A stretch of DNA of 64,000 nt from an uncultured Neisseriaceae bacterium. Lineage in GTDB: Bacteria > Pseudomonadota > Gammaproteobacteria > Burkholderiales > Neisseriaceae. This document shows positions 1 through 64,000 of this stretch, piece after piece; within the stretch, counting starts at the first letter, position 1, and the number at the start of each line of letters is the position of its first letter. The notes under the pieces were generated by a model. That model worked only from the letters and a program-made list of their open reading frames with translations, searched no databases and had not been told where the DNA came from. Where the stretch lies: assembly GCA_946481965.1 (NCBI GenBank), contig CAMLPN010000004.1, forward strand, positions 1 to 64,000, written 5' to 3'. The translations under genes and the position numbers were made by a program.

Positions 1-392
1 CATGACTAAATATCGTTTTAACAAGTATTCTGGAATAAAATTAAAAATTTTTTAAAGATGTAAAGATAAGTATTAATGTAGCATTAGTACAACTAAAAAG
101 TGATTTTAATAAATTAAATATAATTAAATTATCAGAATTAATACCATAGAATATACTAATAAGGCAGAATGCTCTATTTATTAACAAAAATTAATAATAA
201 TGATGAATAGTTTGTTCATCCTTTCGTTATTAAATTAAAGGGGATTACATTTTGACAGTATATAGTAAATTTTTATCCTGTTAGTTGTTTACTTCCATTG
301 AATATCTAAAAAAAACTTACAAAAGATCAAAAACTAAAAAAACTTGGGTTGGTAAAGAATCATTGTATTAAAAAGAGTTAGAGAATTGATAA

Positions 393-2252
393 ATGGATAA
401 ATTAAAAATGCACTCACTCAATAAAGTTGATGAAAATATCAAAAAAATCGGTACACAATTCCCGAACAGTATTACTGAACGCTTAAACCAACAGGGTGAA
501 GTCGAATACGCTATTGATTTTGATATCCTCAAACAAGAGCTTTCTTCCGTAATCGTTGCTGGTAGAGAAGAACGTTATCAGTTTACCTGGCCAGATAAAA
601 AAGAATCGATTCTACTGGCTAATGCGCCTATTGCTAAAACCTTACGGCCTTGCCGTGAAGAAAGTGTTGATTTTGATGATACCGAAAATTTATATATCGA
701 AGGTGATAATCTTGAGGTATTAAAACTATTGCAGGAAACTTACCTTGGCAAAGTCAAAATGATCTATATCGATCCTCCATATAATACCGGCCATGATTTT
801 GTCTATGAAGATGACTTTGCGCAAAACACCTCAGAATATCTTGAAAATAGTGGGCAATTTGATGATGAAGGCAATCGATTGGTAAAGAATCTGGACACCA
901 ACGGTCGATTTCATACTGATTGGCTCAATATGATTTATCCACGTTTAAAACTTGCCAGAGACCTGTTAACTGATGATGGGGTAATTTTTATTAGTATTGA
1001 TGATAATGAGGTTGCTCAACTAAGAAAAATTTGCAGTGAAATATTCGGCGAAAACAATTTCGAAGGACACATTCATTGGAGAAGAAGACATAATCAGCCA
1101 AATGATAAAACCAAAATGATAGGAATTGTTACAGAACATATTCTAGCTTTTGCAAAAAATAGTAGTTTGCTGAAAAAGTCTGGTGTTGGAAAGCTTAATT
1201 TGACAACAAATTTTTCCAATCCTGATAATGATCCTTTAGGTTGTTGGGCTAGTAAACCATGGAAAGTGGGTTCAGACCAATCTGGTAGCAAATATACAAT
1301 CATTACACCAACGGGAAAAATACTTAAAGAAGAATGGATGGGGGAAGAAAAAACCTTTAAAAAATATCTTAAAGAAGGGCGTATATATTTCCCAAAAGAA
1401 GGAAATGGCATGCCTAGAAAAAAATATTACCAATTTGAGCGTGAAGAAGAAGGCCAATGCGCAACAAATTGGTGGACTCATGAACAATTTGGAAATAATC
1501 AAGGAGCTAACGATTACGCAACAACTCTATTTGGAGTTAAAAATATTTTTAGTAATCCAAAACCGATTGAATTAATAAAAGCTTTGTTGAAAATTGCAAA
1601 TGTAAAAAGTAAACACATTGTACTGGATTTTTTCTCCGGATCTGCTACTACTGCTGACACAACTATGCAACTGAACGCAGAGGACGGAGGCAATCGTAAA
1701 TTTATCATGGTGCAGCTCCCGGAACCAACCGATGAAAAAAGCGAAGCTTATAAAGCCGGTTATAAAAATATCTGCGAAATTGGCAAAGAACGTATTCGTC
1801 GTGCGGGTAACAAAATTGCCAAGGAAAACCCTCAGGCTAAATTCGATAAAGGCTTTCGCGTTTTAAAATGTGATAGCACTAATATGAAAGAGGTTTATTA
1901 CAACCCTGCTGAGTACAATGCTGATCTTCTTGACGTACTGATTGATAATATTAAAGCCGACAGAACGCCAGAAGATTTGCTGTTTCAGGTTATGCTGGAT
2001 TTAGGTGTTTTACTCTCCAGTGATATCAAACAAACCACTATTGCCGGCAAAACCGTATTTAATGTTGCAGATAGCTTTTTAATGGCTTGTTTCGATACAG
2101 ACATTAATGAAGAAATCATCACTGTTATCGCTAAACAAAAACCTTATTATTTTGTTATGCGTGACAGCTCTATGGCAAATGACAGTGTTGCCACAAATTT
2201 TCAACAAATTTTCAATACCTATAGCCCTGAAACCAAGAAAAAGGTGTTGTAA
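393..2252 (+). CDS. mod: Type III restriction-modification system methyltransferase subunit (Mod)
   Basis: 619 aa; DPPYNTGHDFVYEDDF motif and FxGSATT SAM-binding motif (DFFSGSATTADT); followed directly by res with TAATG overlap. Confidence 0.93.
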   Translation: MDKLKMHSLNKVDENIKKIGTQFPNSITERLNQQGEVEYAIDFDILKQELSSVIVAGREERYQFTWPDKKESILLANAPIAKTLRPCREESVDFDDTENLYIEGDNLEVLKLLQETYLGKVKMIYIDPPYNTGHDFVYEDDFAQNTSEYLENSGQFDDEGNRLVKNLDTNGRFHTDWLNMIYPRLKLARDLLTDDGVIFISIDDNEVAQLRKICSEIFGENNFEGHIHWRRRHNQPNDKTKMIGIVTEHILAFAKNSSLLKKSGVGKLNLTTNFSNPDNDPLGCWASKPWKVGSDQSGSKYTIITPTGKILKEEWMGEEKTFKKYLKEGRIYFPKEGNGMPRKKYYQFEREEEGQCATNWWTHEQFGNNQGANDYATTLFGVKNIFSNPKPIELIKALLKIANVKSKHIVLDFFSGSATTADTTMQLNAEDGGNRKFIMVQLPEPTDEKSEAYKAGYKNICEIGKERIRRAGNKIAKENPQAKFDKGFRVLKCDSTNMKEVYYNPAEYNADLLDVLIDNIKADRTPEDLLFQVMLDLGVLLSSDIKQTTIAGKTVFNVADSFLMACFDTDINEEIITVIAKQKPYYFVMRDSSMANDSVATNFQQIFNTYSPETKKKVL

Positions 2253-5200
2253 TGAAATTAAATTTTAAAATTCAGCAATATCAAACCGATGCTGTAAATG
2301 CAGTGATTCAGGTATTTAATGGGCAAGGTTATCAAAATAAGCTAAGTTATATGCGTGATTTAGGTAACGCACCTATTCAGACAAAAATAACTTATGAAAC
2401 TGATTCCGATAGCACAACAGATAACAACGAAATTGATATCGGTTTTAAAAATGAAATAATTTCATTAACAGACGATGACTTACTCTCTAATATCAAAAAA
2501 GTACAAAATCTAAATAATATTAAGCACTCTATTGACTTAGTTAAAAATTTAGGTAGATGCAGTCTTGATATTGAAATGGAAACCGGTACCGGTAAAACCT
2601 ATGTTTATCTTAAAACCATGTTTGAACTTAACAAACACTATGGTTGGAGTAAGTTTATTGTTATTGTACCCTCTATTGCCATTCGTGAAGGTGTAAAGAA
2701 AACCTTTGAAATAACCACCGATCACTTTATGGAACACTACGGTCAAAAAGCTCGTTTTTTTGTCTATGACAGTAAAAATTTAAGTTTATTAGATAGTTTT
2801 GCTGCAAACTCAGGAATTAATGTAATGATCATTAATACCCAGGCTTTTGCTTCTTCACTAAAAGAAGGTGGTAAAAACCCAGAAGCACGTATTATTTATT
2901 CAAAACGGGATACGTTTGCGTCGCGCCGGCCAATTGATGTGATAGCAGCTAATAATCCTATTATTATTTTAGATGAACCACAAAAAATGGGTGGTGAAGT
3001 AACACAGAAAGCCTTACAAAATTTTAAACCCTTATTTTCATTAAATTACTCTGCCACGCATAAAAAACAGAATAATCTGATTTATGTTCTTGATGCATTA
3101 GATGCATACAACAAGCGACTGGTAAAAAAAATCGAAGTAAAAGGCTTCGAAGTTAAAAATCTAAAAGGCACTAATAGTTACTTATATTTAGAACAAATCG
3201 TATTATCCAGCAATAAACCACCATTAGCAAAAATTGAACTGGAAATAAATCACAATCTTGGAATCAAACGGGAAATTCGTCATTTCACTGAAGGTGATAA
3301 ACTTTATTCTGTTTCAAAACAGATGCGACAATACAAGGGATATACTGTTTCTGAAATTAACCCACTGACTGAAACAGTTACTTTCACCAATGGTGTTTCA
3401 ATTAAAACTGGCGAAGTGTTGGGTGATATATCTGAAGAAAATATGCGTCGTATTCAAATTAGAGAAACCATATTATCCCATTTTGAAAAAGAAGAAAAAT
3501 TGTTCAACATGGGTATTAAATCACTATCATTATTTTTTATTGATGAAGTTGCTAAATATCGTCAATATGATGACGACAATAATGAAGTGCTAGGTGAATA
3601 TGGTCAGATCTTTGAGCAAGAATATTTAAAGGTTTTACAACAATACTTAGAACAAACGCAACAGACACCCTATCAGCAATATTTACAGACCAAGGGTAAT
3701 GACTCAAGCCAAGTACACAAAGGCTACTTTAGCATTGATAAAAAAACCGGCCACAGTATTAATAGTCAGCTAAAGCGAGGGAGTGAATCTTCAGATGATA
3801 TTTCTGCCTATGATTTAATTCTTAAAAATAAAGAACAACTCCTAAGTTTTGATGAGCCGACAAGATTCATCTTTTCACACTCAGCCCTGCGTGAAGGTTG
3901 GGATAATCCCAATGTTTTCCAAATTTGTACATTAAAGCATTCTGATAGCCAAACAGGCAAACGACAAGAAGTTGGTCGTGGACTCCGTTTATGCGTTAAT
4001 CAGGATGGTAATCGTATGGATGTTGAAAGTTGCGGTGAACAAGTCCACGATATCAACATATTAACGGTTATCGCCAGCGAAAGTTATAGGAACTTTGTTA
4101 ATGATCTTCAAGCAGACATTAAAACTGTAATTTATGACAGGCCAACAATTGCTTCCAGTGAATACTTCATTGGTAAATATGTTGAAGGTAATGGAATACC
4201 AACCATTATTGATAAAACAGCAGCTGATAAAATTGACTTTTATTTGATTAATCATGGCTATGTCGATATCACTCGTAAGATAACTGATAAGTATCGCAGT
4301 GAGATTGCAACTGATTCAGTAGCACAATTACCGGATGAATTAAAACCATTGAGTGTAGGAATTCATAACTTAATTCAGGCTATTTACAATGATTCCCTTT
4401 TAGATTCGATGTTTATTAATGGCCATGAAACAAAAATAAAAGATAACCCGCTTAATAACAATTTCAACAAGGCCGAATTTCAGGCATTATGGCAACAAAT
4501 TAATCAACAATATGCTTATACTGTTGATTTTGATAGCTATGAATTAATCAATAAAGCAATTGCTCATATTAACGATAAATTATTTGTCTCACAGCTCCAA
4601 TACATTACTACCGTAGGTGAACTTAAAGAACAGATAACAACACAATGGATTGAGCAAAATGAGGCATTTAAAACCAAACGAACACTTACTACCACACTGG
4701 ATCATATCGATTCTGGGCAAATTAAATATGATTTGATTGGTCAGATTGCGCAAGAAACCACATTGACTCGTAAAACAATAGCGGCCATATTGAAAGGATT
4801 AAATACTGAAAAACTAGATATGTTCAAATATAATCCCGAGGAATTCATCGCTAAAATCATTAAATTAATTAAAGAACAAAAAGCAACTACTATTATAGAA
4901 CATGTTACTTATAATAAAACTTCTGGTAAATATGATAGTACAATTTTTACTCAGGAAAAAAGCTCACACAGTTACAATAAAGCGTTTTTGTCAAAAAAAG
5001 CAATTCAAAATTATGTATTTACTGATGGTTTAAACGAAAAAAATGTTGAACGCAAATTTGTTGAAGATCTTGATGCAGCAAATGAAGTATGTGTGTATGC
5101 AAAATTACCAAAAGGTTTTCATATTCCAACACCAGTTGGTGATTATTCCCCTGACTGGGCAATTACTTTTCATAATGGATCAGTCAAACATATCTTTTTT

Positions 5201-5365
5201 ATTGCTGAAACCAAAGGTTCGATGGATAGTTTGAATTTAAGAGCGATTGAACAAGCCAAAATTTCGTGTGCTAAAAAGCTTTTTAATGAACTGTCGACAA
5301 GTAGAGTAAAATATCACGATGTAGATAGTTATCAAAATCTTATGAATATAATTAATTCATTATAA
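2252..5365 (+). CDS. res: Type III restriction enzyme Res subunit (DEAD-like helicase + nuclease)
   Basis: 1037 aa; Walker A-like METGTGKTYVYL, DEPQKMGG (DExx), SHSALREGWDNPNVFQICTL and QEVGRGLRL helicase motifs; overlaps mod stop by 1 nt. Confidence 0.93.
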   Translation: MKLNFKIQQYQTDAVNAVIQVFNGQGYQNKLSYMRDLGNAPIQTKITYETDSDSTTDNNEIDIGFKNEIISLTDDDLLSNIKKVQNLNNIKHSIDLVKNLGRCSLDIEMETGTGKTYVYLKTMFELNKHYGWSKFIVIVPSIAIREGVKKTFEITTDHFMEHYGQKARFFVYDSKNLSLLDSFAANSGINVMIINTQAFASSLKEGGKNPEARIIYSKRDTFASRRPIDVIAANNPIIILDEPQKMGGEVTQKALQNFKPLFSLNYSATHKKQNNLIYVLDALDAYNKRLVKKIEVKGFEVKNLKGTNSYLYLEQIVLSSNKPPLAKIELEINHNLGIKREIRHFTEGDKLYSVSKQMRQYKGYTVSEINPLTETVTFTNGVSIKTGEVLGDISEENMRRIQIRETILSHFEKEEKLFNMGIKSLSLFFIDEVAKYRQYDDDNNEVLGEYGQIFEQEYLKVLQQYLEQTQQTPYQQYLQTKGNDSSQVHKGYFSIDKKTGHSINSQLKRGSESSDDISAYDLILKNKEQLLSFDEPTRFIFSHSALREGWDNPNVFQICTLKHSDSQTGKRQEVGRGLRLCVNQDGNRMDVESCGEQVHDINILTVIASESYRNFVNDLQADIKTVIYDRPTIASSEYFIGKYVEGNGIPTIIDKTAADKIDFYLINHGYVDITRKITDKYRSEIATDSVAQLPDELKPLSVGIHNLIQAIYNDSLLDSMFINGHETKIKDNPLNNNFNKAEFQALWQQINQQYAYTVDFDSYELINKAIAHINDKLFVSQLQYITTVGELKEQITTQWIEQNEAFKTKRTLTTTLDHIDSGQIKYDLIGQIAQETTLTRKTIAAILKGLNTEKLDMFKYNPEEFIAKIIKLIKEQKATTIIEHVTYNKTSGKYDSTIFTQEKSSHSYNKAFLSKKAIQNYVFTDGLNEKNVERKFVEDLDAANEVCVYAKLPKGFHIPTPVGDYSPDWAITFHNGSVKHIFFIAETKGSMDSLNLRAIEQAKISCAKKLFNELSTSRVKYHDVDSYQNLMNIINSL

Positions 5366-5489
5366 GTTATTATAAATACTATTTAATTAGAACAATCGTT
5401 ACATAAAAATAGTACTAGTATCAACCTGTTTAAAATATTTATGCTTTGTAGCCATATCACTTAAGTATAAGTAAATTTACTACTTCTAT

Positions 5490-5533
5490 AAAAAACTGCA
5501 TAGATCAGAGAAATATGATCTATGCAGTTTTTT
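5490..5533. terminator. Bidirectional intrinsic terminator between convergent res and rpoH
   Basis: Perfect hairpin AAAAAACTGCATAGATCA-gagaaata-TGATCTATGCAGTTTTTT. Confidence 0.85.
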
Positions 5534-5546
5534 ATTCAAACTAAAA

Positions 5547-6395
5547 TTATTCAGATTCTGCCAGATAGCCACGCAATTTCTGCATAGCTTTGGCTTCAAT
5601 CTGGCGGATACGTTCGGCTGATACACCATATTCACCAGCCAGATCATGCAAGGTCAATCCACCATCATCTGCCAGCCAACGGCTTTCAACAATATGACGA
5701 CTGCGATCATCCAATTTACTTAGTGCTTCCTGCAAACCTTCAGTTTGCAAAGCATAATGCGCCTGCTTAGCCAAAACCTGAGTAGGTTCAGAATCTGTAT
5801 CAGTTAACCAGTCAATAGGCGCAAAATTGTCATCATCATCATTTTCGGCCAGTAAAGACATATCCTTACCGGTCATGCGTTGCTCCATTTCCATTACTTC
5901 GGAAAGCTTAACGCCTAAATCATCTGCAATTGACTGTGCTTCCTTATCACTTAGCGCAGACATAGATTTACGCATGCTGCGTAAATTAAAAAATAATTTT
6001 CTTTGTGGTTTAGTTGTTGCAACGCGTACTAGACGCCAGTTACGTAAAATGAACTCATGGATTTCTGCCTTAATCCAGTGCACTGCAAATGAAAATAATC
6101 GTACACCTCGACTGGGCTGAAAACGTTTCACCGCTTTCATTAAACCTATATTACCTTCTTGAATCAAATCAGCCTGATTCAGACCATATCCATCATAACC
6201 ACGCGCAATCGATACCACAACACGTAAATGCGATAGAATCAGTTTTTTTGCCGCCTCAAGATCCCCTTCGATCTGACGAATAGCCAAATTTTGCTCTTCA
6301 TCCGGAGAAAGCATCGGAATATTATTTACAGTATGAATGTATTGCTCCAAACTGCCGTGTCCAGTCGGCACGGGTAATGCAAAAGCTTTATTCAT
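5547..6395 (-). CDS. rpoH: RNA polymerase sigma-32 factor (heat shock)
   Basis: 282 aa; sigma70 region 2 and 4 motifs, RpoH-type QRKLFFNLR box. Confidence 0.95.
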   Translation of the reverse strand: MNKAFALPVPTGHGSLEQYIHTVNNIPMLSPDEEQNLAIRQIEGDLEAAKKLILSHLRVVVSIARGYDGYGLNQADLIQEGNIGLMKAVKRFQPSRGVRLFSFAVHWIKAEIHEFILRNWRLVRVATTKPQRKLFFNLRSMRKSMSALSDKEAQSIADDLGVKLSEVMEMEQRMTGKDMSLLAENDDDDNFAPIDWLTDTDSEPTQVLAKQAHYALQTEGLQEALSKLDDRSRHIVESRWLADDGGLTLHDLAGEYGVSAERIRQIEAKAMQKLRGYLAESE

Positions 6396-6592
6396 GCCTA
6401 TCCTTTCTGTGTGTCCTTAGCTATCCAATTTGCCACTAGAGAATTTTTACAATCAACCCAAGCAAATCAATAGCTAAGCTATTAATTCATTATTGTAGTC
6501 TTATCAATAATGTACTTCAATCATTATTTTTAATCCGTTTTGATTTGGTAAAATTAAGTATATATACATAATTTATTAAAAATATATGACAG

Positions 6593-8164
6593 TTATACCA
6601 TAAATTTCGCTTGTCTAACACGCAAACGACCATAAATCCAACATGCTATGACTATCAATAAACTTATCATTGCCAGTGGCCAACTACTACCTAGAGACAT
6701 ATAAGGCGTATTACCCTGATATCCCTGTATGTTTCCTTCTAATACAGCAGCAATATCCGGCTTAAGTTGAGCAACAATCTGACCTTTAGGATTAATAATT
6801 GCTGTCATACCAGTATTAGTTGCACGCACCATAAAACGCCCTGTTTCCAAAGCTCGAGCCTGTGATTGCTGTAAATGCTGTTGCATAGCATGTGAATGCC
6901 CATACCAAGCCATATTACTAATATTGGCCAGTAAACTGGATTGTTTCGCTGATGCAATGAGCTCATCACCAAATCCATCCTCATAACAAATATTAAAACC
7001 AACGCGTTGATTCGCTAATTGTAATGGTGACTGAGCGACTCCTCCAACTGAAAAACCAGCTAAGGGGATATCCATTAGCCGATACATCCAGCCTAAAAGA
7101 CTCGGCAAGGGAATATATTCACCAAAAGGTACTAAATGATTTTTGGCATAGAAAGGTAATTCATTACCATTTATTTCAGACGTTAAATTCAATACCACAT
7201 TCTGATACCCCTGTCCATCAGATGTGAATTGAGGTATACCAACTGCTAGTGCCGAACCCTGACGTTTTGCCGTTAAGGAAAATAACTCTAATTGCTCTTC
7301 TGGCAATGCTTGTCGCATTATCGGAATGGCTGTTTCCGGCAAAATAACAATATTGGCTCGAGTCGACGCTATCTGATCCAGATAACGTTGTAAAGTTGGT
7401 TGCAACGAACTTTGATGCCACTTTATCGACTGAGCAATGTTACCCTGCCCTAAAGCGACACTGGCTTGCGTACCGTCTGGCTTAGTAAAGTCATGTTGCT
7501 TTAAAAGAATACCTGCTATCCACAAAGCCATTATTGCTATTGCATACCATATTTTTGCATGTTTTTTTTGGGCTAAACATAGCATCGCTAACCAACAGCC
7601 GGTGGTAACTGTAACCAATGTAACCAGGAAAATACCGCCTACCGGCGCAAAACCGGCTAATGGAGAATTGGCTATTTGGCTATAACCCATTGCACCCCAG
7701 CCAAAACCGGTTAATGCGCGTTCGCGCACAAATTCAGCTAGAGTCCATAATAAAGGTAACACTACACTATAACGAATTGAATCCGTAAGTCTGAATTTAC
7801 CCAGTAACCAAAAAGCCAGTGTTGGATAAACTGCCAGATAGGCCGGTAGTAATAAAGTCAAAGGCCAGGCAAGATACTGAGGCAACCCTGCTATATCATG
7901 TAAGGCGATATCAATCCAGTATAATAACGAGGTATATGCTGTTAACGCCCATAAATAAACAGATCGTACCCGCCATTCTGGACGAATAACCAGATAAAGC
8001 AGCAATTCAGCCAGTAACAATGGTGCTAACCAATATTGATAATAGGGAGCAAAAATAAAAGGCACCATTACGGCAGATAATAATAATGTTGGCCAATAGA
8101 CCCATCCCTGACGCAATGCTGTCATAAATCGATACTGTATAGAATTATTTATTTGATCGGTCAC
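6593..8164 (-). CDS. lnt: Apolipoprotein N-acyltransferase
   Basis: 523 aa; multi-TM N-terminus plus CN-hydrolase domain (LPETAIP, KNHLVPFGEYIPL, NICYEDGFG). Confidence 0.93.
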   Translation of the reverse strand: MTDQINNSIQYRFMTALRQGWVYWPTLLLSAVMVPFIFAPYYQYWLAPLLLAELLLYLVIRPEWRVRSVYLWALTAYTSLLYWIDIALHDIAGLPQYLAWPLTLLLPAYLAVYPTLAFWLLGKFRLTDSIRYSVVLPLLWTLAEFVRERALTGFGWGAMGYSQIANSPLAGFAPVGGIFLVTLVTVTTGCWLAMLCLAQKKHAKIWYAIAIMALWIAGILLKQHDFTKPDGTQASVALGQGNIAQSIKWHQSSLQPTLQRYLDQIASTRANIVILPETAIPIMRQALPEEQLELFSLTAKRQGSALAVGIPQFTSDGQGYQNVVLNLTSEINGNELPFYAKNHLVPFGEYIPLPSLLGWMYRLMDIPLAGFSVGGVAQSPLQLANQRVGFNICYEDGFGDELIASAKQSSLLANISNMAWYGHSHAMQQHLQQSQARALETGRFMVRATNTGMTAIINPKGQIVAQLKPDIAAVLEGNIQGYQGNTPYMSLGSSWPLAMISLLIVIACWIYGRLRVRQAKFMV

Positions 8165-8398
8165 ACAATCTCCAAAACCAATTAGCTGACTGTATTCATA
8201 AGCTTAAGACATATAAATTTACTAATCTCAAATCAATTCATATAGTGAATAATTCATTATTTAAACAACGGCGGTTAATTAACAGGATCATATTTCCATT
8301 GAGTATTGAATATATTGACTGAATTAACAAGGTTATTATGCAACTCTACAGATGTTTAAACTGCAAATTTCAGATTAATACATATATACCAAATCAAC

Positions 8399-9235
8399 TT
8401 AATTAATTTGCTTATTTATTGTTACCATTAGAGTTTGCAGTCGACGAGCATCTGCACGAGCCACGGTAAAATTTAATTTACCAATGGTAATTTTTTCACC
8501 TCGTACTGGCATATGCCCTAGCTCCTGAATAACTAAGCCACCAATGGTATCAACATCTTCATCGGAATAATTTGTGCCAAAAAATTCATTAACGGTTTCG
8601 ATCTCAGTTACCGCATTGACGCGAAAACGTTCTGCAGAAACGGCAAAAATATTATCAGCGCTATCATCCTCATCAAACTCATCTTCAATATCACCAATTA
8701 TCGGTTCAATGACATCTTCAAATGTAACTAGTCCGGATATACCGCCATACTCATCGACAACAATCGCCATATGATTACGTTTTTCCCGAAAGTCTTTTAA
8801 CAATATATTTAATGATTTACTTTCAGGAACAAATACTGCAGGACGTAAGATCTGTTCCAACTGAAACTGTTCTGCCCGCCCCCAATATTTTAGTAAATCC
8901 TTAGCGTGTAATATTCCCAGAATTTGATCTTTATCTTCACCAATAACTGGAAAACGAGAATGAGCTGTATCAACAATATAGGCAATAATTTTTTCTGGAG
9001 TGTCATCTATTTTGATAACATCCATTTGACTACGGGTGATCATGACATCACGTACTTCAAGATCTGAAAAATCCAAAATATTTTTCAAATACTGTAAAGT
9101 ATCAGCATCAAATACCTGACGTTCATAGGCTTCACGCAGGATTTGCAATACATCATCTTCTGTATCTGGTGACTCACCAGCGATGCGGTTGACTAAACGT
9201 TCAAAAAAGCCTGGTTTCGACGAACTATCGTCCAT
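8399..9235 (-). CDS. corC: CorC/HlyC family CBS-domain transporter-associated protein
   Basis: 278 aa; tandem CBS domains (VRDVMITRSQMD; HMAIVVDEYGGISGLVTFEDVIEPIIGDIEDEFD) and CorC_HlyC C-terminal domain. Confidence 0.9.
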   Translation of the reverse strand: MDDSSSKPGFFERLVNRIAGESPDTEDDVLQILREAYERQVFDADTLQYLKNILDFSDLEVRDVMITRSQMDVIKIDDTPEKIIAYIVDTAHSRFPVIGEDKDQILGILHAKDLLKYWGRAEQFQLEQILRPAVFVPESKSLNILLKDFREKRNHMAIVVDEYGGISGLVTFEDVIEPIIGDIEDEFDEDDSADNIFAVSAERFRVNAVTEIETVNEFFGTNYSDEDVDTIGGLVIQELGHMPVRGEKITIGKLNFTVARADARRLQTLMVTINKQIN

Positions 9236-9237
9236 AT

Positions 9238-9807
9238 TTAATATTCATCCTGTGCATAGGGATTGGTATATCCTAACTGATGCATGACGCGAATTTCAAG
9301 TGCTTCCATGATTTCCGCTTCTTCATCATTCATGTGATCATATCCCATCAGATGTAAAACACCATGTATGGTTAAGTGAGCATAATGAGCTAACAGAGGT
9401 TTATTTTGTTCAGCTGCTTCTCTTTCAATGACTTGAGGGCAAAAAATTAAATCACCATTAAGTACTTTTTTTTCAGAGACATATGCGAATTCTCCCTCAT
9501 TCAGGGCAAAACTCAATACATTAGTGGCGTAATTCTTTTGTCGGTAATTGAAATTTAGCTCACGTGCAGCTTCTTCATCATATAGAATTACCGCAATATT
9601 AGCGTAATAGTATTCATTTTTACATGCTTGCCAAATCCATTGACGCCATTGTTTGGTATTTGGGACAGTATTTGTATGACTATGGTTACTGACACTAAGA
9701 TCAAAAACAGTATTTAAATGTTTTAAAAATAATTTTTTTTTAGCAATCTTCATTGAAAGAATGTCTGAAAGTGATAAACATATATTATTATGTATAATAC
9801 TAAACAC
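9238..9807 (-). CDS. ybeY: Endoribonuclease YbeY (true start may be the internal ATG near 9753)
   Basis: H-x3-H-x5-H signature HGVLHLMGYDH; adjacent to corC and lnt as in many proteobacteria. Confidence 0.92.
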   Translation of the reverse strand: MFSIIHNNICLSLSDILSMKIAKKKLFLKHLNTVFDLSVSNHSHTNTVPNTKQWRQWIWQACKNEYYYANIAVILYDEEAARELNFNYRQKNYATNVLSFALNEGEFAYVSEKKVLNGDLIFCPQVIEREAAEQNKPLLAHYAHLTIHGVLHLMGYDHMNDEEAEIMEALEIRVMHQLGYTNPYAQDEY

Positions 9808-10296
9808 TTAAACTTTAATACAGACAATTTTATTATTCAAATCTTATATCGCACAATAAATACATTGTATTAACTTATGCATAAACATTCCATAAGACTA
9901 TGTTATTCATTTTTATAATAGTTAATACATTTCAACAGCTACTTCATTGATATTGAACAGAAAACAATAGAGTAACCGAAATTATAATATCAACATCTAA
10001 ACAAAATAATTAACATGCAATTATTTATCACCCAGCAAGACTTTTTATTGGTTTGAGTAATCATCTGTTCAAATCATGATAAATTTACTAAAAAACTTTG
10101 TTTTAATGATATAAATTAATTTTTTATAACTTTCAATTCATCGCAAAGTTCAGTATTACAAATTTAATTTTAAAAAGATTCTTGTTAGATATTTAACAAA
10201 CTATCTAAAATATTTGAATGCATGATGATAAAAATTTGATAATTTATGAGACTGAATTACCAAGAGCAATTTGAACAATATAACCAATTTTTGATG

Positions 10297-10337
10297 AAAT
10301 AAACCCTGCATATAATAAATATGCAGGGTTTATTTTA
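10297..10337. terminator. Intrinsic terminator downstream of GTPase/roadblock operon
   Basis: AAATAAACCCTGCATAT-aataaat-ATGCAGGGTTTATTTT hairpin. Confidence 0.8.
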
Positions 10338-10345
10338 TATTTATA

Positions 10346-10711
10346 TTAATGCAATATATCAATAATACTACGCGCAGCTCTTCTGGCATCAAGCAAAATA
10401 AGACCTAATGTAGCGCTTTCATTGGCCGTTACGGCTAAAACATTGTTATCTCCAGCCTGTATCAGTAAAACATAGCCATGTTTACCTTTAACCATAACTT
10501 GTTCCAGATCATCACATTGCAATTCACGAGAAGTACGGTTACCTAACGCCAGTAATGCAGCAGCCATCGCACCAACTCGATCTGGATCAACACCATTCGG
10601 TAACAAGGTTGCAACCGGCAAACCATCGGTAGAAATTACAGCAGACGCAGTAATATCAGCCGAAGAGTCATTCAAATCACTTAATACCGAAACCAGTAAT
10701 TTTTCTTGCAT
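10346..10711 (-). CDS. Roadblock/LC7 domain protein (MglB-like)
   Basis: 121 aa; SADITASAVISTDGLPVATLLPNGVDPDRVGAMAAALLALGNR, typical roadblock/LC7 pattern. Confidence 0.85.
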   Translation of the reverse strand: MQEKLLVSVLSDLNDSSADITASAVISTDGLPVATLLPNGVDPDRVGAMAAALLALGNRTSRELQCDDLEQVMVKGKHGYVLLIQAGDNNVLAVTANESATLGLILLDARRAARSIIDILH

Positions 10712-10732
10712 CTTGATATCTTCCTAACGATG

Positions 10733-11392
10733 TTATTCATTTGTTGATTGAACGTGTTCAGCATCCAACAAATATAGTCCTCGTACCAGAGTGACAAAAG
10801 CTTCACTATTGAGTAGTGGTTGACCAGCAGTTACCAAAATATTTTTGTTTTTGCCGATATAAAGAGGGAAAAAGGTCAACTCACTTTGGCCAGCAGGATC
10901 ACAAATACCAACAGCAGTATTATAAATATTGAGATTATTTTTAATCAGAAGATTATTTTTTTCTGATAATCTTATTGCTTCACTAGCCAGATTAGCTACT
11001 TCTTCAGCAGTTTCGTGGTTAAAACCAACATTAGCAAAATAAAAGCCATTCTGATCTACTAGTAAAGCTCTGTGACTATCAGATAATTGTCCAAGTATAT
11101 CTTCAAAAACATCAGAAGTAACTTCAACTATCTGAGAACTGGGTATGGCTTCGCCATAAAGAAACTCCAGACGCTGTAATCGGTACAATAAACTTAAAGC
11201 AGTATGCGTATCCTCAGTTTCTGCCCATTCTTTCAAACGTTCTTCTGTTAATTTGGCATTAACATCTGCTCGCAAGATATTAGCCAGTAATTTACGACTG
11301 GCACTGGGACTAGTACTGGAAACAGCATAGAATGCACCTGCAGGCATAACCTTAGGGTATAAATCATTATGTAACTGTAATGTAGAATCCAT
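10733..11392 (-). CDS. Hypothetical protein with possible divergent roadblock fold
   Basis: 219 aa; C-terminal half HRALLVDQNGFYFANVGFNHETAEEVANLASEAIRL resembles roadblock/LC7; operonic with GTPase. Confidence 0.55.
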   Translation of the reverse strand: MDSTLQLHNDLYPKVMPAGAFYAVSSTSPSASRKLLANILRADVNAKLTEERLKEWAETEDTHTALSLLYRLQRLEFLYGEAIPSSQIVEVTSDVFEDILGQLSDSHRALLVDQNGFYFANVGFNHETAEEVANLASEAIRLSEKNNLLIKNNLNIYNTAVGICDPAGQSELTFFPLYIGKNKNILVTAGQPLLNSEAFVTLVRGLYLLDAEHVQSTNE

Positions 11393-11398
11393 CTTATC

Positions 11399-11935
11399 TT
11401 ACCCTTCCAACCCCGGATCAATGGAATACAACATTGCAGTAACCAATTGTTTTACATCGTCTTCATTACGAGCATCGATTTCAAATACTGGGACATTCAT
11501 ATTATGTTGCGCCAAATATTGTTGGTAAACTTCAACACCTGGCTGTGAATTTAAATCCATTTTAGTCACCCCTACTACTACAGGAGCATCTTCAAGTAAA
11601 TCATGAAAAGAAGTAAGAAAGAATTTTAAATCTTTCAGCGGATTCGGTCGAGTATTATCGAGAAGCAGAATCAATCCCATACTGCCTTTACTTAAGATAC
11701 TCCACATAAAATCAAAACGTTCCTGACCAGGCGTACCATATAAATGTACCTTTGTATTGGCATCTAGTCTGATTACGCCATAGTCCATTGCAACTGTGGT
11801 ATAACCTTTTCGATCCTGTGTCATATCTGATGCACTAGCATCAGTTTGTATCGGTGGATCATCCGATAACGCAGCGATAGCAGTTGTTTTCCCAACCCCT
11901 ACTGGGCCAGTAAATATAATTTTATTTTCAACCAT
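11399..11935 (-). CDS. MglA-like small Ras-superfamily GTPase
   Basis: 178 aa; P-loop GPVGVGKTT, switch II GTPGQERF, G4 TKMD. Confidence 0.88.
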   Translation of the reverse strand: MVENKIIFTGPVGVGKTTAIAALSDDPPIQTDASASDMTQDRKGYTTVAMDYGVIRLDANTKVHLYGTPGQERFDFMWSILSKGSMGLILLLDNTRPNPLKDLKFFLTSFHDLLEDAPVVVGVTKMDLNSQPGVEVYQQYLAQHNMNVPVFEIDARNEDDVKQLVTAMLYSIDPGLEG

Positions 11936-11947
11936 GATTGCTCCTGC

Positions 11948-13099
11948 TTAGGTATTTTTGCCACGCAAGCGACCCATCAAACGTGCCAGTAAACCTTTTG
12001 GCTTGCGTACAACGTTTTCGGTATCCTCTGCCGTTTCATCATTCTCAGCTGTAGACGAAGCTGAAGGTGAGACTTCTTTGGTCAGAATCATTTCTTGCTC
12101 TTGTTGTATTGCTGAATGAGTCAGCGGCTGTTCAATTTCAAGTACACCTATTGAATAGGTGGCAGCAATATAATTTACAACATCATCTAATGACACTGGT
12201 AATAATTTATAAAGCATATTTAGTGCCACAGGGCTTCGAACCAAAAAAGCGGATAAACGGATAGCTTCAGGTAAATAAGCCAGACGAGTTAAATTTGGCC
12301 AAGCCTTTAATTTAACAATAGTATTTGCTGTAATCGGATCAACCAAACGGTTTCGAGAAGTCCAAATGGATAGCTGCCAGATAAAAGATTGTAGTTTCAG
12401 TTTAGCTTTGGCATGCAGCTGAGCTTTCGAAGTAGTAGACGGGACAACACGAGTTTGCCACTCAACATTATCAAGCTGGCATAATTTTTGTAATGCGTCA
12501 CTTTCAATTACCAATAAAACTTTAGCAATATCGGGAAATACGATCAATATAGGCTTCCCCTCATGCAAGATGGCTGTATCGTCTTTTTGTTGTGATAGAG
12601 CCTGCACTAAGCCCAATAAAGTATGCTTAAGATGGAATCGTTCAATAGTGATTGAATGTCCAGAATTATTTGATTCTTTTCGCGCGTCATTACTATCTGG
12701 TTTATTTGCCTCTGATGCTTCAGACTGATTATCAGTTTTTTCGTCTGCTAGCCAGACACCATTACCTCGTTTTAAATTACGTAAGTTTTGAAATAAAGTT
12801 TCAAATTTAATAGGTTTACGTAAAAACGGAGCCGTTATTGAAGGTACCTGATGTGCAAAAAATACCACAACCGCATTTGGATAGGAATCTTTTGTTTTTT
12901 GCCAGGTAGCTTCTCCATCTTCTGCATCCCCATCCACCAGCACCAATTCAGGTTGAATATCTTCTTCCGGTTGTATCAAGTGGTAATTCACGCTATTGTA
13001 CATCTTAAAGGCCATGCGCAACATGGCTGCATGACGATCATCCACATTGACGAGCAAAACATGGGCAGTTTTTACTTTGGGTATTGAATTGTTCATCAT
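11948..13099 (-). CDS. Hypothetical protein with degenerate receiver-like N-terminus
   Basis: 383 aa; HVLLVNVDDRHAAMLRMAFKMYN...LVLVDGDAEDGEATW resembles a response-regulator receiver layout; operonic with GTPase module. Confidence 0.5.
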   Translation of the reverse strand: MMNNSIPKVKTAHVLLVNVDDRHAAMLRMAFKMYNSVNYHLIQPEEDIQPELVLVDGDAEDGEATWQKTKDSYPNAVVVFFAHQVPSITAPFLRKPIKFETLFQNLRNLKRGNGVWLADEKTDNQSEASEANKPDSNDARKESNNSGHSITIERFHLKHTLLGLVQALSQQKDDTAILHEGKPILIVFPDIAKVLLVIESDALQKLCQLDNVEWQTRVVPSTTSKAQLHAKAKLKLQSFIWQLSIWTSRNRLVDPITANTIVKLKAWPNLTRLAYLPEAIRLSAFLVRSPVALNMLYKLLPVSLDDVVNYIAATYSIGVLEIEQPLTHSAIQQEQEMILTKEVSPSASSTAENDETAEDTENVVRKPKGLLARLMGRLRGKNT

Positions 13100-14574
13100 T
13101 AACTATGCACACCACCTTGGTTTATACGTTTCAATAATTGACTCATTGCCAATACAACTTCTTCAGGAGGCGTGTGAATTTGGGAGCGAATTATCTGTAA
13201 CATTTTTTCTAATCGACTCCATTCTTCAGCACGCTCATATAAGTCAAATAATGTAATGTAAAGTTGTGATTCCTGTGGATGAAGTAATATTGATTTTTCA
13301 AGCAATTCCATTGCTTCATCAAACTGACCATAAGTTAGTAAGGATTTCACGTCGTGCAATACACGATCTCCCGGTGTTTCTTCCGCACCATTATTTGCAT
13401 TGGTATTTTCAACCAGCGGTAAACGCTTGGCTTTAAGTGCACTGCTACTCATAGGCAAATAGCCATGAGTGATACCGATATCTCTAAGTACTGTTTCCCC
13501 AGGTTTGGTTTCAAGCTGCTCAAACATGGGATGTTGTCCTAAGCTATAACCCCAGCCAAGCATACGCTCTTTTACTTTATTGCCATACTTGCCCAAAGTA
13601 TAATAAAGATTCCATAAATGCTGGGCAAAGACATTAATACTGTTATGGCGATAATCCAAAGCCAAAGCGTCAATGATCAATCCAGCAGGCTTTTTCGATG
13701 TCTGAATGGCCTTATTCAGACATCTGATGGCGGTATCATAAGGCAGTTGTTCTTTTAATAAAGCGTAGCTGTTTGCTGGTTTGGAAAAACTCAGTAATAC
13801 TTCCTGCTCATCCTCACGAATTCTAAAATTACCTACATAACCCTGTACTAGTGGCTCAAGTGCCAGATCATCGACATAATGATCTTCTGCTAACGTCTCA
13901 GCCATTTGTGTGTCAGGTTTGAGGTCATGATTAACCCCAGCTTCTTTATCGGTATCTTTAACATCCCACTGTAATAAATCCTCTGCTAAAACACGCAAAC
14001 CCAGATGATTTTCATCTAAAGCCAAGCCCTGACGTATCAGATTTTCCAAAGTTTCCCGATTAAGATGAGCACGATAGCGATCAATAACTTCACTAACTAT
14101 GTCTGGATTTTTAGCTTGTATACCCAGACTAGTTAGCTCTGTTACCAGTGTACTGATCATAGCATCGCTTTGTTTGCTAGCGTTTTGCTCCAGATAAGTG
14201 GACAAAGATTCTGCAGCTTTTTGGAAATATCCAAACTGCTTATAAACTTTATATTCCGTCAAATGATCTACTGTTGCAACAGAAACAGTTGTATTATCAG
14301 TATTAGAAGCATTCCAATCCCAATCCTGTTTGGGTACAACTTTTTGCTGTTCAGTTTTCTCATTAGCAGGTGCTATTGCACTTTTTTCAGTAGAGGATTT
14401 TGTTTTTTTACGTGCAGTTGCACTATTCTTCTTAGTCTTAGTTTTACTACTCGATTTAGAAGAAGAATTTTTTTTCTGAGACTGAGGGCGCTCACCTGCT
14501 TTTTGTCGTTTTTTTATGACAAACAATAAAATCACCAGAACTATTAAAACGGGCACAATCAAAATTGGATCCAT
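13099..14574 (-). CDS. Membrane-anchored TPR-like protein (FimV-like C-terminal tetratricopeptides)
   Basis: 491 aa; N-terminal TM, basic low-complexity linker, C-terminal TPR (SLLTYGQFDEAMELLEKSILLHPQESQLYITLFDLYERAEEW). Confidence 0.65.
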   Translation of the reverse strand: MDPILIVPVLIVLVILLFVIKKRQKAGERPQSQKKNSSSKSSSKTKTKKNSATARKKTKSSTEKSAIAPANEKTEQQKVVPKQDWDWNASNTDNTTVSVATVDHLTEYKVYKQFGYFQKAAESLSTYLEQNASKQSDAMISTLVTELTSLGIQAKNPDIVSEVIDRYRAHLNRETLENLIRQGLALDENHLGLRVLAEDLLQWDVKDTDKEAGVNHDLKPDTQMAETLAEDHYVDDLALEPLVQGYVGNFRIREDEQEVLLSFSKPANSYALLKEQLPYDTAIRCLNKAIQTSKKPAGLIIDALALDYRHNSINVFAQHLWNLYYTLGKYGNKVKERMLGWGYSLGQHPMFEQLETKPGETVLRDIGITHGYLPMSSSALKAKRLPLVENTNANNGAEETPGDRVLHDVKSLLTYGQFDEAMELLEKSILLHPQESQLYITLFDLYERAEEWSRLEKMLQIIRSQIHTPPEEVVLAMSQLLKRINQGGVHS

Positions 14575-14710
14575 AATTTACGCCCTTTTAATTATTTTAC
14601 TAGCATATAAGCGCATTATTAAATGCATGATTTTCATTTACAGTAATATTTTACTTACAATTATTAACAGAATATATATTTTACATGAGCTTGCGGTTAT
14701 TAGCTAGATT

Positions 14711-16018
14711 TTATTTTATCTGAGGTAACATGCCATTAGGTAGTAATTGCCATACATAACCTGGAAATTTCATTTTTCCAGCTAATGCCCCAGCCTCATC
14801 TCCGTATCCCCAAAAATAATCTACTCTTACGGCACCATTGATAGCACTACCTGTGTCCTGTGCCATTAGCAGACGATTTAAACCGTAGCCAGTGGTCGGG
14901 TGTGTGGTCGCTAAAAATAATGGTGCACCCAAACTAACAAAATGATTATCGACTGCAGCAGAATAACCACTGGTTAAAGGAACCCCTAGTGCCCCAATTG
15001 GCCCACTGCTAGGTTCTACTGAACTGCTGAAAAAAACATAACTTGGATTTTGACCCAATACTTCAGCTAGTTGCTGCGGATGTTGTTGTAGCCAAGCTTT
15101 AATCCCTTGCATGGAGGTCTGCGCTAATGGCAAATAACCCTTACTAGCCATATACTTTCCTATAGACACATAAGGATAGTCGTTTTTATTGGCAAACCCC
15201 AGTCGTAATATATGACCATCAGGCGTTTTTAATTGTCCAGATCCCTGTACATGTAAAAAGAAAAGTTCCACCGGATCATTGGCGTAACCCAACACAGGTG
15301 CCTTGTTATTAAGTGCTCCGGCATTAATCTGAGCACGTGTGTAATAAGGAACAAATTGATTACCCGCAATTCTTCCTTTCAAGGCTTTACTTTTTTCATT
15401 AATCGGAAAGGAAGCCAGATTAGCGATATAAGTACCATTTTCAGCTATTTCTCCACTATTTTTTCCCGTAAGTCGAATACGCACGTTCCCCTGTCTCTTT
15501 ATTGTAGATAACGGTACAACAATAAAATCTGAGGGGATACCATATATGGGAAAACGTGCCTGAGCAGTCTGCTTGGTATCACCCAACAACATCGGTTCAT
15601 AGTATCCGGTTACGGTACCGGCCAGTTGGCCATTTTGGCTAACTTGCCATGGAGTAAAGTATTGCTCAAAGAATTTTTTGGCCTGATGTTTATTTTTACC
15701 GGTATGCAGTGCCTGCTGGCAGACTACCTGCCAGGAGGGCTGGCCTTGCAGTTTGCGACAGCTAATTTTAAATGCTTCGAGGCTATGTTCAAAAGATTGC
15801 AGCGACCATTGCGGCAATGCATCATAAGATACCACTCGATAGCTGACACCAGCTTTTTGAGGAGTAAAGACATAATTAACTGGATGCGCTTGTCCGGTTG
15901 GTAAAACTATGGTGTTGGGAATCGGTGTTTTTTTATGTAATAAATTACACGCAGCCAACAACAAAGCACTACATAAGAGCAGGTAATAACGTATCTGGTA
16001 ATGATTCATGAGTGACAT
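14711..16018 (-). CDS. mltA: Membrane-bound lytic murein transglycosylase A
   Basis: 435 aa; lipoprotein-like N-terminus, GTVTGYYEP, FFLHVQGSGQL, AQDTGSAINGAVRVDYFWGYG. Confidence 0.93.
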   Translation of the reverse strand: MSLMNHYQIRYYLLLCSALLLAACNLLHKKTPIPNTIVLPTGQAHPVNYVFTPQKAGVSYRVVSYDALPQWSLQSFEHSLEAFKISCRKLQGQPSWQVVCQQALHTGKNKHQAKKFFEQYFTPWQVSQNGQLAGTVTGYYEPMLLGDTKQTAQARFPIYGIPSDFIVVPLSTIKRQGNVRIRLTGKNSGEIAENGTYIANLASFPINEKSKALKGRIAGNQFVPYYTRAQINAGALNNKAPVLGYANDPVELFFLHVQGSGQLKTPDGHILRLGFANKNDYPYVSIGKYMASKGYLPLAQTSMQGIKAWLQQHPQQLAEVLGQNPSYVFFSSSVEPSSGPIGALGVPLTSGYSAAVDNHFVSLGAPLFLATTHPTTGYGLNRLLMAQDTGSAINGAVRVDYFWGYGDEAGALAGKMKFPGYVWQLLPNGMLPQIK

Positions 16019-16681
16019 ATTCAGGTTGAAATATGGATAACATCAATAGAAAAAAATGTGTGCATTGATATTATGACAGGCTTAAGTTACGAAGAACAGG
16101 GGAAAAGAGCTATCGCTAACCATTTAAAATGGTAGATAACTTTAAACAATATGACAATATTATATTAACACAATGCCATCAGTTTTTTGGCTTCTAGGAA
16201 GGTGGCTTTCTGACTATAACTTAGACGAGTAAATTAATGATGTTTTTGCTATAGATAGCAATTGGGTGTTATTTATGGTTACCTATAGTTGATCAATATA
16301 AACATGTATTTTGTAATGGTAAAGATGTAGAGATAATTCATTTGTTGAGTTGTTCTCAGTATTACCTATCAACACAGATTTTTATAGTTGGTATTAAGAT
16401 TTAATAAAGCAAGATATCCACAATAAGAGAAAATTATGTTTCTAAAATAAAAAATAAATTATATTACATCTTGATGTATATCAAGAAAACTACATACACT
16501 TATTCAGTAGTTACATCTTGTGATAAAAATTTATCAGAATTTAATCTGTCTATTTATTTTTTTGTCTTATCAAAAAGCAGATGAGCGCCACTCTTCATTG
16601 AAATACATACATTTGCAATATAATAGATCAAATCCGAGCACGCTCGCCAATTCAGTAGACAATTTATTTTGAAAAAAATAT

Positions 16682-17206
16682 TTATTTTTTTCCTTTAGGT
16701 GGTGATTTAGGTTTTTCTTTGACGTTTTTACTAACTATTTTCTTATCCTCTTCCGCTTTTGTTACTGGTATTTGCGTCTGAATCACCGTATTGTCTGGAA
16801 TAGGTTTAACTTCTTTTTCTTCAGTGGTAACAATAACCTCAATAGATTCTAATTTATCAACCTTAACTGTTTCAGGGCTAGCTGTTTCAGTCTTAATTGC
16901 TTCTGGCTCTTGTTTTTGGATTTTGGTATCTTGTGAATTTATAATGAGATCAATTCCTTCTGCCACTCGTGCAATCACTTTGGTAGCATAAACTTTACCA
17001 ACTTTAGTGGCAGCAATACTGGCGGCGGCAATAGCTGCATTAACAGCACCCACTTCACCTAAAATTTTCACTACGACCATGCCACCACCTTTTGATAACT
17101 CATAGCCAATTAAGGTGACATTAGCTGATTTTACTGCTGTATCTGCGGCAGCAATAGCTGCACTTAAGCCAACAGTTTCAATTAACCCGATGCTTTGTTT
17201 TATCAT
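16682..17206 (-). CDS. BMC-H shell protein with long charged C-terminal extension
   Basis: 174 aa; [35 protein letters not shown] domain followed by about 80-aa K/E/P/T-rich tail. Confidence 0.9.
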   Translation of the reverse strand: MIKQSIGLIETVGLSAAIAAADTAVKSANVTLIGYELSKGGGMVVVKILGEVGAVNAAIAAASIAATKVGKVYATKVIARVAEGIDLIINSQDTKIQKQEPEAIKTETASPETVKVDKLESIEVIVTTEEKEVKPIPDNTVIQTQIPVTKAEEDKKIVSKNVKEKPKSPPKGKK

Positions 17207-17218
17207 AATCAGACCTAA

Positions 17219-18010
17219 TTAAATATAAGGAGTGGTGGTTGATTTTAAGGCGCTCGGATCAAGTGTCGATAACAAGTTCAGACCCACTTCTCGTGCTGCT
17301 ATCACTGCCTGACGAACTGCTCCTGAATCACCTGAGAATGTGAATATCACCTCATTACTGTAACTGGTTCCACTCGCTGGGCTTGAATAGCCTATTCCTT
17401 CTACTACCGCCGATTTCGCCGCCACATCCGCTATCACGACTCCTATCGCTGCCGGACAACCTACTGTCATCCCGAATGATTTACCTATTGGCGCACCAAA
17501 GGCTTTGTTTAATGCATAACTGGCGCGAGCAGTGTATTGAAACTCCAAATGTCCAGCTGGAGAACCATACACATCACCCATGGTTCGTTCTACTTCATTT
17601 AGCGATACTTCTACTGCACGACGTGCATCTGATACATCTTCTGCGCCAAACAGTACCAAGCTACCGTGACCGCCACCACCTTCTGTATCGCGTGCCAGCT
17701 CTACTTTTAAAATTTCACTATTGGTGGCTTTTACTGCCTCATCTGCGGCAAATATTTGCGGACCTGCACCTGTTCTGGCACCAAGAATACCGATTGAACG
17801 GTATTTTTTATCTATGCCCATTAACTCATGTAGTTGATTATCTACATTCGCTATGACTAAACCAATGGTATGTCCTGTCGCTGTGCCTACATATTCTGTT
17901 AAACCGCATCCGCTTAGATTTGAAGAGGCGACCTGTGACGTTCCTAATGATGGGGAGGTTTGTTTCCTTATCACCTCTGATACAATTTGTTCTACTAGAT
18001 TTTGACTCAT
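17219..18010 (-). CDS. BMC-T tandem-domain shell protein (PduB-like), copy 1
   Basis: Start assigned to ATG at 18010 (RBS ggagaggaggg); two BMC-like domains; protein identical to copy at 30294..31085. Confidence 0.9.
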   Translation of the reverse strand: MSQNLVEQIVSEVIRKQTSPSLGTSQVASSNLSGCGLTEYVGTATGHTIGLVIANVDNQLHELMGIDKKYRSIGILGARTGAGPQIFAADEAVKATNSEILKVELARDTEGGGGHGSLVLFGAEDVSDARRAVEVSLNEVERTMGDVYGSPAGHLEFQYTARASYALNKAFGAPIGKSFGMTVGCPAAIGVVIADVAAKSAVVEGIGYSSPASGTSYSNEVIFTFSGDSGAVRQAVIAAREVGLNLLSTLDPSALKSTTTPYI

Positions 18011-18031
18011 CTCAGCCCTCCTCTCCAATTA

Positions 18032-18316
18032 TCATTTCACTAAGGTGGTTGGTAATATTTTTTCCACTTCGGTATGAGGACGTGGAATAACATGGATAGA
18101 TACCAGTTCACCGACTTTGGTTGCTGCTGCTGAGCCTGCATCGGTGGCGGCTTTAACTGCACCTACATCGCCACGTACCATTACGGTAACCAGTCCTGAA
18201 CCAATTTTTTCATAACCCACTAAAGTGACATTGGCAGATTTGACCATGGTATCAGCGGCTTCAATTGCAGCCACTAAACCTTTTGTCTCAATCATACCTA
18301 ACGCTTCTTGTTGCAT
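18032..18316 (-). CDS. BMC-H shell protein (PduA-like), copy 1
   Basis: 94 aa; [53 protein letters not shown]; identical to 31107..31391. Confidence 0.95.
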
Positions 18317-18399
18317 ATCAGCTCCTTAATATTTAATTGAACGTTGACTAATAATAAGTAACAACCAAATTGATTTTCTTCCTGTTATTTTACTAAGTG

Positions 18400-18500
18400 A
18401 CAGTAACACTTTTATGCATAAAGACTATGATAGGCTCTTATTTTCTAAAATGTTAAAACGAGTAATCACAAAAGTCTTGCCAATGTATGAGACTATTTTG
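18400..18500 (-). promoter_or_regulatory. Candidate promoter/activator region upstream of BMC-H/BMC-T cassette copy 1
   Basis: Blocks CAGTAACACnTTTATGCATAAAGACTATGATAG and AAAAGTCTTGnCAA shared with copy 2 at equal 47-nt spacing in otherwise diverged upstream DNA. Confidence 0.55.
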
Positions 18501-18637
18501 CCATTCAAGTCAACCTAGCAGCAAAATATTGCTAATAACTAAAACATTTTCTTATTTAATTACTAAGATGTTTATTAATATTAAATAGTTATCAATTTTA
18601 TTGTGACTTTATTTTGATCAATCCTGATTAATTTCAG

Positions 18638-19876
18638 TTAGGTATTAGCTGTTGACATTGGCAGTCGCAATCTGACTGTTGTTCCATGATTCGGTTTATT
18701 GTCACTTTCTATTTCCAGCCCAAATGAATCGCCGAATAAAAGTTTCAGCCGACTCTGTACATTTTGGATACCAATACTTTTATCATGATTTCGTTTGCTT
18801 GTATTGGAAAGAATAAAAGAAATTTTTTCTGGTGATATTCCATCACCATTATCAATGATTTCAATAAAAATAGTTTTACCATCATCATACGCCCTGATGG
18901 TGATATGGCTTTTTACCTCTCTAGGTTCAACTACATAATTAAAACAGTTTTCAACCAATGGCTGCAATATCAGAAACGGACTTGCTATGGGAAAATATTT
19001 TTCAGGTACGGTAATTTCATACGTAAAACGATCTTTCATACGTATCTGCTGAATAGCCAGATAACTTCTGATGGAGTTAACTTCACTACCTATAGTTATA
19101 AGTTTATTATCACCTTTTTTAAGAATATAACGCATCATATCTGAAAAAAGATAAACCATATCTTCAGTTTTTTGCGCATCTTCTAAAAAGGCGAGTTTGC
19201 CGATAGTATTAAGTACGTTAAATAAAAAATGCGGATTAATTTGGTAGGTTAAGGCTTTATACTCGGCATCGCGTAACGCATGTTCTAATTGAGCTAAATT
19301 CCGTTGCTCTTCTGCTAATTTAATACTTTTTGCATGTAATTCTTTTTGGATATTATTTATATAACCTTGCTCGGCAATGTCATTGGTCACACTGGACAAT
19401 AAATTTGCTGCTGCTATCAGTCTTTCATATGGAACAAAATTGATTTCTTCATAGGTTTTGGTGAGGGTGGACTGATTTTTACAATTATGTTGTTGTTCAA
19501 CTATATAAGGAATTTTACTTTCTTTTTCCGGTTCAACTCTGACGTGCCCCAGCAAGAATGCACCAAGATATTGGCCTCTGACAATCAAAGGAGCAGCAAT
19601 TTCAACTAGACCACAACAACAACGATAAACAACTGGTTCACCTATATCTAAAGTAGTGTTTCCGCCGGCATGACTACTTTCAAAACATTTACATTTTTGC
19701 ATTTGCTCAAGATATGAAATCTGGCAAAACGAGGCAAGGTCATTAGGTTCAACTACCGGAATACCGCTTTCATCAACTATAACTATGGTAATACTCATTG
19801 CTTTACTAAAATGATTTTGTAAAGCTTGTAATCTTTCAATATCTATCAGATCAATTAAACGAAATTGATAGCTCAT
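18638..19876 (-). CDS. PocR-domain sensor histidine kinase (LytS/YesM type), copy 1
   Basis: 412 aa; Cys-rich PocR-like N-terminus (YRCCCGLVEIAAPLIVRGQYLGAFLLG), H-box YQINPHFLFNVLNTIG, HATPase LVENCFNYV / GDGISPEKI. Confidence 0.88.
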   Translation of the reverse strand: MSYQFRLIDLIDIERLQALQNHFSKAMSITIVIVDESGIPVVEPNDLASFCQISYLEQMQKCKCFESSHAGGNTTLDIGEPVVYRCCCGLVEIAAPLIVRGQYLGAFLLGHVRVEPEKESKIPYIVEQQHNCKNQSTLTKTYEEINFVPYERLIAAANLLSSVTNDIAEQGYINNIQKELHAKSIKLAEEQRNLAQLEHALRDAEYKALTYQINPHFLFNVLNTIGKLAFLEDAQKTEDMVYLFSDMMRYILKKGDNKLITIGSEVNSIRSYLAIQQIRMKDRFTYEITVPEKYFPIASPFLILQPLVENCFNYVVEPREVKSHITIRAYDDGKTIFIEIIDNGDGISPEKISFILSNTSKRNHDKSIGIQNVQSRLKLLFGDSFGLEIESDNKPNHGTTVRLRLPMSTANT

Positions 19877-19991
19877 ATAAAACCCTGATAAGTCCTCTAC
19901 TCTATTTTCATTATTTATAGTTCATTGTCAATAAAATTTCCTTATATTAATTAATTTATATTAAATAAGAGTAATTTATCATGACTGATTG

Positions 19992-21134
19992 CTAATTATG
20001 CTTGAGCTTTTCTAGCTGATCCAATTTTTCCCACGGAAATATATTACGACCAAAATGACCATAACAGGCAGTAGATAAATATATAGGCGCCAGTAGTTGT
20101 AACTGGTTAATAATATGATAGGGACGTAAATCAAATATTTGCTCTACCAAGGCTTTTATTTGCGCTTGGGGAATCCTTTCAGTATTGAAAGTATTTAATG
20201 TTATAGACACTGGCTTGGCCACTCCAATGGCATAAGCTATTTGTATTTCACATTTTTTTGCCAGCTTGGCCGCAACAATATGTTTAGCTACATAGCGTGC
20301 TGCATAGGCTGCGCTGCGATCAACTTTGGAAGGATCCTTGCCTGAAAAAGCACCACCGCCATGATGTGCTGCACCACCATAAGTATCAATAATAATTTTC
20401 CGTCCGGTTAAGCCACAGTCTGCAGCTGGTCCACCGATTACAAAACGTCCGGTTGGATTAATTAAATATCTGGTGTTAGGTAAAATCCATCTTTCGGGAA
20501 TAATTGGCTTGATGATTTCTTCAATTATTGCTTCCCGCAATTGGCTCAATGTAACTGATTCATCATGTTGAGAGGATAAAACTACTGTATCAACACCTTT
20601 TATGCAATCATTTTCATATAAAAATGTTATTTGCGACTTCGCATCAGGCAGCAAAAATGGTAGTTGCTGATTTTTACGTAACAAAGCCTGTCTTTCCACT
20701 AGCCGATGAGCATAGGTAATCGCTGCCGGCATGAATTCCGGGGTTTCATCTGTAGCATAACCAAACATTATGCCCTGATCACCTGCTCCTTGTTCTTCTA
20801 TTTCTGTGCGATCGATACCGCGTGAAATATCGGCAGATTGATGCCCGAGCATATTAATGATGGCACAGGTATTACCATCAAAACCTGTATCAGAATGATT
20901 ATACCCAACACGATTAATGGTTTTACGGGCAATAGACTCGTAGTCAATATTGGCGCTAGTCGTTATTTCACCAGCTAACACTACAGCACCGGTTTTAATT
21001 AAACATTCACAGGCCACATGTGCTTTGGGATCCTGCACCAGTATGGCATCTAGTATTGCATCAGAAATTTGATCAGCCAGCTTATCTGGATGACCTTCGG
21101 CAACAGATTCCGAAGTAAAAAGATAATCATTCAT
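19992..21134 (-). CDS. metK: S-adenosylmethionine synthetase inside the BMC locus
   Basis: 380 aa; [55 protein letters not shown]. Confidence 0.95.
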
Positions 21135-21355
21135 CTCTTAGCATTCCTGACCTATTAATTTATTAACCATAATCCTAATCTTTGAGAAAAAAAATATCTT
21201 TACAATGACCTGTAATTTTTTGCCTTTACCAATTTTTTTTAAACAAAAAAATCCTAGTAAGCTCTCGGCTGAAATTTACTTTTTCTTAGAGGATAACGAA
21301 CAATATTGTTTTGATATTATGTTTTATCCTGTCATAACATGCACAATTCAGTTAA

Positions 21356-22378
21356 TCAGGCTACATTTCTTCTATACTCTGATGGTGATGTACCCGTTTC
21401 TTTTTTAAATAAACGACAAAAATAATTGGCATCGTTATAGGCCAGCTCTAAGGCAATGGTATTAATTTGCAAATCACTAAAGCGCAACAATAGCTGTGCC
21501 AGTACAATTTTGCGTTTTGCAATATATTCGGAAAACCCCAAGCCAAATTCTTTTTTGAATAATCGGCTTAGATAACATGAACTAATATAGGCATTTTCGG
21601 CAACGCTATCTAATGAGATATCTTTTAATATATTTTGTTCAATATAGTATTGGGCTCGTTGGATAGCAGATAATTTTTTTCCTGAAGCTTTACAGGCTAT
21701 ATCAAAAATACGGTTGCTAAGCTCCAGTAAGTCTGTCATTACTTTATAATAATTCCCTTTATTAGGTTTAAGATTATTTAAAAAGGTATCATTTTTATGT
21801 AGCTGCTCAATAACCCAGCCGCGTGACTGAGTTAGCTGATGGAGTAGATCCATTAAATTGAAAATTTCCTGATTATCCTCATCCTCTGCAAATTCATACT
21901 GTTTAGTTAAACTTTCAAGAATAAGATTATTCCACTCTATATATTGGCAATTATCAAGAAATTGTCCCATCTGTATTTTTTTCTGTTTTATTTCATGGCT
22001 TTTCTGTTCGTTAAACTCTAAACTGTTTTTAATGGTATTGATTAGAATCTGAGGTTTTATTGGCTTGAGCAGATAATCATCCACTTTCAATCCAAACATA
22101 TGGCGTGCTAAATCAATGTCATCGTTTGCAGTAGTCACGATAACTTTGGTTTCATTGGATTTACCACGTAAATAACGAATGACTTCTAAGCCATTTGGTA
22201 ATGGTATATTGATATCAACTAACATTAAATCAATATGATTAAGCTGATCAATTAATTGAATTGCTTCACTGCCCTTACTTGCTTCAACTACATTGACATC
22301 ATCAAAACCCTTATTAATAATTTTTTTTAAAGCTTCTAATTCAATTAATTCATCTTCGACCAATAATATTTTATACAT
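21356..22378 (-). CDS. AraC-type response regulator (receiver + HTH_18, YesN-like)
   Basis: 340 aa; receiver MYKILLVEDELIELEAL...LMLVDINIPLPNGLEVI; C-terminal AraC HTH AENAYISSCYLSRLFKKEFGLGFSEYI. Confidence 0.9.
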   Translation of the reverse strand: MYKILLVEDELIELEALKKIINKGFDDVNVVEASKGSEAIQLIDQLNHIDLMLVDINIPLPNGLEVIRYLRGKSNETKVIVTTANDDIDLARHMFGLKVDDYLLKPIKPQILINTIKNSLEFNEQKSHEIKQKKIQMGQFLDNCQYIEWNNLILESLTKQYEFAEDEDNQEIFNLMDLLHQLTQSRGWVIEQLHKNDTFLNNLKPNKGNYYKVMTDLLELSNRIFDIACKASGKKLSAIQRAQYYIEQNILKDISLDSVAENAYISSCYLSRLFKKEFGLGFSEYIAKRKIVLAQLLLRFSDLQINTIALELAYNDANYFCRLFKKETGTSPSEYRRNVA

Positions 22379-23639
22379 ATGGCAATTCTCTGATATTATT
22401 TTGTTCCATAGGAAATCTTAAACGTACGGTTGTTCCCATATTTGGTTTATTCGGGCTTTTTATCTCTAAGCCATAACGTTGGCCAAATAATAGTCTAAGC
22501 CTATTTTGGATATTTTTAATACCAATGCTATTGTGATTATTCTCCTGTACATCATCGGATAGGATTTCATTGATTTTATCAGCCGGTATACCATCCCCAT
22601 TATCTGAAACTTCCAATAGAACATCGTGACCATCATCATAAGCAGATAATGAAATAAAAGATTTTTCTTCTTTTGGTTCAATCACGTATTTAAAACAATT
22701 TTCAACCAATGGTTGTAAAACCAAAAACGGGCTGGCAATATCCAGATATTTATCTGGTATATTTATTTTATAACTAAATCGATCTTTCAAACGGATTTGC
22801 TGAATGGCTAAATAACTTTTAACTGCATTGACTTCACTACCGATGGTGATTAATTTATTATCACTTTTTTTGAGAATATAACGCATCATATCCGAAAAAT
22901 AATATACAGTATTTTCCGTTTGTTCTGCGTCCTCTAAAAAAGCCAATCGACCGATAGTATTTAAGACATTAAATAAAAAATGTGGGTTAATTTGATAAGA
23001 TAATACCTTGTATTCTGCATCACAAAGGGCTCGTTCTAAATCAGCACGATTGCGTAATTCTTCTGCCAATTTGATACTTTTAGCATGCAATTCTTTCTGA
23101 ATTTTATTGGCATAAGCTTGTTCTGCTAAATAAAGAGCAATATTTGATAAGGAATAGGCTGCCGCCTCAAATCTATCATAAGGAATATAATTGGCTTGCT
23201 GATGAGCTTGCACTAGCTTTGCATTATTTTCCCACTCAGAAGTACGACCTAATATATAGGGTATGGTTTGCTGTTTTTCCTGTTCGACCTGAACTTGTCC
23301 GGAAATAAAAGCACCGAGATATTGTCCATTAACAATGATTGGCACCGCAAATTCGACAAAATCACAGCAACAACGATAAACGACTGGTTTATTAGCCGAC
23401 ATAGCTGCACGTCCACCAGCATTATCACATTGAAAACATTTATCTTGCTGAGACACACTAGCCCTAGACAATTTACAAAATGTGGAAAATCCACTTGGTT
23501 TTGTAATTGGCATCCCTTTTTCATTAACGATAACAATAGCAACACCAATTGATTTGCTAAAATTATCCTGCAATGTTTGCAATTGCTTTAATTCTATTAG
23601 TTCCGTTAGCCGGAATGTATAATTCATTAAACACTCCAT
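22371..23639 (-). CDS. PocR-domain sensor histidine kinase (LytS/YesM type), copy 2; overlaps RR by 8 nt
   Basis: 422 aa; paralogous to 18638..19876 (YRCCCDFVEFAVPIIVNGQYLGAFISG; YQINPHFLFNVLNTIGRLAFLEDAEQTE). Confidence 0.88.
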   Translation of the reverse strand: MECLMNYTFRLTELIELKQLQTLQDNFSKSIGVAIVIVNEKGMPITKPSGFSTFCKLSRASVSQQDKCFQCDNAGGRAAMSANKPVVYRCCCDFVEFAVPIIVNGQYLGAFISGQVQVEQEKQQTIPYILGRTSEWENNAKLVQAHQQANYIPYDRFEAAAYSLSNIALYLAEQAYANKIQKELHAKSIKLAEELRNRADLERALCDAEYKVLSYQINPHFLFNVLNTIGRLAFLEDAEQTENTVYYFSDMMRYILKKSDNKLITIGSEVNAVKSYLAIQQIRLKDRFSYKINIPDKYLDIASPFLVLQPLVENCFKYVIEPKEEKSFISLSAYDDGHDVLLEVSDNGDGIPADKINEILSDDVQENNHNSIGIKNIQNRLRLLFGQRYGLEIKSPNKPNMGTTVRLRFPMEQNNIRELPYV

Positions 23640-23833
23640 AGATATTCATAACCATTCTAGTTTTTCAAACAAAAAAATGATAGTGAACTAATAATAGTTA
23701 ACAGAATATAATCTTAGTTATCAATAATTTTCAATAACTATTTTTGGAGCTTAAACTAAAATCGTATTTTATTCATTAATTATTTTAATTTTTGTTTTAT
23801 TTTCCTTGATAAAGATTAATACATGTACATTTT

Positions 23834-24751
23834 TTACCCACCAATATGGCAGCTAATACCAGCCTTTTCGATTTCTTGTTTCAAAAGATCTATTCTTTCT
23901 TCGGGAACTTCTTTGACCCCATCAAATGGATATACACGTCCTAATAATTGATATTTATTTTGTCCATAATTGTGGTATGGCAGAAGATGAATAACATCAA
24001 TATCTTTCATTAATTTGGTAAATTCAGCAATTTCTCTAATGGATTCTGGATTGTCATTCACATTTGGGATAACCGGAATTCTGACAATAGTTTTAGTTAA
24101 ATACGAGATACGAATCAAATTTTCTAAAATTATTTTATTATCCACACCAGTGGCATTTCTGTGCACGACTGGGTCGATAGATTTAATATCGGTCAGAGCT
24201 AAATCGACAAATGGCATCACCGATTCAATCACTTCTTTGGTTGTCATACCGGTAGTTTCCATGGCGGTATGCCATCCTTTTTCCTTACAAGCACGCAATA
24301 GCTCTCTGGTGAATTTAGGCTGGGAGAGAGCTTCTCCGCCTGAAAGGGTAATACCACCATTTGAGCGTCGGTAAATAGCTGCATCTTTTTGTAATTCCTG
24401 TATGACTTCCCAAACAGTCATTTTTTTACCCTTTAGAACTAGGGCATTAGTCGGGCAAACTTCTGCGCAAGCACCACAGGCGACACAGCGATCTCGATCA
24501 ACTAAATAAGGATTATTTACAGATAATGCTCCATATTTACAGGCTTCTAAACATCTACCACAGTGAATACAACTGCTTTCCTGATACATGATTTCAGGCT
24601 GTGGTCTTTGTGATTCAGGATTACTACACCATTTACAAGCTAAAGGACACCCTTTTAAAAAAGGAATGGTTCGAATACCCGGTCCATCATGTAATGAGTA
24701 GCGCTGAATATTAAAAACTGTTCCTTCAAGATCATATGCTATATTTTCCAT
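23834..24751 (-). CDS. cutD: Glycyl radical enzyme activating enzyme (radical SAM; choline TMA-lyase activase)
   Basis: 305 aa; GCPLACKWCSNPESQ (CxxxCxxC variant), ferredoxin-like insert with two CxxCxxC-type clusters, GGITLSGGEAL. Confidence 0.92.
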   Translation of the reverse strand: MENIAYDLEGTVFNIQRYSLHDGPGIRTIPFLKGCPLACKWCSNPESQRPQPEIMYQESSCIHCGRCLEACKYGALSVNNPYLVDRDRCVACGACAEVCPTNALVLKGKKMTVWEVIQELQKDAAIYRRSNGGITLSGGEALSQPKFTRELLRACKEKGWHTAMETTGMTTKEVIESVMPFVDLALTDIKSIDPVVHRNATGVDNKIILENLIRISYLTKTIVRIPVIPNVNDNPESIREIAEFTKLMKDIDVIHLLPYHNYGQNKYQLLGRVYPFDGVKEVPEERIDLLKQEIEKAGISCHIGG

Positions 24752-24945
24752 ATCTTTATCTTCTCATTATTGATGGGTTATGTTCACTTTTCAGCTAAAC
24801 TGTTTGTAATTATTTTTAGGATGATGCTAACAATTAGGTATTTTTGCCTGTCACTGCTTTTGTAAATGGCTATTAATATTTATTGCTAGGCATTTGTATT
24901 TAAATTAAATAAATTAATGAGTTACAAGTTATTTACTAGTTATTT

Positions 24946-24977
24946 AAAAAGGGTTTAGGGTCCTCCCTAAACCCCTT
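24946..24977 (-). terminator. Intrinsic terminator between cutC and cutD (minus strand)
   Basis: Minus strand GGGGTTTAGGG-agga-CCCTAAACCCTTTTT: GC-containing stem plus U-run. Confidence 0.7.
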
Positions 24978-25041
24978 GTCAGGTCGTGCTTTACCAAATT
25001 GATATTACATCATCATTGGCAAAGGTCGTATTTACAAGCAA

Positions 25042-27600
25042 TTAGAATTTCTGCTCTGTTCGACTAATGATGTCGTCTTGTACATCTTTAGCCAATACGA
25101 CGAATTGAGCACTATACCCAGCTACTCGTACAACCAAATCGCGGTATTCTTCTGGATTTTGTTGTGCTTTAATCAGCGTATCTCGATTGATAACATTAAA
25201 TTGCATGTGCATACCTTTGCGATCAAAATAACCGCGAATCATGCCACTGAAATTTTTCAGACCACTGTCACCAGATAAAGCTGAAGGTAAGAATTTCTGG
25301 TTATATAAGGTACCATTTGATGCAATGAAATGATCAAGTTTTGATACGGAGTTAGCTGCTGCGGTTGGGCCCAGAGTATCTTTACCTTGTCGTGGTGAAA
25401 CACCATCGGCCAGAGGTTCCTTAGCCAAACGACCATCCGGCAAGGCATTAACATCTCGACCAAACAGTACATTAGCAGATACAGGATAAATACCTGCCTG
25501 GAACTGACCGCCACGAGGATTGGTATATTTTTCGACCTCTTTACAGTAAATCAAGGCACAATGACGAGCGACCAAATCCACTGCATCTATGTCATTACCA
25601 AAGCATGGGGTGCTGGCAAGTATACGGCGAACATCTTCATAGTGAGCATGACCACACTGACCAGCCGCATTGCAAGTATTTTGTACAGATAATTGACGAT
25701 ACACTTCATTTTTAACAGCTTCAGGATCCAAAGAACCATTTTGGCTAATGATACCTTTAACCATGTCATAAATTTGCTGTTCATTCAATGAACTGTCAAC
25801 TTCGACTTTGCCACCGTGCAAATGTGTACCCACTGGATAACCAAAGTTAGCCTGAAGGGCTTCTTTCAGATCAGACAAGGAAACTTTGCCATCTTCAAAC
25901 ACCTGTTTTTGAATTGCATAAACAGAGTCACCAGTATCAGCTACACCAAAGGCTTGAGGACCGGTAAAGTTGTAGATAGCACCACCTTCCTGTACAGATT
26001 TACCGCGACCGATACAATCATCCACCATTGCAGATAAGAATGGCAGCGGGCAACGCTCTGCATGGGCAATATCAACACTATTACAAGCTTCTGCCAGATT
26101 ACGTACGAAGAATTGAATCTGGGTTTGGAATGCCTGATACAGATCATCAATGCTACGGAAAGTAGTAATATCACCGGTAACAGGGCCTAATTGACGTCCA
26201 TTAACCTGACCATTATTCAGGGTAATTTCAAGTACTTTAGCTACATTAAAGAATGCAGCATCATGCCAGCCTTCGGTACGATGTGGCGACTGTGGTTCAA
26301 CACAGCCGATAATGCAGTAATCACGTGCATCTTTCAGGGAAACACCGCGGTTTTGTAATGCAGGAATAATGACTTCATCATTATACATTGCCGGAACACC
26401 TAATCCTAACCGAACTACCTCACAGGCACGATATAAAAATTCATCAGGTGTACCTTGCCATACACGAATGGAGAAAGATGGTTGTGGCAAACGAACATGT
26501 GCAGTCGCTTGCATACACATATAACTCATCTCATTGGTCGCATCCAAGCCGTCTTCGGTCTGTCCACCAACACAAAGGTTCTGGAATACAGCATAACCTG
26601 CAAAGGCTTGTGCTGAAATTTCATCACGGGTTTTATTAACATCGTTCAGTTTAACCCAGCAGCAATCAACGAGTTCCTGCGCAAAATCTTCGCTGATACT
26701 TTTATCTGCTTTATAGTAAGGGTTCATATACTGGTCAAAACGACCCGGAGAAACAGAATGGCCACTTGACTCAATTTGTAATAAACACTGAACAAACCAG
26801 AATGACTGACAAGCTTCCCAGAAGTTGGTAGCACCACGTTCTGGCACACGACGACAATTCTGTGCAATTTGCAGTAATTCGGCTTTACGTTGTGGATTAG
26901 ATTCTTGCTGCGCTAATTCGTTGGCTTTATCAGCATAGCGATGGGCAAAATTAATCGCAGCCTTATAAGTGATAATGATGGCATTATAAAATTGTTCTTT
27001 TTTAATAAAGCCAGGATCCATGCGATCCAGTTTTGCCAATGCGGCATTAACTTCTTCAATGATGCCCAGAAAACCAATACGTAAAATTTTACCGTAATCA
27101 ACGCTAATATGACCCACACCGCCATAGAAATAATTACCAACCGTAAATACCCCATTGGCAATACAATCGCGGGTTTGCTGAGACATATAAGAATTAGCTA
27201 AATCACTGGTTGTTTTACCTGGCCAGTATTTGAACGCTTCATGCAATTCTTGTGCGGTTTGTTGTGGAATAATAAATGGATCAGCAATACGATGTTCCAT
27301 TGTGTCGAATTCTTTTTCTACCCACTCAAAAGAGAATTCAGGACAAATTTCTGTTGAACGCGGATTTTTGGTAATAGCACCAACAATCAATTCATCATCA
27401 CGGATGGTTACCGGCAAATTATTAAATAATTTTTCCGCAACCTTAGCACGGCGGATGATCGCAGGTAAACCTTCTGTTTCTTTATAAGCCTGAGTTGCCA
27501 AAACAGCACGCTCTGATTCAACATGTGGCTTCGCATTAATAATTGTATTTTTTAATCTGATAATACGATCCGTTGGATTAGTGAACCCTTTTTCAATCAT
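25042..27600 (-). CDS. cutC: Choline trimethylamine-lyase (glycyl radical enzyme)
   Basis: 852 aa; YGGVGHISVDYGKIL (Asp expected for choline lyases), catalytic GCVEP, glycyl loop RVAGYSAQF. Confidence 0.9.
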   Translation of the reverse strand: MIEKGFTNPTDRIIRLKNTIINAKPHVESERAVLATQAYKETEGLPAIIRRAKVAEKLFNNLPVTIRDDELIVGAITKNPRSTEICPEFSFEWVEKEFDTMEHRIADPFIIPQQTAQELHEAFKYWPGKTTSDLANSYMSQQTRDCIANGVFTVGNYFYGGVGHISVDYGKILRIGFLGIIEEVNAALAKLDRMDPGFIKKEQFYNAIIITYKAAINFAHRYADKANELAQQESNPQRKAELLQIAQNCRRVPERGATNFWEACQSFWFVQCLLQIESSGHSVSPGRFDQYMNPYYKADKSISEDFAQELVDCCWVKLNDVNKTRDEISAQAFAGYAVFQNLCVGGQTEDGLDATNEMSYMCMQATAHVRLPQPSFSIRVWQGTPDEFLYRACEVVRLGLGVPAMYNDEVIIPALQNRGVSLKDARDYCIIGCVEPQSPHRTEGWHDAAFFNVAKVLEITLNNGQVNGRQLGPVTGDITTFRSIDDLYQAFQTQIQFFVRNLAEACNSVDIAHAERCPLPFLSAMVDDCIGRGKSVQEGGAIYNFTGPQAFGVADTGDSVYAIQKQVFEDGKVSLSDLKEALQANFGYPVGTHLHGGKVEVDSSLNEQQIYDMVKGIISQNGSLDPEAVKNEVYRQLSVQNTCNAAGQCGHAHYEDVRRILASTPCFGNDIDAVDLVARHCALIYCKEVEKYTNPRGGQFQAGIYPVSANVLFGRDVNALPDGRLAKEPLADGVSPRQGKDTLGPTAAANSVSKLDHFIASNGTLYNQKFLPSALSGDSGLKNFSGMIRGYFDRKGMHMQFNVINRDTLIKAQQNPEEYRDLVVRVAGYSAQFVVLAKDVQDDIISRTEQKF

Positions 27601-27657
27601 GATTCTTACTCCTGTATAATTTTATTGCAATGGTATTGAAGGATATGAACAATAAAC

Positions 27658-28233
27658 TTAATGGTTAATTCTTATGCCTAATAAGCGACTAAACTGACTT
27701 AAAATCGCCGGGTGGGCTGCCCAAGTTGCTGCGGTTACTAAATTGTTATCGACAACTGCGTCCTGCACCCCTACATCCATGTAAATCCCACCAGCAAGTT
27801 CTATTTCTGGCTTGACCGTACAATAAGCAGTTACTTTTTTACCTTTTAATACATCTGCTGAAACCAGTATTTGCACGCCATGACAGATAGCCGCTACAGG
27901 TAGAGAAAAACCCATCATGTAATGGATAATATGTAATACATCCGCATTCAGGCGCAGATATTCGGAAGAGCGACCACCACTAATATAGACACCGGCATAT
28001 TCATGAAGATTAATTTGATTAAACGAAGCGGTTAATCTGAATAAATGTCCCGGTTTTTCTGTATAAGTCTGATCACCTTCGAAATCATGAATAGCTGTTT
28101 TGATAAATTCCCCTTCTGACTTATCAGGACAAACAACATCAACTTTTATCCCCAGCATTTGCAAAGCCTGATAGGGAACCATGACTTCATAATCTTCTGA
28201 AAAGTCCCCTACAATAAGCAGAATTTTTTTCAT
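27658..28233 (-). CDS. DJ-1/PfpI family protein
   Basis: Start taken as ATG of MKKILLIVGDFSEDYEVMVPYQAL; nucleophile elbow AAICHGVQILVSADVLKGKKVTAY. Confidence 0.85.
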   Translation of the reverse strand: MKKILLIVGDFSEDYEVMVPYQALQMLGIKVDVVCPDKSEGEFIKTAIHDFEGDQTYTEKPGHLFRLTASFNQINLHEYAGVYISGGRSSEYLRLNADVLHIIHYMMGFSLPVAAICHGVQILVSADVLKGKKVTAYCTVKPEIELAGGIYMDVGVQDAVVDNNLVTAATWAAHPAILSQFSRLLGIRINH

Positions 28234-28234
28234 A

Positions 28235-28546
28235 TCAAAAACCTTGTCCCATTTCATCCATTTCCTCAATTGCTTGCATAGCAACATTAACCGCGGAAAT
28301 TTCCCCAAAAATGGCTAAAGTCGTAATATGTTGCGGACAACTGCCAAATACTTCAGATACAACAACATTAGCGGATTTACTGGCTACATCAGCATAAAAG
28401 TAGAGATCAGGAATAGAAACCATCATCAAGCCGACTGCATCGACATGAAATTGATTTAACAATGTCCGGGCATCATTCGGAGTACGTTTTTTCAACATAT
28501 CCAGAATTTGTTTGCTTGGTGCATTGATTATTCTTTTTTTCGCCAC
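28235..28546 (-). CDS. BMC shell protein, PduU/EutS-type circularly permuted BMC-H
   Basis: 103 aa; VDAVGLMMVSIPDLYFYADVASKSANVVVSEVFGSCPQHITTLAIFGEISAVNVAM. Confidence 0.85.
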   Translation of the reverse strand: MAKKRIINAPSKQILDMLKKRTPNDARTLLNQFHVDAVGLMMVSIPDLYFYADVASKSANVVVSEVFGSCPQHITTLAIFGEISAVNVAMQAIEEMDEMGQGF

Positions 28547-28565
28547 TTTTATGCCTTTGTTATTA

Positions 28566-30269
28566 TTATCTAATATTTAATGATTCCACCATCACACAGC
28601 GCCGTTGACGAGCAAACGATCTTGCTGATGTGAGCCCTTCACCAGTAGGACCAGCGATGGTAAATGTTGAAAATCCTTCACCGCCTGCACCCAATCCTGT
28701 ATAGGAAGGACCATTTTTAACAAAGATGGTTGTCTGAATAAGTTTGGCCATCTTGGTTAATTTCTCAACATTCATAGAATGCATAATGGCTGTGTGTCGG
28801 TTACCGTGCTCAACTTCTATAGCCAAATCAATAGCTTCATCAACATCACCAACTCGAACCAGCGGTAAAATTGGCATCATTAATTCATGAACAACGAACG
28901 GATGTGATCTATCGGTTTCAATCAAAATGATTTTGGTATTATCTGGAGCAGAAATACCCAGTTTTTCTAACAGATAAATGGCACTTTTTCCGACAAACTG
29001 GGTATTGGGACCAGTTTTCTTGTCGTTTAACACCAATTCCTGCAATTGGGCAATCTTAGCCTGATCAGTGAGCAGATAAGCACCACTTTTCTTCATGCAG
29101 TGAATTAGAAAATCAGCAACCTGATCAACTACAATCAGCTCTTTTTCTGCCACACAAGGAATATTGTTATCAAAGCTGCAACCACTAACAATATCTTTGG
29201 CCGCTTTTTCAATATTGGCTGATTCATCAACTACCACCGGAGGATTTCCCGCTCCTGCACCTATGGCTTTCTTACCGCTGCGTAATACAGATTGAACGAT
29301 AGCTGGACCACCAGTAGCGACTAACATTCTAATTTTTGGATGAGACATCATCGTATTGGTATTTTCAATGGATGGTTTATCCACTGTAACCACCAGATTT
29401 TGCGGTGCGCCCAACTGTGCTAATTTTTCGTTAATCAGTTTTACAGCCAATAAGGATACGTTTTTAGAACGAGGATGCGGACTGAATACCACGCTGTTAC
29501 CAGCCGCCAGCATACCAATGGAATTACAAATAATGGTTTCAGTTGGGTTGGTGGTTGGGGTGATAGAACCAATGACTCCATAGGCTGAATATTCAACTAA
29601 AGATAAGCCATCATCTCCGCTACAGGCTCGGGTAATCAAATCTTCTGTGCCTGGGGTTTTAGAAGCAGCTAAACGATTTTTGATCAATTTATCTTCGTAG
29701 CAGCCCATACCAGTTTCTTCAACGGCCATAGCTGCAACCTGTTCTAAAACTGATTGCTGGAGAAAGACTTCACGGATACCATCGATAAATTTCTGTCGAT
29801 CAGTCATAGAGCAAAGCTGATATTGCCGCTGCGCTTTATGTGCAGCTTCAATTGCCTCATCCATACTGGTAAAAATACCATTACCTTGTGCAGCCTGAAC
29901 ATTAACATGCATGGCTGCAGGAGCTTTGCTGGTATTGGTGTTTTTATTTAATATTTGCGCGACAATATTATTGATTAAAGCATCCTTATCAGTATTGGCA
30001 CTTTCTACTGTATTGTTTTTATTTAATATTTGCGCAACAATATTATTGATCAGACCACTATTGTCAGTATTGGTCTTTTCTACAGTGGTATTGGTATTTA
30101 ATATTTGTGCAACAATATTATTGATCAAACCACTATTATCAGTACTCGTTTTTTCTACTGAGGCTGGCTGATTAGGCATTGTTTGAGCAGATTCTGCGCT
30201 ACCTTTTGCCCCGCCACTGTATTTACTTAATACATTAGCCACAGCTTGGGAGATTGCTAAATCATTCAT
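28566..30269 (-). CDS. CoA-acylating acetaldehyde dehydrogenase (CutF/EutE/PduP-like) with repeated N-terminal targeting region
   Basis: 567 aa; ALDH domain with catalytic Cys in SFDNNIPCVAEKELIV; GAGAGNPPVVVD; N-terminal amphipathic repeats. Confidence 0.9.
   Translation of the reverse strand: MNDLAISQAVANVLSKYSGGAKGSAESAQTMPNQPASVEKTSTDNSGLINNIVAQILNTNTTVEKTNTDNSGLINNIVAQILNKNNTVESANTDKDALINNIVAQILNKNTNTSKAPAAMHVNVQAAQGNGIFTSMDEAIEAAHKAQRQYQLCSMTDRQKFIDGIREVFLQQSVLEQVAAMAVEETGMGCYEDKLIKNRLAASKTPGTEDLITRACSGDDGLSLVEYSAYGVIGSITPTTNPTETIICNSIGMLAAGNSVVFSPHPRSKNVSLLAVKLINEKLAQLGAPQNLVVTVDKPSIENTNTMMSHPKIRMLVATGGPAIVQSVLRSGKKAIGAGAGNPPVVVDESANIEKAAKDIVSGCSFDNNIPCVAEKELIVVDQVADFLIHCMKKSGAYLLTDQAKIAQLQELVLNDKKTGPNTQFVGKSAIYLLEKLGISAPDNTKIILIETDRSHPFVVHELMMPILPLVRVGDVDEAIDLAIEVEHGNRHTAIMHSMNVEKLTKMAKLIQTTIFVKNGPSYTGLGAGGEGFSTFTIAGPTGEGLTSARSFARQRRCVMVESLNIR
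29919..30143 (-). repeat. Three in-frame 75-bp tandem repeats encoding 25-aa encapsulation-peptide-like units
   Basis: TDNSGLINNIVAQILNTNTTVEKTN / TDNSGLINNIVAQILNKNNTVESAN / TDKDALINNIVAQILNKNTNTSKAP. Confidence 0.95.
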
Positions 30270-30293
30270 ATTTTTTCCTGCGTGTTCTCAGTA

Positions 30294-31085
30294 TTAAATA
30301 TAAGGAGTGGTAGTTGATTTTAAGGCGCTCGGATCAAGTGTCGATAATAAGTTCAGACCCACTTCTCGTGCTGCTATCACTGCCTGACGAACTGCTCCTG
30401 AATCACCTGAGAATGTGAATATCACCTCATTACTGTAACTGGTTCCACTCGCTGGGCTTGAATAGCCTATTCCTTCTACTACCGCCGATTTCGCCGCCAC
30501 ATCCGCTATCACGACTCCTATCGCTGCCGGACAACCTACTGTCATCCCGAATGATTTACCTATTGGCGCACCAAAGGCTTTGTTTAATGCATAACTGGCG
30601 CGAGCAGTGTATTGAAACTCCAAATGTCCAGCTGGAGAACCATACACATCACCCATGGTTCGTTCTACTTCATTTAGCGATACTTCTACTGCACGACGTG
30701 CATCTGATACATCTTCTGCGCCAAACAGTACCAAGCTACCGTGACCGCCACCACCTTCTGTATCGCGTGCCAGCTCTACTTTTAAAATTTCACTATTGGT
30801 GGCTTTTACTGCCTCATCTGCGGCAAATATTTGCGGACCTGCACCTGTTCTGGCACCAAGAATACCGATTGAACGGTATTTTTTATCTATGCCCATTAAC
30901 TCATGTAGTTGATTATCTACATTCGCTATGACTAAACCAATGGTATGTCCTGTCGCTGTGCCTACATATTCTGTTAAACCGCATCCGCTTAGATTTGAAG
31001 AGGCGACCTGTGACGTTCCTAATGATGGGGAGGTTTGTTTCCTTATCACCTCTGATACAATTTGTTCTACTAGATTTTGACTCAT
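30294..31085 (-). CDS. BMC-T tandem-domain shell protein (PduB-like), copy 2
   Basis: Identical protein to 17219..18010; N-terminal NLVEQIVSEVIRKQ helix. Confidence 0.9.
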   Translation of the reverse strand: MSQNLVEQIVSEVIRKQTSPSLGTSQVASSNLSGCGLTEYVGTATGHTIGLVIANVDNQLHELMGIDKKYRSIGILGARTGAGPQIFAADEAVKATNSEILKVELARDTEGGGGHGSLVLFGAEDVSDARRAVEVSLNEVERTMGDVYGSPAGHLEFQYTARASYALNKAFGAPIGKSFGMTVGCPAAIGVVIADVAAKSAVVEGIGYSSPASGTSYSNEVIFTFSGDSGAVRQAVIAAREVGLNLLSTLDPSALKSTTTPYI

Positions 31086-31106
31086 CTCAGCCCTCCTCTC
31101 CAATTA

Positions 31107-31391
31107 TCATTTCACTAAGGTGGTTGGTAATATTTTTTCCACTTCGGTATGAGGACGTGGAATAACATGGATAGATACCAGTTCACCGACTTTGGTTGCT
31201 GCTGCTGAGCCTGCATCGGTGGCGGCTTTAACTGCACCTACATCGCCACGTACCATTACGGTAACCAGTCCTGAACCAATTTTTTCATAACCCACTAAAG
31301 TGACATTGGCAGATTTGACCATGGTATCAGCGGCTTCAATTGCAGCCACTAAACCTTTTGTCTCAATCATACCTAACGCTTCTTGTTGCAT
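31107..31391 (-). CDS. BMC-H shell protein (PduA-like), copy 2
   Basis: Identical protein to 18032..18316. Confidence 0.95.
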
Positions 31392-31476
31392 ATCAGCTCC
31401 TTAACATTTAATTGAACATCGATTAATAATCAGAAAGAATAAAATTGACCATCTTTACTGTTATTTTTCCATGTGG

Positions 31477-31577
31477 CAGTAACACATTTATGCATAAAGA
31501 CTATGATAGACTTTTGCTAATAATGATAGTAAATGCGGATCTGATAAAAGTCTTGACAAGTAATATGAGTATTTTGT
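31477..31577 (-). promoter_or_regulatory. Candidate promoter/activator region upstream of BMC cassette copy 2
   Basis: Same two conserved blocks and spacing as 18400..18500. Confidence 0.55.
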
Positions 31578-32029
31578 TTTTGATTTTTTAGAATGACAAA
31601 ATAATGCTAATAACTTACATATTACTAACAAATGTTTAGTAAGAATTGAGGAAATTACTGCTATTTATGTTTGTATAGTGGTTTAAAGTATGACGATTTT
31701 GTGCAGGTCACATCATTATCAGAATTGGTTATGTGAAAAGGTACGAATGGCAGAGATTAACGACACGATAATAGTTAATAATCTGGATTTAAAAACGCTA
31801 ATCTCCTGACAGCAAGATAAATTATGATTAAATTTCAACTACATTATACCTAGTGATTCTGTCATTCTGTGCACAAATAATCTGTTTAGAGCAAAATCGA
31901 TAGTCTATTCAGCAAAAACTAAAAACCGCTGTGAGCAAATTTATAAATTATGGGTTTATTACTGCATCTTGAGCAGTAATAATGTTGATGAATTCCAATA
32001 CTTGTATTAAAAACTCAATATTAGCTAAG

Positions 32030-32320
32030 ATAGCTTGCGCGAAATTATCCATCCAGATACGAATCAAGAGCGAGCATTAGCGATTCGATTATTCCAATTT
32101 AATGAAATCGTTTCGAATGTTACCACAGAGGGTATGTCATATGTGCTTTGTGCGTATTAGGATGATATTGCGATCCTAATTCCAGTTTCCATGAGCACTA
32201 TTGTATTTTAATGGCTGAAAATGAGAGCTTGAAACTGAATCAATTAATACTTGCTTCTTTAACGGCAAAAACCTTAAAACTGGTTTGTAGATGCTTGATA
32301 TTAAAGCCGTTAAGATAATG
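32030..32320 (+). pseudogene. argS: Decayed 3' fragment of arginyl-tRNA synthetase
   Basis: Conceptual translation with stop/frameshift: ERALAIRLFQFNEIVSNVTTEGMSYVLCAY*DDIAI ... FHEHYCILMAENESLKLNQLILASLTAKTLK, resembling the ArgRS DALR/anticodon-binding C-terminus. Confidence 0.55.
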
Positions 32321-32373
32321 CAATTGATATACCATTGATATTATTGAGTATCGTTAATTTTCATTATCAGTTA

Positions 32374-32667
32374 TTAAATATCAATCTGCTTGGCTATACA
32401 AACCGATAATCCATCAAAATGATCTTTCGCGAAATTAGCAAACTCAACAAAATGCGCAGTGGTATTGTGTAAGTCAATCGCCTGCTGTGATTCCCACCGT
32501 TCTACTATTATATAAATATTTTGATTTTCAACACTTTGATTGAGCTCATAACGCAGACAACCTTGTTCTGCTCGACTACCTGTAACTAGTCGTTTAAATA
32601 TAGGTTTCAATGCGTCTTGAAACTCTGGTTTGACCGTAATGGTGGCTATAATGCTTAGTTGTGTCAT
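32374..32667 (-). CDS. Antibiotic biosynthesis monooxygenase-fold (YgiN-like) protein
   Basis: 97 aa; IIATITVKPEFQDALKPIFKRLVTGSRAEQGCLRYELNQ...YIIVERWESQQAIDLH. Confidence 0.85.
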   Translation of the reverse strand: MTQLSIIATITVKPEFQDALKPIFKRLVTGSRAEQGCLRYELNQSVENQNIYIIVERWESQQAIDLHNTTAHFVEFANFAKDHFDGLSVCIAKQIDI

Positions 32668-32965
32668 ATTTCTTCCTATAAAAATATATTTATTTATGAT
32701 TTACAGCATTAATAATAAATCGCTTTTTATACCAATCTAATTTTGACCACTATACATAATATTAAATATTAAGTTGGGGTTGTAAAATTTAATAATTAAG
32801 CACTACCGTCTGAAAAATTATTTTCATGTTAAATAATCTCAAAAATAATACTTTAACTATTTAATTTTCTAACTTATCGATTAAATTATTTTAATTAAGT
32901 AATAAAATTTCTCAGTCAATTTTAATCAGCTATAACGGTCGTGTTTCAAGGTTAAGCATATATTT

Positions 32966-33499
32966 TCAAGCTAATAATGAAAAGTACTGCTGACTAAATT
33001 CTTGCAAGGTATTGGTGGCTATAAGCATATCTTCTTCAACTGTTCCACCGCTAATGCCTATGCCGGCAATAATCACATTATTATGCAGGCAGGGAAATCC
33101 ACCACCCACTCCACAGATATTCGCAATACTTTCAACACCAAAAAGGGCTGTATTCGGTTGCATTATTTGTGCTAACTGATGAGTAGGCATTTTCATGGCG
33201 ACTGCAGAATAGGCTTTTTTAGTAGCCAAGGTATGACTTACTAATAAGGCATTAGGCATGGCAAAATAAAACCGTTGCAGGCCATATTTGTCCACCAGTG
33301 AAAAAACAATATCGATACCGATATGCTTAGCGTGTTTTTCGGCAATAGAAGCCAAAAGCATCATTTCACCAAAAGATAATTCTTTGACTGCTGTACTTTG
33401 CACTGAATGAGCAAATGAATTGGTGCCAGCCGATTGCGAAATTTTGTTCATAGCGTTGTCAACGTAATGATCAATCAAGTTATTAGGTATTATTGGCAT
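32966..33499 (-). CDS. GlcG/HbpS-PduO C-terminal-like heme-binding family protein
   Basis: 177 aa; LLASIAEKHAKHIGIDIVFSLVDKYGLQRFYFAMPNAL...CGVGGGFPCLHNNVIIAGIGISGGTVEEDMLIA. Confidence 0.82.
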   Translation of the reverse strand: MPIIPNNLIDHYVDNAMNKISQSAGTNSFAHSVQSTAVKELSFGEMMLLASIAEKHAKHIGIDIVFSLVDKYGLQRFYFAMPNALLVSHTLATKKAYSAVAMKMPTHQLAQIMQPNTALFGVESIANICGVGGGFPCLHNNVIIAGIGISGGTVEEDMLIATNTLQEFSQQYFSLLA

Positions 33500-33515
33500 G
33501 AGAATATTCCTTTAT

Positions 33516-33785
33516 TCATTCCGCCAGCTCGGTAGTATCAACAATACCGACAATGGCCGCGTCAATGACAGAATGGTCTTTATGATTAGCTAAGCGCGCA
33601 GAACTACCCTTGGAAACGATGACAATTTCTCCATTACCAGCGCCTACAGTATCAACAGCAACTTCTGTAAATTGTTCTGGTTGTAATTGGGCATTTAAAC
33701 GTCTAATGATCAGTAATTTCATACCACTTAACGAAACATCTTTTGTTGTGGATACGACTGTGCCAATTACTTTTGCTAAATACAT
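33516..33785 (-). CDS. BMC-P vertex protein (EutN/CcmL family)
   Basis: 89 aa; MYLAKVIGTVVSTTKDVSLSGMKLLIIRRL...VDTVGAGNGEIVIVSKGSSAR. Confidence 0.93.
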   Translation of the reverse strand: MYLAKVIGTVVSTTKDVSLSGMKLLIIRRLNAQLQPEQFTEVAVDTVGAGNGEIVIVSKGSSARLANHKDHSVIDAAIVGIVDTTELAE

Positions 33786-33790
33786 ATTTT

Positions 33791-34606
33791 CTACCTTTTA
33801 ATGATGCGGATATTTTTCTGTTTGATGATATCCATAGCCAGTGGTGTCACGAGTGTATCACTATTCAGATATAAGGGTTGCTGCGGATCATGACAGCGAA
33901 TATGGGAATAAGAAATCACTTTACCCGTTGTTTGGGACGAAGTGTATGACTGACAATTTAGTTGACGAGCCATATCTGCTCTCTGTGTTTGTTTGTCTGA
34001 ATTGATTTCAACAGAACAAAATGTATTAATTGTGTTTGCCACTTCGCCGAGGGAAATAATATCTACATTGTAAGATGCTAGTCTGGCTATTTGCTGTTGA
34101 ATAGTTCGCTGATAGCTGGAATTTATGTCAGAATTTTGCTGAACATAATCAATAGTCGCTACAACTTTTTTTGCTTTGAACAGCGCATGCTGAATTAACT
34201 CTGTTACCAGATTATCAGCTATATTAAGAGTACTTTTCGCCAAACTATTCAGTGATAATTCCGGCAAGAAGAGCAGATCATAATCTGATATCTGCTCATG
34301 TAATGCAGTTAGTGAACTAACTACCTGCACATTTTTCAGTGATGAAACCACTGGTATGTTTTGGCGAGATAAATCTTCTGTGGCGGAATGCGAAAATAAT
34401 AAATAAACAGAAGTACTATCCGGCAATAAACGCAGCTGTTCGAAAACTGATGAATAGCATAAGCCTGCATGACCACTAAACGCAACCACAACCTTTTTCG
34501 GCATTGTGTTACGCTGCTTCATGAGTTCAATAATGGCATCTGAAATCAGATCAACTATGACTTTATTTATTATTTCAGATAAGCTCAGTCTATGCATATT
34601 CCCCAT
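33791..34606 (-). CDS. BMC-associated protein of unknown function, weak PduM-like features
   Basis: 271 aa; position between EutJ-like and EutN-like genes; C-terminus TLVTPLAMDIIKQKNIRIIKR recalls the PduM end. Confidence 0.5.
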   Translation of the reverse strand: MGNMHRLSLSEIINKVIVDLISDAIIELMKQRNTMPKKVVVAFSGHAGLCYSSVFEQLRLLPDSTSVYLLFSHSATEDLSRQNIPVVSSLKNVQVVSSLTALHEQISDYDLLFLPELSLNSLAKSTLNIADNLVTELIQHALFKAKKVVATIDYVQQNSDINSSYQRTIQQQIARLASYNVDIISLGEVANTINTFCSVEINSDKQTQRADMARQLNCQSYTSSQTTGKVISYSHIRCHDPQQPLYLNSDTLVTPLAMDIIKQKNIRIIKR

Positions 34607-34608
34607 TT

Positions 34609-35439
34609 TTAACTTTCCGGTAAACGCACATTAAGGGCGATACCTAAGGGTGTAACGAATAAAGGTTCAGGTGCACAGATAATATTTCGTTGGGTCTGAT
34701 CACGAAATACCGTTGAAAAATTGCGAATACAGCTAGCACCGCCAACTAAATATATATTTTTAGTTTTATAAGGTGCCAGCCAGTTTTTGACCAGCACGGC
34801 CATTTTTTCAATAACTGGTTTTATGATGGTAAACACTTCATCTGCATGGGCATCATTTTTTTTGTACAGTTCAGCCTCCTGTACTGAAATTCCCAAGGCT
34901 CCAGCTAGAACAAGCGTCATGTGTGTACCACCAGTGGGTTCATCAACTGACAAAATAATTTGTTTATTTCTAAATAATGCCATGCCGGTTGTTCCACCAC
35001 CGACATCAACTACCGCGCCATTTTTTATGTCCAAAACGGTTGCGGCAGCAACTGGTTCATCAACTACATTAGTCACTATAAAACCAGCCGATTCAACCAC
35101 ATTGGCAATCACTTTGGCATTGCCACTGGAAATTCCCGGCGGTATAGCTGTTGCCGCATAAATAAGTGGTTGCTGAAGTTTTTTTTCTAGTTGTTCTTTC
35201 AGATCTGTGACTATACGGCTAGCTTTAGGATAGTCCACGACAATACCATCCTTAACAATAGTTGAAGGGTAGGTTATGCCTGCCACTGGTTGATTTTTTT
35301 CATCAACGACAGAGAGAACAATGTTGGCTGTACCTAAATCCACCCCAACCTTTAACCTGCCGAAAGGCTTATTACACGTTTGGTCGTTCACCAACGTTGC
35401 AAACTGATGTAATACGTTTTCCGGTAGTGTCATAAACAT
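34609..35439 (-). CDS. eutJ: EutJ-like actin/Hsp70-fold protein
   Basis: 276 aa; KVGVDLGTANIVLSVVDEKNQPVAG, VVDVGGGTTGMALF, YLVGGASCI. Confidence 0.88.
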   Translation of the reverse strand: MFMTLPENVLHQFATLVNDQTCNKPFGRLKVGVDLGTANIVLSVVDEKNQPVAGITYPSTIVKDGIVVDYPKASRIVTDLKEQLEKKLQQPLIYAATAIPPGISSGNAKVIANVVESAGFIVTNVVDEPVAAATVLDIKNGAVVDVGGGTTGMALFRNKQIILSVDEPTGGTHMTLVLAGALGISVQEAELYKKNDAHADEVFTIIKPVIEKMAVLVKNWLAPYKTKNIYLVGGASCIRNFSTVFRDQTQRNIICAPEPLFVTPLGIALNVRLPES

Positions 35440-35446
35440 TCCTTAA

Positions 35447-36115
35447 TTATTTGGCTATAGTCACAATATCATCATTCGCCAGACCATAAGCATTGGCCTC
35501 TTCAACATCTATATGCATTTCAAGAATCGATGCCTCGGTAGCTCTGACAATGACATTTTTCATCACACCACCACGTATACCGCCAACATTGACACTTACT
35601 TTCTGACCATCTGATAAGTTAAATTGTCTGGCCAGCTCAGGCGGAATATGAATGTGACGCCACGCTACAATAGTACAATGTTCACGTTCGATTCTGCCTT
35701 TGGGACCAATAATTTCTATTTTTTCCGCTTTATCAAGATCACCTGACATTTTAATGGGTGCCTTAATGCCTAAAACAAAATTATCGCTGACAGATATTTC
35801 TACTTGTGTTCGCGATCGTAACGGACCTAAAATGCGAACATTTTTAATTTCTTTTTTCGGTCCTTTCAGGGTAACTGTTTCTTGTGCTGCAAACTGGCCG
35901 GGTTGTTTAACTGCTTTTAGACGAGTCAGAGAAGAACCTTGCCCAAAAAGTATATCCATATCCTGCCGACTCAAATGCACATGTCGATTTGAAACACCAA
36001 TCGGTATTTGCAAATCCGACTTTTCTCCCGTGAAAAGTACTTGCTGGGTATTTTTATTATGCAACTTCTGCCAGATTTGCTGAGAAAGTTCCTTTATCTG
36101 ATTATCATCAATCAT
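35447..36115 (-). CDS. pduL: Phosphate propanoyl/acetyltransferase PduL
   Basis: 222 aa; IPIGVSNRHVHLSRQDMDILFG, REHCTIVAWRHIHIPPELA, HIDVEEANAYGL; helical N-terminal extension. Confidence 0.93.
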   Translation of the reverse strand: MIDDNQIKELSQQIWQKLHNKNTQQVLFTGEKSDLQIPIGVSNRHVHLSRQDMDILFGQGSSLTRLKAVKQPGQFAAQETVTLKGPKKEIKNVRILGPLRSRTQVEISVSDNFVLGIKAPIKMSGDLDKAEKIEIIGPKGRIEREHCTIVAWRHIHIPPELARQFNLSDGQKVSVNVGGIRGGVMKNVIVRATEASILEMHIDVEEANAYGLANDDIVTIAK

Positions 36116-36226
36116 TATATTTTACCTACATAATCTTTGTACAAAGCTATTTATATGACTATTTCTCGCTCAAAGATAACCTTGCTCAGACAAGGTTAGC
36201 GACAATAGTAATGATAAATAACTGGT

Positions 36227-37411
36227 CTAACCAATAATTTGTTCAATTAAATATTCAATATCAGTTGCATTAACTGACTTGGGGTTGGTTTTGGTACAGC
36301 TGTCATTTAATACAGCGGTAATGACCTCCTGTAAATTTTGCCGCAATAATCCAATATCTGAACCTAATTCTTTTAATGATGCCGGAATACCCATCATCTT
36401 ATTCAGGCGCTGAATTTGTTTAACCAGCTGCTGTACCTGCATAATATTATTTTGATTTTGTAAATCCATTATTCTGGCACATAAAGCATAACGATCACGG
36501 ATATGTTCATCATCCTGACTATTAAATTTGATTATGATCGGTAACAACATTGCATTGATTTTGCCATGAGCGATGTGTAGTAATGCCCCCAAAGCATGAG
36601 CCATCCCATGTACTAGCCCTAATCCGGCAGAATTAAAAGCCATACCAGCTAAACAGGAAGCATGGTGAACTTTTTCTCTGGCATATTGGTTATTCAGATC
36701 GTGAAATACTTGTGGTAGGTATTCGTGAACCATACGTAAAGATTTTTCCGCCAAAGCATCGCTGAAATCATTAGCATTAATTGATACTAACGCTTCAATC
36801 GCATGTGTCATGACGTCCATACCAGTATCCATGGAAACGCTTCTGGGGACGCTCATCACTAAACTTGAATCTAATATAGCAACATCAGGCAGTAAATCCT
36901 CAGATACCAGAGGATATTTGATATTATTGGCGGGATCAGAAATAATCGCATAAGTAGTCACTTCCGAACCAGAACCACTTGTTGTTGGTATTGCCACTAA
37001 TAGTATCGAATCTACGATACCTAATGTATTTAATGTCGCGGCAATCCCTTTGGCAGCATCAAGCGAGGAACCACCACCAAAAGCTATAATTACCTGCGGT
37101 CTTAACTCATAAAAAAAACGAGCTCCTTGTTGCAACACATCAATACTGGGATCAGGTTTTACTTCACTGAAAACAGCTGTTTCACATTGTGCTAATTGTT
37201 CAGTTATTCGATTAATTAATCCCGATGAAACCATAAAACTATCGGTCACAATGCCGACTCTTTGGCCGGCATATTGCTGTAAAGTTTGTAAGGCATTTTC
37301 GCCACTGTAAATACGCGATCTAATGCTGAACTGGTTAACCATATGACACCCGTTGCCTGAATAAAATAACGTAGATTTCTGTACAGGTAATCTATCATTC
37401 ATTATTTTCAA
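36227..37411 (-). CDS. Iron-containing alcohol dehydrogenase (EutG/CutO-like); start probably ATG near 37342
   Basis: GGGSSLDAAKGIA, PTTSGSGSEVT, GLVHGMAHALGALLHIAHG. Confidence 0.92.
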   Translation of the reverse strand: MKIMNDRLPVQKSTLFYSGNGCHMVNQFSIRSRIYSGENALQTLQQYAGQRVGIVTDSFMVSSGLINRITEQLAQCETAVFSEVKPDPSIDVLQQGARFFYELRPQVIIAFGGGSSLDAAKGIAATLNTLGIVDSILLVAIPTTSGSGSEVTTYAIISDPANNIKYPLVSEDLLPDVAILDSSLVMSVPRSVSMDTGMDVMTHAIEALVSINANDFSDALAEKSLRMVHEYLPQVFHDLNNQYAREKVHHASCLAGMAFNSAGLGLVHGMAHALGALLHIAHGKINAMLLPIIIKFNSQDDEHIRDRYALCARIMDLQNQNNIMQVQQLVKQIQRLNKMMGIPASLKELGSDIGLLRQNLQEVITAVLNDSCTKTNPKSVNATDIEYLIEQIIG

Positions 37412-37798
37412 AGTAATAGGTTATCCTTGCTCAACAATAGTACAATTTTGTCATTAATATTTTTTAATATCAAAAAAATCATCTGACGATAGCAATTTGT
37501 GCACAGAAATAATTCACTAAATCTGGACAAGCGGTCACTTACATAATAATAAATATTTGAATAACGAGTTATTTTTATCCAAACCTCTTTAAATTTCACC
37601 ATTTGTCATTTCCTGTTCTGACAGACATGGGAGCAATATATACTCGGCATTAGTATTTTCTTGTCCTTAGCAAAATCTAATCCACAAATAAACTTGGTGT
37701 ACATGTCAAAAAAATACAGTTTTCCGTTATTTGCTTTATGTTACTTTTGCCCTATTCAATCATGTTAATTTCTGACATCAAACCGGAGTTTATTCAAA

Positions 37799-38704
37799 AT
37801 GGAAATATCAAATTTATTAATTGCTTTTGGCTGCGGTATTTTTGGTGCAGCACTGGGTGCCTTAGCTGCTTTTGAATTCGTCGGTTTATTGGTTATTGCT
37901 CTGGTCATCATACAAGTATCAACCGGTGCTCCATCAGACTTTATCAATTTTCCCTTCGGATACTTCGGACCTCATGCTGGTGGCTTTGGTGCTGGTGTTG
38001 CCGCTACCGCTTACGCAGCCAGAAAAGGCAAAATCGGTTCCGGTCGCGATATCACAACCGGTTTGTGTGGGCTGGATTCACCGGATGTTTTACTGGTTGG
38101 TGGTGTGTTTGGGGTTATAGGTTTTCTATGTATTTGGGTATTTAATAAAATCCCTAATTTTTCTTCAGGTCTTGCCTGGACTGATACGGTTGCATTTACT
38201 GTGATTGTTTCTGGAATAATCACTCGTCTGGTATTCGGTAAGACTGGGATATTCGGTAAGCCTGAACAAGGTATCAGTCATTTAAATCCGCCCGCTGAAA
38301 AATGCTGGATGCCTTATCACAGTCGTTTAAGTCAACTAGTGACTTTAGGAGTTGGTGTTGGTATGGCTGCAGGTTATTTAGGCGTTTCTCTTGGTGGTAA
38401 TGGTGCTCTGTTAGCTTTTGGCGTATCCGCTTTTTCATTAATATTTTTACATTTTAATACTAATGTGCCCATTTCTCATCATATTGGTCTGCCGGCAGCA
38501 ACCGCGGCAGCGTTATCTGGAAGTATTATCTGGGCAGGTATAACCGGCATTTGCTGTGCATTACTGGGTGAGTTTCTTTCTCGCTTATTTTTAGTTCATG
38601 GCGATACTCATATTGATCCACCGGCATTTACCATTTTCATCTCCACTACTATCATTCATTTTCTGTCGACTGTTGGGCTGTTTAGTGCAATCACACTGAT
38701 TTAA
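37799..38704 (+). CDS. Uncharacterised multi-pass membrane protein, candidate transporter of the BMC locus
   Basis: 301 aa; many hydrophobic segments, Gly-rich; same strand as ackA and divergent from the alcohol dehydrogenase. Confidence 0.75.
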   Translation: MEISNLLIAFGCGIFGAALGALAAFEFVGLLVIALVIIQVSTGAPSDFINFPFGYFGPHAGGFGAGVAATAYAARKGKIGSGRDITTGLCGLDSPDVLLVGGVFGVIGFLCIWVFNKIPNFSSGLAWTDTVAFTVIVSGIITRLVFGKTGIFGKPEQGISHLNPPAEKCWMPYHSRLSQLVTLGVGVGMAAGYLGVSLGGNGALLAFGVSAFSLIFLHFNTNVPISHHIGLPAATAAALSGSIIWAGITGICCALLGEFLSRLFLVHGDTHIDPPAFTIFISTTIIHFLSTVGLFSAITLI

Positions 38705-38773
38705 TTACTTAAACACGGCACGAGTTACAGCAATTATTTAGTTTATGACAAAAGAATTATTAAAAGGGTAACC

Positions 38774-39985
38774 ATGGGTTTAAACAACAATGTTTTAGTA
38801 CTTAATTGTGGCAGTTCATCACTAAAATTTGCCATTATTAATCCGCAAACCGCAACAGTATATTTATCAGGGCTGGCAGAATGCTTTAATCTGCCTGAGG
38901 CCAGAATAAAATGGGATTTACAGGGGAATAAGCAACAAGCTGAGCTGAATGCAGGAGCAGCGCACAGTCAGGCTTTAAAATTCATTATTGAAACTATTTT
39001 GGCGCAACAACCAGAACTGATTAACAGTATTGTTGCCATTGGCCACAGAGTTGCCCATGGTGGCGAGAAAATCACTCAATCAGTGGTATTAGATGACACT
39101 ATTCTTCAGTATATCGAAGAGTCATCAATTTTTGCTCCATTACATAATCCAGCTAATCTGATTGGCATTCGTGAAGCCATGCTGGCTTTTCCACACTTAA
39201 AGCATAAAAATGTGGGCGTTTTTGATACAGCGTTCCATACCACTATGCCTAAAGAAGCTTTTTTGTATGCTATTCCTAAAGAGTTATACGAAAAACATGG
39301 TATTCGTCGTTATGGCTTTCACGGCACGAGTCATCAATATGTTTGTCAGCAAGCAGCCAAAATGCTGGATAAACCGATTGCGGAAACCAATATTATTACC
39401 TGTCATTTAGGTAATGGTGCATCCATTACTGCCATCAAAAATGGTCAAACCGTTGATACCTCAATGGGCTTAACCCCATTGGAAGGACTGGTAATGGGTA
39501 CCCGTTGTGGTGATATTGACCCGGCTATCATTATATTCTTATCTGAAAATTTACATATGCCTGTTGATAAGATCAATGATTTACTGAATAAAAAATCGGG
39601 TTTGATGGGATTAACCGGTGTCAGCAGTGATTGCCGTTATGTTACAGACCATTATGGCACTGAAGAAGGTGCTACCAATGCATTGGATGTGTTTGTACAT
39701 CGATTGGTTAAATATATTGGTGCTTACAGTACCTTATTGGACGGACGTCTGGACGCTATTGTCTTTACTGGTGGTATTGGTGAAAATTCAGCCGAAGTTC
39801 GTAAGATGGCGCTGGATAAATTGAGCATCTTGGGTGTTAGCATTGATCAGGAAAGAAATCTGGCAGCACGCTTTGGTCAGTCAGGTGCTATTCATAAGCT
39901 AGGAACCCGTCCTGTATTGGTTATTCCGACCAACGAAGAATTAATGATCGCTCAGGATACAGCCCGACTTATCATTAACCAATAG
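38774..39985 (+). CDS. ackA: Acetate kinase
   Basis: 403 aa; [49 protein letters not shown]. Confidence 0.96.
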
Positions 39986-40249
39986 TAAAACCGATTTTAT
40001 CAACATCGGTGTCATCAGTTCAGAAACTATCTGTGACAGAGAATATCTGTGGCAGATAGTTATTTTATTTTATCTGCACAAAATTAAATAAACTGCAAAC
40101 AAATATTTTTAATAAAAACAATATTATAAATACATATTTAACACTATTCATAACTTACTTGCCGGTATGAGTAGGGCAGAACAGGCAAACACAGTTAATA
40201 CAGTCTGTTACAATAAGTCTTTAGTCAAACAAAATAATTTTCTAAGCCA

Positions 40250-42859
40250 ATGAGCAAACCGACTTTGACACCGATGATGTCGCAATACATGTCGATAAAA
40301 GCCGACCATCAAGATAAATTATTATTTTACCGGATGGGGGACTTCTATGAACTGTTTCTGGAAGATGCTGTGGAAGCGGCACGTTTACTTGATATTACTC
40401 TGACTACCCGCGGACAAATAAATGGCGAACCCATTAAAATGGCGGGAGTGCCCTATCATGCAGTTGAACAATATCTGGCTAAACTGGTAAAACAAGGTAA
40501 AAGCGTAGCCATCTGTGAACAGGTCGGAGAAGTTGGTGCAGTAAAAGGGCCGGTAGAACGCAAAGTTGTCCGCATCGTTACCCCCGGTACGCTAACTGAC
40601 AGTGCACTGCTGGAAGATAAAGAAACCAATCGCATTGCTGCATTATATTTTTATAAGAAACACATTGGTTTAGCGTGGTTATCACTACAAAGTGGGGAAT
40701 TTCGCTGCAAAATCATTACACCGGAAGCCGTAACACATGAACTGGCTCGTTTGCAGGCTGCGGAAATACTGCTCTCTGATCAAACACAAGACAGATTAGA
40801 CCTAAGCGGCTATCGACAACAACTAACCCGTCTACATGGCTGGCAATTTGCTGCTGATACCGGGACACGATTAATTCAACGCTATTTCGGCAGTCAGGAT
40901 TTACGTGCTTTTGGTTTAGTGCCGGGTGAACATGATGCAGCTATAGGAGCTGCTGGTGCACTGCTTAACTATGTACAGCAGACACAAATGCAACTACCGC
41001 AACATTTGGATAGCCTGACTCTGGAACAGGAAACCACATATATTGGCATGGATGCGTCTACCCGACGCAATCTGGAATTAACCCAGACCCTAAGTGGCCA
41101 AAAAGCACCAACTTTATTCTCTGTTTTAGATCATTGCGCCACCCATATGGGCAGTCGTTTACTGGCTCAGTGGTTACATCAACCATTACGCCAGCAAAAA
41201 CATATCGTGGCTCGGCAAAAAGCCACTGAGGCACTTATTGCCCATCGGGATGCTATTACAGCCATGTTAAAACAGGTGGCAGATATTGAGCGAATTGCTG
41301 CACGGATTGCTATTGGCAGTGCACGACCACGGGATTTATCAGCTTTGCGCGATAGTCTGCATACATTGGCCGATTTCCAGCTAGCAAGCAGCACCGAAAG
41401 CTCACTGGTACAAACTTTATTTGAACAATTCCCACCGGCTAAAGCGGTGGCTGAGCAATTAACAGCAGCCATCATGCCAGAACCAGCCATCTGGCTACGT
41501 GACGGTGGAGTAATCAACAACAACTACAATCAGCAATTGGATGAATTACGTCGCCTGCAAGATCATGGCGATGACTTTCTGCAACAATTGGAAGCTCGTG
41601 AACGGGAACGTACCGGTCTGACCAGTTTAAAAGTAGAATTTAATCGCGTGCACGGCTTTTATATAGAACTGAGTAAAGCCCAATCAGAACAAGCACCGGC
41701 TGATTATCAACGTCGCCAGACCTTAAAAAATGCCGAGCGTTATATCACTCCTGAGCTAAAAGATTTTGAAGAAAAAGTACTGGGGGCACAGCAAAATGCA
41801 CTTGCTTTAGAAAAGCGCCTCTACGATGCATTACTGACCGAATTACAAACTGCACTTCCCTTGCTACAACGCTGTGCTAAAGCAGCAGCTACTCTGGATG
41901 TGCTGACCACATTTGCTGCCTATGCCGCTCAGACAGATTATTGTTTTGCGCAACTGGTTAATTATCCGTGTTTACAAATCAAAAACGGACGTCACCCTGT
42001 TGTTGCTGCTCAAGTGGCACAATTTACTGCCAATGATACCCATTTGGACGACAAACATCGTTTAATGTTACTGACCGGGCCCAATATGGGCGGTAAATCT
42101 ACCTATATGCGTCAGGTAGCCCTGATTGTATTACTGGCACATATTGGTGCTCCCGTGCCAGCGCAACAGTGCACACTGGGACCATTTGATCAGATATTTA
42201 CCCGTATTGGTGCCTCTGATGATTTGGCTTCTAACCGTTCCACTTTTATGGTTGAAATGTCAGAAACGGCCTATATCCTGCATCATGCAACGGCACAGTC
42301 ATTAGTCCTGATGGACGAAGTTGGACGTGGTACTTCTACCTTTGATGGTTTGGCACTGGCTCAAGCTATCGCCGAACATTTGTTACAGAAAAATCGTAGC
42401 TATACTTTATTTGCCACACACTACTTTGAACTAACCCAATTACCGGAACAATTCAGCCACGCCTTTAACATGCATCTTTCGGCCATTGAGGATGGACAAG
42501 AAATTACTTTTCTGCACCATATTGAACCCGGCCCAGCCAGCAAAAGTTATGGTATTGCGGTGGCCAAATTAGCTGGCTTACCAAACCGTGCCCTTAATGC
42601 AGCCTATCGCCATCTACAGGCACTTGAGCAACATGCTGCCGCTAATCAGCCACAAATGGATATGTTTCAGTCCAAAACAGAAACCGATGCCGCGATAACT
42701 GATACTGATATGACACCAGCTGCTACTAATTCATCGCTACCAGAAGATCTGGGTGCAAAATTTACGGCTTTACATCCAGATGAATTAACACCAAAGGCAG
42801 CTCTGGATGCAGTTTATGAATTGGCACAGTGGTGGCAGAATTATCAGAAAAATTCCTGA
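40250..42859 (+). CDS. mutS: DNA mismatch repair protein MutS
   Basis: 869 aa; [38 protein letters not shown]. Confidence 0.98.
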
Positions 42860-42938
42860 TAAAACAGTCACAATCCATCATTGCAAATTTTTAGCTTGAC
42901 ATTATCTGTATCTTGCGTATAATTGTTTCCTTACCAGA

Positions 42939-43015
<77 letters not shown>

Positions 43016-43022
43016 GTTTTCT

Positions 43023-43055
43023 AAACGCCTTGTATTTTACAAGGCGTTTTGTTTT
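43023..43055 (+). terminator. Intrinsic terminator after tRNA-fMet
   Basis: AAACGCCTTG-tatttta-CAAGGCGTTTTGTTTT. Confidence 0.85.
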
Positions 43056-43288
43056 ATCTACTAAAATCATCCATACCAATTGTTAGCCTATCACTCAGTA
43101 AAGCTGGGTACAGAGTTGGTACATACCAAGCTATAATTAAAATCAGCATTATCTGTATCGCCAAAATATCACAACAAAATATCTCTATTCTGAAACTTCA
43201 TATTTACCGATAAGCAATAATCGCTGCTTAATGTTTTTATCAAGATGATGATTTTAATAATTGCCTAGCACAGTCAATTTTACTTATA

Positions 43289-43936
43289 TTAGTTCCGATA
43301 ATCTTTATTATCAGGATAAACCCATAATTTCTGATCATGTACTTCAGCCAGAAATACATCATCGAGTTTCTCCCCTAAGCGGTTTAATTCACTTTCTAAC
43401 CAATCCTCATCATAGCCCAATATCTTAAGATTATCCGTATTAACTACACTATTTTCAATGACCACAACCGCCATGGCCGGATCACCTTTTTTTACCACTG
43501 TCATCTGACCATTATATTCAAACCACACATCACTCAATATTTCCAAACTGGTATAACCGCGTTGGTGTAATAGCATAATAAAATCCCGTATGGATAGCCT
43601 TGCTTTGCGAAAATTTTGCGTCAACAGAATGCCATTCTGCATTAAGCGCACAGATGTACCATCCACGAAATCCTTAGCAAACGTACGCTGAAAAGTGATA
43701 TAGCGAACCAGTAACAATAATCCAGCCCAGAATGTAGCGGCAATTACTAATAATAAAAAGCTAATTGAAGGATTATATAAAGGACCGCCAATGATCGCCC
43801 CCAAAACCACATTACCAACCTGATCAATAGCCGATATCGGTGCCAGTGAACCTTTACCGGATAAATTGATATAAACCAACAAAATACAAAACGCCACCAG
43901 CATTTTAAAAATAATATTGATATAGATGGTATTCAT
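43289..43936 (-). CDS. DUF421/YetF-like membrane protein
   Basis: 215 aa; AISAIDQVGNVVLGAIIGGPLYNPSISF, C-terminal soluble domain KARLSIRDFIMLLHQRGY. Confidence 0.8.
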   Translation of the reverse strand: MNTIYINIIFKMLVAFCILLVYINLSGKGSLAPISAIDQVGNVVLGAIIGGPLYNPSISFLLLVIAATFWAGLLLLVRYITFQRTFAKDFVDGTSVRLMQNGILLTQNFRKARLSIRDFIMLLHQRGYTSLEILSDVWFEYNGQMTVVKKGDPAMAVVVIENSVVNTDNLKILGYDEDWLESELNRLGEKLDDVFLAEVHDQKLWVYPDNKDYRN

Positions 43937-44219
43937 CTGAGCTTCCTTTGTCTGTACGACAGGTGTCTTATCTGAACATAATTAATATGAATATTAATAA
44001 ACAGATGATCGGCTGATACATACTGATACTGTATCTGGTATATAACCAACAGACTATAATACCTGACTGATTTTTATAGATTTCTTACATTATTTTTCCT
44101 ATTTAGTTTTTTCAGGCTCAGATCAAAAAAATAATACCGTTAACAACTATTCCCCTTAATACATATAAATAATACAAAAGCATACAGGCACCAGTAATAT
44201 ACTGATTGCCTGCAAATAA

Positions 44220-44828
44220 TTATAATGGTCGGAAATCCATCTGCGTAAATACTCGTATCGGATTACCGCGGTCTATCTGATGATGATGTTTACGATGAAT
44301 AGCCTTATTGCGTGCCTGTAACTGCTGGGCCTGTTGTGCCAACTTTTGCTGCAACAGTACCATAGCCAATTTCTTATTGACATGCTGGCTACGCTCAGTT
44401 TGCACCTTAACACTTATACCACTGGCTACATGAGTTGCCCGGACTGCAGATTCGGTTTTATTAACATGTTGTCCACCCGCTCCAGATGCACGCATAGTTT
44501 CAAATACAATCTCATCAGAATACTGCTGTGTAACTGGTTCAAAACAACTGGCGCCGATAAACCAGTTTTTGCGTTTGTGCTGTGGCCGATAAGGGCTGCT
44601 GCAAATCCACTGAATAGTACCCTGCCACCTATTCGCTAGTGCTTTAACCTGATCACCCTCCAGAGCAATCAATACCGAACGCAGTCCACCTTTAGCTGCT
44701 TCCTGCTCTAGAACCTGTACCTCAACTTGCATTTGTTTGGCTTCATACTGTAATCGTGCTAATGCTTTTACTACAGCCAGACAGCACTCTGCCGGTCCGT
44801 AAGCAGAAGATAATTGTAATAATTGCAT
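44220..44828 (-). CDS. prfH: Peptide chain release factor H-like protein
   Basis: 202 aa; GGQ motif [21 protein letters not shown]; overlaps start of the rtcB-like gene. Confidence 0.92.
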
Positions 44829-45964
44829 TATCTTTTCTCCGTACGAACTTTATAAGTAATCACTGGCTTAAAGCGTGCCACAGGTCGAATCAATTGCGCC
44901 TGAACCATAGCAGCAATCACACTTTCGATCGGTTTATATGCCTGAGGAGCCTCTTCATACAGTAGCTCCCGATCACAACAGATAACCCGACTACCCTGTG
45001 CTGTACGTGTTAGCTGTTCAGCGGTATAACATCCTGTTAGTCGACCTTTGCAAGTAGAACGCTGCCATTTACGTCCTGCTCCATGTGCCAGAGAATACAG
45101 AGAAAGTGCAGTATTCAGAGGCTGGACAAGATAAGTGAAATCACCACGCGACCCGGGAATAATCACCAGCCCCTTAGTAGCAGGTGCTGCTCCTTTACGG
45201 TGCAACCAGCCCCATTCACCATCAATGGCAACAGACTCAATAAAATTGTGGCTGATATCAACCAGTTTTTGCCCCTGCACACGCAGATTGGCCAGTATGC
45301 GTCGAGCAATCAATTCTCGATTTTGCTGTGCATACTCCAGTGCATGATTGTGTTGCGTAATATATGCACTGCCGGCAGTACTATCAGCGATTAAACCCTG
45401 ATGGCCATACTGGCGCATATGTTCATTCAGAATCATACCGCCTAAACCACGTGAGCCACTATGTACCATCAATTGCAAATGCTGAGCATTCAGGCTGATG
45501 TGCTGCGCAATTTCCGGCGCATAAATCGTTTCCAGCATTTGTAACTCGGCAAAATGATTGCCACTGCCAATAGTTCCGCAAGCATAGGTATGATCATTAA
45601 GTGGTCGTATTTCCGGCCATAAATCGATACATTCCGACGCAGATAATGGCTGGTCAATATTACCAAACCGTTTCACCAGCTTGCCCTGATTCATAGCACG
45701 GATTTTTACCGTGGTTTGCCATAAGCTCATTCCACAACCAATATCACCACCAATTAAGGCAGGATAAAGATAGTTTGTAGTGTAAAAAGCCGCGCCTATC
45801 GGACAAGCACGACCAGGGTGTAGATCTGGCATACCAGCTACGTACTTGATACCTGGCAATGTTGCTGTTGTTTGTAGTTGTCGGATGGCCTCGCCTTCCA
45901 ACCAGAGTTCTGGTGAAGTTATCAGAGTAATATTGTCAGCCAACCGTTGAATAGAATTGCCCAT
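44828..45964 (-). CDS. rtcB: RtcB-family RNA 3'-phosphate ligase (PrfH-associated RtcB2 type)
   Basis: [57 protein letters not shown]. Confidence 0.92.
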
Positions 45965-46578
45965 TCTGATCCATTCCAATTATTTTAATTTTAATAATGA
46001 GCAGGCAATAGTGAACCATATTCATCCGAGATGAACAGGATTTGCATGCTGAATAATAAATTGGCAGGCCGTAGCCAAGGATCAGGAGATGATTAGCCCA
46101 GAAAAGACCTGCAAGGAACTGATAATACAAACATAACTTTTCCTTTCCATTGCAGTGTTGATAAATTGAAGAGTACAGCAATGTAAATGATGTTTTACAT
46201 AGAGTCAAATATTTTAATTAATTGTATTCATGTTAGCTGATCATCAGTGCCATATTGTCGCTAGTTCACTACGGTATGGTAGTTATTGTCAAATAAGGGA
46301 ATCACACAGTATCAGTAATCAGAGAATACAGCATCTGAAGGCTGGATCTGTGAAATAACTATATGTGCCTATTCTTGTTATCGCTGAATTTCGCCTTTGA
46401 TATTTATTTTATATCGCTAATTTCGTATTTCTGTATTTTCTGTTTTTTATATATGCTTTTATTAGGTTCTACTCAAGCACCATTTATGCATTTAAATTTC
46501 AGAGAATGATGATGGCAAATTATGAATCATTTATTTCTGATCTTGCCCAGAAAATAGCTGTACCGGCTTAGGATACTC

Positions 46579-47457
46579 ATGATGAAAAAAATTTCTTTAT
46601 ATACCATTACTTTTGCTTGTTTTGCTTTATGTATTTTATATTTATACGGAAGGGGGGATATGGCCAACTCAACAACGACCGGAGCAACTGCATCCAGAGC
46701 AACTTCATCCAAAGCATCAACAGATAAATCTGCCGGATTAACCGCTGTAGCATCTTCTTTTAATGCGCCCACAGGTATTGCTTTTGATAGCTCAGGTGCC
46801 ATGTATGTTACCAACTGGTCTGGTAATTCAATCACCAGAATAACAGCTAACGGAGAGCGTAAAACGATTTATTCTAATATTTCCTCTCCTGCTGGTATCG
46901 TAATTGATGCACAAGATAATATTTATGTATCATCATATAGTGATGATTATATTCTCAAAATCACTGCTGACGGCAAAGCTGAAAAAATTTCTGATGGCTA
47001 CCATACCCCGACAGGTATTGCCTTTTCCAATTCAGGAAAATTGCTGATTACTAACCGCTCAACCGGAGAAATTGTGGCCCTAGACTTAAATAACGGTCGC
47101 AAAGAAATTATTGCACGCGGTCTATCCACACCAGTTGGTGTAACACAGTTACCGGATGAAAGTTTGGTTGTTTCTCAGTATAGTGGTCGCCTGACCTTAG
47201 TTCGGCCAGATGGTCGGCAAGAAGAACTGGGTAGCGGTTTCAACCGACCGGGGGTAGGTATTGTCACCGTTTCACCAAATGTTGTTGCCGTGATTGATAA
47301 TGGCGCTGATATGGTACGCACCGTTGATATTAAAACCCGCAGGGTAAGTAATTTAGTTACCTCTTTACCTGGTGCAGTAGCGTTGACCCTACACAATAAT
47401 CGCTACTATATAGGTACATGGGGGGATGGTACTGTTTATGCATATAGTCCTAAATAG
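46579..47457 (+). CDS. Secreted or membrane-anchored NHL-repeat (beta-propeller) protein
   Basis: 292 aa; N-terminal TM; repeats FNAPTGIAFDSSGAMYVTNWSGNSITRI / YHTPTGIAFSNSGKLLITNRSTGEIV. Confidence 0.8.
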   Translation: MMKKISLYTITFACFALCILYLYGRGDMANSTTTGATASRATSSKASTDKSAGLTAVASSFNAPTGIAFDSSGAMYVTNWSGNSITRITANGERKTIYSNISSPAGIVIDAQDNIYVSSYSDDYILKITADGKAEKISDGYHTPTGIAFSNSGKLLITNRSTGEIVALDLNNGRKEIIARGLSTPVGVTQLPDESLVVSQYSGRLTLVRPDGRQEELGSGFNRPGVGIVTVSPNVVAVIDNGADMVRTVDIKTRRVSNLVTSLPGAVALTLHNNRYYIGTWGDGTVYAYSPK

Positions 47458-47503
47458 GATTCAAACTAGACATTAATTTCAATAAACTGTTCAAGCCAGT
47501 TTC

Positions 47504-47550
47504 TAAAACCAAACCTGAATAGCTACTAAAGCCATTCAGGTTTGGTTTTT
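47504..47550 (+). terminator. Intrinsic terminator after NHL-repeat gene
   Basis: AAAACCAAACCTGAAT...ATTCAGGTTTGGTTTTT hairpin. Confidence 0.8.
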
Positions 47551-47867
47551 ACATAAGCATTTGTTAATCATCGAACATCGATCCAGAAATTTTCTGATCA
47601 CAGAATTGTTACGTATGTATTTCCGACTATCAGTCAATTAAAAATCGTGTTAAACGACTATAGATTTGCCAGTACTCTGCCCATTTCATTAAAATCTCAG
47701 CGCATTGGAGACCTTAGGTTAGTACGTGGTTCAGTAAATACTCTTCACGACTAAACAATGTACCTTCTGTAAATGCTGTGTATTTGCTGGGAACATAGCC
47801 GTCAAACCAGTAATAGATTTGCGATAAAATACTTTTCCCGTTGTCGTTGCGGTTCAATTCATATAGC

Positions 47868-47962
47868 CTGCAAATATGCGTCTAGCAATCAATTCTTGAT
47901 TTTGCTGCGTCTATTCCAGTGCATGATAATGTATTACTAAGAAACATCGCTGTTCCTTTATG
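47868..47962 (-). pseudogene. Decayed fragment of an rtcB-like gene
   Basis: Matches rtcB at about 45290..45370 (TATGCGTC.AGCAATCAATTCT.GATTTTGCTG...CCAGTGCATGAT); translates HYHALE*TQQNQELIARRIFAGYMN vs [25 protein letters not shown]. Confidence 0.8.
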
Positions 47963-48521
47963 ACCTTTCTATTCAACATTAATTGACGGAAGGGCAATAT
48001 TATTATATTTAGGAAATCGATATTGTTCCCGAATGGTATCTAAATCCTCATCTGAACCAGCATAACGTTTTGCATGGTAAAAAAAAAAAAGCCTAGTAAC
48101 AAACACAGCACTATCTATATTTCATAGCAAATTCTTATTTGAAAAAACAGAATCAAAAATTTTTGCTTTATTTATTTTCTCAAAATTTGCTCATCACTTG
48201 GCATAATTATCAGCTCTCTGGCGAATGTTAATTTTCCGGCAATGATACAGGATTAATTTTATTGTTACTGCTGCGTGTTGAATTTGTTTCCTGAGAATTG
48301 AGATCCGAATAAGGCGATAAAAAGGCGATAAATTGGTTGGTTTGTTGACAATATCAACTGCAAATAAACCGGTTTTTATTTTGTTTAATATTTTTCGCTA
48401 AAAATTTTTTTAAAGATTTGGCTAACTATTTTTATGGATGTGTAATTTAATTTTAGCAAATCGGACTAATATTATAATAATTGAGCTGAATAATGATAAG
48501 ATTAAAATAAGGAGTGATTCC

Positions 48522-49142
48522 ATGGCACAATTTTTTGCAATTCATCCAACTGATCCGCAAGAGCGCCTGATTAATCAAGCAGCAGATATTGTTCGTAAAG
48601 GCGGGGTTATTGTTTATCCGACAGATTCGTGTTATGCACTTGGTTGTCAGCTGGGTAATAAGCAAGCGATGGAGCAGATTTTACGTATTCGTGATATTGA
48701 TCAAAAGCATCATTTGACACTAATGTGTCATGATCTGAGTCAGTTAGGCTTATATGCCAGAATTGACAATAGTCAGTATCGATTGCTTAAAGCGGCCACA
48801 CCCGGCAGCTATACATTTATTTTACAGGCCACTAAGGAAGTACCTGCGCGCACGCTGCATCCGAAACGCAAAACGATTGGCTTGCGTGTACCGGATAACC
48901 GCATTGCTCTATCTTTACTGCAAAATCTGGGTGAGCCAATGTTATCGTGCACGTTAATGTTGCCACACGAAGAGGAACCACTAACGGATCCTTACGAAAT
49001 TCGCGATCAGTTGGAGCATTCGGTAGATCTAGTGATTGATGGTGGCTGGTGCGGAACTGAGCCGACTACAGTAGTGGATATGACTGACGGAATCTCGCTG
49101 ATTCGTGCCGGTAAAGGTGATACGGCCATACTTGGTTTATAA
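48522..49142 (+). CDS. Sua5/YciO/YrdC-family protein (threonylcarbamoyl-AMP synthase-like)
   Basis: ATG at 48522 with aaggag RBS; GGVIVYPTDSCYALGCQLGNKQAMEQILRIRD. Confidence 0.88.
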   Translation: MAQFFAIHPTDPQERLINQAADIVRKGGVIVYPTDSCYALGCQLGNKQAMEQILRIRDIDQKHHLTLMCHDLSQLGLYARIDNSQYRLLKAATPGSYTFILQATKEVPARTLHPKRKTIGLRVPDNRIALSLLQNLGEPMLSCTLMLPHEEEPLTDPYEIRDQLEHSVDLVIDGGWCGTEPTTVVDMTDGISLIRAGKGDTAILGL

Positions 49143-49184
49143 ATTGCAAACTGGTACTATAGTTAGTTTGCGGCTTTTTATCGT

Positions 49185-49853
49185 TTGAAGGATATCCCAT
49201 TGGAGAATTTTGATTTCGCTATTTTGTTTCTGGCGATTTTACCCATTTTATTAACGATTACTTTTACAGTAGTCGCTTCTGGTTACGTGGCCAGATATTA
49301 TGGTGACCGCACAGCTGAGATAATGGGGCGGTTGACCATTAATCCATTAAAACATATTGATTTGATTGGCACGATTGTTTTACCGCTGATTATGTTTCTG
49401 GTATCGAACGGACAGTTTATATTTGGCTGGGGCAAGCCAATGCCTATTAATCCGCGAAATTTCCGCAATCATCGTATGGGTGCGCGCATGGTGGCTATTT
49501 CAGGCCCCATTGCCAGTTTGCTAATGTGTCTGGGCTGGACGCTGATTTTTATTTGCAGTTTATGGATGCCTGAATATTTTCAAAAACCAATGCAGATTAT
49601 GTCTGTTTTCGGGATTAAGTTTAATGCCATTTTCTGTGTTCTGAATCTGATACCGATTCCACCTCTGGATGGTGGACGTTTTGTTGATAGTTTTTTATCA
49701 GCAAAAGCATCTATGCAGTACCGCAAACTGGAACCATATGGTACCTGGATTATTTTATTACTGATGGCATCTGGTCTGTTGGGTTTTGTAATAAATCCCT
49801 TTATCCAGTTGATTCTCAATATTTGCAATTATTTAATTAGTCTTTTTGGCTAA
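49185..49853 (+). CDS. Site-2 protease family (M50) membrane metalloprotease-like protein (TTG start, possibly 49200)
   Basis: 222 aa; NLIPIPPLDGGRFVDSFLSA motif and membrane topology; canonical HExxH appears absent. Confidence 0.75.
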   Translation: MKDIPLENFDFAILFLAILPILLTITFTVVASGYVARYYGDRTAEIMGRLTINPLKHIDLIGTIVLPLIMFLVSNGQFIFGWGKPMPINPRNFRNHRMGARMVAISGPIASLLMCLGWTLIFICSLWMPEYFQKPMQIMSVFGIKFNAIFCVLNLIPIPPLDGGRFVDSFLSAKASMQYRKLEPYGTWIILLLMASGLLGFVINPFIQLILNICNYLISLFG

Positions 49854-49892
49854 GGATATTTCAGTCATTAATCTAACTAAATTAATAGTCAT

Positions 49893-49926
49893 ATAATAAC
49901 CGTAGACTTTATGCTGCGGTTATTTT
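49893..49926. terminator. Intrinsic terminator between convergent M50-like gene and prmC
   Basis: ATAACCGTAG-actttatg-CTGCGGTTATTTTTATTT. Confidence 0.75.
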
Positions 49927-49930
49927 TATT

Positions 49931-50791
49931 TCACTGTTTATTGGTGGGTGAACGACATAAGTGTTTAATCTGTCCGAGGGTAACGCGTTCTAATCCGGCC
50001 AGATCCACTAGGGTTTGGATATTTTCAAAACTATGTTGCGTTAAACAATCCCGCACTGCTCGTCCCTGATCATAACCATGTTCCAATAGTAACCAGCCAT
50101 TGTTATGTAAATAAGCCGGAGCACCCGCAATGATGGTTTCTAATGCAGTGAGACCATTATGATGATCGGTCAAGGCATGTTGAGGTTCAAATCGCAGGTC
50201 TCCCTGCAGTAGGTGCTCATCATTGACCGCAATATATGGCGGATTGGCTACGATAACATCAACACTATTTTTTGCTGGTTGTGGCTGCGCCTGAAACCAT
50301 GATCCCTGACCAAATTGTATGCTGGTTTTAAGGTTAGCAGCATTGTCTCTGGCGATTGCCAGTGCCTCTGCACTAATGTCTGTCGCCCATACTTGTGCAT
50401 CTGGTCGTTCACAGGCAATGGTAACAGCAATGGCACCGCTACCAGTCCCCAGATCCCATATGCAACCACCTTTAGGAAGATGACTTATGGCAGCTTCTAC
50501 TAAATGTTCTGTTTCTGGTCTGGGAATCAGCACTGCTTCTGAAACTTTAAAGCAACGTCCATAAAATTCGCGATGGCCAAGCAAATAGGCCAGTGGTTTA
50601 CCGGCTTTGCGACGTACTGCTTGCTGATTTAGCCATTGTTGCTCTGGCAAACTCAGTTTACGTGAGCCGTGGGCGATTATATATGAATGGGTTACCGAAA
50701 GAAGATGTTGTACCAACATTCGCCCTTCTATACGTGGTAAACCACATTGTTGTAACCATGACGTGATTGTGGCTGTCTCTTCGGTATGCAT
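49931..50791 (-). CDS. prmC: Release factor glutamine methyltransferase
   Basis: 286 aa; DLGTGSGAIAVTIA, VIVANPPYI (NPPY), PRPETEHLVE. Confidence 0.95.
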   Translation of the reverse strand: MHTEETATITSWLQQCGLPRIEGRMLVQHLLSVTHSYIIAHGSRKLSLPEQQWLNQQAVRRKAGKPLAYLLGHREFYGRCFKVSEAVLIPRPETEHLVEAAISHLPKGGCIWDLGTGSGAIAVTIACERPDAQVWATDISAEALAIARDNAANLKTSIQFGQGSWFQAQPQPAKNSVDVIVANPPYIAVNDEHLLQGDLRFEPQHALTDHHNGLTALETIIAGAPAYLHNNGWLLLEHGYDQGRAVRDCLTQHSFENIQTLVDLAGLERVTLGQIKHLCRSPTNKQ

Positions 50792-50812
50792 AAGTCAGAT
50801 GTAAAGCTTGAT

Positions 50813-52300
50813 TTATAATAAAAATAGGGTAGCTAGTCCAAGAAAAATAAAAAATCCACCAGAATCGGTAACAGCGGTAATCAATACGCTACTGCCCAGG
50901 GCAGGATCACGACCAGCTTTTTGCATCAATACCGGAATCAGCACGCCTACGGTAGCAGCCAGTAATAGATTGAGTGTCATCGCCGCGACCATAACCAGTC
51001 CGATGCCAATACTGTGGTAAAGGAAATAGGATACTATACCCATTACTGATCCCCAAATTAGGCCATTGACTAAAGCCACGCCCTCTTCTTTACGCAGTAA
51101 TCGCTTTGCCTGACTATTACTGATTTGCCCAGAAGCCATGGCACGCACTATCATGGTGATGGTCTGATTACCGGAATTACCACCTATACCGGCAACAATA
51201 GGCATTAATGTTGCCAGAGCAACGATTTTTTCGATTGAATGTTCGAACATACCAATAACACGGCTGGCTATAAAGGCGGTGCATAGGTTCACTGCTAACC
51301 AGATCCAGCGGTTTTTGACTGAATCTACGACAGGCGCAAATAAATCTTCCTCTTCACGCAGACCGGCCATATTCAGCATATCTGTTTCGGATTCTTCGCG
51401 GATCACGTCTACCATTTCGTCAATGGTAATACGACCAATCAGTTTTCGGTTATTATCAATAACGGGTGCAGTAACCAAATCGTAACGTTCGAATGCGGCT
51501 GCAGCTTCTTCTACATCATCTTCTGGACGGAAAGTAACCACATCATCGGCCATGACATCAGAAACTAATGATTCTGGATCTGAAACTAATAAACTTCGAA
51601 TGGGCAGCACACCCTGTAAAACGTCGTCTTCATCTACGACAAAAATTTTGTCAGTATGATCTGGCAAACGATCGAAACGCCGTAAATAGCGCAGAACCAC
51701 TTCACAGGTGACATCAGCACGAATGCTGACCAATTCAAAATCCATCAGGGCACCAACCTGATCATCTTCAAACGACATTGCCGCCGCAATTTGTGCCCGT
51801 TCTTCTTCATCACGGCTGCTTAGTGCTTCATACACTACCTGTCTAGGTAAATCCGGTGCTAGCTCGGCTAGTTCGTCTGCATCCAAATCATCAACAGCAG
51901 CTAACAGTTCCTGCTGTTCCATGTTTTCGATTAATGTTTCCCGAACCGGATCGGAAACTTCCAGCAATACTTCACCATCTTCAGCAGGTGCGGCCAGTTT
52001 CCACACCAGCATACGTTCTTCTAATGGTAAGGATTCCAGTAGTGTGGCTACATCTGCTGGGTGCAGATCATGTAATACGGCAATAAGTTCCTGTAAAGCT
52101 TGTTTTTGTTCTGTTATTTGTAATGAAGTCTGGTTATGAGAATGGATATCTTCAGCAACAGGTAACAATACGGCCACCAACTCACAAATGTGATCGGTAT
52201 CCAGATGGATTTGTTCCTGTTCATTGACACTACTATGGGTATCTTTCATTGTATCCATTATCCTTATTGCCTCCCGTGTAAACAGGAACATTACTATCAA
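50813..52300 (-). CDS. mgtE: Magnesium transporter MgtE (actual start probably downstream of 52300)
   Basis: MgtE N-domain, CBS pair, C-terminal TM domain with MPIVAGIGGNSGNQT. Confidence 0.95.
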   Translation of the reverse strand: MIVMFLFTREAIRIMDTMKDTHSSVNEQEQIHLDTDHICELVAVLLPVAEDIHSHNQTSLQITEQKQALQELIAVLHDLHPADVATLLESLPLEERMLVWKLAAPAEDGEVLLEVSDPVRETLIENMEQQELLAAVDDLDADELAELAPDLPRQVVYEALSSRDEEERAQIAAAMSFEDDQVGALMDFELVSIRADVTCEVVLRYLRRFDRLPDHTDKIFVVDEDDVLQGVLPIRSLLVSDPESLVSDVMADDVVTFRPEDDVEEAAAAFERYDLVTAPVIDNNRKLIGRITIDEMVDVIREESETDMLNMAGLREEEDLFAPVVDSVKNRWIWLAVNLCTAFIASRVIGMFEHSIEKIVALATLMPIVAGIGGNSGNQTITMIVRAMASGQISNSQAKRLLRKEEGVALVNGLIWGSVMGIVSYFLYHSIGIGLVMVAAMTLNLLLAATVGVLIPVLMQKAGRDPALGSSVLITAVTDSGGFFIFLGLATLFLL

Positions 52301-52916
52301 TGGTAGTGCAAGCCGTCTATTCTGTCACTGTTACAATTTATCTGAACTGATAAATCAAAGCCTGCTGTAAGCAGGCCAATATCGGTGATATTGTACACGG
52401 AATTTATCTGTTAGCGTTTACCTTCGCAGCTTGAGATTAAGTATTACCAATCAGCATTAATGCAAATCATAGTGTGAAACCTTAGAATAAATCGTGGCTA
52501 CGGTTGCTATTGCCGATGATATTACTAGGAACGAAAACAAAAATATTTTCGATATAGCAGCTTCTAATTCAGCAAAATCTAATGGAATAATGGATAAAAC
52601 GAATGCAGATCAGTTATTTAGAAGAAGAATAACATATATTGTGACAAGAATTAAAATGTCATTAAAACAGCAAATGTAATTGCAGGTATTAAGAAAATCG
52701 ATTTTGTGATTTCTCTTATTTGTTCTGAATTTTTTAAGAAGATACCAATTTAATACTTGTATTCGCCATGTCTGGTTAAATCGTTCCAGATAGCTGTTTG
52801 GATAGAGAATTTGATTGCTGATATACCTTGCTCTTATTAATCTATTTTTTAAGCATATAGAAAAACCGCCAGACATGATTTGCCAGCGGTCAGTTAATAA
52901 ATGATGGACGTTTAAT

Positions 52917-54614
52917 TTACGCCCAGTATTTCTTCTTAGAGGTTTTACCAATACCCGGATTAAAGCTATTGGTCGGATCAAGCTGTCGATAGAATTGTTT
53001 TAATGCCGGTTTAGCATGATATAAATGACCAACATTGTGTTCAGCAGGATACTGCGCTCCGCGCTGATCCAGTAATACCAGCATTTCATCTTCGACCTTA
53101 TTGCAATCGGTTCCTTTTTTAGCAATGTAGTCCTGATGGAAAACATGGCAGAAAAAATGGCCATAATACATTTTATGGATAAAGTGCTGATTGATGCTTT
53201 CGGGCAAAGTTTCAAACCAGTTACTGTCATTACGGCGCAATGCAACATCCAAAGCAACGATGTTTTCTACTTTATCGCTATGAACATTACGAAAGGTTGT
53301 GGCGGCACCAGCTGCAGCAAAACGATGCAGCATGGCAGCCTCTGCTTCTATTTCGTTACAACGGAAATAATTACCTTGTTTATTCTGAAAATATTCTTTT
53401 AAATAAGTATCTGCTTCGACAATACCATCATCGGCCATTTTTAAAATTAAATGATGTTCGTAACGGTCGCGATAATCACGAATTGACTGAGGAAGATGCT
53501 GTGGTAATAATTTACACACGAACACGGCAAAGCGGTCAGAGAAATTTTTGGGAAAAAAAGAAATTTTAGCAGTGGTTCGGTCGATAAAGTTTTTAAAGGC
53601 AAATAAACGTGGTATGGCATCAGTACCAAATTTCTGGATAGCCATAAAGATGTCTTTGCCATACACCGCCGCAATATCAAAAGCTTCGCGATGCATGTAT
53701 TCGCCAGATACGGGCAAATTGGTAAACCGGCTTAATATGTGCCGACGAATATCGTCCAATTCGTGTGTATCATTAGTGCCGATATAAAATACAGCGGTAT
53801 TTTTCTCCAGTGGAAATGTATCCAGACGTACGGCAAACACCATTAATCGTCCGGCACTACCTGAGGCTTCGTAATGACGCGCTGGATCTGCGTTAAAGCG
53901 TGCTGGTGTATCTGCATCAATTTCACGCACATGATTGCGATAGTTATGGTCATGTCCCAAACCAGTATCATGTTTTATATCGCTATCGGTATAAGTGCCA
54001 TTTTGCAGATTCCGTAGAATTATTTCCGGTTTATCACCCAGTTCAATACCCAGATGATTGATCAGGTGTAGTTGACCTTGTCCATCTAACTGGGCGTACA
54101 CTGCCATTTGCGTATAGGCCGGGCCTCGTTGAATCAGCGCTCCACCGGAATTATTACAAACGCCTCCCATCACAGAGGCACCGATACACGATGAACCAAT
54201 AACGGAATGTGGGCCGCGATTATATTTTTTCAGTTCTTTTTCCAGTCGGAATAAAGTGCTGCCTGGTAAGCATATTACCTGCTCACCATTAGCAATAACC
54301 TGAATACCATCCAAACGGCGCGTGCTGACAATAACAATTGGTCGATCATAATCATTGCCATCTGGCGTGGAACCGCCGGTTAAGCCGGTATTAGCCGACT
54401 GCGTAATCACAATGACATCCGCAGCGACACAAGCTTTTAAGACCTGCCACTGTTCCAAAAGGGTACCCGGTAGTACAACAGCCAGAGCATCACCCACACC
54501 AAATCGTATTCCCTGCCGATAAGGCAGGGTGTGCGCTGGATCAGTCAAGGTATGCTGTTGACCAACTATATTCTTAAGTTGCTGTACCAGTGCTGAATGG
54601 TTAGGTGTATCCAT
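52917..54614 (-). CDS. dld: Quinone-dependent D-lactate dehydrogenase
   Basis: 565 aa; FAD-binding TQSANTGLTGGSTPDGNDYDRPIVIVSTRRLDGI, membrane-binding C-terminal Dld domain. Confidence 0.93.
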   Translation of the reverse strand: MDTPNHSALVQQLKNIVGQQHTLTDPAHTLPYRQGIRFGVGDALAVVLPGTLLEQWQVLKACVAADVIVITQSANTGLTGGSTPDGNDYDRPIVIVSTRRLDGIQVIANGEQVICLPGSTLFRLEKELKKYNRGPHSVIGSSCIGASVMGGVCNNSGGALIQRGPAYTQMAVYAQLDGQGQLHLINHLGIELGDKPEIILRNLQNGTYTDSDIKHDTGLGHDHNYRNHVREIDADTPARFNADPARHYEASGSAGRLMVFAVRLDTFPLEKNTAVFYIGTNDTHELDDIRRHILSRFTNLPVSGEYMHREAFDIAAVYGKDIFMAIQKFGTDAIPRLFAFKNFIDRTTAKISFFPKNFSDRFAVFVCKLLPQHLPQSIRDYRDRYEHHLILKMADDGIVEADTYLKEYFQNKQGNYFRCNEIEAEAAMLHRFAAAGAATTFRNVHSDKVENIVALDVALRRNDSNWFETLPESINQHFIHKMYYGHFFCHVFHQDYIAKKGTDCNKVEDEMLVLLDQRGAQYPAEHNVGHLYHAKPALKQFYRQLDPTNSFNPGIGKTSKKKYWA

Positions 54615-54715
54615 CTTGATTCCTCTTCTTCATATAATAATGTTATTTAGATAACAATGTTATTCTAGAACGATTATATGCTAACGAAAAGTTTTTTATC
54701 TATAGGTAGTTACAA

Positions 54716-56557
54716 TCAGCTTTCTGGTAAAAATCCACCGCTCTGACGTTGCCACAGCATGGCATAGACGCCGTTTTTAGCTAAAAGCTCACTATGTGTA
54801 CCTTGCTCAACAATTTGTCCTTTATCCATCACAATTAATCGGTCCATGGCGGCAATAGTAGAGAGTCGATGAGCAATAGCAACTACTGTTTTACCCTGCA
54901 TGAGCTGAGTGAGGTTTTCCTGAATAGCAGCTTCAACTTCCGAATCAAGAGCACTAGTGGCCTCATCCAACAATAATATCGGCGCATCTTTCAGTATGAC
55001 CCGGGCAATGGCTATACGTTGTCGCTGACCGCCAGACAATTTCACGCCACGCTCCCCAACGTGTGCATCATAGCCATGTCGTCCTTTAGCATCACTCAGT
55101 GCTGGAATAAAATCTGCGGCAGCCGCTTTTTCTGCAGCTGCATACATCTGATCGTCATTAGCATCCGGCCGACCATAGACAATATTGTCGCGAACTGAAC
55201 GATGTAATAAAGATGTGTCCTGAGTCACTAAACCTAATGCAGCACGCAGGCTATCCTGAGTAACATCACGAATATCCTGTCCGTCAATCAGTATGCGCCC
55301 ACCCTGCACATCATAAAAACGCAGCAACAAATTGGTTAATGTGGTTTTACCTGCGCCACTGCGGCCGACTAAGCCTACTTTTTCACCTGCACGAATATGC
55401 AGATTAAAATCGGTTAATAATGGTTTATCGGTACTATAAGCAAAATTTACATGCTCAAAATCAATCGCGCCATGATCTACTTTTAACGGCAAGGCATTAG
55501 GTTTATCAGAAATAGTTTGTGGACGAGATAAAATATTCATCCCATCTTCAACAGTACCTATATTTTCAAATAAACGAGCACTTTCCCACATTACCCATCT
55601 TGATAATCCATTAATACGTGAAGCCATAGCGGTGGCAGTTGCGATCGCCCCAACACCAACCTCCCCGTGTATCCACAACCAGATACCCAGACCAGCAGAA
55701 CCGACTACTAATAATGTGTTAATAGCAGTACTCAGGCTATCCAGTGAAGTAGCCAGACGCATTTGCGCATGCACAGTAACCAGAAACTCCTGCATAGATG
55801 CTTTAGCATAGGCGGCTTCACGGGCACTATGGGAAAATAATTTGACGGTAGAAATATTGGTGTAAGCATCAGTAATGCGTCCGGTCATCAGGCTACGTGC
55901 ATCAGCCTGTTTTTGTGCCGTACGGGATAATTTTGGGATCAGAAATTTCAACACTAATACAAATAACACAATCCACATGATAAATGGCAGCAATAACCAG
56001 CTATCCATACCGGCCAGTATGATGCCACTGGTGACAAAATATACCAATACATACACCAGCATATTGGCTACCGACATCACCGTATCACGCACAGCCAGAG
56101 CAGTCTGCATTACTTTAGCAGACACCCGGCCAGCAAATTCGTCCTGATAAAAGCCCATGCTTTGTCCGAGCATCAAACGGTGAAAATTCCAGCGTAACCG
56201 CATTGGAAAGGCACCCTGTAAAGTTTGAAACTGGACATTAGAAGACAGAAAAGACCAAACAATACTGAATATCAGTACTGCCGCCATTAACATAAGTTCA
56301 TGACCTTTATCAGGCCACAACTGAGATGGTGGGTACGCGCCAAGCCAATCAATTACTGTACCAAGAAACCGAAATAGCAGCGCCTCCAAAATACCTGTGC
56401 CAATAGTCATAATGATCATTAGCAATAACCAGCCTCTTACTCCGTCAAGGCAACTCCACACAAAAGGTAACACACCTTTTTTAGGCGGTTGCGGTAAGGC
56501 ATCCGGATAGGGATTTATACGGTTTTCAAACCAAGAAAAGAATCGATTAAATAACAT
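54716..56557 (-). CDS. ABC exporter, fused permease/ATPase
   Basis: 613 aa; Walker A GRSGAGKTT, signature LSGGQRQRIAIARV, Walker B ILLLDEATSALD. Confidence 0.92.
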   Translation of the reverse strand: MLFNRFFSWFENRINPYPDALPQPPKKGVLPFVWSCLDGVRGWLLLMIIMTIGTGILEALLFRFLGTVIDWLGAYPPSQLWPDKGHELMLMAAVLIFSIVWSFLSSNVQFQTLQGAFPMRLRWNFHRLMLGQSMGFYQDEFAGRVSAKVMQTALAVRDTVMSVANMLVYVLVYFVTSGIILAGMDSWLLLPFIMWIVLFVLVLKFLIPKLSRTAQKQADARSLMTGRITDAYTNISTVKLFSHSAREAAYAKASMQEFLVTVHAQMRLATSLDSLSTAINTLLVVGSAGLGIWLWIHGEVGVGAIATATAMASRINGLSRWVMWESARLFENIGTVEDGMNILSRPQTISDKPNALPLKVDHGAIDFEHVNFAYSTDKPLLTDFNLHIRAGEKVGLVGRSGAGKTTLTNLLLRFYDVQGGRILIDGQDIRDVTQDSLRAALGLVTQDTSLLHRSVRDNIVYGRPDANDDQMYAAAEKAAAADFIPALSDAKGRHGYDAHVGERGVKLSGGQRQRIAIARVILKDAPILLLDEATSALDSEVEAAIQENLTQLMQGKTVVAIAHRLSTIAAMDRLIVMDKGQIVEQGTHSELLAKNGVYAMLWQRQSGGFLPES

Positions 56558-56696
56558 ACGTCTGAACTTTCTGGTTGGTCAAGCATGGGTATAGACATAA
56601 AATATGTCTGACACAAGAATATGATAAAAGGAATCATTATACAACTTCTGCTATGTAAAACAGATGATGAGGTGAAATGTGATAAAATAAAGGTTG

Positions 56697-57061
56697 GTAC
56701 ATCAGTAAACCAGACAGTCGCTGTGCACTTTGTGTGCATGGAGGAAAGTCCGGGCTCCACAGAGCAGAATGCCGGCTAACGGCCGGGCGTCGTGAGGCGA
56801 CGGAAAGTGGAACAGAAAGCATAACCGCCGATGGCTGTGGGAAACCACAGCACAGGTAAGGGTGAAATGGTGCGGTAAGAGCGCACCGTGCCGTTGGTAA
56901 CAACGTGTAGCAGGCCAAACCCCATTTGGAGCAAGACCAAACAGAATACGATGACGCTGCTCGCTGAGTATTCGGGTAGGTCGCTTGAGCGCTACAGTAA
57001 TGTAGTGCCCAGATGAATGACTGTCCAAGACAGAACCCGGCTTATCGGTTGCCTGATGTAC
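56697..57061 (+). ncRNA. rnpB: RNase P RNA (type A)
   Basis: GGAGGAAAGTCCGGGCTCC, AGGGTGAAATGGTGCGGTAAGAGCGCACCG, AGATGAATGACTGTCC...CAGAACCCGGCTTATCG; P1 ends gtacatcag/ctgatgtac pair. Confidence 0.96.
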
Positions 57062-57420
57062 CCCTAATCAATGCGTACAATGTTTGCTGGAAGATATATT
57101 ATTTATCTGATTAATGTCAGTATTGGTTTGCCAGTAAATATAATTTATCATGAGTTTTTCTTATTTTTGGCGGATAAATTCATCAATATCAAGCAAATAT
57201 TTTTGCTCGACTGTCGCCACATCACCGGATAGATGACCATTTCGATCTGCGCATCAACATTATTGTGGAAGATGTAAATTCTGTACAGCCGCGATCATAG
57301 CCTCGTTAATTTAGGTATTTTTTTGCATTAATGTTTGATCAATAAAAATAAAACAATAAACTGTGCAAGAGAATGATTTTATTTTTCTTTGATAATTTCT
57401 ATGGTATTTAATAGCACAAT

Positions 57421-57612
57421 ATGAGCTACTTTAATTATCATGCAAAAGCTAAGCAACTCATCAAGGATGGGTTCTTGATTAAGTATGAATTTGTCGATAA
57501 CTGGAACGGCATTAAACCAGCATTAGTATTATATTTTGCCAATACTAGACCAATGCCAATCAGGGAATATAGATGGGAAGAGTATTTGCCTTTACTGGCA
57601 GAGGACATTTAA
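57421..57612 (+). CDS. Small conserved-looking hypothetical protein
   Basis: 63 aa; coherent composition (FNYHAKAKQLIKDGFLIKYEF...RPMPIREYRWEEYLPLL). Confidence 0.55.
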   Translation: MSYFNYHAKAKQLIKDGFLIKYEFVDNWNGIKPALVLYFANTRPMPIREYRWEEYLPLLAEDI

Positions 57613-57765
57613 ATCATCAGGTATGATCCATCTTAGCCCATTACCAGCAATACATGATATTCTTGGCTGAATTGGGTACTTTTAAATCCATTAAATTTCA
57701 TACTGATAACTAAACCGTTTGTTGTTCAAAAAAACCCAGATTTATAAATATAACCAGCTAGATTT

Positions 57766-57809
57766 AAGTCAGTATTGAAAAGCAAATTTAATCTAGCTTC
57801 AATACTGAC
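57766..57809. repeat. 13-bp perfect inverted repeat downstream of substrate-binding protein gene
   Basis: AGTCAGTATTGAA ... TTCAATACTGACT. Confidence 0.8.
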
Positions 57810-57854
57810 TACAACAAGCTAAATAAATTACAAATGAATAACCATTATTCTGGA

Positions 57855-58676
57855 TTACTTGGGTGAATAATCAGCACCAAAATATTGCTGACTGATTTTA
57901 GCAAGCTTACCATTTTGGATAATTTTCTTTATCCCCTGATTAATGTTTTGCGTCAGTTCTGCTCCCTGATTGCCTTTACTAACTAATAAATAACTATAGG
58001 GCGAACCAATACGGGCATTATCTTCCTTGCTCAGTTCAATTACTTTCAGTTTTAGGTTGTATTGCTTAATAAACAATTCAAGCATAGCTCGATCAATCAG
58101 CTGAAAATCGTATTTACCATTAGCCACATTTTGTAATACCGGTAACAGATCAGCTTCGCTGTACTGAATTTTTACTGGATTGTCCTGATTAGCCTGATTA
58201 AAATTTTCTAAAGCAGTAGTATAGTTTAGCCCAGGTGGTGTTTCGGTGGATTTACCCTTTAAATCCTGAAAACCTTTTATAGTTTGATCATCCGCTCTGA
58301 CGGCAATGACATATTGATTAAGAAATATCGGATCGGTATAAAAATATTTTTCTTTACGTTGCTCATTCATGGCAAAATTATTGGCACCGACCTGATAGCG
58401 ATCTGAATCTAGACCGGCTAATACCGAGGAAAATTCAGTAATTTCAAAGCTGATACTGTACTGAGGTAACTCGGCAAAAATGGCTTTAGCTACATCAATA
58501 TCATAACCACTTAATTCTCCATTTTTATTGACTGTGACGAATGGACTGGGTGAGCCGGATGTAGCTATGACAATATGTTTTTTTCCGCCATTGTCTGCTT
58601 GTGGCTGTGATTTATCACACCCGGTCACTAGCAGAATACCAGCCAGCAAAAGTGTATAAAACCGTTTTATGTTCAT
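57855..58676 (-). CDS. Amino-acid (cystine-type) ABC transporter substrate-binding lipoprotein
   Basis: 273 aa; lipobox LLVTGCDKS; SBP_bac_3 pattern GELSGYDIDVAKAIF. Confidence 0.88.
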   Translation of the reverse strand: MNIKRFYTLLLAGILLVTGCDKSQPQADNGGKKHIVIATSGSPSPFVTVNKNGELSGYDIDVAKAIFAELPQYSISFEITEFSSVLAGLDSDRYQVGANNFAMNEQRKEKYFYTDPIFLNQYVIAVRADDQTIKGFQDLKGKSTETPPGLNYTTALENFNQANQDNPVKIQYSEADLLPVLQNVANGKYDFQLIDRAMLELFIKQYNLKLKVIELSKEDNARIGSPYSYLLVSKGNQGAELTQNINQGIKKIIQNGKLAKISQQYFGADYSPK

Positions 58677-58725
58677 TTCTTTCTCCTTACTATTTTAAAT
58701 ATAACCTAATTGCTTGTCTGAATTA

Positions 58726-59154
58726 CTACACAAATCCCATTTCTCTCATGGCCTCAAGGTGATCATCGCCATAACGCACCAACCCTGTTTTCATCAGACT
58801 AAACCCCAGTCGCTGGTAAAATTTCACCGTTTGCGGGTGAGTATAGAGAATAATATTGCAGTGACTAAGCTGCTCAACCAATTTATCGATAATCAGACGA
58901 CCAAATTGTTGACCGTGTAAATGTTCGGCCACTGCTACATTGTAGATCGCCGCCTGACAAATACCATCAGATAACGCCCGTCCTACACCAACCACCTGCT
59001 TATTTTGCAAAAGAAATACCACCGCATAGCTTCTGCTAAAAACCAGTTGCTGGGTTGATGCGTCTAAATCACTTAAATCATAAAACTGTAATAATTCTGC
59101 TACTTGTTGCCAGTTGATATGCTGACAATTTTGCTGGATGATAATTTCCATCAC
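58726..59154 (-). CDS. GNAT family N-acetyltransferase
   Basis: 142 aa; VAVAEHLHGQQFGRLIIDKLVEQL, YQRLGFSLMKTGL. Confidence 0.85.
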   Translation of the reverse strand: MMEIIIQQNCQHINWQQVAELLQFYDLSDLDASTQQLVFSRSYAVVFLLQNKQVVGVGRALSDGICQAAIYNVAVAEHLHGQQFGRLIIDKLVEQLSHCNIILYTHPQTVKFYQRLGFSLMKTGLVRYGDDHLEAMREMGFV

Positions 59155-59170
59155 TTACTCCCGCCAGTTT

Positions 59171-59929
59171 TTATATCTGGTAATCTACTGCTGACAAACC
59201 ATGGTAACGAGCTAAAAATGCTTTTGTGCGCTGATGTCTGGGCTGAGCAAATACTTGTTCTGGCGTATCATCTTCAATAATCTGTCCTTGATCCAGAAAC
59301 AGCACCCGTGTTGCAATCTCATGCACAAAACTCATTTCATGTGATACCAAAATCATGGTATTGCCAGCCTGCGCTGCCTGTCTGATCGTTGCCAACACTT
59401 CGCCTACTAACTCTGGATCTAAAGCAGAAGTGGGTTCATCCAGTAACAATACTTTCGGATCCATAGCCAAAGCTCTGGCTATGGCAACCCGTTGTTGCTG
59501 TCCACCTGAAAGCTGTTTAGGATAATGAGCTAGCCGATCCTCCAACCCGACCTGTCGCAACTTCTCTAAAGCAATCGTTTCAGCAGCTGCTTTAGTGTAT
59601 TTTTTCACCACAATTAAGCCTTCCATGACATTTTCCAGAGCAGTTTTTTGCTGAAACAGATTAAATTGCTGAAATACCATGGCTGACTGTTGGCGAAACT
59701 GCACCAGTTCTTTTTTCTTGATTTGGCCGGCATCGATCTGCATACCATTAATACTGATTTGTCCCTGCTGAGGCTGTTCCAGTAAATTTAAGCAACGCAG
59801 CAAAGTCGATTTACCTGCACCGGAAGCACCGATAATGGCAACAATCTCATGCTGTTTAACTGAGAAGTTCAACTGCTTGAGCACCGGGTGACCATGATAG
59901 GCAAGACTAAGATCACGAATATGAATCAT
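59171..59929 (-). CDS. Amino-acid ABC transporter ATP-binding protein
   Basis: 252 aa; GASGAGKSTLLRC, LSGGQQQRVAIARAL, LLLDEPTSALDPELV. Confidence 0.93.
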   Translation of the reverse strand: MIHIRDLSLAYHGHPVLKQLNFSVKQHEIVAIIGASGAGKSTLLRCLNLLEQPQQGQISINGMQIDAGQIKKKELVQFRQQSAMVFQQFNLFQQKTALENVMEGLIVVKKYTKAAAETIALEKLRQVGLEDRLAHYPKQLSGGQQQRVAIARALAMDPKVLLLDEPTSALDPELVGEVLATIRQAAQAGNTMILVSHEMSFVHEIATRVLFLDQGQIIEDDTPEQVFAQPRHQRTKAFLARYHGLSAVDYQI

Positions 59930-60666
59930 AGAAGTTTACCTCGGCGATAACTGGGCATATTCGGACTGGTTGGAATCGCTATTTTCCTTTCCCAGAATTT
60001 GACACATAGTTCAATGATGACGGTAAGCAACCAATAAATTAATGCCAGAGAAATATAAGCTTCGAAATAACGATAATTATTGCCAGCCAGTATTTTTCCT
60101 CGGGCAGTCATTTCAACTACCGAACAAACAAATGCCAGTGAAGTACCTTTAAGCAAGCTGATCAGGGTATTACCTAAGTTAGGTAAAGCCACCACAAAAG
60201 CTTCTGGCAGAATAATGCGCCGTAAAATCTGCATATAAGTCATGCCCAGCGACTGTGCCGCTTCTATCTGTCCTTTACTGACTGACTGCAAAGCAGCACG
60301 TAAAGTTTCGGAGTTATAAGCCGCCTCATTAAGCGAAAAAGCCACCAAAACAAATAACATTGAAGGCACAGAATTAATATTAAAATCGGTGTGACAGAAA
60401 TAATTTACATACCGAAGTAACACCGGCACACCGTAATAACTCAAATACAGTTGCACCAGCAATGGCGTACCTCTGACAAAAGAGACAAACAAAGCTGTTA
60501 ACTGTGCTAATACCGGTATGCGGTTGATTTTAATCAGTGCCAGTCCCAGCCCCAGAATCACCCCAAACAACATGGCCAGCACCGTAATGAATAACGTTAC
60601 CGGTAAATACGCCAACAAAGCAGGGATTTGGGTAAAAATTAACTTCACATCAATGATATTAGGCAT
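59926..60666 (-). CDS. Amino-acid ABC transporter permease
   Basis: 246 aa; HisM-type topology, EAAxxLG-like loop EAAQSLGMTYMQILRRIILPEA. Confidence 0.92.
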   Translation of the reverse strand: MPNIIDVKLIFTQIPALLAYLPVTLFITVLAMLFGVILGLGLALIKINRIPVLAQLTALFVSFVRGTPLLVQLYLSYYGVPVLLRYVNYFCHTDFNINSVPSMLFVLVAFSLNEAAYNSETLRAALQSVSKGQIEAAQSLGMTYMQILRRIILPEAFVVALPNLGNTLISLLKGTSLAFVCSVVEMTARGKILAGNNYRYFEAYISLALIYWLLTVIIELCVKFWERKIAIPTSPNMPSYRRGKLL

Positions 60667-60691
60667 TTTGACAATCCTGCACTAATAGTCA

Positions 60692-61657
60692 TTACGCTGG
60701 AAACTGCTTGTCGCGGTTGTGCGGTGTCTGCCAGATACTGACATCCGGACCTAAGGGCAGAATATCGTAAGGATTGTTACCATGACTGCCTAACCAATAG
60801 CCCTTCTTAATACTTTGAAAATCGGTGCTGTCACCAAATGCTGGAATTTGATACAACTCCCGAGCATATGCCCATAAATTGGGAAAATCAGTTAAACGAT
60901 TCCGATTTGTTTTAAACACCGCATAATAGGCAACATCAAAGCGTGCCAGGGTGACATACAAGCGAATATCTGCATCAGTAATTTGATTGCCAAACAGATA
61001 GCGCGAATGACTTAAATGTTGCTCCAGCTTGTCTAAACGATTAAATACCAACTGATAAGCATCTTCATAAGCCTGTTGCGACTGCGCAAAACCAGCTTTG
61101 TACACACCATTATTCAGTTCATCAAACAAAATCTGATTGAATTGCTTAATGTCTTTGCGTAGATCTATTGGGAATAAATCCGGTGCCTGCGGTTTATGAA
61201 ATGGTTTAAACGCGGTTTCCCAATAATAGGTAAGATTAAAATAATCATTATTCACTACCTTACCCAGCTTTACATCCACCACGGCCGGTACAGTTGCTCG
61301 CCCGCTGTAATCAGGATCAGATCTGGCATAGATTTCCGGCAAATAACGGATTCCCAATACCGGATCGACACCCCCTGCATCAAGTGAAAACTCCCAACCA
61401 TTAATAGTACGTACCGGACTGGCCTGACCAATACTGATAACATTTTCCAGCCCCAGCAGCCTGATCGCAATCACCGAGCGATGTGCCCATGGACATACTG
61501 CCGACCATAATAAACGATAGCGCCCGGCCTCAACCGGTAACATCCCTACTTCATTACCAAATGGCGTAGTGAAGTGATTATGCTGACGATTAAATTTACC
61601 GTCTTCCCCAATTTCTTTCGCATCTTCTGAAGTTACAATTTTGCCTATAGACATCAC
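60692..61657 (-). CDS. Glutathionyl-hydroquinone reductase (YqjG/ECM4-like GST)
   Basis: 321 aa; CPWAHRSVIAIRLLGLE catalytic Cys motif, GST C-terminal domain. Confidence 0.92.
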   Translation of the reverse strand: MMSIGKIVTSEDAKEIGEDGKFNRQHNHFTTPFGNEVGMLPVEAGRYRLLWSAVCPWAHRSVIAIRLLGLENVISIGQASPVRTINGWEFSLDAGGVDPVLGIRYLPEIYARSDPDYSGRATVPAVVDVKLGKVVNNDYFNLTYYWETAFKPFHKPQAPDLFPIDLRKDIKQFNQILFDELNNGVYKAGFAQSQQAYEDAYQLVFNRLDKLEQHLSHSRYLFGNQITDADIRLYVTLARFDVAYYAVFKTNRNRLTDFPNLWAYARELYQIPAFGDSTDFQSIKKGYWLGSHGNNPYDILPLGPDVSIWQTPHNRDKQFPA

Positions 61658-61956
61658 ATCATTCCTGTTTATTATTTATCTTAATTACTAAACTGCCTAA
61701 AACTGAATTCAATCTAACATTATTTAAATCTTTAACTAAATACAAAAAAGACATATTTATATAATTACTGCTTATATATATATTTATTGTTCAATGTTTT
61801 AGCGATGAAAAGACAGTACAAGCAAAGCAGTGCCTGCAATAAACATATGGCTTATTGCATAATGATGACTTAGTTATCGCGATTTATGCACACTGCGAAA
61901 TACTGATAAATAAATACAGTAGTAATTGAAAATATATTCAGTAGCTAGCAACGTTA

Positions 61957-62340
61957 CTAAGCTGAAATTTTCAGCATTGATGAATTTAATCGAGCAAGCC
62001 TGAAACTCAGTTGAGTTTCCTGTGGATCAGGCAAAATCATCTGCCAAAAAATATTAAAAGCATAATTTGCGAAATCATCATCGGATTGAATAATACGATA
62101 AGCTAAAGTGACTGGATCGGTAGCTAATTTCAATATCTTCCGCATTATGAGCAAATCTTCTCAGTCCAGATATATTCCTTAGCAGACAAACTGGTAGTTG
62201 CAAAATCAGCAATCAAGTCATCCATAGATGAGCAAAGCAGTAATCTTGTTAGCACTTTACACCGATCGTATTGTGGTCTGATGGTATCTTGTGGCAATTT
62301 AACTCTGCATAAAACGCGGTAACTAGGATTGATAAAACTC
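61957..62340 (-). pseudogene. Probable frameshifted gene remnant of unknown family
   Basis: Two adjacent coherent minus-strand segments in different frames: NPSYRVLCRVKLPQDTIRPQYDRCKVLTRLLLCSSMDDLIADFATTSLSAKEYIWTEKICS and RKILKLATDPVTLAYRIIQSDDDFANYAFNIFWQMILPDPQETQLSFRLARLNSSML. Confidence 0.4.
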
Positions 62341-62748
62341 AGACTGAAATATAGTTTTTATCTTATCGTTAAACAAAAAACAGAAATGTCTACTGGTTGA
62401 CATAATCATACGGTCATAATCATCCTCTAAGTTCTTTAAACCGCCCGCAATTTGGTTACCTTTCGAAGCGTAGTTGTCGTTGAAACCGCAAAATATTGCT
62501 TACCATGAGCCGGTTTAATTAATCATTTTATTTCTTGCTATAACCTGTTATTCACATTCTGTCAAAATGCCACATCCATGAACCGTTGCAGAGCAAGGCT
62601 TTTGAAGACAAAAGCATAATTTGCATAATTCAGTAAATAAATTATTTTATTTTACACAGTAATTTATCTGTGCAGAGCTTTTCATTCTTTACATTTTGAC
62701 CTGTTTTATGTCAGGCTTAGCTATTCTGAAATTTGCTATATCCTAATC

Positions 62749-64000
62749 ATGCACAGTCGCCAATTTTTATCCCTGTATGGTTCTATTTTCTTTTTATTTT
62801 CCGGCTACGGCCTGTTTCTGAACTCGGCCGGGGTCAAGTTAACCCAGATGGGAGTCAGTAATATTACCATCGGGGTACTGAATGCTGCTTTTTTTATTGG
62901 TGGTACCATTTCAGCCATCGTTTCACATCGAATCATTTCGCGTGTAGGCCACATTCGCAGCTTTAGCGTTTTTGGTTCACTATTCGCCATGGCGGCATTA
63001 GCGCATTTGATGGTAGAACAACTGTGGCTTTGGGGCATCCTACGAGCTGTATTGGGTTTTTGTCATTATAGTTTGTTGATGGTTGTGGAAAGCTGGTTTA
63101 CGGCGCGAAGTGTACCTCAGACACGCGCTAAAATTCTGGCTTTCTATGAAGTTGTCTATTATGCCTCCTCTGCCACCAGCGTGTTGTTGCTCAGCCTGAA
63201 TATGTCGAGTAACAACATCTTTACTCTGGCGGCAATTCTGGTGATTACTGCCACTTTGCCGGTTGGGCTGACCAAAATGCAACAACCGGATATTCCAAAG
63301 CGGGAAAGAATTAGCTTGCCTCATGTGCTGTCGATCCTGCCCTTAGCATGGATGTCTTGTTTCATGGCCGGTATATTTATCAACGGCTTCTTTACTATGG
63401 GTTCAGTATTTATGCTGCGTTTGGGTTATACCCTACCCAAAGTTTCATTGTTTCTTGGTTCAGCAATGGTGGGTGGCTTTACCATTCAGCTATTTATCGC
63501 CTGGCTTTCCAACACCTTTGGTCGTGCCCGTACCATTTTTGGCTGTGCTGCTGTAGCAGCAATTGCAGCGATAACAGGTATGATTCTGCTGGTCAGCTTA
63601 CCGGGCAATATCTGGGCACAATGTGCAATAGCACTTGCTATCGGCTGTAGTGGCTTTCCACTATATGCACTGGGACTGGCACGTGCTAATGATGTCTTGC
63701 CAACCAATATGAATACCGTCGAAGTTAACCGCTGTCTGTTATTTGTCTATGGTCTGGGTTCGTTAGTCGCACCACTAATTATGGGTACACTGATGCAACT
63801 ATTTAACCATTTTGGGTTCTACAGCGTTTATGCCATCATAGCCACCATTCTAGCAATTTATGCTTTTATGCAACCCTCAGTACCATTAACTGAACGCAGT
63901 ATCTATGTTCCGGTATCCGGTAATGTCGGCCCGATGACTGCTGAACTTGACCCGCGTAATAACGAGGCAACCGATACACCTTTTGATGCGCACAGTGCAG
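62749..64000 (+). CDS. MFS transporter (YcaD-like), truncated by window end
   Basis: Open frame from ATG 62749: MHSRQFLSLYGSIFFLFSGYGLFLNSAGVKLTQMG...; multi-TM; missing from the ORF track because it has no stop in the window. Confidence 0.85.
   Translation, partial: MHSRQFLSLYGSIFFLFSGYGLFLNSAGVKLTQMGVSNITIGVLNAAFFIGGTISAIVSHRIISRVGHIRSFSVFGSLFAMAALAHLMVEQLWLWGILRAVLGFCHYSLLMVVESWFTARSVPQTRAKILAFYEVVYYASSATSVLLLSLNMSSNNIFTLAAILVITATLPVGLTKMQQPDIPKRERISLPHVLSILPLAWMSCFMAGIFINGFFTMGSVFMLRLGYTLPKVSLFLGSAMVGGFTIQLFIAWLSNTFGRARTIFGCAAVAAIAAITGMILLVSLPGNIWAQCAIALAIGCSGFPLYALGLARANDVLPTNMNTVEVNRCLLFVYGLGSLVAPLIMGTLMQLFNHFGFYSVYAIIATILAIYAFMQPSVPLTERSIYVPVSGNVGPMTAELDPRNNEATDTPFDAHSA

Follow-up and report, generated by a model that had tools for sequence, protein, structure and literature searches.

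Why does the aldehyde dehydrogenase of a bacterial metabolosome carry three tandem copies of a short peptide in front of its catalytic domain, and what could such an array do? The question arises from a 64,000-nucleotide contig segment of an uncultured Neisseriaceae bacterium (genome G000), the whole of which is called the window below.

The metabolosome locus

The locus encodes PduL, a EutJ-like protein, a flavoprotein, a BMC-P protein, a DUF336/HbpS protein, a BMC-H protein, PduB, the aldehyde dehydrogenase (ALDH), a small BMC protein, a DJ-1-like protein, a glycyl radical enzyme, its activating enzyme and metK (coordinates of the main features in Table 1). The combination by which GRM3 loci are recognized, a glycyl radical enzyme and an activating enzyme together with BMC shell genes, was thus found, in the gene order of locus L104 and of the Escherichia coli grp locus. 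The same order was observed in Rahnella victoriana and E. coli, whose annotation assigns these genes to the grp propanediol utilization system; GrpJ is the E. coli aldehyde dehydrogenase. The GrpM-type glycyl radical enzyme contained an internal insertion, as GRM3 enzymes have. PMC4207490 gives as GRM3 ancillary genes an acetate kinase, a peptidase, a flavoprotein, a EutJ homologue, a SAM synthetase and a DUF336 protein. The genes of this list were present here, the flavoprotein and the HbpS/DUF336-type protein being called by profile and the acetate kinase, DJ-1/PfpI-like, EutJ-like and MetK proteins by reading of the open reading frames and by position. The locus encodes a GRM3 metabolosome, for which B12-independent use of 1,2-propanediol is probable by homology.

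Table 1. Features of the GRM3 locus and of the ALDH tail (positions in the window).
Feature	Position	Strand	Basis
Glycyl radical enzyme activating protein	23834..24751	-	position and sequence, as in L104
Glycyl radical enzyme, 1,2-propanediol dehydratase type, GrpM	25042..27600	-	TIGR01774 in two stretches; position matches grpM
Small BMC-domain protein with N-terminal extension, GrpK position	28235..28546	-	weak PF00936, 29 bits; same place as E. coli grpK
CoA-acylating (propion)aldehyde dehydrogenase, PduP/GrpJ type, 567 aa, 128-aa N-terminal tail	28566..30269	-	NCBIfam NF011927, 727 bits; Pfam Aldedh
Flexible linker to catalytic domain, aa 112-128	29886..29936	-	pLDDT <50 for 109-127
Repeat unit 3, aa 87-111, TVESANTDKDALINNIVAQILNKNT	29937..30011	-	repeat call; predicted helix 92-112
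Repeat unit 2, aa 62-86, TVEKTNTDNSGLINNIVAQILNKNN	30012..30086	-	repeat call; predicted helix 71-84
Repeat unit 1, aa 37-61, SVEKTSTDNSGLINNIVAQILNTNT	30087..30161	-	repeat call; predicted helix 46-59
Helix 1 of the encapsulation tail, MNDLAISQAVANVLSKYSG	30213..30269	-	kept in all GRM3 relatives; predicted helix aa 3-17
PduB-type BMC-T shell protein, encapsulation-peptide-like N-terminal helix LVEQIVSEVIRKQ	30294..31103	-	TIGR04501, 383 bits
BMC-H shell protein, PduA/GrpH-like	31107..31391	-	profile search
BMC-P (EutN/CcmL) vertex protein	33516..33785	-	PF03319, 104 bits
PduL phosphotransacylase	35447..36115	-	PF06130, NF011652
Iron-containing alcohol dehydrogenase	36227..37411	-	PF00465

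Three in-frame units in the ALDH tail

Tandem Repeats Finder detected a repeat at 29938-30144 (period 75, 2.8 copies, 84% match, score 288). The units are direct and in frame, each of 75 bp or 25 codons, with pairwise DNA identities of 83, 79 and 81%. The 11-residue core LINNIVAQILN is identical at the protein level in all three, and the spacers between the units are rich in Asn and Thr. The tandem array of three 25-aa units with a common core described in an earlier note on this DNA was therefore confirmed, and the N-terminal helix has the sequence MNDLAISQAVANVLSKYSG given there. The nearest solved structure for the enzyme was 5jfl/5jfn, the GRM3 AldDH of Rhodopseudomonas palustris.

The same three units were present in G006, an independent assembly of a near-identical organism (mutS 99% identical), so the array is not an assembly artifact; the units themselves differ by 17-21%, and the layout in G006 is identical. 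An 86-aa frame at 29911-30171 on the opposite (+) strand was dismissed as a candidate antisense gene and taken to be a by-product of the in-frame 75-bp period. An internal ALDH start that would drop the array was also rejected, the alternative starts having no ribosome-binding-site match and the MND start being conserved.

Origin of the array

The ALDH tail of GRM3 loci was described as carrying two predicted amphipathic helices of 12-15 residues, 20-25 residues apart; it was disordered in the crystal, and the enzyme was tetrameric (PMC5311937). The R. palustris BisB18 enzyme (PDB 5JFN/5JFL) and E. coli GrpJ belong to the same enzyme family and the same locus type as the protein studied here, and the layout is shared: helix 1 is followed, after a linker of some 20-25 residues, by helix 2, a second linker and the catalytic domain. 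The tail in the window follows this two-helix architecture with unordered linkers and contains helix 1 and a homologue of helix 2, but the latter, with its linker, is present three times, giving a tail of 128 aa versus about 63-77 in R. palustris and E. coli.

Close GRM3 relatives possessed helix 1 (MND..I.QAV...LS/K[KR][YF]) and a single helix 2, for example SIEAIVASVLAS, GLDDIVAKALAQ, SLVSSIVAQVLAQ and GLIDAIVAELLQ. The single copy was seen in the nearest one-unit relative, which is 85% identical (locus L011 and genome G004 of the same genus, with the same ALDH tail), and in nine other gammaproteobacterial GRM3 loci. The L011 unit aligned with unit 1 over both linker and core (EKDS-DHHGLIDAIVAELL vs EKTSTDNSGLINNIVAQIL), and none of 3000 shuffles was as good. 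Helix 2 of the other relatives was less similar to the units (shuffle fractions of 0 to 0.18), and for these the homology rests on position and on an I-V/I-A...L pattern in common. Of 5426 E. coli genomes, 537 had the gene, the N-terminal query being covered at a single place in each, and its length was nearly constant in 60 of the 537 sampled evenly down the ranking. Clostridial and PduP-type relatives had one helix only. Broader samples, drawn from the class and from the phylum, provided few further relatives, and the tails compared are those from outside the phylum sample. The repeat peptide used as a query gave no match among plasmids.

Since a helix 2 occupies the position of the repeat core in all the close relatives examined, it is helix 2 that has been triplicated. 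As judged from these alignments, the array is a lineage-specific tandem triplication of a known element and not a new array on a one-helix enzyme. The premise that encapsulation peptides are normally single fails for GRM3 ALDHs, given the published two-helix tail (PMC5311937) and the second helix in all close relatives examined. Nor was the suggested change in copy number of the 75-bp repeats seen within the lineage, both G000 and G006 having three units. No description of natural tandem encapsulation peptides was found in the literature searched, which lay largely outside subscription journals, and no such array was present in the other relatives sampled. The two-helix tail, and serial arrays as engineered constructs, were already known.

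Constraint on the cores

Tandem duplication by slippage or unequal crossing-over could be neutral, the extra units merely lengthening a flexible linker while one helix 2 suffices. The disorder of the homologue's tail (PMC5311937) is in line with such an origin, as are the restriction of the array to one lineage (G000, G006), with its absence from the other relatives, and the free variation of the helix-to-helix linkers across the ALDH family. The pattern of changes between the units argues against it. Although the unit DNA has diverged by 17-21%, the cores showed 4 synonymous and 0 nonsynonymous changes, compared with 6 synonymous and 12 nonsynonymous changes in the linkers (Fisher p=0.029), and the probability of observing no nonsynonymous core change under neutrality was 0.002. 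Gene conversion between the repeats could contribute to the identity of the cores and partly mimic constraint. The comparison of the G000 and G006 enzymes over residues 1-315 and 323-567 (approximately 98% of the protein) revealed only three amino-acid differences, E64Q, S71G and S114G, all in the repeat-region linkers around the cores. Taken together, a neutral duplication appears unlikely.

Motif, fold and charge of the units

A motif model was built from 21 encapsulation peptides from outside the GRM3 clade, one of which (L092) entered out of register. It ranked the three cores as the top three positions of the 567-aa protein, with scores of 11.5, 9.6 and 7.3, which were matched in 0.2, 0.6 and 1.8%, respectively, of tail shuffles. 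The weakest, that of unit 1, was not significant alone (7.3 for a 95th percentile of 8.0 in whole-protein shuffles). The same model gave the PduB N-terminus (NLVEQIVSEVIRKQ) a score of 18.3 for a shuffle 95th percentile of 5.3, and the proposed likeness between the cores and the N-terminus of the PduB-type BMC-T protein is borne out in that one model recognizes both. A hydrophobic-moment test was significant neither for the ALDH repeats nor for the Salmonella PduP peptide; as this known peptide fails too, the test is uninformative at such a peptide length.

In the AlphaFold model (28 sequences), helices were predicted at residues 3-17, 46-59, 71-84 and 92-112 with a pLDDT of about 50-70, separated by linkers below 50, and the catalytic domain started at approximately residue 131 with a pLDDT above 90. 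When the tail was folded alone (mean pLDDT 43), the four helices were in place and their packing carried no meaning.

Metabolosome peptides commonly contain two residues of opposite charge spaced by one helical turn, although this is not strictly required (PMC12339742). No such pair was present here, LINNIVAQILN having no charged residue, and helix 2 of the GRM3 relatives likewise has Ala at the position equivalent to R11. In PduP, the R11A substitution left self-assembly intermediate and did not abolish it. The core retains the hydrophobic positions, including the equivalent of I10 of PduP. As the units have no Glu/Arg pair of the kind that strengthens PduP condensation, each of them may be weak. 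An encapsulation peptide is an amphipathic helix of ~15-20 residues attached through a flexible linker to one end of a cargo protein, and it serves to direct cargo into the compartment or to condense it. For the ALDH units, the motif scores and the predicted fold agree, although helix confidence is modest and the hydrophobic moment not significant; on this basis they are probably encapsulation-peptide-like helices, carried by a cargo enzyme of the metabolosome.

A valency model for the array

Encapsulation peptides in series were built in a 2025 study of valency, in which the characterized tagged enzymes were noted to rely on valency provided by the oligomer (PMC12339742). In E. coli cells, partitioning increased stepwise from one copy through two to three; in vitro, a pair was moderately better than one, three gave little or no gain, perhaps because of self-binding, and one peptide on a tetramer was stronger than serial copies (PMC12339742). 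Multivalent binding by the ALDH array is plausible because serial peptides raised partitioning in E. coli (PMC12339742). In Salmonella, the PduB N-terminus acts as a signal sequence (PMC12108088), and encapsulation peptides bind the interfaces between PduA hexamers (PMC11157265).

We propose an explanation that we regard, as a whole, as rather probable. In this view, the triplication arose in one lineage of this Neisseriaceae genus after its split from G004, and the triplicated helix 2 would raise the valency of the enzyme, with stronger networking of the cargo and attachment to the encapsulation-peptide-like N-terminus of PduB as a result. On a tetramer, the state expected from the family, the number of short sticky helices would be about 16 (4 x [1+3]) versus 8. 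Such a particle would bear many weak stickers on flexible spacers, linking ALDH more strongly to other cargo during assembly of the 1,2-propanediol organelle. The stickers might also hold the cargo to PduB or to the grooves between shell tiles. Valency from serial copies and valency from the oligomer would then be combined in one enzyme. We infer the formation of the helices in the real protein, their partners and the effect of valency. A more tentative extension, possible rather than probable, is that the natural array tunes metabolosome assembly by intrinsic valency, selection having acted on how many copies of a weak, uncharged sticker are present and not on sticker strength.

The units may instead bind only the grooves between shell tiles, anchoring the enzyme to the shell without condensation of the core. 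The position of encapsulation peptides at PduA hexamer-hexamer interfaces (PMC11157265) agrees with this, as does the retention in the cores of hydrophobic positions without the Glu/Arg pair used in self-association, and the locus possesses one more BMC-H/PduB gene pair, almost the same in sequence. This reading, somewhat unlikely in its exclusive form, overlaps with the valency explanation, and both may act together. It is also conceivable that the helices of a single tail bind one another, the three forming a self-capping bundle that lowers or buffers stickiness. Encapsulation peptides have been proposed to form trimers, and the self-binding of three serial peptides, with the gain coming to a stop, was obtained in vitro and in simulation (PMC12339742). 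Nevertheless, the three-peptide design had the highest partitioning among the serial designs in E. coli cells (PMC12339742), and in the predicted fold the helices are apart and not confidently packed, though the model cannot decide this point. We consider such a bundle quite improbable.

The closest engineered counterparts are the PduP EP1-EP3 constructs (PMC12339742), which likewise carry tandem peptides with linkers, in 1 to 3 copies, at the N-terminus of the cargo. Those are synthetic, use the PduP peptide and were placed on fluorescent proteins, whereas the array described here is natural, follows a different first helix, belongs to an enzyme whose family is tetrameric and has uncharged cores. 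The PduB signal sequence (PMC12108088), an amphipathic-helix motif caught by the same model as the ALDH cores, consists, unlike the ALDH array, of one helix, borne by a shell protein that connects the shell with the core. The locus offers a natural three-copy array on a real enzyme, for which a one-copy relative within the genus provides a matched control. The question of valency becomes testable in an evolved system, and synthetic compartments could be loaded by means of the array as an existing multi-copy tag. Repeated binding elements are also found in CsoS2 and CcmM, proteins that organize carboxysomes. These are separate scaffold proteins, whereas the ALDH repeats sit on a catalytic enzyme, and the likeness is meant descriptively.

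Genomic context of the locus

The GRM3 region of approximately 24 kb (16682-40200) lies between an mltA-like gene (14711-16018) and mutS (40250-42859). In G001, G005 and G007, three genomes without a BMC-H match, the mltA-like gene and mutS are about 300 bp apart, and because of this arrangement the region looks like a clean island insertion. Within the genus, only 3 of 14 genomes had the locus. There are two copies of the BMC-H/PduB gene pair (17218-18433 and 30293-31509; 98.3% identical over 1.2 kb, with identical proteins), and the BMC-H gene was present twice in G004 and G006 as well. Two paralogous PocR-type sensor kinases (18638-19876 and 22371-23639), whose DNA is 76% identical in part, flank metK; a single one is annotated in the Rahnella locus. 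On another contig of the same assembly (G000:C3:34295-34852), a 207-aa frame encodes a two-domain BMC protein of PduT-like size, which may mark a satellite locus.
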